This document shows positions 1 through 37,165 of a stretch of DNA of 37,165 nucleotides, one piece after another. The translations under genes were made by a program, and so were the position numbers. This DNA is from a candidate division WWE3 bacterium (GTDB taxonomy: Bacteria > Patescibacteriota > WWE3 > UBA101185 > UBA10185), in assembly GCA_012798115.1 (NCBI GenBank), contig JAAZNV010000013.1, positions 1-37,165 of the forward strand. The letters are read 5' to 3'. Every line of letters starts with the position of its first letter. Position 1 is the first letter of the stretch. Below the pieces are notes generated by a model, which saw only the letters and a list, made by a program, of their open reading frames with translations, did not search any database and was not told the origin of the DNA.

Positions 1-84
1 GTTATTCAATCGTCTGCTGGAAAGATAATATTTGGTGGTATAAATGGTAATGGTAAAAGTAGCAGTGATGAGAAAAAGGACTGA
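1..84 (+). CDS. 3' end of an unidentified gene (partial)
   Basis: The first reading frame is open from base 1 to a TGA at 82-84, giving the last 27 residues of a protein that starts before the window. The tail contains a short Gly-rich stretch (IIFGGINGNG) and ends in a charged Ser/Asp/Lys segment, as disordered C-termini often do. The codons are AT-rich like the rest of the window. I do not recognise the family, and 27 residues are too few to assign one. It is followed by a terminator-like inverted repeat at 119-170. Confidence 0.5.
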   Translation, partial: VIQSSAGKIIFGGINGNGKSSSDEKKD

Positions 85-118
85 TAATACCTTAGGTTTT
101 TCCTCTAGATACAATTAA

Positions 119-170
119 AAAAACATTCCACAAGAAGCGACGTACAAAGCGCTGGACGCAGAATGTTTTT
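119..170. terminator. Terminator-like inverted repeat after the partial gene
   Basis: AAAAACATTC (119-128) and GAATGTTTTT (161-170) form a perfect 10-bp stem around a 32-base loop. The A-run on one side and T-run on the other make it a plausible bidirectional intrinsic terminator, although the loop is long. The loop contains further short complementary pieces (AGCG with CGCT). Confidence 0.45.
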
Positions 171-468
171 AGAAGCGTGCATTCCGTCAAAGACGGAATA
201 AAACCATGCCTCCGAGCAGGCGAAGCATGATAGCTTACTTAGTGTTTAATTTATCTTATTTAAAAAGTTTAACAAGCGATGAAGATTGAGAGATTGTATA
301 TAAATGTGTGTTGTGTTAAGGAAATTTCACTAGTAATCCAATGTAGGTTAGTCAATTATACATATTTACATAAATACAGCTTTATGGTATATTTACAATT
401 GTTAGTAAATGCATTAGACCTATAAGTCTAAAATGTGTTGTGGATAATTATTTTTAGTGGGGATAACT
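171..468. other. Structured intergenic region without a gene
   Basis: I see no coding sequence between the partial gene and the small ORF at 469. The first part is structured: ATTCCGTC (181-188) and GACGGAAT (192-199) form a perfect 8-bp hairpin with an AAA loop, and CATGC (205-209) can pair with GCATG (225-229). The rest, to 468, is very AT-rich with only weak promoter-like hexamers (for example GATAAT at 443-448). Confidence 0.4.
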
Positions 469-618
469 ATGAATGAAAAAAAGAAAGTTAGGGTAAAAAC
501 AACTATTTTACTTGATAAAACATTAAAGAAGTTTGCCAAATTGTACGCAATTCAAAATGATATGAGTTTGTGCGAATTGATTGAGAGAGCTTTGGAAGAG
601 AAGTTATTAAGTAAATAA
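469..618 (+). CDS. Small ribbon-helix-helix protein (49 aa)
   Basis: This 49-residue ORF has the pattern of a ribbon-helix-helix (CopG/Arc-like) DNA-binding protein. A short basic beta strand (VRVKTTILLD) is followed by two predicted amphipathic helices (roughly residues 17-26 and 32-46), the second ending in ELIERALEEKLL. Proteins of this family bind DNA as dimers, with the strand in the major groove. There is no toxin-like partner next to it, so an antitoxin role is unsupported; autoregulation or control of the next surface operon is possible. The start is the first ATG of the frame; the upstream TAGTGGGG is a poor Shine-Dalgarno match. The family call rests on pattern only. Confidence 0.6.
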   Translation: MNEKKKVRVKTTILLDKTLKKFAKLYAIQNDMSLCELIERALEEKLLSK

Positions 619-623
619 ATACT

Positions 624-665
624 AGGTCCCATAGTGTTGACAAAATCTCTGTTTAAGGGTAAAAT
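624..665 (+). promoter_or_regulatory. Promoter with shared upstream block, for the gene at 923
   Basis: TTGACA (637-642), a 17-base spacer and TAAAAT (660-665) form a near-consensus sigma-70 promoter. The 21 bases at 624-644 match those at 7512-7532 with one substitution, so two surface-protein transcripts share an upstream element. The expected transcript start near 672 leaves a leader of about 250 nt before the coding start at 923. Confidence 0.7.
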
Positions 666-922
666 CCTACCTGTAATGGAGATATAAGGTACTGCTTGTT
701 AATACTGCATCATTAATTCTTTTCTTTCTGTCTATTTTTATTGTATTGGCGTTTGTACTTGTGTTTGGAAGTGTAGATGCTAATACACTAAGATAGGGTA
801 CTTTGAAATATGAATAACAGGTTTCCTTACTTGTCTTGACCATGTAGAGATACGTGTTTGTCAGGATGGGTGAGGAAACCTAGGTAAAGTAAAAAGAACA
901 AAAACATCTAAAGGAGAGAAAA
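666..922 (+). promoter_or_regulatory. Long structured 5' leader, hairpin at 819-881
   Basis: The leader holds no convincing ORF. Its 3' part folds into a nested hairpin: AGGTTTCCTTAC (819-830) with GTGAGGAAACCT (870-881), 12 bp including one G-U; then CTTGAC (835-840) with GTCAGG (860-865), 6 bp including one U-G; then CATGTA (841-846) with TACGTG (851-856), closed by a GAGA tetraloop of the GNRA type. A strong ribosome site, AAAGGAGAG, follows at about 910-918. The hairpin just before the ribosome site suggests a cis-acting control element or RNA stabiliser. I do not recognise a named riboswitch. Confidence 0.55.
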
Positions 923-1765
923 ATGGAAAAGAGTAAGAGTGGAAATAAAAGTAGAATAGGATTAGGCCCTATTCCAAAAGATCCTCCAAGAATTGAAGAC
1001 TACCTTGGAGATGGCAGTGAGAAGAAAACCAACACCGGTAAGAAAAAAATCAACGGAGGAGGTGGAACAGGAAAGACTCCTGTAAAGTCTGTAGGGAAAA
1101 AAGTTACCCCCGCCTCGAAACCCTCAAAGCCAACAGGCATTCAGAAGCCAAAAACCGTGGAAAAAGTATCGAAGGCAACAACATCCCCTTCAAAAAAAGG
1201 GAAGAACTGGTGGCCAGTTATAGGGCTACTAATATTAGTGGCTCTTCTGCTACGGTTTTTATTCTTCTCTCAGTTCACATGGACTGGAAGAGGTTATGTT
1301 GTTGAACCAAGTCCTGTTCCTGTTGCTGAAGTGAAAGAAGAGGAAGTAGAAGAAAAATTTGAAAAGGCCGAAGATGTTGCCGTAGCGAGGTTCTCTGACC
1401 TTGGAATGTTTTTAATTGATGGAGACCCGTTGGTTAAAAACTTTAAGGTTGAAGGGGCAGAAATGGAGTATATCTGCTCTACTGACAACGGGGTGTTTAT
1501 CTCCATGGATCCGGGAGTAGTGCAAGGTTATGACACGGGAGATTTAGGGGCTGTAGTTTACGTGGAATGCTCCAAAGGATCTAAAATTGTTCTGCAGACC
1601 GACTTCTGGAATGATTACTCGAAACATAACTCCATTCATCTTGTGGAGATGAAAGATTCACTCTCATCTTCAAAAGCTGTAGAAGTTCTTAAGACGTATA
1701 AAGTTGATGAGGGAAAGCCACTGGCTTTGTTCATTAAGATCAATGGAGAAGTTAATAAGTATTAA
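923..1765 (+). CDS. Membrane-anchored surface protein of unknown function
   Basis: This 280-residue protein has a Lys/Pro/Gly-rich disordered N-terminus (1-94), one transmembrane helix at about 96-117, an acidic linker (about 130-150) and an outside domain of about 130 residues containing two Cys. The basic N-terminal side predicts an inside N-terminus and an external C-terminal domain. I do not recognise the domain. The start is supported by a strong AAAGGAGAG ribosome site. The gene has its own promoter at 637 and a hairpin at 1780-1820 after it, so it is probably monocistronic. The N-terminal part uses more C/G-ending codons than its neighbours. Sharing a promoter block with the LPKTG gene at 7693 suggests the two surface proteins are expressed together. 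Confidence 0.75.
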   Translation: MEKSKSGNKSRIGLGPIPKDPPRIEDYLGDGSEKKTNTGKKKINGGGGTGKTPVKSVGKKVTPASKPSKPTGIQKPKTVEKVSKATTSPSKKGKNWWPVIGLLILVALLLRFLFFSQFTWTGRGYVVEPSPVPVAEVKEEEVEEKFEKAEDVAVARFSDLGMFLIDGDPLVKNFKVEGAEMEYICSTDNGVFISMDPGVVQGYDTGDLGAVVYVECSKGSKIVLQTDFWNDYSKHNSIHLVEMKDSLSSSKAVEVLKTYKVDEGKPLALFIKINGEVNKY

Positions 1766-1779
1766 TCCTCACCCAAAGC

Positions 1780-1820
1780 GCCCTCGTAAAGATATCAGAA
1801 ATGATAAAACTAACGAGGGC
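1780..1820 (+). terminator. Terminator after the surface-protein gene
   Basis: GCCCTCGT (1780-1787) pairs with ACGAGGGC (1813-1820). Nested inside is TATCA-GAAA-TGATA, a 5-bp stem with a GNRA loop. The sequence continues into the pyrimidine-rich TCTTCTTTGCTTG. This fits an intrinsic terminator, though the T-run is interrupted. Confidence 0.6.
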
Positions 1821-1862
1821 TCTTCTTTGCTTGAAATTAAATAAATAGATATCATTTACTAG

Positions 1863-3920
1863 ATGAAATCTATTTCTATCTTTTTTAAGAAAATATCCTC
1901 AAACAAGTACAATAACTTATTAGTTTTACTTATTGTATTTCACATATGTTTCTTTGTTGTATTCCGTTTGTTGGATAAAAACTACCAAACTTGGGATAGT
2001 GCTGGACACATAAGTTTAAGCTATAGAATTGCTAATGAGATGAAAAGATTGATACTGAAGGAAGAGAAAGCTTCATTAGTATCTATACTTAAAGTTTCTG
2101 ATTATTATCCACCGTTTGTTCAAATTATAGGGGCAATGATTTCCTTGGTGCTTGGTTACAAATCGCTGTATTTACTAACTGAAATTTTGTTCTTTTTTAT
2201 CCTCTCTATTGTATTCACGTATAAACTTACATTAGTAGTCACCAAGAATCCTAAGATATCTTTTCTGACCACTGTAATATACTCCTTGTTTCCCCAAATA
2301 ATTGATCAGTCTCACTACTTTCACTTAGATATACCATTGTTGTCCCTTATACTTGTTTCTTTGTATTTCTTGTATCTATCGGAGGGTTTTAAAAAACTTA
2401 AGTATGCCATATTGTTCTTTGTCTTCTTTGGATTAGTTCAAGTAACAAAATGGTATGGCTTTGTGTTTATAATTGTTCCTGTTGTATATATGGTCCTTAA
2501 CAATCTTCTGAATAGATTATTATCTGGTACAGAGAAAGTAAAGATCCTTAAAAATATACTTTTCGGTTCCTTGTTATTTTTGGTAATAGTGCTTCCTTGG
2601 TATGTAGAAAATTGGAGTACACTTCTTTCCTCATCTAAAATTTTTTCGTTTGGAGAATCAGACGATCCTACTAATTTGATTCAAGCTATACTTTACTATC
2701 CATCTAATGTTATTACATATCAGATAATGTTTATTCCCTCCGTTTTGCTTGTTATATCAATCGTTCAAGAGATTGTTAGCAATAAGAAAAAAGGTTTGTT
2801 TATTATTCTTTCTTTGCTTATCCCGTGGGTTGTTTTTGTTTGTATAAGCAACAAAAATTTAAGATATATACTTCCTCTTACTCCTATATTTGCATACTTA
2901 ATATCCTCTTTAACTGTCAAGATATCTGATAAGATAAGATTCGCCCCGTATTTAATTGTTTTGTATCTGTTGCTAGCTTCTAGTTTTCTTAGCTTTAATC
3001 GCTTTAAGAAGGAAAGTAAGTACTTAAGGCCAATGAGTCTACTATTTGCAGGTATAAATTATGAACATTGGTACTATTCAGATCCAACATTCTACTCTTA
3101 TAAACCTGAAAAATTTCCATTGGATGAAATTCTTAGTTTCATATATTCTGATGCAAACAGAATCAGAAATTCCGTTGGAGTTGCAGTTTTAGTGGATTCC
3201 AATGAAATGTCCGCAGCAACATTTGAGATGGTCAGGCTTGAGAATCATTATGATAATATGTATATGCCTGTTCCTTACTTTCAGTTTCAACCATTCAAAA
3301 ATGATGCTGAAATAGAAGCATTTTTTATTGATACGGTGTCAGAATATGTTATTTCTCCATCTAACCCAGGTCCAAAGGGACTTAGAAACTATACAGCCTT
3401 AATGCAATGTATTGAATATCTTGAGTCTAGTAGAAATAGACTGTTTAAGGGGATAAAAACATTCACACTTCCTAATGGGGAGAAGATAACTGTATACAGA
3501 AGGATTGATTTTTCTGAAAATAAAGATATGACTGAAGGTTGCAAACAAGATGCAGGTATCATTGATGGGGTAGAAACTATCAAACTAATGCCTGGATACA
3601 CATACATCTTGCACACAGGGCATTTTGCCATTGAAGACAAAGTGTCTGGGGGATATAAAAAAGGGGTTATATACGTTGTTCAGATAACAAATAGTACTTA
3701 TGAGGGTGATCTTCAGATCTACAACCTACCCAAGTCAGGATCCTCTCTTTGTGTGAAAAAAGGTTTAGATTTTGATCCGATAGAAGATGTAAAAAGACCA
3801 TTAAATCTTGACGACCAGTGCGGTAAGGAAGTACCTTGTGTAAAGTCAGTATTAGTAACGTGGAATGTAGGAGACTCAGAAGCTAAAGTACTAGAGTATT
3901 CAAAAGATTCTTTTAAGTAG
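1863..3920 (+). CDS. GT-C glycosyltransferase, GT39/ArnT-like
   Basis: The 685-residue protein has many transmembrane helices in its first ~380 residues and a soluble outer domain after that, the architecture of polyprenol-phosphate-sugar-dependent GT-C enzymes. Family-type features include an acidic residue in the first outer loop (TWDSAGH, Asp45), YYPPF (81-85) and HLDIPLL (154-160), reminiscent of the ArnT/PMT family. Such enzymes move a sugar from a lipid carrier to an acceptor on the outer face of the membrane; substrate and acceptor cannot be read from sequence. The start is the first ATG of the frame, with a weak ribosome site. It lies 43-64 bases upstream of a second large GT-C-type gene, which suggests one glycosylation unit. 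Confidence 0.8.
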   Translation: MKSISIFFKKISSNKYNNLLVLLIVFHICFFVVFRLLDKNYQTWDSAGHISLSYRIANEMKRLILKEEKASLVSILKVSDYYPPFVQIIGAMISLVLGYKSLYLLTEILFFFILSIVFTYKLTLVVTKNPKISFLTTVIYSLFPQIIDQSHYFHLDIPLLSLILVSLYFLYLSEGFKKLKYAILFFVFFGLVQVTKWYGFVFIIVPVVYMVLNNLLNRLLSGTEKVKILKNILFGSLLFLVIVLPWYVENWSTLLSSSKIFSFGESDDPTNLIQAILYYPSNVITYQIMFIPSVLLVISIVQEIVSNKKKGLFIILSLLIPWVVFVCISNKNLRYILPLTPIFAYLISSLTVKISDKIRFAPYLIVLYLLLASSFLSFNRFKKESKYLRPMSLLFAGINYEHWYYSDPTFYSYKPEKFPLDEILSFIYSDANRIRNSVGVAVLVDSNEMSAATFEMVRLENHYDNMYMPVPYFQFQPFKNDAEIEAFFIDTVSEYVISPSNPGPKGLRNYTALMQCIEYLESSRNRLFKGIKTFTLPNGEKITVYRRIDFSENKDMTEGCKQDAGIIDGVETIKLMPGYTYILHTGHFAIEDKVSGGYKKGVIYVVQITNSTYEGDLQIYNLPKSGSSLCVKKGLDFDPIEDVKRPLNLDDQCGKEVPCVKSVLVTWNVGDSEAKVLEYSKDSFK

Positions 3921-3984
3921 CATTAATTTTTTCTTCCTTTTTTCTTTATTAATACTTATATATACTTATTTTGTGGAGACTAAT

Positions 3985-6900
3985 TTGAGCAAGAAAAAGT
4001 TTGTGAATATTTTCTTTCCAGTGTTGTTAGTAGCAGTCTCTGTGTTTCTTTGTTTTAGAAACTACACTCCAGGAACATTTTTGACTGGTTGGGATACTCT
4101 TCATCCGGAATTTAACTATAAAGTGTATTGGCATAGAATTATATTTGGTGCATGGCAATCACATCAAGGGTTGGGGGCTGTGGCTTCACAAGCACATGCT
4201 TCTGAGATACCGCGTGTCATTTTAATCTCTCTTATTAACCTGTTTTTTTCGATGGACAAAGTTAGATATTTTTATGCATTTTTAATGCTCATCCTAGGAC
4301 CTTTGGGCATTTATTTCTATCTAAAGAAGATAATACTTGAGAAATTTAGTGAAAACGCATCTTCAGTTGGCTCTTTCACTGGTGGTCTCTTCTACTTGCT
4401 CAATCTTGGAACTTTGCAACATTTTAATGTTCCTCTTGAGATGTTTTTAACACATTACGGTCTTTTGGGATGGTCATTCTTGTTTTTAACCAAATTTTAT
4501 TTAAATGGTAGAAGGAAGGATCTGTTTATATTTGTTTTGATATCCATTTTTTCGACCTCCCAGGCTCATACCCCAACTCTTTTTTATGTTTATCTTATGT
4601 CAATTCTGATTTATTTGTGTTCGTTAATAATAACTAATAAAAAAGAATTACAAAATAAAAAGAGGTTGTTTTTGACAAGAAGTTTAATTCTATTTGCAGT
4701 TACGTTATCTGTAAATTTGTTTTGGTTTTTACCGCACTTATACTACGCTTTTAGTAAGGGAAGCGAGGTTTCACTTTCAAAAATACATCATTTGTTCTCT
4801 GATGAAGCTTTTCTGGTGAATAAGAAGTATGGAAATATAAAGGATACTGCCTTGCTTAAAAACTTCTTATTTAACTGGGGTGTCTACGGTGGTGAGAATT
4901 TTTTTGTTGATCTTCTCAATCCTTGGATTATTCATCTAAGAAAACCTTTAGTTTGCGTTGTTGGTTATATAATGTTCGGTTTTATATTAATTGGCTTGAT
5001 AGTCTCCTTAGTGAAAAAAAATAGATACTCTCTTTCATGGTTATTACTGGGTTTAGTTGGTGTATTTTTTATTTTTAACGTAAACCCGCCTTTTGGTTTT
5101 ATATTTCAGTTCCTGCAGAACAATATTTCTTTGTTTAAAGAAGTATTTAGATTTCCTTTTACCAAATTCTCGACTATCTTGATGGTTGCATACTCAATTT
5201 TCTTTGGTTATTTTGCAGGTTTTGTTTCTGAATTTGTTCAAAACAAGTTAGGTAGGGTATGCCCTTTTATTGTATTGCTCGTTTTATCTTCAAGTTTAAT
5301 ATACTTTTCCTTTCCAGCATTTAATGGTGATTTGATCAACAAGTATATGAGAGTTTCCATTCCTAATAGGTACTTTGAGATGTTTAAGTATTTTGATGAG
5401 CAGGATGAATATGGTAGGGTAGCTGAGCTTCCTACTCATTCCTTCTGGGGATGGGTGTTTCATTCGTGGAATTCAGCTGGTACTGGATATCAAGGAGCTG
5501 GCTTTCTTTGGTTTGGAATCAAACAACCCTTGTTGGATAGAGAGTTTGATAGGTGGAATATCTTAAATGAACAGCCCTATAGAGAGCTTTCTACAGCTGT
5601 ATATTCAGAAGATTCAGTAATGCTTATTAATGTCTTAAACAAGTATAAGATACGATGGTTGATTGTAGATAAAAGTGTTGTAGCTCCTGGTTTAGATCAG
5701 AAAGTATTATTCTATAAAGAAATCGAAAATTTACTTTCAAGTATCAATAATATCACGTTGGAAAGAGATTTTGGAGAAGGCCTATTGGTTTATAAGTATT
5801 CCCCAAAGACTAGTTTTTCTAGGTTGGAGGTAATAGATAAGCCATTTGTAACCAATAGTTCTTTGTTCAAAGAATATTATGACCCCATATATTCTGTGCA
5901 TGGGAACTATGTTAGTGGAAAAGGAGTTGAGTACCCCTTTTTAGGAGTTAACCATGTTGATGAAAATATAAGCAACGATTCTATTTATTCAGATGAAGAT
6001 TTCGTTTACCTTAAAGTTCCTAGTGGAGCTTCTATAGTTGGAGAATTACCTGTTGTCCCAGTTCGGGTTTATCTTAGGAGCAACGATAGTGGAAACTACT
6101 TTGTGGATATAACTTTTAATGGAGAGTCTATCAATAAAGTAGACTTGCTGGTTGGCGACAGAAGTGGCGTAGTAATTAAAATAGGAACTGAAGTTTTTGA
6201 CGTATCTAATGTTGATGTTAATTCAGCTATTGGAGATGTGTTTGTTTCTCCATCTAAAGGACTAGAGGTAACTGTATATAAGAGTGATGGTAATGTAAGT
6301 CCTAAGAAGATTTCTTATTCAAGCCTAGAGAATTGCGACACTATGAGATCTGGGTACTTTTCTAGTTACTCGGTTTCCATGATTGATAATGGTTTTAAAA
6401 TTACCGCGAAAGATACATTAGCTTGTTTAACAGTTCCACTTTCCGATGTCCTAAGTTCTGAAACATCTTCCTTAGTAAGCGTTAAACTTGATTCTCCCAC
6501 TGGCGTAAACGCGGATAGCTTTTGTATGTTAGATGACGCAACTGGTTTGTGTGTGGATTTCTTTGAAGGTGATAAATTTCTTTCTATCATAAGAGAAGAT
6601 GTGAATAGCTACAGTCTAAGATTCTTCTCAGATGCTAGGAATGAAAAAGGAGATGTAGTAAAAGAATTTAATAATATAAAGATAGGTACTTATAATTCAG
6701 TATTGAATACTAGTGTAGATGTTAGTTTGGATAATTTGAATATTGACCTTAGTAGTCTTGCTTTTAGTAAGCAGAAACAGTTTACAGTGCATCCAACAGA
6801 GATACCTGGAAATAGGAGAAGTTGTAAAAGGGGTGTGGGTTTAGGAGATTCTAACTTTATAAGCTCGGAAAAAGGTTTAATATTTAACTCGACAAAAGGG

Positions 6901-7485
6901 TCTTTGTGTGACTCTTATGAATTTCCATTAGCTTATCATAATACAGGTTATGTGCTTGAAGTTAAGGCAAAACATTATAGTGGTGTTCCATTAAGACTGT
7001 GTTTGACGAACGAATACTCAAAGAGATGTGATCTTGATGTATCCCTTCCATCCTCCAATATAGATGAATCTTTTTTCTATTTTATCCCACCTATGGGGGA
7101 CGGTGTTGGATATACATTGAATGTTTCAAACTATGTGTTTGGTGACACCTTAAGTAGGAACGAGCTCGAGTATTTAAGCTTGGTTCCAGTTTCATACAAT
7201 CTAATTAAAAATATAACTGTTGGTAATAGCACGAATTCACCAGATCAGACGTATGTTCTCAATGAAGCCTATGATGATGGGTGGTTGGCTTTGTGTGGTT
7301 GGAAAGTGTGCGGTGCTGAACATGTAAAAGTAAATAATTGGGCCAATGGTTGGGTGTTTAATAGATCTGTACCAAGCGGAATTATGATAGTTTTTTGGCC
7401 CCAGATACTTGGATTTGTGGGTTTTAGCTTTTTAGTACTAGTACTTCTTTTGTCCTTTAGATATAAGGAAAAAGATAGTACTTAA
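3985..7485 (+). CDS. Very large GT-C type membrane glycosyltransferase-like protein
   Basis: About 1166 residues. The N-terminal ~430 contain roughly a dozen hydrophobic segments with an early acidic outer-loop motif (GWDTLHPEF), a layout like arabinofuranosyltransferase AftD and YfhO-type GT-C proteins. A large outer region of ~690 residues follows, probably beta-rich and carbohydrate-binding. The protein ends with a final membrane helix after the segment AYDDGWLAL. I infer polyprenyl-phosphate-dependent sugar transfer on the cell surface; the exact family is uncertain. The frame is open from a GTG at 3973, but GTGGAGAC lies at ideal distance from the TTG at 3985, so I prefer TTG. The gene is probably transcribed with the preceding GT39-like gene. 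Confidence 0.7.
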   Translation: MSKKKFVNIFFPVLLVAVSVFLCFRNYTPGTFLTGWDTLHPEFNYKVYWHRIIFGAWQSHQGLGAVASQAHASEIPRVILISLINLFFSMDKVRYFYAFLMLILGPLGIYFYLKKIILEKFSENASSVGSFTGGLFYLLNLGTLQHFNVPLEMFLTHYGLLGWSFLFLTKFYLNGRRKDLFIFVLISIFSTSQAHTPTLFYVYLMSILIYLCSLIITNKKELQNKKRLFLTRSLILFAVTLSVNLFWFLPHLYYAFSKGSEVSLSKIHHLFSDEAFLVNKKYGNIKDTALLKNFLFNWGVYGGENFFVDLLNPWIIHLRKPLVCVVGYIMFGFILIGLIVSLVKKNRYSLSWLLLGLVGVFFIFNVNPPFGFIFQFLQNNISLFKEVFRFPFTKFSTILMVAYSIFFGYFAGFVSEFVQNKLGRVCPFIVLLVLSSSLIYFSFPAFNGDLINKYMRVSIPNRYFEMFKYFDEQDEYGRVAELPTHSFWGWVFHSWNSAGTGYQGAGFLWFGIKQPLLDREFDRWNILNEQPYRELSTAVYSEDSVMLINVLNKYKIRWLIVDKSVVAPGLDQKVLFYKEIENLLSSINNITLERDFGEGLLVYKYSPKTSFSRLEVIDKPFVTNSSLFKEYYDPIYSVHGNYVSGKGVEYPFLGVNHVDENISNDSIYSDEDFVYLKVPSGASIVGELPVVPVRVYLRSNDSGNYFVDITFNGESINKVDLLVGDRSGVVIKIGTEVFDVSNVDVNSAIGDVFVSPSKGLEVTVYKSDGNVSPKKISYSSLENCDTMRSGYFSSYSVSMIDNGFKITAKDTLACLTVPLSDVLSSETSSLVSVKLDSPTGVNADSFCMLDDATGLCVDFFEGDKFLSIIREDVNSYSLRFFSDARNEKGDVVKEFNNIKIGTYNSVLNTSVDVSLDNLNIDLSSLAFSKQKQFTVHPTEIPGNRRSCKRGVGLGDSNFISSEKGLIFNSTKGSLCDSYEFPLAYHNTGYVLEVKAKHYSGVPLRLCLTNEYSKRCDLDVSLPSSNIDESFFYFIPPMGDGVGYTLNVSNYVFGDTLSRNELEYLSLVPVSYNLIKNITVGNSTNSPDQTYVLNEAYDDGWLALCGWKVCGAEHVKVNNWANGWVFNRSVPSGIMIVFWPQILGFVGFSFLVLVLLLSFRYKEKDST

Positions 7486-7511
7486 TGTTCATGCATAACA
7501 CTCTTGTCCTA

Positions 7512-7553
7512 AGGCCCCATAGTGTTGACAAACATTAATTTCTAGGTTATAAT
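7512..7553 (+). promoter_or_regulatory. Consensus promoter for the LPKTG-sortase operon
   Basis: TTGACA (7525-7530), a 17-base spacer and TATAAT (7548-7553) are both perfect consensus. The block at 7512-7532 repeats that at 624-644 with one difference. The leader is about 130 nt and contains GTTGGTT/AACCAAC and TTTCATA/TATGAAA hairpins. Confidence 0.8.
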
Positions 7554-7692
7554 CCTTCCATAACGTTGGTTATAACAAACCAACTTATTTCGTAGAGTAC
7601 TAAGTTTCCTACCGTACAGCTTAATAGTTTCATATTCTGTTACTATGAAAGTATATGAATTTTGATGCTATTTAGTAAGTAGGTAAAAATAA

Positions 7693-8301
7693 ATGAATAA
7701 AAATAAAATAAAGTTAATAGGAATGTTTACAACTTTATCAATACTTTTAACATTATCTACTAAGCCAGTGTTTGCTGGACAGTACGGTGATGATTGTGAT
7801 GATTGCAATACAAGATTTAGAATCTCTAAAGAGGTTAGAACTTCTGGTGATACATCTTGGAAAGACAAAGTAACTAATGTTAAAGAAGGGGAAGTAGTAG
7901 AGTTTAGAATCACAGTAAAAAACAAAAGTGATGGTGAAGTTGGAGATTCCGACAATATGGAAACCAAAGACTTTTTGCCTGATGAAATGGAAAAAGTTGG
8001 AGGAAATGGATTAACTGAAGAGTTTGATGATTTTAATCCTGGGGATACAAGAACCTTTATTATTACTGCTAAAGTAAAAGATAGTGAATACAATAAAGAT
8101 GTTAAGTTCGAAAAGTGTGTGGTAAATAAAGTAGAACTCAGATGGGAAGATGAGTTTGAAGGGTCAGATACTGCTACTGTTTGTTATGGCAACATAGAGC
8201 CTTCTGAACTTCCTAAAACTGGTTCATTAGATACCTTAGCTATAGTTGGCTTAGGTTTTCTAACAGCTGGTTTAGTGACTAAGAAAAAGTTTAGTAGATA
8301 A
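7693..8301 (+). CDS. LPXTG-anchored surface protein, DUF11-like domain
   Basis: The 202-residue protein has a signal peptide (about 1-28, ending PVFA-GQ), a single outer domain and a classical sorting signal: LPKTG at 173-177, a hydrophobic helix, and a basic tail KKKFSR. Sortases cleave such motifs between Thr and Gly and attach the protein to the cell surface. The middle (about 45-140) looks like a DUF11-type immunoglobulin-like fold (VEFRITVKNKSDG, then FNPGDTRTFIITAKV). Four Cys (DDCDDC near the mature N-terminus and two later) could form disulfides. A sortase gene starts 88 bases downstream, with a strong RNA hairpin between them, so this is likely its substrate. The start is the first ATG, with an AGG-containing weak ribosome site. 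Confidence 0.85.
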   Translation: MNKNKIKLIGMFTTLSILLTLSTKPVFAGQYGDDCDDCNTRFRISKEVRTSGDTSWKDKVTNVKEGEVVEFRITVKNKSDGEVGDSDNMETKDFLPDEMEKVGGNGLTEEFDDFNPGDTRTFIITAKVKDSEYNKDVKFEKCVVNKVELRWEDEFEGSDTATVCYGNIEPSELPKTGSLDTLAIVGLGFLTAGLVTKKKFSR

Positions 8302-8305
8302 TTTA

Positions 8306-8381
8306 GCCTCTTGCTTGGGCAGGAGGCAGAATGGTTGGGTTTGGCTTGTCCTTACGCGACCATTCTGTCTCTTGCCTAAGC
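8306..8381 (+). promoter_or_regulatory. Mutually exclusive hairpins between LPKTG gene and sortase
   Basis: GCTTGGGCAGGAGGCAGAATGGT-type left arm (positions 8313-8335) pairs with 8359-8381 in an uninterrupted 23-bp stem with a few G-U pairs. An alternative 9-bp hairpin, GCCTCTTGC (8306-8314) with GCAGGAGGC (8319-8327), uses the same middle segment. The sequences at 8307-8321 and 8367-8382 resemble each other because both pair with that segment. This is attenuator-like. The sortase start lies 9 bases after the long stem. Confidence 0.6.
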
Positions 8382-8389
8382 ATTATCTC

Positions 8390-9064
8390 ATGACAGCATT
8401 ATCCAAATCAATAAATATAAAAAAGATCTTTTTATTTATGGTAACTTTCTTAATTTTGTGTTTCATATTTATTTCATTTATTTTTCCAGATTTTCTACAT
8501 CTAAATGGCGTAAATAAGTTTGTTTTGGATAAATACAATTTGATTAAATTTGGCAAAAAGATAGAAAGTGAGGAAGCAGAGAAGTATTCTGTATTTGCTG
8601 AACAACTTCACCCAATTTATGGGGCCCCTAAGAAGTTAATTATTGAAACATTAAACATTAAAGTTCCTATTGAGCCAGTTGGGATTGATACTTCTGGGTA
8701 TCTTGAAACACCAAGAGATTGGAATACAGCTGGGTGGTATGAAAAAGGTGCTAGACCAGCAGAAAACGGCAATATTTTGATAAATGCTCATTATGACAAC
8801 AATCTGGGAAACCCTGCAGCTTTTTATAGGTTGAAAAATATAAATCTAGGTGATAAAGTATCCGTACTTGATAGCTATGGTAAGGAGTATACCTATATTG
8901 TAGTTAGTACTTACTACATAAATGTAGACGATCCTAATAGGTTAAAAGTGTTTGAAAATAATAAAAAGGACAAATCTGCCATGACCTTAATAACATGTGG
9001 TGGAGTTTGGATTGGGGGAACATATAATAAAAGATTTGTAGTAAATGCAGAACTTATTCAATAA
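8390..9064 (+). CDS. Sortase (transpeptidase), probably specific for the LPKTG protein
   Basis: The 224-residue enzyme has an N-terminal membrane anchor (about 12-34) and a sortase beta-barrel. The catalytic triad is visible: His134 in NAHYD, Cys203 in TLITCGG and Arg215 in NKRFVV. It should cleave LPXTG-type signals and join the substrate to a surface nucleophile outside the membrane. I chose the ATG at 8390: the frame is open further upstream, but that extension would run through the 23-bp hairpin and encodes an atypical N-terminus. The TLITC signature resembles class A and related sortases; the class is not certain. A hairpin at 9086-9118 ends the operon. Confidence 0.88.
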   Translation: MTALSKSINIKKIFLFMVTFLILCFIFISFIFPDFLHLNGVNKFVLDKYNLIKFGKKIESEEAEKYSVFAEQLHPIYGAPKKLIIETLNIKVPIEPVGIDTSGYLETPRDWNTAGWYEKGARPAENGNILINAHYDNNLGNPAAFYRLKNINLGDKVSVLDSYGKEYTYIVVSTYYINVDDPNRLKVFENNKKDKSAMTLITCGGVWIGGTYNKRFVVNAELIQ

Positions 9065-9085
9065 ACATTGAATGAGTCTTGAAGT

Positions 9086-9118
9086 TGGGAGGTAGCTCGG
9101 GGCAGTGGCTATCTCCCA
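9086..9118 (+). terminator. Hairpin after the sortase gene
   Basis: TGGGAGGTAGC (9086-9096) pairs with GCTATCTCCCA (9108-9118), 11 bp including one G-U, with an 11-base loop. No T-run follows directly, so it may be a transcript-end stabiliser or a weak terminator. The 180 bases up to rho hold only short hairpins such as GGAAA/TTTCC near 9191-9208. Confidence 0.45.
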
Positions 9119-9299
9119 TCTCCAGGAAATTTGTTTGAGTGTTTTCAATACTTGCTGAATTAATTTTTTTAGTTTATTATTCAAAGTGAATTGGAAACTT
9201 CTAATTTCCTTTGTTTCGAAAGAATAAATTCCAAATGTACAAACTTTTCTCATGCTTTAAAGTATAAATTTCAAGCGTAACTTGTTGCGCGATGCTAAT

Positions 9300-10619
9300 A
9301 TGCCTATTAAAAAACAAAAAGAAGATACTAGAAGGAAGAAAGTTATAAGTGAGCAAACTGCTACAGTAACATCTAATGTTCCTGCAATTAGTGATTCTAC
9401 ATCTATCCCAATTAATGATGCAGCTCCTGTTGTAGATCCGCAGATGGATAAAGTATTACATGATACTGGGCGTGGAAATCATGGCAATAACTACAATGGA
9501 GATACCATAAGAATAACAGGAATGCTTGAAATTTTAACTGACTACGGAGTTATTAGGCAAAGTGAAAAAACAGATGATGATTTGCCAAGAGATGTTTACA
9601 TTAGCCATTCTCAAATCAAAAGATTTAACTTAAGAATGGGTGATGTAATTACTGGTTTAGCAAGACCTCCGAAAGAAAACGAAAGGTACCTTTCATTGCT
9701 CAAGATAGAGACTGTTGGTGGTATGGACCCAGAGAATGCAAGGAAAAGGCCTGTATTTGCAAAGTTAACTCCAATATTTCCTAATGAATGGTTGAAGCTT
9801 GAAACAAAGCCAGAGGTTATTTCAACTAGGCTGATTGATTTAATATCTCCAATTGGAAAAGGTCAAAGAGCAATGATAGTAGCTCCTCCTAAAGCTGGAA
9901 AAACATTTCTTCTTTTAGATATTGCCAATGGTATTACTACAAACTATCCAAATATCAACTTGCTTGTGGCGTTAATAGGGGAAAGACCAGAAGAGGTTAC
10001 TCATTTTAGTAGAAGTGTAAGGGGAGAAGTTTATGCTAGTAACTTTGATGAAAAAGCAGAAGAACAAACTAGGATATCAGAATTATGCTTAGAAAAGGCT
10101 AAAAGATTAGCTGAAATGGGTAAAGATGTTGTTATACTTGTGGATTCAATAACAAGACTTGCTAGAGCTTATAACATGGTTGCTCCTCCATCTGGTAGAA
10201 CTCTAACAGGAGGGTTTGATCCCGCAGCTTTATATCCTGCGAAACACTTCTTTGGAGCTGCTAGAAACCTTGAAAACAGTGGTAGCTTGACGATTATTGC
10301 TACTGCTCTTGTTGATACAGGATCAAGAATGGATGATGTCATATTTGAGGAGTTCAAAGGCACTGGAAATATGGAGTTAAGACTTGATAGATCCCTTTCT
10401 GAGAGAAGAATATTCCCAGCTATAGATATGAAGTCTAGTGCTACCAGACATGAAGAAGATCTTCTTGGCAAAGATACTTTAGAAAAAGTTTATAGATTAA
10501 GAAGAATGATTGACCTTCTTGATGATAGGGATGCAACATCGCTTGTAATAGATCAGTTGAAAAAGACCAAGAGTAATAAAGAATTCCTTGAATCCCTGAA
10601 CAAGGGTGGAGCTAAATAA
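9300..10619 (+). CDS. rho: Transcription termination factor Rho
   Basis: Rho is the hexameric RNA-dependent ATPase helicase that ends transcription. From the ATG at 9300 it is 439 residues, close to the usual length. A polar N-terminal tail (about 1-60) precedes the cold-shock-like RNA-binding domain (about 70-135). The ATPase core follows with Walker A (APPKAGKT, about 195-202), Walker B (VVILVDS, about 277-283) and characteristic segments such as GFDPAALYPAKHFFGAARN and DRSLSERRIFPAID. TTG codons at 9282 and 9285 are possible earlier starts. No Shine-Dalgarno is visible. It is flanked by the sortase operon and a peptidase gene, apparently with its own upstream region, where autoregulation would act if present. 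Confidence 0.97.
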   Translation: MPIKKQKEDTRRKKVISEQTATVTSNVPAISDSTSIPINDAAPVVDPQMDKVLHDTGRGNHGNNYNGDTIRITGMLEILTDYGVIRQSEKTDDDLPRDVYISHSQIKRFNLRMGDVITGLARPPKENERYLSLLKIETVGGMDPENARKRPVFAKLTPIFPNEWLKLETKPEVISTRLIDLISPIGKGQRAMIVAPPKAGKTFLLLDIANGITTNYPNINLLVALIGERPEEVTHFSRSVRGEVYASNFDEKAEEQTRISELCLEKAKRLAEMGKDVVILVDSITRLARAYNMVAPPSGRTLTGGFDPAALYPAKHFFGAARNLENSGSLTIIATALVDTGSRMDDVIFEEFKGTGNMELRLDRSLSERRIFPAIDMKSSATRHEEDLLGKDTLEKVYRLRRMIDLLDDRDATSLVIDQLKKTKSNKEFLESLNKGGAK

Positions 10620-10706
10620 TATTAATTGCTTTATTCAATTTGCTATAACCTCATACAGTTGGTAGAATTTACCGCGTTCACTAAATAGTGGATAATAATT
10701 TATACA

Positions 10707-11894
10707 ATGGCTTTCACAATAAAACGCCCTTCGTCAAAGAGGTTCTTCCAGCTTAGTTTTGAGGGTTTTAGACCATCAGGGCGAAATAAAATAGAACAAT
10801 TCTTGTCCTTATGGTCGGATTTCTTTCGATCCTTAACTTCTTACATTTTCAAGAAGATTTGGTTGTTAGTTGCCCTTGTTATTAAAATAATTACATTTTT
10901 GTTTGCTATCCCCTCTGAAGTTAAGGATTTCCTTACTAAGAAGCTAATATGGTCAAGAGGAAAGCTTGGCAGGCCCATTGCTACTTGGTTTGTACTGGGG
11001 TTTTCACTATTGGTTTTTATATTTGGAGAGGTATTTAGTAGTTCAACTTTAGTGGTTAACAAGCCTGTTAGTGCTGATTATTTAAAAAGTACCACGGATA
11101 TAATTCCTAAAAAAGAAATGGCAGTTACTACTCTTCCATCAGAAAGAAGAACTAAGTCTATTAATTATGTTATTCAACCTGGGGATACCTTGTATACGAT
11201 TGGTAATCAGTTTAAAGTTTCCATAGATGCATTAAAGTACATTAATGGTCTTACTGATTCTTCTATATTAAGCATTGGGCAAGAAATAGTTATTCCACCT
11301 GTGTCTGGTTTAATTCATAAGGTAGAAAGCGGGGATACTATTGGGTCTATTGCTGAAAAGTATGGTGTTGCCCCTCAGGCTATTGCAGATTTTAACTATA
11401 TACTGGATACTTCAAAGCTTGCAATTGGAACGGAGCTAGTTATACCTGGAGGAAAAATTCCAGAAATTCCTCTTCCTATTATATATGTTCCTGTATCGTC
11501 TAGTGTGCAGGCAAAAGCAAATAAAAACTTTTGTGTATGGCCTACAACGGTTAGAATACTTACTCAATATTACTCTTGGTATCATAATGGTCTGGACATA
11601 GCATCTCCATCTAGTCAAGGCATGCCCCCTCTTTTTGCATGTTCAAGTGGTACTGTGGTTAGAGCTGGGTGGGACCCATTTGGTCTTGGTCTTCACGTTA
11701 GAATTGATCACGGAAATGGGTTTATGTCCATCTATGGGCATATGAGTAGGTTGGATGTGAGTTATGGAGATAGGGTAAAAAGAGGAGAGCAAATAGGTTT
11801 AATGGGTAGTACTGGAAATTCAACTGGCCCACATGTACACTTCATGGTGCAATACAATGGTGTTTCTCAGGATCCACTTAATTATACACAATAA
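10707..11894 (+). CDS. Membrane-anchored LysM / M23 peptidoglycan endopeptidase
   Basis: The 395-residue protein has hydrophobic segments at about 50-67 and 92-112, then two LysM modules (about 153-197 and 203-247, each with a GDT motif) that bind glycan strands, then an M23 lysostaphin/NlpD-like peptidase domain (about 275-393). The zinc and catalytic residues are present: His293 and Asp297 (HNGLD), His345 (YGHM) and His376/His378 (HVHF). It should therefore be an active cell-wall hydrolase used in growth or division, unlike degenerate M23 activators. The start ATG lies 10 bases after GATAAT (10691-10696), with TTTACC 17 bases upstream, so the leader would be only a few bases. It lies between rho and obg. 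Confidence 0.93.
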   Translation: MAFTIKRPSSKRFFQLSFEGFRPSGRNKIEQFLSLWSDFFRSLTSYIFKKIWLLVALVIKIITFLFAIPSEVKDFLTKKLIWSRGKLGRPIATWFVLGFSLLVFIFGEVFSSSTLVVNKPVSADYLKSTTDIIPKKEMAVTTLPSERRTKSINYVIQPGDTLYTIGNQFKVSIDALKYINGLTDSSILSIGQEIVIPPVSGLIHKVESGDTIGSIAEKYGVAPQAIADFNYILDTSKLAIGTELVIPGGKIPEIPLPIIYVPVSSSVQAKANKNFCVWPTTVRILTQYYSWYHNGLDIASPSSQGMPPLFACSSGTVVRAGWDPFGLGLHVRIDHGNGFMSIYGHMSRLDVSYGDRVKRGEQIGLMGSTGNSTGPHVHFMVQYNGVSQDPLNYTQ

Positions 11895-11942
11895 CATATA
11901 GTGTCATAGTAGTTGAAAGAGAACATTTATTTTATTATTAGT

Positions 11943-11948
11943 TATAAT
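11943..11948 (+). promoter_or_regulatory. -10 element of obg, leaderless geometry
   Basis: TATAAT ends exactly 6 bases before the obg ATG at 11955, which puts the expected transcript start on the initiation codon. The -35 region (AGAACA at 11920-11925) is weak. Confidence 0.55.
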
Positions 11949-11954
11949 AGATAT

Positions 11955-13091
11955 ATGGTTGATATAGTAGAAATAAAAATAAAGGCTGGAGACGGCGGAG
12001 ATGGAAAGGTTTCTTTTAGACATGAAAAGCATCTTGCAAAAGGTGGTCCTGATGGAGGGGATGGTGGAAATGGGGGGAGCATATATTTTATTGCAGATAA
12101 TAATCTGTCTACTCTAATTGACTTTAGATCTAAATCCTTATTTAAGGCTGATTCTGGGCAACCTGGGGGTAAGAAAAACATGACTGGAGCTTCTGCTGAG
12201 GATTTTCTTATAAAAGTTCCAGTTGGCACATTAATTTATGAACTAAGTGAGGATGAGAAAAAAGAAGATTTAGTTGGAGATTTAGTTGAAAAAGGGCAGA
12301 TGTTGTTAATTGCAAAAGGTGGTCATGGTGGAAGAGGTAATTATAGGTTTAGGGGATCTGTAAACCAAACTCCACAACAATATACTCAAGGAACTAAAGG
12401 TGAAGAGAAATTGGTGAGACTTGAGATTAAACTGATTGCAGATGTAGGCTTAGTGGGAGCTCCAAATGCAGGTAAAAGCACTTTGCTAAACAGACTGACA
12501 AACTCTAATGCTAAGGTTGCAGAATATCCTTTTACCACTTTAACCCCTAATTTAGGTATATATAGAATAGAGAGTGAAAAAAATATTGTTTTTGCTGATA
12601 TTCCTGGGCTAATTGAAGGAGCCTCTCAAGGAAAGGGTTTAGGAGATGAGTTCCTAAGACATATTGAAAGAACAAGACTTTTGGTTCATTTGATAGATCC
12701 CATGAGTGGTAGAAACAAAGATCTGGTAAATAATGCTTTAGAAAGTTATCAAATGATTAGAAATGAACTGAAGGAGTATGGTCATGATCTAGATACTAAA
12801 CAGTCAATTGTTGTTGTTAATAAGATTGATGTGACTGAAGTAAGGGAAGTATTGGAAGAAATAGGGAATAGGCTGTCTATTTTAGGGGTAGAAGTTATTG
12901 GAGTGTCCTCAGCGACTGGAGAAGGTTTGAGTGTGTTATTAAACAAAATATCCTTTGCATTAGAGAATATACCCAGGAAGTCTTCCTTTGAGACTAAAAG
13001 TGTGGTAAAGAAATACAATATTGATAACCTTCCCAATAGAAGGATAGTATTCAATAAGGGTAGAGTTATAACTTTAAATAAAAGACTTTAA
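11955..13091 (+). CDS. obg: GTPase Obg (short form)
   Basis: Obg/CgtA is an essential GTPase in large-subunit ribosome maturation. The 378-residue protein shows the glycine-rich Obg fold (about 1-155; GDGGDG, GGPDGGDGG, GGHGGRG) and a G domain with G1 GAPNAGKST (168-176), G3 DIPG (215-218), G4 NKID (289-292) and G5 SSATGEG (from 318). Most bacterial Obg proteins are longer with a C-terminal OCT domain; here only about 40 residues follow the G domain, so OCT is missing or vestigial. A TTG at 11913 is in frame, but the ATG at 11955 fits the conserved Obg N-terminus and the promoter position. tRNA-Ala follows closely with its own -10. Confidence 0.96.
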   Translation: MVDIVEIKIKAGDGGDGKVSFRHEKHLAKGGPDGGDGGNGGSIYFIADNNLSTLIDFRSKSLFKADSGQPGGKKNMTGASAEDFLIKVPVGTLIYELSEDEKKEDLVGDLVEKGQMLLIAKGGHGGRGNYRFRGSVNQTPQQYTQGTKGEEKLVRLEIKLIADVGLVGAPNAGKSTLLNRLTNSNAKVAEYPFTTLTPNLGIYRIESEKNIVFADIPGLIEGASQGKGLGDEFLRHIERTRLLVHLIDPMSGRNKDLVNNALESYQMIRNELKEYGHDLDTKQSIVVVNKIDVTEVREVLEEIGNRLSILGVEVIGVSSATGEGLSVLLNKISFALENIPRKSSFETKSVVKKYNIDNLPNRRIVFNKGRVITLNKRL

Positions 13092-13098
13092 AGTGTTG

Positions 13099-13104
13099 TA
13101 TAAT
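13099..13104 (+). promoter_or_regulatory. -10 element of tRNA-Ala
   Basis: TATAAT lies 13 bases before the mature tRNA 5' end, as expected for a short 5' trailer. It sits just after the obg stop codon. Confidence 0.55.
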
Positions 13105-13117
13105 TGTTTCTTATCTG

Positions 13118-13193
13118 GGGCCGTTGGCTCAGTTGGTAGAGCGCTTCCATGGCATGGAAGAGGTCACCAGTTCGATTCTGGTACGGTCCACCA
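13118..13193 (+). tRNA. tRNA-Ala (anticodon GGC)
   Basis: A full cloverleaf is visible. The 7-bp acceptor stem GGGCCGT/ACGGTCC has one G-U pair. The D arm contains GCTCAGTTGGTAGAGC. The anticodon stem CTTCC/GGAAG holds loop ATGGCAT with anticodon GGC, which reads GCC/GCU Ala codons. The T arm is ACCAG-TTCGATT-CTGGT. The discriminator is A, and CCA is encoded (13191-13193). Confidence 0.96.
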
Positions 13194-13213
13194 TTAGAAA
13201 TAGTATCGGGGTA

Positions 13214-13729
13214 TTAAGGTCTATTAATGTAATCGTCGATTCTCTTTTCTAAGACATTAACTCTTTTTTCTATCTCATCGGTTTTGTAATTCTCCTGTAT
13301 AGAAAGAGGTGTTTCTGGTAGTAGAAATATAAATATAGGAATTAGTACAGAGGCAAAAATAATGATCACATATCCTAGAAAGGATTTATTACCCAGAATG
13401 ATATCTAGTAGGATTACAAAACCTGCTAAACATAAGAACTGTAGAATAACAAAAATGAGAGCATTGTTTAGAGATGTAATTCTGCTAAATATCTGAATAT
13501 TTATTGATATGAAAGTGAAAAGCGCCGCGAATACTCCTAAGACCTCTGTGTATTTTATCTGTCTATCCTCAATTACTTTATTTACTTTGTTATCTACGAG
13601 CTTATCTATTTCACTGGTATAGATTTCTGTCTGTGAGGAAGATGTTGGAGAAGGGGTTTGTCCAACTTCTGGGCCACCTGTAGATGTTTCTTCATTGTAG
13701 TTAAGTGTTTTAGTACTGCTTAACATCAT
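13214..13729 (-). CDS. Hypothetical membrane protein with coiled-coil tail
   Basis: The 171-residue protein begins with a Thr/Ser/Pro-rich polar segment (about 1-35) and a charged helix (about 38-60). Three hydrophobic helices follow at about 63-83, 90-110 and 117-138, and a C-terminal heptad-like helix ends it (EIEKRVNVLEKRIDDY). I do not recognise a family. Two consecutive ATGs give alternative starts at 13729 and 13726. The gene begins 1 base after the end of the upstream DUF6941-like gene, so the two are almost certainly one transcript and may be translationally coupled. Confidence 0.65.
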   Translation of the reverse strand: MMLSSTKTLNYNEETSTGGPEVGQTPSPTSSSQTEIYTSEIDKLVDNKVNKVIEDRQIKYTEVLGVFAALFTFISINIQIFSRITSLNNALIFVILQFLCLAGFVILLDIILGNKSFLGYVIIIFASVLIPIFIFLLPETPLSIQENYKTDEIEKRVNVLEKRIDDYINRP

Positions 13730-13730
13730 A

Positions 13731-14138
13731 TTAGTTAGATTTGGCAGTACTTCTGTCTACGTTGATAGCAACCACTTTACCAAAGTCCTTTCCGTTGACC
13801 CTTGCAGATACTTCATAAACACTCTCTACTGGGAAGGATAAACCCACAATGTTTGTGATATATTGAATGTTTCTTTCTTTTCCCACCTTCGGCGTCACCA
13901 CATTTTCCAAGCTTATTATTGGTTCTTTCGCACTGGAGTTGATAATTGTTAACGTTTGTTTATACTCCTCATCCTTTTTGTCTTTTTCTTCCAAGGCATA
14001 ATTAGTCACGATTGATAACCTTGGGTGTATTGCTGGAAAATTTGGTGCGAATATTACATCAAAAGTTTGGATGATATTTAATCTACCAACCTCATCTGTG
14101 AAAGCATTATCGCAAATAATAGCAAAATTTAGCTTCAT
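13731..14138 (-). CDS. DUF6941-like small protein
   Basis: The 135-residue soluble protein has the pattern I associate with DUF6941: an N-terminal strand MKLNFAIICDNAF, then RLNIIQTFDVIFAPNFPAIHPRLSIV, and a beta-rich remainder. The function of this family is unknown to me and the assignment is from memory. The gene is first in a two-gene minus-strand unit with the coiled-coil membrane protein. A TATAAA (revcomp at 14145-14150) ends 6 bases before the ATG, which predicts a leaderless transcript. Confidence 0.65.
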   Translation of the reverse strand: MKLNFAIICDNAFTDEVGRLNIIQTFDVIFAPNFPAIHPRLSIVTNYALEEKDKKDEEYKQTLTIINSSAKEPIISLENVVTPKVGKERNIQYITNIVGLSFPVESVYEVSARVNGKDFGKVVAINVDRSTAKSN

Positions 14139-14144
14139 ATCAAC

Positions 14145-14150
14145 TTTATA
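14145..14150 (-). promoter_or_regulatory. -10 element of the DUF6941-like gene
   Basis: On the minus strand TATAAA is followed by 6 bases and then the ATG. TTGATT lies 19 bases further upstream as a weak -35. The spacing matches the leaderless pattern seen at other genes here. Confidence 0.4.
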
Positions 14151-14211
14151 ATAACGCTTTATTAATTTGAATCAATGGTTGCTATTGGTGGCAAAGGCTC
14201 TGTTTAGAAAT

Positions 14212-14237
14212 AAACCCTGCCTTAAAAAGCAGGGTTT
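14212..14237. terminator. Terminator of the O-antigen-ligase-like gene
   Basis: AAACCCTGC (14212-14220) and GCAGGGTTT (14229-14237) form a perfect 9-bp stem with an 8-base loop. A competing stem pairs AGAAATAAACC (about 14206-14216) with GGTTTATTTCT (about 14241-14251). Read on the minus strand the 9-bp stem is followed by ATTTC, about 45 bases after the stop codon at 14283. Confidence 0.65.
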
Positions 14238-14282
14238 GCAGGTTTATTTCTCTTCTTTTTCTGTTACTTCGTAGTTTCCATG

Positions 14283-16502
14283 CTAGTTATTTTGTTGAGG
14301 AAGGGCTTTTGTATCTAATTTTTGTTCAGTTCCTTCCCCAGTGTTCTTTAATGGCTCTTGCGTGGAATCTTTCTGAATCCCAGTTAATTCCTCAACAGTT
14401 GGTTTTGGTTCGGTTGTTGCTCCTGCAACTGCTGACTGTGGTAAAGAAGCAATTTCTTTTTCTATTAATTTTCTATCCTCGGAATCTTGCGGAACAAGAA
14501 GCTTTGCAATATCAAATTCCTTCTTAGCTTGATCATATTCTTTAAGCTTTACTAAAGCTAAGGCAAAGTTATAGTGAGCATTTGCATAATCTTGCTTTAA
14601 AGATGTTGCTTGTCTAAATTGGTTTGCTGCAGAAAGAAAATCTCCCTTAGCAAAATACACCCCTCCTAAATCAAGTCTTAATTTAGGATTTGTAGGATCA
14701 AGTTGAATAGCTGTGTTATATGAGTTAATTGCCCAGTCAGAAGCATTTTGAGCCACATTAATTAGGTTTTTGTATATCAGTGCCCTTGTTTCCCAGTTGC
14801 TTACATTTAATGGTCCAACAACTTCAGTTGCAAATCGGGAATTTTTTATAGCTTGAGATACCAAAGTTTGGATGGTTTGCTTGTCAGTATCCGTTAGGTT
14901 TTGTTTTGAAGCTAGAGCGTTGGCAAGAGAAACATTTGTCCTTGCGAATGAGTCATAGTATGTATCTCTGTTTGGATTATACTCAATAGCCAACCTTTGG
15001 TAATTGTATGTTCCGTTGCTATCGTTCTTTAGAATTGCTACTAAAGACTTTCTCATAAAGTACTCTCCAGCGTAATTCTTAAAGCTCACAAATCCAAGAT
15101 ACCCTACTAACAAAAATACTGGAACACACAAAACATACTTTGTATACTGTGATGCTATAACTGATCCATTGTCTGTTGCTATGGAAGACAGATTTGTAGA
15201 TTCAATTATTAATGGTTTAACATGCTTTGCTTGGTTTTCTGTAGTAGCATAAGTTCCGATCAAAATACTCAAGAAGAAGAATAGTAAGAATATATTTAGG
15301 ATGCTGGCATATGTAAAAAGATATGATGCCAACAGCACTGTTACTAGAGCACTTGCTATACTAACTAACCCTGTGTCTTCTCTAATCTGCCTTGATGAGC
15401 TTACAAGCTTTAATACCTTTGATACAAATATTAAGGCTATAGCAGTACCTACAATTCCAATGGTTCCAAGAACATTGAATAATTCGTTATAAGGTTTATC
15501 AAATCTTTTATCCCATATGTTAGTATTGTTTGCAGACAATGGTTTGTATCTTGTGTAGTTCAGGTGAAAAGTAGAAGGTCCCGTTGCAAGTATCGGGTAG
15601 TCTTGAATTGTTGATGTTGCAATATACCAACTTTCTCTGGCTGGTAGAGAGACTTCTGAAATGTAGTTTTTATCTATCATCACATTTCTTGTTGTTGGAA
15701 GTAATGTAGCTCCAAATATTATTGCCATAAACACAATTGGAGTAACTAAGTCAAACTTTTTATTTGTTAATAGTTCTTTGTCCGCAAAAAGCAATATTGA
15801 AATTATTCCAGTTAGAACCAATACCCATCCTAAGGGTGTTCCTGTGATTGCAATAAAGAAAAAGTTAATGATAATTGAAACAGATAGTCCAATCTTGGCA
15901 AACGAGATGTTCTCATATATTGAGAACATTAATGCTGTCGTTATTGACAAGGCTGCCAAAATCACAGCATCTTTGATTGATCCTGTTAAAGAAAAGTTTT
16001 GAATCCTAAAAAATGATTCTCCTAGTGCATATATTTTGTAGTAACTGAGTATTGATACTATTGAAGACAATGTAGAAGAAAATATCAAAGCATACAATGA
16101 ATTTTTAACTAACTTTGTGTTTCTGTATGAAGGTGTTGACAAGTAAAAATACCCGATGGTTACCAAGAGGCTGAGGAGACCTAACCATCTTCCTTGTGTA
16201 CCGAAGATACTATCAGTCTTGCTTATTGAAAAAACTGTAGATAAAGCTATTACTAGAACTAGTGCTATTAGAGGCTTATCTAGTGAGGACTTGATAAACT
16301 CAATTTTCTTTCCAGTAACTACCTTAAGACCTAAAGTAATTAGTAATATTAGGAAAGACAAGGTTATTAGTGCAAGCTTATTGAAAGAAAAGAATTCTGT
16401 TGTTGTCGGCAGAAAGAAAATTGGTACTAGAAGAATGGTAAGGAAAGGTATTATGTTTGATACTTTATCAAGTATCGATGTTTTAAAACTAGATTGTTTC
16501 AT
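14283..16502 (-). CDS. O-antigen ligase/polymerase-like membrane protein with C-terminal TPRs
   Basis: The 739-residue protein has about a dozen transmembrane helices in the first ~440 residues and a Wzy_C/WaaL-type core. Its large outer loop contains a segment of the type seen in ligases (ILATGPSTFHLNYTRYKP). The C-terminal part has tetratricopeptide repeats at about 586-675 (for example YNTAIQLDPTNPKLRLDLGG) and ends in a polar tail. Such proteins polymerise or ligate lipid-linked glycans on the outer membrane face; a TPR extension is common in CPR and Gram-positive homologues. I chose the ATG at 16502, which gives a basic N-terminus before the first helix. A TTGACA (revcomp at 16533-16538) lies 17 bases from a weak -10. 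Confidence 0.82.
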   Translation of the reverse strand: MKQSSFKTSILDKVSNIIPFLTILLVPIFFLPTTTEFFSFNKLALITLSFLILLITLGLKVVTGKKIEFIKSSLDKPLIALVLVIALSTVFSISKTDSIFGTQGRWLGLLSLLVTIGYFYLSTPSYRNTKLVKNSLYALIFSSTLSSIVSILSYYKIYALGESFFRIQNFSLTGSIKDAVILAALSITTALMFSIYENISFAKIGLSVSIIINFFFIAITGTPLGWVLVLTGIISILLFADKELLTNKKFDLVTPIVFMAIIFGATLLPTTRNVMIDKNYISEVSLPARESWYIATSTIQDYPILATGPSTFHLNYTRYKPLSANNTNIWDKRFDKPYNELFNVLGTIGIVGTAIALIFVSKVLKLVSSSRQIREDTGLVSIASALVTVLLASYLFTYASILNIFLLFFFLSILIGTYATTENQAKHVKPLIIESTNLSSIATDNGSVIASQYTKYVLCVPVFLLVGYLGFVSFKNYAGEYFMRKSLVAILKNDSNGTYNYQRLAIEYNPNRDTYYDSFARTNVSLANALASKQNLTDTDKQTIQTLVSQAIKNSRFATEVVGPLNVSNWETRALIYKNLINVAQNASDWAINSYNTAIQLDPTNPKLRLDLGGVYFAKGDFLSAANQFRQATSLKQDYANAHYNFALALVKLKEYDQAKKEFDIAKLLVPQDSEDRKLIEKEIASLPQSAVAGATTEPKPTVEELTGIQKDSTQEPLKNTGEGTEQKLDTKALPQQNN

Positions 16503-16509
16503 ACCTAAA

Positions 16510-16538
16510 GTGTATGAGTGTAATACACCAGTTGTCAA
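16510..16538 (-). promoter_or_regulatory. Promoter of the O-antigen-ligase-like gene
   Basis: On the minus strand TTGACA (16538-16533) is followed by 17 bases and ATACAC (16515-16510). The -10 is weak, but it ends 7 bases before the chosen ATG at 16502. The promoter overlaps any longer reading of the gene, which supports the shorter start. Confidence 0.5.
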
Positions 16539-16595
16539 GTGGTAAAAATTAGACTTGAAAACGTTTTCTCATTACGGGAATAACACTGGAAAATA

Positions 16596-17258
16596 CTATT
16601 GTGTAAGCCACCAGCTAAACTCACTATTATAAGATACTGGTGTGTCTAGAGTTAATTCAAATCCTTCTTGTGGTTTGATTTGAGACACCCAATATCTACT
16701 GGCAGGTGTGTAATCTTGATTGAATGATACGTACACCTTTGAATTAGCTTTTATTCCTTCGGCAGTAATAAAAACCTTGCTTTGATTTTTGGGTACAAAA
16801 GATGTTCCATTTTGAATGATTTGCGTTTGTTGACTAATGTCACTCACTGTCATTATTTGACTCTTTGACTTACCAAGATGTATAAATCCTAATTCACTAG
16901 CAAGTGTTATTGATACTGCAATAAGGGTTAAATATATTACAACTTGTTTTCTAATCTCTGGCGATGATACTGCCATTAAGAAGCTTTCTATCTTGTTTTT
17001 GGTTTTAAGCTTTTCGGATATTTCTTCGTTTGTGTATCCTTCAGATTTTAGATTTTCTATAAGTATTAATCTATCCACAGACCATGCAGGGTAGTGTCCT
17101 TTAATGTTACCCTTTTTATCTGCCTTTCTAACCATGTGTGAGAGCCATCCTATCTTTGTATAGTATCTTAGTCTGTTGTAAGGGTCTCCTGACCCAAAGT
17201 TAACACCTTTTGATTTTGCCTGTTTTATTAGTTTGTCTATACTAATATACTCATCCAT
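16596..17258 (-). CDS. MerR-like DNA-binding protein anchored in the membrane
   Basis: The 220-residue protein joins a MerR-type winged-helix N-terminus (about 1-85: YISIDKLIKQA, NRLRYYTKIGWLSH, YPAWSVDRLILIENLKSEGY) to one transmembrane helix (about 106-126) and an outer C-terminal domain of about 90 residues. The inside DNA-binding part, outside sensor-like part and single helix suggest a one-component transmembrane regulator, but the signal and targets are unknown. An extended TATAAT is seen upstream on the minus strand at 17298-17303, giving a leader of about 35 bases. The gene is divergent from dprA across a short intergenic region, so control of dprA is an untested possibility. Confidence 0.7.
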   Translation of the reverse strand: MDEYISIDKLIKQAKSKGVNFGSGDPYNRLRYYTKIGWLSHMVRKADKKGNIKGHYPAWSVDRLILIENLKSEGYTNEEISEKLKTKNKIESFLMAVSSPEIRKQVVIYLTLIAVSITLASELGFIHLGKSKSQIMTVSDISQQTQIIQNGTSFVPKNQSKVFITAEGIKANSKVYVSFNQDYTPASRYWVSQIKPQEGFELTLDTPVSYNSEFSWWLTQ

Positions 17259-17391
17259 TAGTTAAAATTTGGGGCAGAATTTACTTAAGAGTGAGTTAAT
17301 TATAGCAGATTTTCAAACTCTAGTGTTAATAGATTTTATCTAGTTGTTTAAGCACTTCATTAATAATAAATTTACAAAAGTGTTTGGATGT

Positions 17392-18084
17392 ATGGACATA
17401 CAAAGTGGAGATTACCCTTGTTTGTTAAAGGAAATCAAAGACCCTCCGAAAAGACTTTACTACAAGGGTAATTTTAATAGCAATATATTTGAAAGTTGTG
17501 TATCTGTAGTTGGAAGTAGAATAATAAGCAATTCTAATAAGAGAATAATTAAGCATTTGTTTTCAACTTTAAGTAAATCAATAACAATAGTATCTGGGTT
17601 TATGAGTGGGGTTGATGCAGAGGCTCATAAGCAAGCTTTAAACTTTGGGCTAAAAACAATTGCGGTAATGCCTTGTGGTATAGATCATATACACCCTGAA
17701 AATCAGGTTGATTTATACAATGAAATACTTTGTAGTGACGGGTTAGTTATTTCTGAGTATGACTATGATTTTAAACCTGAAGTTTGGTCATATCCAAGAA
17801 GAAACAGAATTGTTGCAGGAATAGCAAAAGTAACCGTTGTAATTGAAGCTAAATTAAACAGTGGGTCTCTTATTACTGCCAGGTTAGCAAATTATTATGG
17901 TAGAAGGGTTCTTGTACCCAAGGTACCCAGTCCTTTATCTGGAGGCATTTCACTTTTAAAGAATGAGTTTGCTGAAGATATAGAATCTGGAGTTCAAATT
18001 AATGAGTATATTGAGATGTTTAATAAGAACCGTCTCGAGAAAAAGAATTTTGTTGAGTACCAATTAGGTTTCTTTGATGGTTGA
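17392..18084 (+). CDS. dprA: DNA-processing protein DprA (Smf)
   Basis: DprA loads RecA onto incoming single-stranded DNA in natural transformation. The protein of about 230 residues is essentially the Rossmann-like core only: DYPCLLKEIKDPPKRLYYKG at the start, then VVGSRI, SGFMSGVDAEAH, PCGIDHIHPENQ, SYPRRNRIVAGIA and SGSLITARLA. The N-terminal SAM-like and C-terminal winged-helix domains of longer DprA proteins are absent. A TTG at 17344 is an in-frame alternative that adds 16 residues; I chose the ATG because the family motif begins soon after it. No Shine-Dalgarno is visible. It opens a DNA-uptake cluster with comEA and comEC. Confidence 0.9.
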   Translation: MDIQSGDYPCLLKEIKDPPKRLYYKGNFNSNIFESCVSVVGSRIISNSNKRIIKHLFSTLSKSITIVSGFMSGVDAEAHKQALNFGLKTIAVMPCGIDHIHPENQVDLYNEILCSDGLVISEYDYDFKPEVWSYPRRNRIVAGIAKVTVVIEAKLNSGSLITARLANYYGRRVLVPKVPSPLSGGISLLKNEFAEDIESGVQINEYIEMFNKNRLEKKNFVEYQLGFFDG

Positions 18085-18094
18085 TGTTAGGGAC

Positions 18095-18123
18095 TTGAAA
18101 AACAACAATAAGTGTTGTATATT
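18095..18123 (+). promoter_or_regulatory. Promoter of arsR-type gene, leaderless geometry
   Basis: TTGAAA (18095-18100), a 17-base spacer and TATATT (18118-18123) are followed by 6 bases and then the ATG at 18130. This is the clearest full promoter with leaderless geometry in the window. Confidence 0.7.
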
Positions 18124-18129
18124 CGGGCC

Positions 18130-18423
18130 ATGAAGTTAGAGAAAATCTCTAAAGCTCTGTCCGATAAAAATAGGTTACAAATTTTAGAGTTCTTAAGCGA
18201 TGGGCAAAGAAATGTAAGCGAAGTGGCTGATAGACTCAATGTTGAGGAGAACCTAGCATCTCACCATTTGAGAGTTTTGGCTGCTTTAGGATTTTTAAAG
18301 AACGATAAAAAGGGAAGAGAAGTGTTCTACAGTTTAAATGAATCTAGGATAGTGGGACTCCTTAGGGATATGAGAAGAAATCCTAAGTTTAAGTCTATCC
18401 TCGTTGATTCTTTAAAAGACTAA
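18130..18423 (+). CDS. ArsR-family winged-helix regulator
   Basis: The 97-residue protein has the ArsR/SmtB fold: KISKALSDKNRLQILEFL at the start, the recognition helix region around VADRLNVEENLASHHLRVL, and a wing (FLKNDKKGREVFYSLN). No metal-binding Cys cluster is present, so its signal is not a classical ArsR metal. It lies between dprA and comEA and may control the competence cluster; that is inference from position. The frame is open from a GTG at 18112, but the -10 element overlaps that stretch, so the ATG at 18130 is the real start. Confidence 0.88.
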   Translation: MKLEKISKALSDKNRLQILEFLSDGQRNVSEVADRLNVEENLASHHLRVLAALGFLKNDKKGREVFYSLNESRIVGLLRDMRRNPKFKSILVDSLKD

Positions 18424-18680
18424 TTGCTCTAAATTTTTATACACCCCATGCCCAAGTGTTTCTAGTTGTGTTTGTTTTTGCTTTATTTTCTTCCACCATC
18501 TGTCGTTAAATATACGGATAAAGTTTATTTCCATCCGTGTCTGTGAGCAATACCCATTCGACACTGCGGGTAATATGCGTTTAATAACAAAAATAATGAA
18601 ATAAAAATAAAAAGATAATAGTCTATTGAATGTAGAAAGAACTTTATAAACAAAAAAGTTTTTAGTGGTTATATAACTAC

Positions 18681-19385
18681 ATGAAGGAAAAGATATCTTC
18701 TTTTATTTCAAACGTAATCAAAAAGAATTTAATGGTTGTTGCAGTCTTACTTCTCATGTTAGGTGGAATAGTAGGCTTTATATTTGCAAGGAAGAAAGTA
18801 GCTACTAGTTGTGTGCTTGCAATGGAAGGTGTTGTTCAGGATCAAAGTAAAGAAATTAAGAAAATAGTTGTTGATCTATCAGGAGCAGTAAAAAAGCCAG
18901 GACTCTATGAATTAGATGAAGGATCAAGAGTAGGGGAATTACTTGATCTAGGAGGAGGCACTACTGAGGAGTCTTCTGCATTATGGATTTCAAAGAATTT
19001 AAATCTTTCCAAAAAATTGGAGGATTCTTCTAAGGTTTATATTCCTTTTGAATGGGAAACTTATTCCTTTCAAGAAGATGAGATACTTAATTTAGTAAAA
19101 CCAAGTGATCTTTCTTCTAATGGTTCTAGCAATAAAAGCCAAAGCGATTCAAGCGAAAGTACCAACTCACAAGAGGATTCTTTAGGAGATGCTTCTAGTG
19201 CATCATCAAAGATAAATGTTAACACAGCCACATCTTCTGAGTTAGATGCTCTTCCTGGGATAGGCCCAGCCTTTGCTGAAAAAATAATAAGCAATAGACC
19301 TTATTCTGACTTTTTGGAGTTTGAATCTAAGTCTGGGTTATGGAAGTCAGTATCAGCTGGAATAAAGGATTTAATATCATTTTGA
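18681..19385 (+). CDS. comEA: ComEA-like DNA receptor with SLBB and HhH domains
   Basis: ComEA binds double-stranded DNA at the cell surface for uptake. The 234-residue protein has one membrane helix (about 16-36), an SLBB domain (about 63-125; VDLSGAVKKPGLYEL), a Ser-rich linker (about 145-175) and C-terminal helix-hairpin-helix motifs (INVNTATSSELDALPGIGP). This order matches Gram-positive ComEA. The comEC gene begins 10 bases after the stop, so they share a transcript. The 257 bases upstream hold no gene and only a short CGGAT/ATCCG hairpin. Confidence 0.93.
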   Translation: MKEKISSFISNVIKKNLMVVAVLLLMLGGIVGFIFARKKVATSCVLAMEGVVQDQSKEIKKIVVDLSGAVKKPGLYELDEGSRVGELLDLGGGTTEESSALWISKNLNLSKKLEDSSKVYIPFEWETYSFQEDEILNLVKPSDLSSNGSSNKSQSDSSESTNSQEDSLGDASSASSKINVNTATSSELDALPGIGPAFAEKIISNRPYSDFLEFESKSGLWKSVSAGIKDLISF

Positions 19386-19395
19386 TTTGCTTCTA

Positions 19396-20457
19396 ATGAA
19401 AAGTGTTAAGTATTATCTTCCTTTGTTAATTTTAAGTTTTCTTGTTGGTATAAGGGTTTATGTTAATTGTTTTGATGGCACTGTTTCAAAGCAATGTATA
19501 GAATCAGAGGAGTCTATATTTACTAATAAAGAAAAATTTCCTGGGAGATATTTCATTAAGTTTAGAGAAAGCTCCATAGAACTCTATAGAAAATATTTTC
19601 CAAGTCCCCATAGTGAGCTTTTAATAGGAATGGTAATGGGAGCAGATGAATTGGGGAAGATTCCAAAGTTTAAGGAATCTCTAAAGAGTACAGGAACGAT
19701 TCATGTAGTTGTTGTTTCTGGATTTAATATAAACTTAGTATTCGGCTTGGTTATAGGGTTATTGGGGTCAAAGTATAAGACTAAGAATTTAGTAATTGCT
19801 CAAATTGTTACATTACTATACTCAATGATGACTGGGTTTGAGCCTCCTGTTATTAGAGCTTGGGTTATGGGAAGTTTAGTGTCTTGGGCTAAGTATTATG
19901 GCAGAGGAATAGATGGTTTTAGGGCGTTGGTGTTTACAGCTTTGCTTATGATTTTGATCTGGCCATATTTTTTACTTAGTGTAAGCTTTCAACTGAGTTT
20001 TTTAGCTACTTTTGGTTTGGTAACATATGGAAACTTTTTTCAAGGAATACTAAGAAGTATATTTAAAGTAGAGTCATTTATAGTTGAAGATCTAAGCACT
20101 ACCATATCTGCTCAAGTATTTGTTTTGCCGATTATTTCACTTTACTTTGGGAGAATAAGTTTAGTAAGTTTCATAATCAACCCTCTTGTTCTTTGGACTG
20201 TCCCCATTTCTACTGTTTTAGGAAGTATATTTTTGATAATTGGGTCCATCTCACACGTTTTAGGCAGTTTGATTGCCTTCTTCATGTACCCCTTCTTAGA
20301 TATATTTACATCGCTAATTTGGTTCTTTGGAGGATTTACTTTTTCAAGTGTATCTTTTAGCGCTAACGCAAAAACAGTGTCTATTTACTATCTTTTTATG
20401 CTTCTAGGAGCATATTTAGTAAATAGAAACAAAAGGAAAGCATATGAAAGTAAATGA
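19396..20457 (+). CDS. comEC: ComEC membrane channel domain (split ComEC, N part)
   Basis: ComEC is the inner-membrane channel that passes single-stranded DNA during transformation. This 353-residue protein contains the Competence-domain membrane helices, with the family segment GTIHVVVVSGFNIN and later EPPVIRAWVMG. It ends before the metallo-beta-lactamase domain, which is a separate ORF overlapping by 14 bases (20444-20457). The protein is much shorter than one-piece ComEC. No frameshift needs to be assumed: both ORFs are intact and overlapping starts favour coupling. The ATG at 19396 is preferred over the upstream TTG at 19387. Confidence 0.9.
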   Translation: MKSVKYYLPLLILSFLVGIRVYVNCFDGTVSKQCIESEESIFTNKEKFPGRYFIKFRESSIELYRKYFPSPHSELLIGMVMGADELGKIPKFKESLKSTGTIHVVVVSGFNINLVFGLVIGLLGSKYKTKNLVIAQIVTLLYSMMTGFEPPVIRAWVMGSLVSWAKYYGRGIDGFRALVFTALLMILIWPYFLLSVSFQLSFLATFGLVTYGNFFQGILRSIFKVESFIVEDLSTTISAQVFVLPIISLYFGRISLVSFIINPLVLWTVPISTVLGSIFLIIGSISHVLGSLIAFFMYPFLDIFTSLIWFFGGFTFSSVSFSANAKTVSIYYLFMLLGAYLVNRNKRKAYESK

Positions 20458-21277
20458 CTTAGTATACTCAGTGTTCTTATATTTTGTATTATTTGTTCTT
20501 ATTTTCACCTTGAAAGATAGTTCTTCACAATCAAGCTTAAAGATACATATTTGGGACGTAGGGCAGGGGGATTCTGCATTAGTAGTTACTCCTAATGGAA
20601 ATAAAATATTAATAGATGGTGGAGATAATTTTGAATCTGATTTTAAATTATCAATGCTGGTTCCATTTTTCTCGTGTGAAATAGATGTTGTTGTTTTAAC
20701 ACACCCACATAGTGATCACATTAGAGGTTTAAATAGAATCGCTCAAAGATGTAAAGTTTTCACTGTTATATTTAACGACGTTGATTACACTTCTCAGGAT
20801 TACTTGTACTTTAAGGATTTAATTAAGAATTTAAATGTTTTAAATGTTTATAAAGGAGACGAGTTTACAATAGATAATGTTAAATTAAAAATTCTATGGC
20901 CAACAAAGGAATTTTTGCAAACAACAATTAATGATATAAATGAAACATCAATAATGATCTTTTTAGATTATAAAAATTTTGAAGCATTATTCTTAGGTGA
21001 TGCAGGATCCAATGATTTATCAAAAGTAGATGTCAACTCCATAAAACCATTAATAAATGAAGGTCTTGATATATTAAAAGTTCCTCATCATGGCTCAAAG
21101 TTTGGTTTGAATAAAGAATTTTATGCTGATTTGAAGCCCAAAAACTGTATAATATCAGTTGGAAAAGATAATATGTTTGGGCATCCATCAAAAGAAGTTG
21201 TTGATTTCCTGTTGGAGTCTAAATGCAATGTGCTAAGGACAGATGAACGTGGAGATATCGTTGTGACTTTTAGATAG
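20444..21277 (+). CDS. comEC: ComEC metallo-beta-lactamase domain (split ComEC, C part)
   Basis: The 277-residue protein begins with one membrane helix (about 7-23) and then a ComEC-type metallo-beta-lactamase domain: IHIWDVGQGDSALV, ILIDGGD, THPHSDHIRGL (the metal-binding HxHxDH), LFLGDAG and VPHHGSKFG. In ComEC this domain is thought to degrade the non-transported DNA strand. The helix would place it outside the cell next to the channel encoded by the preceding gene. The ATG overlaps the end of that gene by 14 bases, so translation is probably coupled. Confidence 0.92.
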   Translation: MKVNDLVYSVFLYFVLFVLIFTLKDSSSQSSLKIHIWDVGQGDSALVVTPNGNKILIDGGDNFESDFKLSMLVPFFSCEIDVVVLTHPHSDHIRGLNRIAQRCKVFTVIFNDVDYTSQDYLYFKDLIKNLNVLNVYKGDEFTIDNVKLKILWPTKEFLQTTINDINETSIMIFLDYKNFEALFLGDAGSNDLSKVDVNSIKPLINEGLDILKVPHHGSKFGLNKEFYADLKPKNCIISVGKDNMFGHPSKEVVDFLLESKCNVLRTDERGDIVVTFR

Positions 21278-21355
21278 TTTTATGGTGTCGTTTTCATGTG
21301 AATAAATAATTGATAATATGAACTAGGAGTTTATTTAGTTAAATAAACAAAATTG

Positions 21356-23113
21356 ATGATTAGTGTATCCGAACTAATAAAGGAAAACATTAAAAGAGCA
21401 GTGAAAAGTTTATACAACATAGATGCTGAAGATGTTAATGTAGAACACCCTGAAAATGAAAGCTTTGGAGATTTTGCTTCAAGTATTAGTTTATCTATTT
21501 CTAAGGACTTAAGGAGAATACCAATTGAAATTGCAGAAGAATTGTCACGTGAACTCTTGAGCTACAAATTAGATTTTGAGTCAGATAGTAGCTACTACCC
21601 TATTTTTTTTAGCATAGAAGCTGTTCAACCTGGGTTTATTAACTTTAAAATGTCTCAGGAATGGTTAAAGCAGCAGTTAACTAATGTACTTACAAGCAAC
21701 TCAAGTTTTGGATCAAACAATATAGGCAGTGGTAAAACTATTATCGTTGAGTATTCTCAACCTAATCCTAATAAGCCAATGCATATTGGTCATTCGAGAA
21801 ATAATTTCATAGGAAGCTCTTTGTCTGAAATCTTCAAGTTTTGTGGTTATAACGTTATAAGGATGAATTACATGGATGATTGGGGTACGCATATTTGTAA
21901 GTCAATGCTTATGTATAAAAAGTATAAGGATGGTGAGGAACCTTCTGGAAAGCCAGATCATTATGTTGGCAATCTTTATATTATGTACGAAAAAGAGCAT
22001 GAATCTAATCCTACAGTTTTGGACAAGGAGTTGTTGGAAATGTTTAGAAAGTTAGAGAATCACGATCAGGAGACAGTTGAATTATGGCAAAAGATTGTAG
22101 GTTGGGTGTACGAAGGATGGGTAACTACTTATCAGAATGAAAACGTAGTATTTGACGTTTGGACATACCAAAGTGAACACACTAAAGGTGGAAAAGATAT
22201 CGTGAATTTAGCTATTGAGAAAGGAATTGCTAAAAAGGACGAAACTGGGGCGGTTGTTGCAAGATTAGGAAAGTATGGGATTCCAGATAAAGTTCTTTTA
22301 AGAAGTGACGGTACTTCCATTTACATAACTCAAGATACACAGCTTGCTAGAGACAACTTTGAAAAATATAAGTTTGATAAAAGATTTTACGTAGTGGATT
22401 GCAGGCAGTCTGGTTACTTTGTTCAACTGTTTAAAATATTGGATTTGCTTGGTTTTGATTGGGCTAAAAGACTTTACCATATTTCCTACGGAACAGTATC
22501 TCTTCCAGATGGTTCGATGTCTTCTAGACTTGGTAATGTTGTGAATGCTGATGATGTGTTTGATAAACTTGTAGACTTAGAAGAAGATGAAGCTAGAAAT
22601 AGCTTGAAAGATGTTTCGAATATTAAAGAAACTAGCAGGAAAGTGGCTTTGGCTGCTTATAGATATGGAATGCTAAGAGTAGATTCCAAGCAAGATATCA
22701 TATTTGATTACTCAAAAGTAACAAAATTTGAAGGCAACACTGGTCCTTATTTAATGTATTCATATGCTCGTGCAAAATCTCTTTTAGAAAAAGCTGGTAT
22801 TAAAGAGGAAGTAAATTTTAACCTTAAATTATTTGAAGATCTACTTTTAGTAGAAAAGGAAACACTCATCTTAAGGGGTATATACAAGTTTCCAGAGATT
22901 GTCTTAAAGTCTGCTAATAATTTTATGCCTCATATTGTGGCTAATTATCTTTATGACCTAGCCCAAAGGTTTAATTCTTTTTATGCTGATATACCAGTCT
23001 TAAATGCAAAAGGAGAAGAAAGAGAATTTAGGCTTGTCCTTGTTAAGTGCTTTGCACAAGTAATGAAAAACGGTTTAATGCTTCTTGGTATAGATGTAGT
23101 TGAAAAGATGTGA
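21356..23113 (+). CDS. argS: Arginyl-tRNA synthetase
   Basis: This class I synthetase charges tRNA-Arg. The 585-residue protein shows the N-terminal Add-1 domain (about 1-110), the HIGH motif in PNKPMHIGHSRNN, the ArgRS-typical YMDDWGTH, the degenerate KMSKS-type loop GSMSSRLGN, and an anticodon-binding C-terminus with EGNTGPYLMYSYARA and ending in LMLLGI. Length is normal. A TTG at 21353 directly precedes the ATG at 21356; the ATG is the natural start. A GATAAT at 21312-21317 and AGGAG at about 21325 are upstream, but the AGGAG is too far away to serve this start. Confidence 0.97.
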   Translation: MISVSELIKENIKRAVKSLYNIDAEDVNVEHPENESFGDFASSISLSISKDLRRIPIEIAEELSRELLSYKLDFESDSSYYPIFFSIEAVQPGFINFKMSQEWLKQQLTNVLTSNSSFGSNNIGSGKTIIVEYSQPNPNKPMHIGHSRNNFIGSSLSEIFKFCGYNVIRMNYMDDWGTHICKSMLMYKKYKDGEEPSGKPDHYVGNLYIMYEKEHESNPTVLDKELLEMFRKLENHDQETVELWQKIVGWVYEGWVTTYQNENVVFDVWTYQSEHTKGGKDIVNLAIEKGIAKKDETGAVVARLGKYGIPDKVLLRSDGTSIYITQDTQLARDNFEKYKFDKRFYVVDCRQSGYFVQLFKILDLLGFDWAKRLYHISYGTVSLPDGSMSSRLGNVVNADDVFDKLVDLEEDEARNSLKDVSNIKETSRKVALAAYRYGMLRVDSKQDIIFDYSKVTKFEGNTGPYLMYSYARAKSLLEKAGIKEEVNFNLKLFEDLLLVEKETLILRGIYKFPEIVLKSANNFMPHIVANYLYDLAQRFNSFYADIPVLNAKGEEREFRLVLVKCFAQVMKNGLMLLGIDVVEKM

Positions 23114-23132
23114 TAAAAGAAAGATAAAGCGT

Positions 23133-24242
23133 ATGGAAAGAAAGAAAGGTAAGGAAAAGAAACCGAAGAGGAATAAATTATTACCCAGATTTTTAAGATC
23201 TTTAACAGCTGTTGTATTGTTGTCATCATTGATTCTAGGAATTTCTCTTTTAATTAGAGGGATCTCAAGTGTAAGCTCAGAAAGGAAAAGTTTATCATCA
23301 GTGTTAATATGGGATGTCTTTGAAACCTTTGGCTTAACCGAGAAAAACATCTCTCAGCTAAATGTTCAAAGGCTTTTGGAGAATCATATTGGTAAATCTA
23401 AGACAAATAGTATCTCTGAATATGATAGCAGTTCATTAAATGAGATTGATAACAGCTTATCTTTATCTTCTAGTAACAATAAAGAAGCTTTGTTTAAAGT
23501 TTGCATTATTTCAGATATACATCAGGATACTACAAATTTATCCAAGTCTTTAGAAAAGGTACTTGAAAATGAATGCATGTTGTTGTTTGTTATTGGAGAT
23601 GTTACAAATTATGGAGACATAACTACCCTTTCAAGTATAAAGGCAGTTTTAGACAATTCCGGTATCAAAGATTATTATGTCATTCCTGGAGATCATGATT
23701 TAGCTCAATCTGTTGGCTTGGATAACTTTGAGGAAGTGTTTGGTAGTTATTATCACTTTGTTGAGTTTGCTGATGTTAGATTTTTACTGATGGATAACAG
23801 TGCAAACTACACTCCAATTAATAAAAAGCAAATTTCTTGGATGGAAAAGAATATTGAAAATACTGACTTTGTGATTTTATCTCAGCCTTTGTTTACAGAT
23901 GGATTAAATACTCCTTTTAATTCTATTTACATGGGTAGTACTAGAACTGCTCCAGATTCTTCTAATTTAAAAGAAAAGCAGCAGGTTGTTAAAGATCAAG
24001 GGATTTCTATATTAAATTTGATACGGGATACAAAGACTGTAAAGGCTATAATATCAGGGGAGCACCATAGGTCTAGTGTTTTAATTGACCCTGTAAGAAG
24101 TGATCTGAAACATTACGTGGTTGGGGCAGTTACCAGTACTGTTAATGATTACCCACAAAGTGCTATTCAATCATCAAGGTTTTCAGTTATGTACTTATTT
24201 GATGACAAATCGTATTCTATTAAAGATATTTCTCTAGACTGA
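23133..24242 (+). CDS. Calcineurin-like phosphoesterase with altered metal motifs
   Basis: The 369-residue protein has a very basic N-terminus, a membrane helix (about 20-43), a Ser-rich linker, and a calcineurin-like domain from about 122. Motif I (SDIH) and motif II (GDVTNYGD) are normal. Motif III reads GDHD instead of GNHD/E. The expected motif IV His is replaced in LSQPLF, and the final GHxH reads GEHH. Several metal ligands are therefore changed, so activity or substrate may differ. The predicted location is outside the membrane. A TTG at 23100 is in frame but lies inside argS; the ATG at 23133 is preferred. It is probably cotranscribed with argS. Confidence 0.78.
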   Translation: MERKKGKEKKPKRNKLLPRFLRSLTAVVLLSSLILGISLLIRGISSVSSERKSLSSVLIWDVFETFGLTEKNISQLNVQRLLENHIGKSKTNSISEYDSSSLNEIDNSLSLSSSNNKEALFKVCIISDIHQDTTNLSKSLEKVLENECMLLFVIGDVTNYGDITTLSSIKAVLDNSGIKDYYVIPGDHDLAQSVGLDNFEEVFGSYYHFVEFADVRFLLMDNSANYTPINKKQISWMEKNIENTDFVILSQPLFTDGLNTPFNSIYMGSTRTAPDSSNLKEKQQVVKDQGISILNLIRDTKTVKAIISGEHHRSSVLIDPVRSDLKHYVVGAVTSTVNDYPQSAIQSSRFSVMYLFDDKSYSIKDISLD

Positions 24243-24257
24243 TAAGTGATCTTTTGG

Positions 24258-24263
24258 TATAAC
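24258..24263 (+). promoter_or_regulatory. -10 element of ndk, leaderless geometry
   Basis: TATAAC ends 6 bases before the ATG at 24270 and 3 before the ATG at 24267. TAGACT lies 17 bases upstream as a weak -35. Confidence 0.5.
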
Positions 24264-24269
24264 AGTATG

Positions 24270-24815
24270 ATGGAAAGAACTCTTCTTGTGATAAAACCAG
24301 ATGCAGTTAAAAGAGGTATTGTTGGAGAGATTCTCCAAAGAGTTGAGAATATGGGTTTTGTTATTAAAGCTGCAAAACTAGTTCAAGTTGATGAGAAGTT
24401 AGGAGAAGCTCATTATCCAAATTCTGAAGAATGGAAGAGAAATGTAGGTGTTAGAACAATAGAAGATTGTGAGAAATATGGAATGGATTTAATGGAAAAT
24501 ATGGGAACGACAGATCCGATAGAGATAGGGAATTTGGTTAAGAAGTGGAATGTTGATTATTTGTGTTCTGGTCCTGTTTTTGCATTTGTTCTTGAGGGTT
24601 TAAATGCTGTAGAAAGGTTAAGAAGTTTAGTTGGACATACCGTGCCTACAAAGGCAGCACCAGGAACAATAAGAGGGGATTATTCACTTGATTCAGCTAT
24701 CTTGGCTAATATGAATAAGAGATGCATTTTAAATCTTGTTCATGCTTCAGGTACAGTGGAAGAAGCAAAGGATGAAATTAACCTTTGGTTTAAGAAAGAA
24801 GAAATATTAAACTAA
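24270..24815 (+). CDS. ndk: Nucleoside diphosphate kinase, long form
   Basis: NDK moves a gamma-phosphate between nucleoside di- and triphosphates through a phospho-His. The sequence starts with the canonical ERTLLVIKPDAVKRG, has SGPVFAFVLEG, PGTIRGDYS, and the catalytic His158 in NLVHAS. At 181 residues it is about 40 longer than typical bacterial NDK; the extra segment lies at about 50-93, between the HY element and the SGPV strand. The active-site context HASGT replaces the usual HGSDS. The ATG at 24270 is the probable start, the one at 24267 an equal alternative in frame. tRNA-Ser follows. Confidence 0.95.
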   Translation: MERTLLVIKPDAVKRGIVGEILQRVENMGFVIKAAKLVQVDEKLGEAHYPNSEEWKRNVGVRTIEDCEKYGMDLMENMGTTDPIEIGNLVKKWNVDYLCSGPVFAFVLEGLNAVERLRSLVGHTVPTKAAPGTIRGDYSLDSAILANMNKRCILNLVHASGTVEEAKDEINLWFKKEEILN

Positions 24816-24842
24816 CTCATTTTTTAGTTTTTATTACCCTGT

Positions 24843-24848
24843 TATAAT
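24843..24848 (+). promoter_or_regulatory. -10 element of tRNA-Ser
   Basis: TATAAT lies 18 bases before the mature 5' end of tRNA-Ser. The -35 region is only T-rich. Confidence 0.5.
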
Positions 24849-24866
24849 CACCTTGTATTTGTATGT

Positions 24867-24956
24867 GGAAGGGTCGCATAGTGGTCTAGTGCGGCGGTCT
24901 TGAAAACCGCTATACCTGCAAAGGTATCGAGGGTTCGAATCCCTCCCCTTCCGCCA
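24867..24956 (+). tRNA. tRNA-Ser (anticodon TGA)
   Basis: The acceptor stem GGAAGGG/CCCTTCC, anticodon stem GCGGT/ACCGC with loop CTTGAAA (anticodon TGA), a long variable arm (TATACCTGCAAAGGTATC) and T arm GAGGG-TTCGAAT-CCCTC are complete. The long variable arm is typical of class II tRNA-Ser. The discriminator is G, and CCA is encoded (24954-24956). Confidence 0.97.
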
Positions 24957-25020
24957 TTTCTTTTGACACTCATTATCTAAGGTTCTACACTTTAAGTACG
25001 TATAAATTTTCTTTGAAAAT

Positions 25021-25887
25021 ATGTTTAAAAAGATATTTAATTGGATAAAAGAAAATAAAGTAATAACTGTTGTTTTTGTAGTTTTAGTATTTTTATTGCT
25101 AAAGAAATTTAATAATTATAGTGCCTATAAAAGGGTTTCAAGAGTTGATAACGCAGGTTATAACGTAGAAGAAAGCACGTTAGTTACAGAGACCCCATCA
25201 CTCGTTTCTCAGTATAAAGGTGAAAGAAAGTTAGTTACAAACTCAAATTTTTCTTTGTTGGTAAAGAAGGTGGGTGATGCTGTTGACAATGTAGTAAAAG
25301 AAACTGAATCTACGGGAGGCTTTGTTGTTTCAACGGCAATTAGTAAGGATGAAGGAGTAGATATTGCAAGTATTGAAGTTAGAATTCCTAGGGACAAGTT
25401 AGAAGGTTTTTCGGAGTATTTAAAATCAATTTCTGTAAGAACAGTTTATGAGAATATAACTGGGTATGATATAACAGATGAGTATACAGATTACACAACA
25501 AGATTGGAAAGCCTTGAATCGTCTAAAGCAATATTAGAAGATATTATGAGTAAAGCTGTCACTGCAGATGAAGTATTAAATATTCAATCAAGAATCTTTG
25601 AAATTCAAGACCAAATAGATGCTTTAAAAGGTCAAATTAGTTACATGGAACAAGCTTCAACTACTTCTAAGGTTAGTATAATAATGTCAACTGATGAATT
25701 AAGTTTGCCGTATACTCCTGCTAAGATATGGAGACCTGATGTTGTATTTAAGCAAGCAATTAGGTCTTTGTTTAGCTTATTAATAGCAATAGGAACATTT
25801 GGTATTTGGGTAGTGGTTTTTTCACCAACTTTGTTGTTCATAATGATTATTAAGAAGACTTTCTTTAAAAGAAAAGATAAAAAGTAG
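25021..25887 (+). CDS. DUF4349 membrane protein
   Basis: The 288-residue protein has a short N-terminal membrane helix (about 13-28), a DUF4349 domain (about 65-235; RKLVTNSNFSLLVKKV, STGGFVVS, IEVRIPRDKLEGF) containing a coiled-coil hairpin (about 155-210; YTTRLESLESSKAI), and a C-terminal membrane region (about 245-278) with a basic tail. Known members are membrane-linked proteins without a proven biochemical role. A TATAAA at 25001-25006 predicts a leader of about 8 bases. It stands alone between two tRNA genes. Confidence 0.82.
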   Translation: MFKKIFNWIKENKVITVVFVVLVFLLLKKFNNYSAYKRVSRVDNAGYNVEESTLVTETPSLVSQYKGERKLVTNSNFSLLVKKVGDAVDNVVKETESTGGFVVSTAISKDEGVDIASIEVRIPRDKLEGFSEYLKSISVRTVYENITGYDITDEYTDYTTRLESLESSKAILEDIMSKAVTADEVLNIQSRIFEIQDQIDALKGQISYMEQASTTSKVSIIMSTDELSLPYTPAKIWRPDVVFKQAIRSLFSLLIAIGTFGIWVVVFSPTLLFIMIIKKTFFKRKDKK

Positions 25888-25983
25888 GTAGTTTTGCGTT
25901 GATTTTTGAATATATTCTTGTTGTGTGTTATGTTACTTTAGCTTGTAATCTCCTTTGCTGGTAAAATGTTTGTATGTGTTCTA

Positions 25984-26058
25984 GCCCCCGTAGTTCAACG
26001 GACAGAACGTGCCCCTCCTAAGGGCAAGATACAGGTTCAATTCCCGTCGGGGGTACCA
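25984..26058 (+). tRNA. tRNA-Arg (anticodon CCT)
   Basis: The acceptor stem GCCCCCG/CGGGGGT, anticodon stem TGCCC/GGGCA with loop CTCCTAA (anticodon CCT, reads AGG) and T arm around ACAGG-TTCAATT-CCCGT with one A-C mismatch are visible. Discriminator A and encoded CCA (26056-26058) follow. The open frame that runs through this tRNA into the next gene is not coding here. Confidence 0.95.
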
Positions 26059-26091
26059 ACACCAATTTTTCCTTTTATAATAAAATACTGG

Positions 26092-26487
26092 ATGTACCCT
26101 TACTGGGCAGAGTATATTATTCTTATGTATCATGGAGCAGTTATTGACCAAGAATTTAAAGATAAAAGTTACCCAGAGAAGTTCAAGCTATTTGCCAAAA
26201 AACAAGATGGGAGTTGGGGAATATATGGAATTGAAATAGAGGACTCACAACTTGAAGAAGTAATTAAAGATATCCGAGAGAACTTAAGAGAAACAGAGAA
26301 TTGGTATGCGCATCTATATAATGACAAGAAGTTAGTTGTGATATTTAAGGATAAAGTATTTAGAGTTACCTCACACACTTCAAGCTGGAAACCAATAATA
26401 GAGCATGGTAGGAAATTAAACATTCCTGAAGAGCAACTAGACTTTTGGCCAAATAGATTCCAAGACGAAAAACACTACTTTGGGTAG
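26092..26487 (+). CDS. Conserved-looking hypothetical protein, about 131 aa
   Basis: The small soluble protein begins MYPYWAEYIILMYHGAVID and ends with PEEQLDFWPNRFQDEKHYFG. The middle alternates strands and a charged helix (LEEVIKDIRENLRETE), suggesting an alpha/beta fold. I have an impression of similar short proteins in CPR and archaeal genomes but cannot name a family. The frame is open through the preceding tRNA, which cannot be coding, so the start is the ATG at 26092 or the ATG at 26125. TATAAT (26076-26081) or TAAAAT (26081-26086) is close enough for a leaderless or near-leaderless transcript. Confidence 0.65.
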   Translation: MYPYWAEYIILMYHGAVIDQEFKDKSYPEKFKLFAKKQDGSWGIYGIEIEDSQLEEVIKDIRENLRETENWYAHLYNDKKLVVIFKDKVFRVTSHTSSWKPIIEHGRKLNIPEEQLDFWPNRFQDEKHYFG

Positions 26488-26507
26488 TGAAACGAGAGTC
26501 GTATTGT

Positions 26508-26513
26508 TATAAT
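26508..26513 (+). promoter_or_regulatory. -10 element of the EamA-type pseudogene
   Basis: TATAAT is followed by exactly 6 bases and then the ATG at 26520. The promoter is intact although the gene is broken. Confidence 0.5.
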
Positions 26514-26519
26514 TTTTGT

Positions 26520-26939
26520 ATGACAGGTTTACTATTTATAATCCTAGCTCAAGTTGCATATGCCTTTGGGGGTTTAATAATTAGAAAGTACCTTGAAGGT
26601 TACAATTCTGTATTTGTTAGTGCTGTTATGGCAGTGGTTAGTGTGGTATTTTTCCTCCCAATAATACTTTTCTTTTTTAAGTCAGAAGCAGGTGGCTTAA
26701 CGTTTAAGAGTGCTTTTGCCTTTTATACTTGCTGGTATTATATGGCTAGTAATAGCTGAAGTTTTGTACATCATTGGTTTTCAGAAGTCACCATCCCTGG
26801 CTCTTGCTTCCCTCATGACTTTGTTTTACCCACTTTTTTCAACCATACTTGGAATATTTTTCTAAAAGAATCTTTAACAGTTAAAACCATAGTTGCAGGG
26901 ATACTAATGATAGGTGGTTTCCTTTTCCTAATTTTTTAA
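26520..26939 (+). pseudogene. EamA/DMT-type small membrane transporter, frameshifted
   Basis: From the ATG at 26520 the frame encodes a first half rich in membrane helices (MTGLLFIILAQVAYAFGGLI). Around 26710-26730 the signal moves to another frame, which continues with LAGIIWLVIAEVLYIIGFQ and then LASLMTLFYPLFSTILGIFF. Near 26860-26870 it shifts again to ESLTVKTIVAGILMIGGF and stops at 26937-26939. Joined, these make about 140 residues, the size of single-domain EamA/drug-metabolite exporters. At least two frameshifts are needed, so it is a decayed gene unless the sequence contains errors. Its -10 element is intact. Confidence 0.75.
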
Positions 26940-26956
26940 ATATTTTTCTAACATAA

Positions 26957-26978
26957 TTCGTATAAAGTTTTGTATGGG
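26957..26978 (+). repeat. 22-bp box, copy 1, upstream of the HExxH gene
   Basis: This 22-base sequence recurs identically at 27680-27701. It begins TTCGTATAAAG and ends GTATGGG. It lies 57 bases before the start codon at 27014; the second copy lies 61 bases before that of cutA. Similar distance suggests a shared promoter or operator. Confidence 0.7.
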
Positions 26979-27001
26979 TAGCCATCAACCCCCCTGCATG
27001 T

Positions 27002-27007
27002 TAAAAT
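27002..27007 (+). promoter_or_regulatory. -10 element of the HExxH gene
   Basis: TAAAAT is followed by 6 bases and then the ATG at 27014, the leaderless geometry. The -35 region is weak. Confidence 0.4.
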
Positions 27008-27013
27008 TAATAC

Positions 27014-27661
27014 ATGGAAAACGAGGCACTGGAACTCAAACCTTTAATTAGCGAAAGCTTTGAATTAATACCTCCTACAAACAAAGACAAGGCTGAAAAA
27101 TATGAGGAATTAAAGTCAGTTCTTGAGAAATATGATATTGAAGAGGCAGTTTCTAACATCCTCAATCTTAAATGGAAACAAAAGGTATTTGTGAATGATA
27201 CTGATAGTAAATTTGGAGCAGATTACAAATTACCAAACATTGCGTCTGTTAACTACTCTCGTGGCGCTTTGGGAGCTATGGGAGTAGCACATGAAATGGT
27301 TCACTTACTAATGGGCCAGAATAGTTGGACAGATATTCCAGAAATAAATGAGTACATACAAAAACACGAGGACTTAAAAGACTTTTCAAGAATGAGAACT
27401 GTTGGTTATCCAATAGAGCAAATGGTTGCATACCTTCTAATGAGAGATGTGGCTCTTGATATTTCTGAAAGTGACGAAAGCGTAGATAAAGAAAGAATCA
27501 ATTCCCAATACAACGATGCCTGGTTTGCAAGAATACTAGACAGTGAATACCCAACCGAACATTTAAAAACACTCGGAAAGAAAATAATTGATGATTGGGA
27601 AGCTAGACCTAAAGATGTACCCGTCACTGATTGGATAAAAAAGCTCATTACTACCGAGTAA
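27014..27661 (+). CDS. Putative zinc metalloprotease-like protein (HExxH)
   Basis: The 215-residue soluble protein contains AHEMVHLLMG at about 93-102, an HExxH zincin signature. A further Glu in the downstream helices (for example PIEQMVAY at about 133-140) could be the third ligand. The rest is helical and charged. There is no signal peptide, so it acts inside the cell if active. I do not recognise the family; the topology recalls small zincin-like DUFs. It lies in a patch with a pseudogene and a nuclease, and shares a 22-bp upstream box with cutA. A chance match to HExxH cannot be excluded, but the hydrophobic context is right. Confidence 0.65.
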   Translation: MENEALELKPLISESFELIPPTNKDKAEKYEELKSVLEKYDIEEAVSNILNLKWKQKVFVNDTDSKFGADYKLPNIASVNYSRGALGAMGVAHEMVHLLMGQNSWTDIPEINEYIQKHEDLKDFSRMRTVGYPIEQMVAYLLMRDVALDISESDESVDKERINSQYNDAWFARILDSEYPTEHLKTLGKKIIDDWEARPKDVPVTDWIKKLITTE

Positions 27662-27679
27662 CTGCACCACAAACAATAC

Positions 27680-27701
27680 TTCGTATAAAGTTTTGTATGG
27701 G
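27680..27701 (+). repeat. 22-bp box, copy 2, upstream of cutA
   Basis: Identical to 26957-26978 over 22 bases, with partial similarity continuing (GAGGCCA here, TAGCCA there). It starts 61 bases before the cutA start. Confidence 0.7.
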
Positions 27702-27740
27702 GAGGCCAATACCTACAGTGCCCAGAGAGATTAACACAAT

Positions 27741-28079
27741 ATGACAAATATGATTCTTGTTTATATGACTTGTGATAGCGTTGAACAGGCTAAAGATATT
27801 GGAAAAAAGCTGATGGAGAAACGCTTATGCGCTTGTATAAATATATTTCCCAACATAAAACCTATGTTCTTCTGGCCGCCTAAATCTGGGAAAATTGATG
27901 AAAGTGATGAAGTTGCTATGATAGTAAAAACGATAAAGAGTAAGTACAAAGCTTTAGAAGAAGAAATATATAAAATTCACTCTCACGATACCCCCTGCAT
28001 AATAGCTATCCCCACAGAATACGTGGGTGAAAAATATTACAATTGGCTATTAAGTGAGCTGGAAGAGTCTATAAAGTAG
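27741..28079 (+). CDS. cutA: CutA1-family divalent-ion tolerance protein
   Basis: CutA1 is a small trimeric ferredoxin-like protein linked to metal tolerance, of unclear mechanism. The 112-residue protein shows the family pattern: ILVYMTCDSVEQAKDIGKKL, LCACINIFPNIKPMFFWP, DEVAMIVKTIKSKYKALEE, IHSHDTPCIIAIP and YYNWL. Length is normal. The ATG at 27741 is used; the ATG at 27750 is an alternative that begins directly at MILVYMTCD. The gene stands alone, with the 22-bp box upstream. Confidence 0.92.
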   Translation: MTNMILVYMTCDSVEQAKDIGKKLMEKRLCACINIFPNIKPMFFWPPKSGKIDESDEVAMIVKTIKSKYKALEEEIYKIHSHDTPCIIAIPTEYVGEKYYNWLLSELEESIK

Positions 28080-28360
28080 AAACTATTAATTCAAGCTAAA
28101 CATAAGAGATTCATCAGATAAAACCTTGTGCCAGTCCTTGAAAATAGCTACTATCTCCATAGTTACTTGATTCCAAGAAACTTCAGCAGGGAGTACCAAA
28201 GTACCATGTGAATGTAGGTTACAAGTCTTTGTGGGCAACAAAATATCTAGTTCATTAGAAGGTATTCACGAAGTAAAGTATTTTGTAAGATATGCGATAA
28301 ACTTCGGATGAGGTTCTGTATTACAAAAATGTGGGTTAATATGGGATAATACCTACAGTT
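28080..28360 (+). other. Intergenic region upstream of the nuclease gene, with direct repeat A
   Basis: No gene is seen. The region contains direct repeat A (28115-28181), a GTAC-CAAA-GTAC palindrome near 28194-28205, and a CGAAGT/ACTTCG pair around 28269 and 28303. A GATAAT at 28345-28350 lies 10 bases before the nuclease start and is its probable -10. Confidence 0.5.
28115..28181 (+). repeat. 67-bp direct repeat A
   Basis: It matches 29416-29482 at 60 of 67 positions without gaps, 1301 bases apart. It contains a potential CTTG-ATTC-CAAG hairpin. In copy B the same stem reads TTTG/TAAG, which keeps pairing by G-U pairs. The two copies flank the nuclease gene. Confidence 0.8.
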
Positions 28361-29383
28361 ATGGGAAACATCAATATTAAAAATATCTTCGCATGGATTA
28401 TTGGGGTTTTTCTCTTACTTTTAGGGGTGGTAGGAATATCAGATAAATACTTCTTTGGACCGCTACTGCTAGTAATCTCTGGAATACTTGCTGTGCCACC
28501 TTCTTTTAACTTTATTAATATCAAACTTAAAGGCAAAATAAGTACAAGTCTTAGAATTGTATTAGCAGCGATTCTATTTGCTTTTGGAGTAAAGTTTTAC
28601 CCACCAAGTGCTAGTAACTATGTTCCTCCTGCAAACAACAATACCTCTGAGGTAAAAACAGAACAATCTGAGGTTAAAGTAAATACGGGTGTAGACGCAG
28701 AAACAACTATAGAAAAAGGGATCGTTGTGTCAGTAACCGATGGTGATACAGTAAGAATAAATCTAAATGGAAAGGAAGTATCTATAAGATTAATTGGAAT
28801 AGATACTCCTGAGATAAGCCACCCATCAGAACCAGTTCAATGCTATGGACCTGAAGCAAAGAAAGCGCTAGAAGAGCTAATTTTGAATAAGGAAGTTATA
28901 TTGGAGAAAGATACTTCTGATAAAGACAAATACGACAGATATTTAAGGTACGTGTGGATAGGTGAGGTTATGATAAATGAATATATGACCCAAAATGGAT
29001 ATGGATTTGCCTCAGCATATCCTCCTGACATAAAATATCAAAATCGTATTAACGCTGGTGAACAAGCTGCAAAATCTGCTCTAAAGGGATTGTGGTCAAA
29101 GGATACTTGCAATGGTGATGTTTATACTGGTACTTATAAAGACCCAAACAAGAATGTTACAGAGCCAACCCAACCAACTACAAATACAAATTCTACATAC
29201 GTAGCACCTGTTGTTCCCACAATGCCTCAGGACAATAATTCATCAACGTATACCTGCAACTGCAAGAAAACATGTCCACAAATGAGTTCGTGTGCAGAGG
29301 CTCAGTATCAGCTAAATGTTTGTGGGTGTAGTGCAAAAGATGGTGATGACGATGGCGTAGCGTGCGATAGTGATTGTCAGTAA
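28361..29383 (+). CDS. Membrane-anchored SNase-like nuclease with excalibur-type tail
   Basis: The 340-residue protein has two or three N-terminal hydrophobic segments (about 8-24, 32-46, 62-78), a polar linker, and a staphylococcal-nuclease domain (about 117-240) with TDGDTVRI, IRLIGIDTPE (Arg143, Asp148, Glu151) and DRYLRYVW (Arg196). These are the catalytic and calcium-binding residues of thermonuclease. A Thr/Pro/Asn-rich linker leads to a Cys-rich tail with KTCPQMSSC, EAQYQLNVCGCS and DGDDDGVACDSDC, an excalibur-like calcium-binding pattern. It should degrade DNA or RNA outside the cell, which could feed the competence system or salvage nucleotides. It lies between two 67-bp direct repeats, next to tRNA-Pro. 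Confidence 0.87.
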   Translation: MGNINIKNIFAWIIGVFLLLLGVVGISDKYFFGPLLLVISGILAVPPSFNFINIKLKGKISTSLRIVLAAILFAFGVKFYPPSASNYVPPANNNTSEVKTEQSEVKVNTGVDAETTIEKGIVVSVTDGDTVRINLNGKEVSIRLIGIDTPEISHPSEPVQCYGPEAKKALEELILNKEVILEKDTSDKDKYDRYLRYVWIGEVMINEYMTQNGYGFASAYPPDIKYQNRINAGEQAAKSALKGLWSKDTCNGDVYTGTYKDPNKNVTEPTQPTTNTNSTYVAPVVPTMPQDNNSSTYTCNCKKTCPQMSSCAEAQYQLNVCGCSAKDGDDDGVACDSDCQ

Positions 29384-29415
29384 TAAGAACTTAATATTAT
29401 CTCTCTAGAGAATTG

Positions 29416-29482
29416 TCAGATAAAACCTTGTACCGCTCCTTGAAAACAGCTACTATCTCCATAGTTATTTGATTCTAAGTAA
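29416..29482 (+). repeat. 67-bp direct repeat B
   Basis: Second copy of the repeat at 28115-28181, seven substitutions, no gaps. It ends 24 bases before the tRNA-Pro gene. Confidence 0.8.
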
Positions 29483-29505
29483 TTCCTGTAAGGGGGTGCC
29501 GTTTC

Positions 29506-29581
29506 CGGGGTGTAGCTCAGTTGGTAGAGTGTACGGTTCGGGACCGTAAGGCCGGCAGTTCAAATCTGCCCACCCCGACCA
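29506..29581 (+). tRNA. tRNA-Pro (anticodon CGG)
   Basis: The acceptor stem CGGGGTG/CACCCCG, D arm with GCTCAGTTGGTAGAGT, anticodon stem TACGG/CCGTA with loop TTCGGGA (anticodon CGG, reads CCG), and T arm GGCAG-TTCAAAT-CTGCC are complete. The discriminator is A and CCA is encoded (29579-29581). Confidence 0.96.
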
Positions 29582-29602
29582 TAAATCTAAAATTATGTTA
29601 AG

Positions 29603-30163
29603 TCAACGCTTTACTTGATCCATTTTTTCGTGAAATTCCTTCGATAATCTGCTGGATGTTTCTCTGTTGCTTATTTCCGTCGCGACACCGAGTTTCAGCA
29701 TGCCTTCGCTAAAACTTACGACATCTTTCCCTTTAGAAATTGCCTGTTTGCACTCCTCTAATGTTTTGTATTTCCTTATACTATCTGTGCCAAAAAATAT
29801 CAGAATAGGATCATCTGGCTTGCCTTCTGGCCTCTTTAGTTCAAACCTAACACCAACTGCAAATCCGAAACTACTGCTTCCGTATGGGAATGGCTCGACT
29901 TTCTCAATAGGGCACTCGTAAGCTGCTTTATTAAATTTTAGGAGGTCACTGTAATCGCTAGCTTTTATTCCAACAACTTGAGTTTCGTAACTTTTTAATT
30001 TCTCAGGGGTTACCCGCACATCGCCAATGAATCGCATAAAGCCTCTTTCATTGTCAAAGTATTCTCCTATGGTTTGTTGTATTTTTTCAAAAATACTTGT
30101 TATGGGAACATAATAACATATTAAAATCTTTGAAAAACAGCTGCAAATAACGTTGGCCAACAT
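29603..30163 (-). CDS. Hypothetical protein, possibly the C-terminal part of a frameshifted gene
   Basis: The frame encodes up to 186 residues; the most protein-like part starts at an internal ATG at 30037 (MRFIGDVRVTPEKL) and gives 144 residues with mixed alpha/beta character (VGVRFELKRPEGKPDDPILIFFGTDS-like strand pair). I do not recognise a family. The preceding stretch (30163-30038) overlaps another minus-strand frame, 30338-30087, that looks coding up to KDFNMLL. The two may be one gene split by a frameshift near 30090-30120. No Shine-Dalgarno is clear. A promoter with two hairpins lies upstream at 30338-30428. Confidence 0.45.
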   Translation of the reverse strand: MLANVICSCFSKILICYYVPITSIFEKIQQTIGEYFDNERGFMRFIGDVRVTPEKLKSYETQVVGIKASDYSDLLKFNKAAYECPIEKVEPFPYGSSSFGFAVGVRFELKRPEGKPDDPILIFFGTDSIRKYKTLEECKQAISKGKDVVSFSEGMLKLGVATEISNRETSSRLSKEFHEKMDQVKR

Positions 30164-30338
30164 TAGCTATTCGAAAATTAATACCCGTAAAAAGATTGTT
30201 GTCCGGATCTGCAAGTACTAATACATTTGCATTGAGCGATTCTGGATTCCAACTCTTAGATATTGATTCTGCAAGTGGTAGACCAAGGTTAATTGTCTCT
30301 ATGCAACCAGGAGGTGATAAGAAGTTAGGGAAACACAA
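30087..30338 (-). pseudogene. Possible N-terminal fragment of the frameshifted hypothetical gene
   Basis: This 83-codon frame contains a protein-like segment (VLVLADPDNNLFTGINFRIA) and runs into a stop within a T/A-rich run, where the next frame continues. It starts inside the terminator-like hairpin at 30338-30367, so its true start is probably further in. It could equally be non-coding. Confidence 0.3.
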
Positions 30339-30394
30339 AGAAGCCCTTGATTTCTCAAGAGCTCCTTAGTACCAATGTTATTGCTAACATTGGT
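30338..30394 (-). ncRNA. Two-hairpin small RNA or attenuator leader
   Basis: On the minus strand, the predicted transcript start (about 30394) is the first base of a perfect 10-bp hairpin, ACCAATGTTA-GCAA-TAACATTGGT, with a GNRA loop. After a short linker a 13-bp hairpin follows (30367-30355 with 30350-30338), with a GAAA loop and a trailing TTTGTGTTT, like an intrinsic terminator. The product would be about 60-65 nt. It may be an independent small RNA or an attenuator for the gene below. Confidence 0.55.
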
Positions 30395-30400
30395 GTAAGG

Positions 30401-30428
30401 ATTATACCAAATTAATAAATTCTGTCAA
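30401..30428 (-). promoter_or_regulatory. Consensus promoter driving the two-hairpin RNA
   Basis: On the minus strand TTGACA (30428-30423), a 16-base spacer and TATAAT (30406-30401) are perfect hexamers. The start is expected at about 30394. Confidence 0.65.
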
Positions 30429-30453
30429 TAGGCTTCTTTTAGACTTAGATAGT

Positions 30454-31143
30454 ATGTACAATATTTATGTGAGTTCTGTTAGTAAGAAAAAAATTCTAAA
30501 TCTTTCTAATATCCTTATTTTCTTGGGAATTACATTTCTTCTCCTATCATTTGGTCCATTGATAATACAAGAAGCATGGTACTTTATTAGAGAAGTAAAA
30601 GGACAAGAGTATTTCTTGACAAAAGAATCTAATCTTAAACAAGAAAAAGTTAGTGTATTTGGGGAATTATTAGCGAAGGACCCCATTAGAATAGTGCCTA
30701 TAAATAAGGATTTCTCTATTGTTATTGAAAAGATTGGAGTAAATGCTCCAATTGTTCCGAATGTGTCTGTTGTGGATGAAAAGCAGTATAAAGAAGCTTT
30801 AAAAAATGGAGTAGCTCATGCAATTTCTTCTGATTATCCAACAACATCGCCTAGTAATGTTTACTTATTTGCACATGCTTCTCTTAACTTTTGGGATTTA
30901 GGAAAATATGCAACAGTATTTAATTTGCTAAAGAAATTAAATTACAAAGATAAGATACATATCTTTTATCAAAACAAGGATTATGTATATGAAGTAGTAA
31001 ATAAAGAAGTTGTGAAAGGGTGGAATATAAATCCAATGAAAAGGCCTGCTATTGAACCACTCTTGACCCTACAGACGTGTGATCCTCCAGGAACTACAAT
31101 AAACAGATTTGTGGTAACTGCAAAACTTCTAAGTGTAAACTAA
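30454..31143 (+). CDS. Sortase (class D/E-like)
   Basis: The 229-residue enzyme has an N-terminal membrane anchor (about 17-38) and a sortase domain with His141 in FAHAS, Cys209 in LQTCDPPGT and Arg218 in NRFVV. TC-PPGT-R resembles class D/E sortases and differs from the TLITC enzyme at 8390, so the two probably have different substrates or tasks. No LPXTG protein is adjacent. The gene is convergent with the PEGA-domain gene; their stop codons are 7 bases apart. The start ATG at 30454 is the first of the frame and has no clear ribosome site. Confidence 0.88.
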   Translation: MYNIYVSSVSKKKILNLSNILIFLGITFLLLSFGPLIIQEAWYFIREVKGQEYFLTKESNLKQEKVSVFGELLAKDPIRIVPINKDFSIVIEKIGVNAPIVPNVSVVDEKQYKEALKNGVAHAISSDYPTTSPSNVYLFAHASLNFWDLGKYATVFNLLKKLNYKDKIHIFYQNKDYVYEVVNKEVVKGWNINPMKRPAIEPLLTLQTCDPPGTTINRFVVTAKLLSVN

Positions 31144-31150
31144 ATTTGGT

Positions 31151-32368
31151 TTATCTTATGCCAACAGTGTACAAATCCGTTTGCCCACTTGACTTAAAAG
31201 AGGTTAGGATAATGATTTTATCTCCACTTGGAGTGCTAAATGCAAGATTGGAGTACAAGGTATTATTATAAATTTCTGTTTTGTTTGTCCCATCTATTCT
31301 AATCAAGCTTACGCTGCCCTTGTTTTCTTTTTCTATGTCTCCTTCAACCAAAATTAAATGAAAACTATCAGAGTACCAGCTTATCTTTGGTTGGGGGGCA
31401 TTTATGTTAGTTGTAAAAACTAATGTTTCAACTTTTTCTCCAATTGGAATAGGATTCTCAAAGTTATAAACTCTGTACTCTAAATTATTTCCATTTTGTT
31501 TTGTGAACAAAAACTTCTTTTCGTCTGGTGCCCATTTAACATCCGATGATAAAGCTAAGTTTTTAATCTCTTGGTCTGCACTTAATGGATTTATAAAAGC
31601 AGATCTCTTTTCAGAAAGTTGAGTTTCCCACTCTTTAGTTATTTGTGTTGCTTTTAATGTAGTTTGAGCTGTGTTCGTTTCAAGATTTACAAGGTAGTAA
31701 ATATTACCTGGCACTTTCACAAGTAAACTTTTTTCGTCTGGTGCCCACGTGATTTCTTCTCCTATTGAGTACTTGGTATATAAAGTATCTTGAATGGCAA
31801 TAGTTGGGTTTGCTCTAAAAAGACCAATTCCAGGGCCATTTAATGGTATTACCCATATACCTGGTTTTTCTGAATCAAGCGAAAAATAAGCTAATTTTGA
31901 GAGTGTGGGGGATATACTTGGGTACTTTGCTCCTGTATTAGTTAATGGTTCTAATCTTGGGCTTTGAGAAATTAATACTGCAGTTATGTCTGTAACAAGT
32001 TGTTCAAAAACTTCAATGTTTTTTACCCAATCCACAAATCCCTTTTTGGAGATTTTTAAGTAGTGTTCTCCTGGTTTGATTCCAGAAATAGTATCATCAG
32101 TTGCTGTTCTTATCTCATTGTCCAGATATACACTAGCTCCTGTGGGTAGTGATTTAACACTGACCATCCCAGTTTTATTCACATCGATTACTCCTTTATC
32201 TTCATTTTTGTTTAATCTGTACCCAGAAGTGTAAAGATACAGAAGAGTTGTTAGTCCTCCCAAAACTATCATGGTCAAAAACGTCTCAAGGTATCCTAAC
32301 TTCTTAAGTCTTATTTTAATCTTAGGAAGCTTAACTTTTTTATTTACATTATTTGTGTTGGATATCAT
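31151..32368 (-). CDS. PEGA-domain membrane protein with TolB-like propeller repeats
   Basis: The 405-residue protein has a basic N-terminus, one membrane helix (about 28-47), a PEGA domain (about 68-130; VSVKSLPTGASVYLDN, GEHYLKISKKGF) and a C-terminal region with repeats of the WAPDEKSLLV and WAPDEKKFLF type, as in WD40/TolB-like beta-propellers. The second part probably makes protein or glycan contacts outside the membrane. A TAAAAT on the minus strand lies 9 bases before the ATG. It is divergent from the WecG/TagA gene over 63 bases. Function is unknown. Confidence 0.8.
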   Translation of the reverse strand: MISNTNNVNKKVKLPKIKIRLKKLGYLETFLTMIVLGGLTTLLYLYTSGYRLNKNEDKGVIDVNKTGMVSVKSLPTGASVYLDNEIRTATDDTISGIKPGEHYLKISKKGFVDWVKNIEVFEQLVTDITAVLISQSPRLEPLTNTGAKYPSISPTLSKLAYFSLDSEKPGIWVIPLNGPGIGLFRANPTIAIQDTLYTKYSIGEEITWAPDEKSLLVKVPGNIYYLVNLETNTAQTTLKATQITKEWETQLSEKRSAFINPLSADQEIKNLALSSDVKWAPDEKKFLFTKQNGNNLEYRVYNFENPIPIGEKVETLVFTTNINAPQPKISWYSDSFHLILVEGDIEKENKGSVSLIRIDGTNKTEIYNNTLYSNLAFSTPSGDKIIILTSFKSSGQTDLYTVGIR

Positions 32369-32419
32369 GTGAAGTAAATTTTACCACAGCTTTGATGTTA
32401 TTTCTTATCTTAAGCAATG

Positions 32420-32425
32420 TATAAT
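32420..32425 (+). promoter_or_regulatory. -10 element of the WecG/TagA gene, leaderless geometry
   Basis: TATAAT ends 6 bases before the ATG at 32432. TTGATG at 32392-32397 is too far for a normal -35. A second ATG at 32426 follows the -10 directly and would be upstream of the expected transcript start. Confidence 0.5.
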
Positions 32426-32431
32426 ATGCCT

Positions 32432-33331
32432 ATGAAATCAAGGGAAATATTAGGAGTAAGAATAGATTTTGAGATGAGTATTAATGATGTTTTAAAAACA
32501 ATCGAAGAACACTTACTGAAGGATGGAAAAACTCACTATATTTGTACTACAAATCCAGAGTTTGTCATAGATGCACAAAGTGATAAAGAATTCTTAAAGA
32601 TAATTAACAATTCTGACTTATCAGTTCCTGATGGATCTGGGGTTGTATATGCAAATGACTATATGAATAAGGTAGAGAAGTTAAAGAAGGATTTTTTGTT
32701 TCCCATGAAAGCTTTTGTTTGCGGAACATATATGGGGATATCTTCTCTTTTCAAGAAGGTGAAAAAGGGAAAGCTTGAGACAAGAATAACTGGAGTAGAA
32801 CTTACATATAAAATATGCGAAATGGCTTCAAGAAAAGGCTATAGTGTTTTTTTCTTGGGGGGAAGGCCTAAAAACATTCTTGGCAAACATGTAGAAGATG
32901 GTGATAAAGATACTGCTGAGAGATCTGCATTTGAGATGACAAAGATGTATCCAGGATTAAATGTTGTTGGAGCAACTTCAAGGTTTAGTAAAACGATATT
33001 AGATGATGAGGAAACTTTAAAATATATTAAACTTTGCATGGCTGAAAAAGATGTTGATCACATAGATTTTCTTTTTGTTGCTTATGGACATAATTATCAA
33101 GAAAAATGGATAGTAAGAAACAAGGATAAAATTCCTGCCAAGGTATCAATTGGAGTGGGAGGGACTTTTGATTATATTATTGGACAATGTGATCTACCAC
33201 CTGAAATATATGTTAAGAAGAACCTTGGTTGGTTGTATAGGTTACTTAAACAGCCATGGCGTGTAAAACGTATACTAAAAGCTTTTCCTATGTTCCCATT
33301 TAAAGTGTTCATTAATTCCATACATAAATAA
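32432..33331 (+). CDS. WecG/TagA/CpsF family glycosyltransferase (GT26)
   Basis: GT26 enzymes add a second sugar, usually N-acetylmannosamine, to an undecaprenyl-linked GlcNAc on the inner face of the membrane, in teichoic acid or surface-polysaccharide synthesis. The 299-residue protein shows TTNPEFVI, PDGSGVVYAN, RITGVEL, FFLGGRP, VAYGHNYQEKWI, VGGTFDYI and WLYRLLKQPWRVKR, which match the family in order. It is somewhat longer than typical members, with extra residues around 75-115. It suits a pathway with the GT-C enzymes and the O-antigen-ligase-like protein. The ATG at 32432 is chosen from the promoter position. Confidence 0.92.
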   Translation: MKSREILGVRIDFEMSINDVLKTIEEHLLKDGKTHYICTTNPEFVIDAQSDKEFLKIINNSDLSVPDGSGVVYANDYMNKVEKLKKDFLFPMKAFVCGTYMGISSLFKKVKKGKLETRITGVELTYKICEMASRKGYSVFFLGGRPKNILGKHVEDGDKDTAERSAFEMTKMYPGLNVVGATSRFSKTILDDEETLKYIKLCMAEKDVDHIDFLFVAYGHNYQEKWIVRNKDKIPAKVSIGVGGTFDYIIGQCDLPPEIYVKKNLGWLYRLLKQPWRVKRILKAFPMFPFKVFINSIHK

Positions 33332-33363
33332 TATATTACTTACATTAGTATAATCATCATCTA

Positions 33364-33392
33364 TTGACATAGTTGATTTGAGGTGGTTTTAT
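33364..33392 (+). promoter_or_regulatory. Promoter of the HTH gene, leaderless geometry
   Basis: TTGACA (33364-33369), a 17-base spacer and TTTTAT (33387-33392) end 6 bases before the ATG at 33399. The -10 is weak but the spacing matches other promoters here. Confidence 0.5.
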
Positions 33393-33398
33393 TTAACT

Positions 33399-34298
33399 AT
33401 GATAAAACTTGAAAATAAACTATATAGTTCCACTGAAGTAGCTGCCATCTTAGGTGTAAGTCTAAGATCTGTTTACAGATATCTTGAGGAAGGTAAGTTG
33501 AATGCTGAGGTTAAAACAGCAACTGGGAGACATAGGTTTACCAGACAAAATATCATTGACTTTTTATATCCAACTGGAGTTCCTGAGGGAGAGGTGGTTC
33601 TTGAGCAGCCAGCAGAGGTATTAGTTAAAAAAACTGTTAAAGTTACAGAACCTGCTGTTGAAGAAAGTGTGGAAACAAAAGAAGAAGTAAAAACGGAAGT
33701 AGAAGAAGTGGAAATCAAGGAACCAGAAGTGGAAGAGAAAGTAATTACACCGAAAGTAGAAATAAAGGAAGAAAAGATAAATATTGAAAAGGAAGAAGAA
33801 CAAGTTGATTGGCTTGCAAAATTCAGGGAAGCAGCAAAAAAGTTTGAAGAAAAAGCAACTGAAGAAGTTACAGGGTTAGGGGCAGTTGAAGAAGAAATTC
33901 CAGTTGTCGAGGAAGGAAGAATGTTTTTCTATAGAAGTAGATTAGGGGGGCTAAAAGATATTGCTCAAAACATTGATAAGACATCAAGAAACTCAGGGTT
34001 AGACTACGCCTTTACTCTCAACGCTGGTTTGTCCTTGTATAGGCCAATTAACCCATTTTCACTTCTTCATGTTTATATTAGATCAAAAGATAAGGATTTT
34101 TTTGAAAGGATTCTTGCATTGACTCCTTCTGATGAGAGTAATGCACAGCTTTGTATTATTACCTCTGACGAGGATTCCTTGTACAAAGAATCTGATGAAA
34201 TGCATGGTTTGAGAGTAGTAGAAAAGAATAAGTTAGTTGAAGACATTAGTAAGATGGACGAAGATCTCTTGAAAGAAGCTGAAAGTATTTTGAAATAG
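33399..34298 (+). CDS. Excisionase/MerR-type HTH protein with long acidic linker
   Basis: The 299-residue protein starts with an excisionase/MerR-like DNA-binding domain (about 7-58; YSSTEVAAILGVSLRSVYRYLEEG, TGRHRFTRQNIIDFL). Residues about 60-155 are a low-complexity Glu/Val/Lys-rich stretch of repeated VEE/KEE units, probably an extended or helical linker. The C-terminal ~120 residues form a compact domain (SGLDYAFTLNAGLSLYRPINP, FERILALTPSDE). I do not recognise that domain. It may sense a signal and control transcription, but the target is unknown. The ATG at 33399 fits both the HTH start and the promoter. Confidence 0.75.
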   Translation: MIKLENKLYSSTEVAAILGVSLRSVYRYLEEGKLNAEVKTATGRHRFTRQNIIDFLYPTGVPEGEVVLEQPAEVLVKKTVKVTEPAVEESVETKEEVKTEVEEVEIKEPEVEEKVITPKVEIKEEKINIEKEEEQVDWLAKFREAAKKFEEKATEEVTGLGAVEEEIPVVEEGRMFFYRSRLGGLKDIAQNIDKTSRNSGLDYAFTLNAGLSLYRPINPFSLLHVYIRSKDKDFFERILALTPSDESNAQLCIITSDEDSLYKESDEMHGLRVVEKNKLVEDISKMDEDLLKEAESILK

Positions 34299-34321
34299 CA
34301 AGTGTCAAAGTGTTCTTTTAT

Positions 34322-34350
34322 TTGACAATAAGTTGTCATTTTGCTATAAT
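34322..34350 (+). promoter_or_regulatory. Consensus promoter of the rod-shaped RNA
   Basis: TTGACA (34322-34327), a 17-base spacer and TATAAT (34345-34350) are perfect consensus. The start is expected at about 34357. Confidence 0.75.
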
Positions 34351-34356
34351 CTGCCC

Positions 34357-34454
34357 ATAAACAGAGAGCCCTATCCGAGGGGAACATTAAAGCTTCTTGT
34401 GCCGTGGGCAGGGGTACAAGAAACCGTTTCCTTCGGGTAGGGTTCTTTGTTTTA
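34357..34454 (+). ncRNA. Candidate rod-shaped small RNA, about 98 nt
   Basis: From the predicted start the sequence folds end to end. Bases 34359-34381 pair with 34430-34452 in a 23-bp stem without bulges (several G-U pairs). An interior loop (12 bases on the 5' side, 7 on the 3' side) follows. TTCTTGTGCC (34394-34403) then pairs with GGTACAAGAA (34413-34422), with a 9-base loop GTGGGCAGG. The long stem is followed by a U-rich run (TTTAGTTTTAG), as at intrinsic terminators. The next gene has its own promoter further on, so this is probably an independent RNA. It lacks the GGAAG-type SRP loop. A 6S-like role is a speculation from the rod-plus-bubble shape only. Confidence 0.65.
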
Positions 34455-34478
34455 GTTTTAGTGCTTTTGACTGACTCT

Positions 34479-34507
34479 TTGACATACTCATTTCTTTTGT
34501 GGATAAT
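34479..34507 (+). promoter_or_regulatory. Promoter of the GH57-like gene, leaderless geometry
   Basis: TTGACA (34479-34484), a 17-base spacer and GATAAT (34502-34507) end 7 bases before the GTG at 34515. Confidence 0.65.
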
Positions 34508-34514
34508 TACTCCT

Positions 34515-35774
34515 GTGAAAGAAGTGGGGTTATTAATAGACTTATATCAATCTCCTACACAAGAAGAAAGTATTTTTAAGTGTGCAGTATCTGATTTTTT
34601 TATTCCTCTTATCAAATTAGTAAAATCTTTAAAGAACGTAAACATCTCCTTAAATATCCCATTAAGTACACTAGAATTATTGGATAATTATGGATATCAG
34701 TCAGTTATTTTAGATATACGAGATCTTTATGAAAACGATAGGATAGAAATAGTTGGATCTGCCGCTTACAATCCTCTTTTAACTAGAACTCATCCTAAGA
34801 TCGTTGAAAATGAGATTATCTTGAACGAGTATGCTCTTGGGAGTTATTTTGGAGCTAAACAAGGTTTTGAGGGGGAACCTTCTATAATGATAAAAAACAT
34901 TGAAGGATTCTTACCTACAGGGCTTCTAGTCAACACTGATGTTTTAAATATTCTTAGTGACTTAAGCTATACATGGGTGCTAGTTGATGGCAACGTGTTG
35001 CCTTCTTCTTACAGCAATAACTTTGTTTACAAATACAGTGCAGGTTTAAAGCTTGTGATTCCAAACATTGAGATTGGAAATTTAGTTAATCAGTTTAACA
35101 TTAAGAGCTTTGATGAAATTTGGGGATCTATGAAAAGTGCAGAAAAAACCATTGGAGATAAAATAATCATACTTATTAATAACGATATATACCACTCCAA
35201 TGAAATTACAGGACCGGATTTTTATAAAAAGAAGATGAGTATGATTGACCAATTAATTGAGAACTTTTGCAGAGAGAATATTTCAATAATTAGCATAAGA
35301 GATGTTGTAAAGAACTTTAACCCCAAGTTAACATCAGAGTTAAAAGATCTGTCAACCTTTATCGTGAACGAAAATATATATGAGAATGCTTACTCTTCAG
35401 AAGGCAAACTACAAAACTTACTAAAACGTGTAGAGAGAAAAGTTGAGAGTTCCTTTTTATCGATACAATATGCACTGACAGAAGATGACTTTAGCACCAT
35501 TTCTATGTGGAAAGACGATGAAGTTAGAAGAATATCTGATAATAATATTCATAATAAGGTAAGCTTTTATGCTCTATTATATAAATATGTATGTGCAGAT
35601 AAGTATATAGATGCATATAGAGTAAATGGTATTGAAGCAGCTTCTAACCTACCTAAAGTATTCTTGGGAAAATATATGACTTATTTAAGAGAACTCATTA
35701 AATACCGATCGGATGAAGTACTTACAACTGAGGTTTTACCATTAGCGGAAGATATTGAAAATGCTATTAAATAA
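34515..35774 (+). CDS. GH57-like (glycoside hydrolase family 57 type) protein
   Basis: The 419-residue protein resembles the catalytic barrel of GH57 enzymes: an opening strand with LLIDLYQSPTQ (compare HxHQP), IEIVGSAAYNPLLT, and later ENIYENAYSSEGKL. GH57 enzymes act on alpha-glucans by a retaining mechanism. The first-strand His-rich motif is changed (LYQSPTQ), so catalysis is not certain and the family call is moderate. The frame is open from a GTG at 34404, but that start lies inside the rod-shaped RNA. The GTG at 34515 fits the promoter (TTGACA-17-GATAAT-7) and gives a family-like N-terminus without signal peptide, so the protein is cytoplasmic. Confidence 0.68.
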   Translation: MKEVGLLIDLYQSPTQEESIFKCAVSDFFIPLIKLVKSLKNVNISLNIPLSTLELLDNYGYQSVILDIRDLYENDRIEIVGSAAYNPLLTRTHPKIVENEIILNEYALGSYFGAKQGFEGEPSIMIKNIEGFLPTGLLVNTDVLNILSDLSYTWVLVDGNVLPSSYSNNFVYKYSAGLKLVIPNIEIGNLVNQFNIKSFDEIWGSMKSAEKTIGDKIIILINNDIYHSNEITGPDFYKKKMSMIDQLIENFCRENISIISIRDVVKNFNPKLTSELKDLSTFIVNENIYENAYSSEGKLQNLLKRVERKVESSFLSIQYALTEDDFSTISMWKDDEVRRISDNNIHNKVSFYALLYKYVCADKYIDAYRVNGIEAASNLPKVFLGKYMTYLRELIKYRSDEVLTTEVLPLAEDIENAIK

Positions 35775-36133
35775 TTTTCTTTTAGTTTTAAACATGTTTT
35801 CTATAAATAGCTGTTTTTATGTTTATATACCAACATATAATCTTTTAATGTTTTTATGATTCCTTGTAAGCAACGCTTTAGGTTTACATCTGTAATTTTT
35901 TGATTTTGTAAAGCTCTCGCTACGTAATTGTCTATTATGCTATAAGGCTATCTGCTCGTTTGTTGTTTCAACAACATAAAACTAGGTTTATCACTTAGTG
36001 TTCTTTCCTGATACTTATCACCAGTTTTTGCTGTAGTAACAGTAAATACTTTCGATTTGGCTGGAAAGAGGAATCTTTGTCATGCTTTTATTCATGCAGA
36101 ATAGTATTTAGATTTTCGAGGAATAGCGCACAA
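35775..36133. other. AT-rich intergenic region without a gene
   Basis: I see no coding sequence here. It separates the plus-strand GH57-like gene from the minus-strand ribosomal operon. It contains a perfect palindrome TGTTGTT-TC-AACAACA (35961-35976), several T-runs, and a TATAAT-like site near 35834. No terminator hairpin directly follows the GH57-like gene. Confidence 0.5.
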
Positions 36134-36162
36134 AAAGAACCTCCTTTGTTAGGAGGTTCTTT
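36134..36162 (-). terminator. Terminator of the rplJ-rplL operon
   Basis: AAAGAACCTCC (36134-36144) and GGAGGTTCTTT (36152-36162) form an 11-bp stem with a 7-base loop. On the minus strand it is followed by a T-run (TTTTTGTGCG). It lies about 30 bases after the rplL stop. Confidence 0.9.
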
Positions 36163-36194
36163 AGTATAGTAAATCGAGAATGTTTGCTTTTAGT

Positions 36195-36614
36195 TTATTT
36201 CAACTCAACCTTTGCCCCAGCTTCTTCAAGCTTCTTTTTTGCGTTTTGTGCATCCTCTTTCTTGGCACCTTCAAGTATTGCTTTTGGTGCAGATTCTACT
36301 AAATTCTTTGCTTCTACAAGGCCAAGTGAAGAGTTAATTTCTCTCACTACTTTAATAACTGCAATTTTGTTTGCACCTGCATTAGTTATTACAACATCAA
36401 ACTCTGTTTTCTCTTCTGCTGGTTCAGTTGAGCCATTTCCATTTGCAACAGCAGTCCCTGCTACCATTACTGGTGCGGAAGCGCTAACTCCAAATTTCTC
36501 TTCTAAAGCTTTAACAAGATCATTTAATTCAAGAACAGTCATTTTCTCAATCATCTCCATTACTTTTTCAGCATCTTTGCTGATTTTTGTTTCTTCCTTC
36601 TTTTCTTCTGTCAT
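36195..36614 (-). CDS. rplL: Ribosomal protein bL12 (L7/L12)
   Basis: bL12 forms the ribosomal stalk dimers that recruit translation factors. The 139-residue acidic protein has the N-terminal dimerisation helices (about 15-42; [19 protein letters not shown]), an Ala/Gly-rich hinge (about 45-68) and the conserved C-terminal domain (about 68-139; [35 protein letters not shown]). Length is slightly above the usual ~125, from a Lys/Glu-rich N-terminal extension. Its ATG overlaps the rplJ stop (TAATG) and GGGGGTG upstream is a usable ribosome site, so translation is coupled. Confidence 0.98.
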
Positions 36615-37153
36615 TAGTTAGCACCCCCTTCCGTTTTCTTTTTAGCTATTGCATTAACTGCAAATATGAACTTTCTTTGTACGCCACTGATTGTATTTAC
36701 AAATCCTGATATTGGAGAATTCATACTAGATACTATCTTAGTAAGTAATTCTTCCTTGGAAGGGATGGTCTTAATAACACTTACCTTTTCAGCTGAATTA
36801 TAAATGCCCTCAATTATTGCTGATTTTACCTTGGGCAAGTCAATGTTCTTGGCAAACTCAAATAATGCTTTTATTGGAAGTATTGGATCCTTAAATCCAA
36901 ATATTGTCATAGTTGGTCCTTCTAGATCCTTCTTTGCGTCTGTGATACTTTTGTCCCCATTTTCATCAATTGCTGCCTTGAAAAGAGTATTTTTAGCTAC
37001 TAACACCTCGCCTCCAGCGTCTTTTACTTTTTGTCTTAAGGCATTGGCTTGATCAGCACTAATACCAGCATAGTCAGTGAAAGTAATAGAATTAGCTGTT
37101 TCTATCTTTTCTTTTATTTCTTTTACTAACTTTTTATTTCTTTCGTTTGGCAT
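36614..37153 (-). CDS. rplJ: Ribosomal protein uL10
   Basis: uL10 anchors the bL12 dimers to 23S rRNA. The 179-residue protein shows the family N-terminus ([51 protein letters not shown]), the [13 protein letters not shown] stretch and a C-terminal helix for bL12 binding. Length is normal. The ATG has a strong GGAGG ribosome site (in TTTGGAGGATAT). It is first in the visible part of the operon; any regulatory leader lies beyond the window edge. Confidence 0.97.
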
Positions 37154-37165
37154 ATATCCTCCAAA

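Follow-up and report, generated by a model that had tools for sequence, protein, structure and literature searches.

Small RNAs with the seed in a hairpin loop include RepG of Helicobacter, the siblings NmsR/RcoF of Neisseria and the C-rich-loop sRNAs of Staphylococcus. The candidate RNA analyzed here maps to positions 34357–34463 of the plus strand of contig JAAZNV010000013.1 from a candidate division WWE3 bacterium (positions 1–37,165; hereafter, the window). It shares with these sRNAs a promoter of its own, a terminator-like 3' end, an exposed and conserved loop, and the enrichment of the loop complement near many start codons, including those of genes for carbon metabolism. It differs from them in being a single long rod with one loop; in that this loop is G-rich and complements a C-rich word instead of masking the Shine-Dalgarno (SD) sequence; in that the candidate targets are SD-less or leaderless; and in that the loop is invariant across the whole candidate division.

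6S RNA is rod-shaped, too, and has a fixed gene neighbor (6S-ygfA in proteobacteria), as does the RNA described here, which adjoins a gene for a GH57-like protein; however, the WWE3 rod is only about 100 nt long and has no bubble that is kept in all copies. The bacterial small SRP RNA (RF00169) likewise is a single hairpin of about 100 nt, but SRP-type loops are missing from the rod RNA. The mraW RNA (RF01746) also consists of a rod with an interior loop, whereas its apical loop is different and the rod RNA is not located upstream of mraW; a match to the mraW model (30.8 bits, below the threshold of 50 bits, on the minus strand and without a promoter there) was rejected.

WWE3 are tiny, mostly uncultured bacteria, and almost no small RNAs are known in this part of the tree. 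In the open-licence literature on non-coding RNAs of WWE3/Katanobacteria, small RNAs of the Candidate Phyla Radiation and leaderless mRNAs of Patescibacteria, no such RNA is described; the same literature yielded no regulatory small RNA for WWE3 and no study of sRNAs in bacteria of the Candidate Phyla Radiation.

The rod RNA locus

The promoter (34322–34350, plus strand) consists of TTGACA at 34322–34327, a 17-nt spacer and TATAAT at 34345–34350, exactly as given in the preliminary description of this DNA, and the -10 box is of the extended type, with TGC in front of it. All 24 homologues detected in WWE3 genomes (see below) have the exact TTGACA hexamer, a spacer of 17 nt (16 nt in one case) and a near-consensus -10 box. 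The predicted RNA spans 34357–34463, with the start placed according to the promoter and the end according to a U-rich run (about 34447–34463). When folded from approximately 34357 (109 nt), it forms a rod from end to end with a free energy of -56.2 kcal/mol, compared to -28.2 ± 3.5 kcal/mol for shuffled sequences (z = -7.91; none of the 200 shuffles folds as well). Thus, the rod that had been proposed stands, although its lower stem is longer than the 23 bp originally described: it comprises 27 bp, formed by 34359–34385 and 34426–34452, and shows covariation. The remaining parts of the rod agree with the earlier description and comprise an asymmetric interior loop (34386–34393 on the 5' side and 34423–34425 on the 3' side), a terminal hairpin and the U-rich run. 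The upper stem, which is supported by covariation as well, consists of 10 bp in the window (34394–34403 with 34413–34422; 10–11 bp overall) and closes a 9-nt apical loop, GUGGGCAGG, at 34404–34412, the proposed seed. Many homologues retain the interior loop, but several copies have lost it or have a different shape there. The 3' strand of the lower stem and the U-rich run behind it resemble an intrinsic terminator, and most of the 24 homologues have a T-tract behind the rod.

The spacer of the promoter contains the sequence CCTATA in 18 of the 24 homologues; in the window, this element is degenerate (34328–34344). In the complete WWE3 genome G023, the combination TTGACA-nn-CCTATA is found only at the rod RNA gene, and because this form of the promoter is unique to the RNA in that genome, CCTATA may be the site of a regulator or an RNA-specific promoter element.

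The region of the rod RNA does not match any family of Rfam 15 at the gathering threshold; the strongest of the weak matches is the one to mraW RNA mentioned above. As a separate observation, neither a tRNA gene nor any other Rfam family is recognized in bases 1–140000 of G023; tRNAs are encoded elsewhere in this genome. The rod shape, the single copy and the strong promoter would be compatible with a divergent 6S or SRP (4.5S) RNA, neither of which is otherwise recognized in these genomes. The evidence nevertheless makes this interpretation extremely improbable. The SRP RNA model RF00169 has no match in 57 genomes of the phylum and is positive in 12 of 14 controls, and the M domain of Ffh (PF02978) is missing in all 29 genomes of the class searched and present in 14 of 14 controls, so that an SRP RNA would have no evident partner, the standard SRP is seemingly absent and the rod is not the SRP RNA. 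The earlier observation that the rod carries no SRP signature holds as well: the helix below the apical loop has no SRP-type internal loops. Independently of the rod, WWE3 and the class to which it belongs appear to lack a standard SRP; a regular expression for SRP domain IV retrieved nothing convincing in G023. With regard to 6S RNA, the tentative link drawn in the preliminary description is not supported. The 6S model RF00013 has no match in 10 genomes (a search that is positive in only 5 of 14 controls), and in place of a rod of about 180 nt with a conserved central bubble, there is one of about half that length with an interior loop that is not kept in all copies.

Distribution, covariation and gene neighborhood

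Searched at the DNA level, 57 related genomes yield five clear homologues, all five of which keep the promoter and the fold alike. In the alignment of the six sequences, which was made with MAFFT and is not fitted to a model, compensatory changes are already present in 18 of the 38 base pairs. A covariance model derived from these six sequences detects one copy per genome in 24 of the 27 WWE3 genomes, including 19 of the 20 near-complete ones, and a second model, built from 23 copies, finds matches only in WWE3 among 380 Patescibacteria. The assignment of the genome family with the RNA to candidate division WWE3 follows from a pattern scan of named genomes. In the 23-copy alignment, which is fitted to the covariance model, compensatory changes affect 33 of the 38 stem pairs, the covariation score is 0.642 compared to 0.261 for shuffled alignments, and the fraction of paired cells drops from 93% to 55% or less when the partner is slid by one column. 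Both approaches had been suggested by the preliminary description, i.e., the search of relatives with covariance models and the examination of the stems for compensatory changes. Because of the family-wide conservation and the covariation, the case for a structured RNA is far beyond chance. Together with the conserved promoter and the lack of an Rfam match, these results support the earlier suggestion of a new, independently promoted RNA family; the family, its promoter, structure and covariation and the invariance of its loop are established here at the level of sequence. The sequence of the stems drifts with compensation, and what stays constant is the apical loop, (G/U)UGGGCAGG: the core UGGGCAGG is invariant and GGGCA is unpaired in all 24 copies.

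Several weaker matches were discarded. Those of our own models to the minus strand have far lower scores and are shadows of the palindrome, and a weak match in another genome of the class (G037, E-value 0.06) has neither the promoter nor the loop. Searches of phages and viral contigs for the rod RNA returned no match. In three WWE3 genomes (G002, G016 and G021), neither the covariance search nor a scan for the promoter-plus-loop pattern detects the RNA; given that these genomes are 87–92% complete, it is plausible that the locus is simply missing from the assemblies; in a set of 27 genomes, a gap of this kind would be expected about twice.

In all 24 genomes that contain the RNA, the next gene downstream, on the same strand, encodes a GH57-like protein (PF03065; in the window, 34515–35774, plus strand, with a GTG start at 34515), at a distance of about 12–160 nt, whereas the HTH gene upstream adjoins the RNA in only five of the 24. 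The GH57-like gene is also not found in the three genomes without the RNA, a joint absence that could be explained by one missing region. This linkage is what would be expected if the rod were a cis-acting leader of the GH57-like gene, such that transcripts from the upstream promoter run across the rod and it functions as an attenuator or a controlled terminator. However, the GH57-like gene possesses a promoter of its own, of the leaderless type, at 34479–34507 (TTGACA-17-GATAAT, plus strand, with the -10 box 7 nt before the GTG codon), which the preliminary description had already noted; by inspection, an own -10 box is located just before the start codon in most of the other genomes as well. 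Thus, adjacency is conserved without obvious co-transcription. Furthermore, the T-tract behind the rod points to termination, the distance between the RNA and the gene varies widely, and a leader would leave unexplained the presence of the loop complement at many other mRNAs. On balance, we consider a leader rather unlikely. Outside WWE3, no convincing rod is detected near the GH57 homologues (the best match, with an E-value of 0.009, is partial). A metabolic coupling or a protein partner may underlie the link to the GH57-like gene.

The loop complement at gene starts

The word CTGCCC is the reverse complement of the apical loop and is strongly enriched at gene starts. The invariance of the loop, the presence of its complement at many mRNA starts and the constant adjacency of the GH57-like gene all go beyond the preliminary description. 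Gene starts were analyzed in two complete WWE3 genomes, G023 and G013, and in 700 kb of a third one, G012, with open reading frames called mechanically. Among the roughly 1,730 genes with an ATG start in these genomes, a -10-like box is located 9–18 nt upstream of the ATG in about 500, and an SD-like sequence is present in only about 240. By these signals, leaderless messages look common in WWE3.

At positions +3 to +26, CTGCCC is found 33 times compared to 5.1 expected, and in this unbiased comparison of all 6-mers, only A/T-rich words have a higher z-score. When all 4096 6-mers are ranked by how often the starts of orthologous genes share them, CTGCCC comes first, with 15 pairs compared to 1.38 expected, ahead of TATAAT; this ranking combines three pairwise genome comparisons that share genes and, accordingly, are not fully independent. 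The word is also first when upstream sequence alone is considered (9 pairs compared to 0.40 expected), and in the comparison of G023 and G013 alone, it is present in 8 ortholog pairs compared to 0.71 expected (p = 4e-8), with at most 2 for permuted words.

The enrichment depends on the strand and on the position within the message. The density ratio is 3.28 for CTGCCC in the sense orientation and 0.42, i.e., a depletion, for GGGCAG. Among genes whose ATG closely follows a -10 box, an arrangement that implies a leaderless mRNA, CTGCCC occurs 11 times inside the message compared to 0.62 expected; upstream of the message, the counts are 3 and 1.86, respectively, so that there is no enrichment. 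Genes with an SD sequence show no enrichment either, with counts of 0 inside the message and 2 upstream. The peak is located 10–25 nt downstream of the -10 box, which places it within roughly the initial 20 nt of the transcript; some sites are found beside or upstream of a -10 box and probably lie outside the message. Such sense-only placement within the message is not the behavior expected of a DNA-binding site. Neither is the word simply a peptide motif because its reading frame differs between sites, although a few pairs, e.g., those at the gene for PPDK, are also conserved at the protein level. The flanks show weak preferences (A/G after the word, p = 0.03; C/T before it, p = 0.16). Two other types of evidence were set aside: TGCCCA over the start codon (ATGCCCA) is unspecific, with ATGCCAA equally enriched, and genome-wide counts of TATAAT-spacer-CTGCCC are too noisy for a between-genome test.

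Candidate sites conserved between genera precede the gene for a protein with an NTP-transferase domain (positions -20 to -24 in three genera) and the gene for an epimerase/DUF4012 protein (-8/-9 in three genera). Other pairs between genera involve the genes for DnaB, transketolase C, GAPDH, PPDK, a GPI-family phosphoglucose isomerase and endonuclease III. Sites in single genomes are found at the genes for pyruvate kinase, transketolase N, DnaA, FtsZ, PilB- and PilT-type ATPases, prepilins and a penicillin-binding protein, where FtsZ and the prepilins were named by reading the translations. The only candidate site in the window is located at position -19 of a MerR-like gene (site 17272–17277, gene 16596–17258, both on the minus strand), and the three orthologues of this gene that were checked have no CTGCCC. 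In other WWE3 sequence, the word is present at 5 of 140 gene starts compared to 0.69 for permuted words; in relatives outside WWE3, a small control, it is absent from all 86 gene starts, among them those of the target orthologues in G029.

The three WWE3 genomes in which the RNA was not found still carry CTGCCC at several of the target starts, an observation that counts against the trans-acting interpretation given below. The persistence of the word there would fit a structural RNA with an invariant loop to which a protein binds, e.g., a translation factor or the product of the GH57-like gene, with CTGCCC being an unrelated translation signal; the invariance of the loop and the gene linkage would also suit a protein partner. 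Under this interpretation, however, it would be a coincidence that the top-ranking word at gene starts, out of 4096, is the exact reverse complement of the loop. Moreover, a non-exhaustive look at the 16S region of G023 showed no GGGCAG that would point to the ribosome as an obvious partner. We regard a purely protein-binding loop as unlikely.

Proposed mode of action and biological meaning

Taken together, the observations are best compatible with a lineage-wide, trans-acting sRNA that would pair through its loop with leaderless or SD-less mRNAs, an interpretation that we consider probable. The features by which a trans-acting base-pairing sRNA can be recognized in sequence are present: an independent transcription unit, as judged from the promoter and the T-tract, a conserved and accessible seed, and a seed complement that is enriched and conserved at the translation starts of candidate targets. 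As the loop is the same in all copies, it offers no variation that could covary with the targets. That the RNA is transcribed, that it pairs in the cell and in which direction it exerts control, we infer from these genomic patterns.

Under the proposed mechanism, the strong promoter would give rise to a rod of about 100 nt that ends at its own hairpin and U-run and exposes a single invariant loop, (G/U)UGGGCAGG. In many leaderless or SD-less messages, this loop would pair with a CUGCCC(A) that lies within about the first 20–40 nt, at the start codon or adjacent to it; the isolated duplex of the loop with the target word has a predicted energy of -14 kcal/mol. Pairing would change ribosome entry, most likely by blocking it; alternatively, it might activate expression through stabilization of the mRNA 5' end. 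The genes affected would be those for central carbon metabolism, replication, division, the envelope and pili. The linkage with the GH57-like gene falls outside what such trans-acting pairing explains.

A bolder version of the trans-acting mechanism, in which this one loop would be a master translational switch that recognizes CUGCCC in the first codons of leaderless messages and couples central carbon metabolism, replication, division and pili, seems to us as apt to be right as wrong. Such a switch would operate in bacteria in which neither an SRP nor Hfq was detected; for Hfq, single-sequence phmmer searches of three genomes with two approximate queries produced no match. An RNA chaperone such as Hfq or ProQ is a frequent but not an obligatory partner of base-pairing sRNAs.

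The rod RNA thus represents a family absent from Rfam and from the literature searched that would work in the manner of trans-acting base-pairing sRNAs, and it looks like a previously undescribed global translation regulator in WWE3. The seed and the target word are simple enough for a heterologous reporter, which would make it possible to study the pairing without culturing WWE3. If the proposed mechanism is correct, this would be a rare case of sRNA control acting on leaderless messages, and a single RNA would let a minimal bacterium coordinate its metabolism with the cell cycle.
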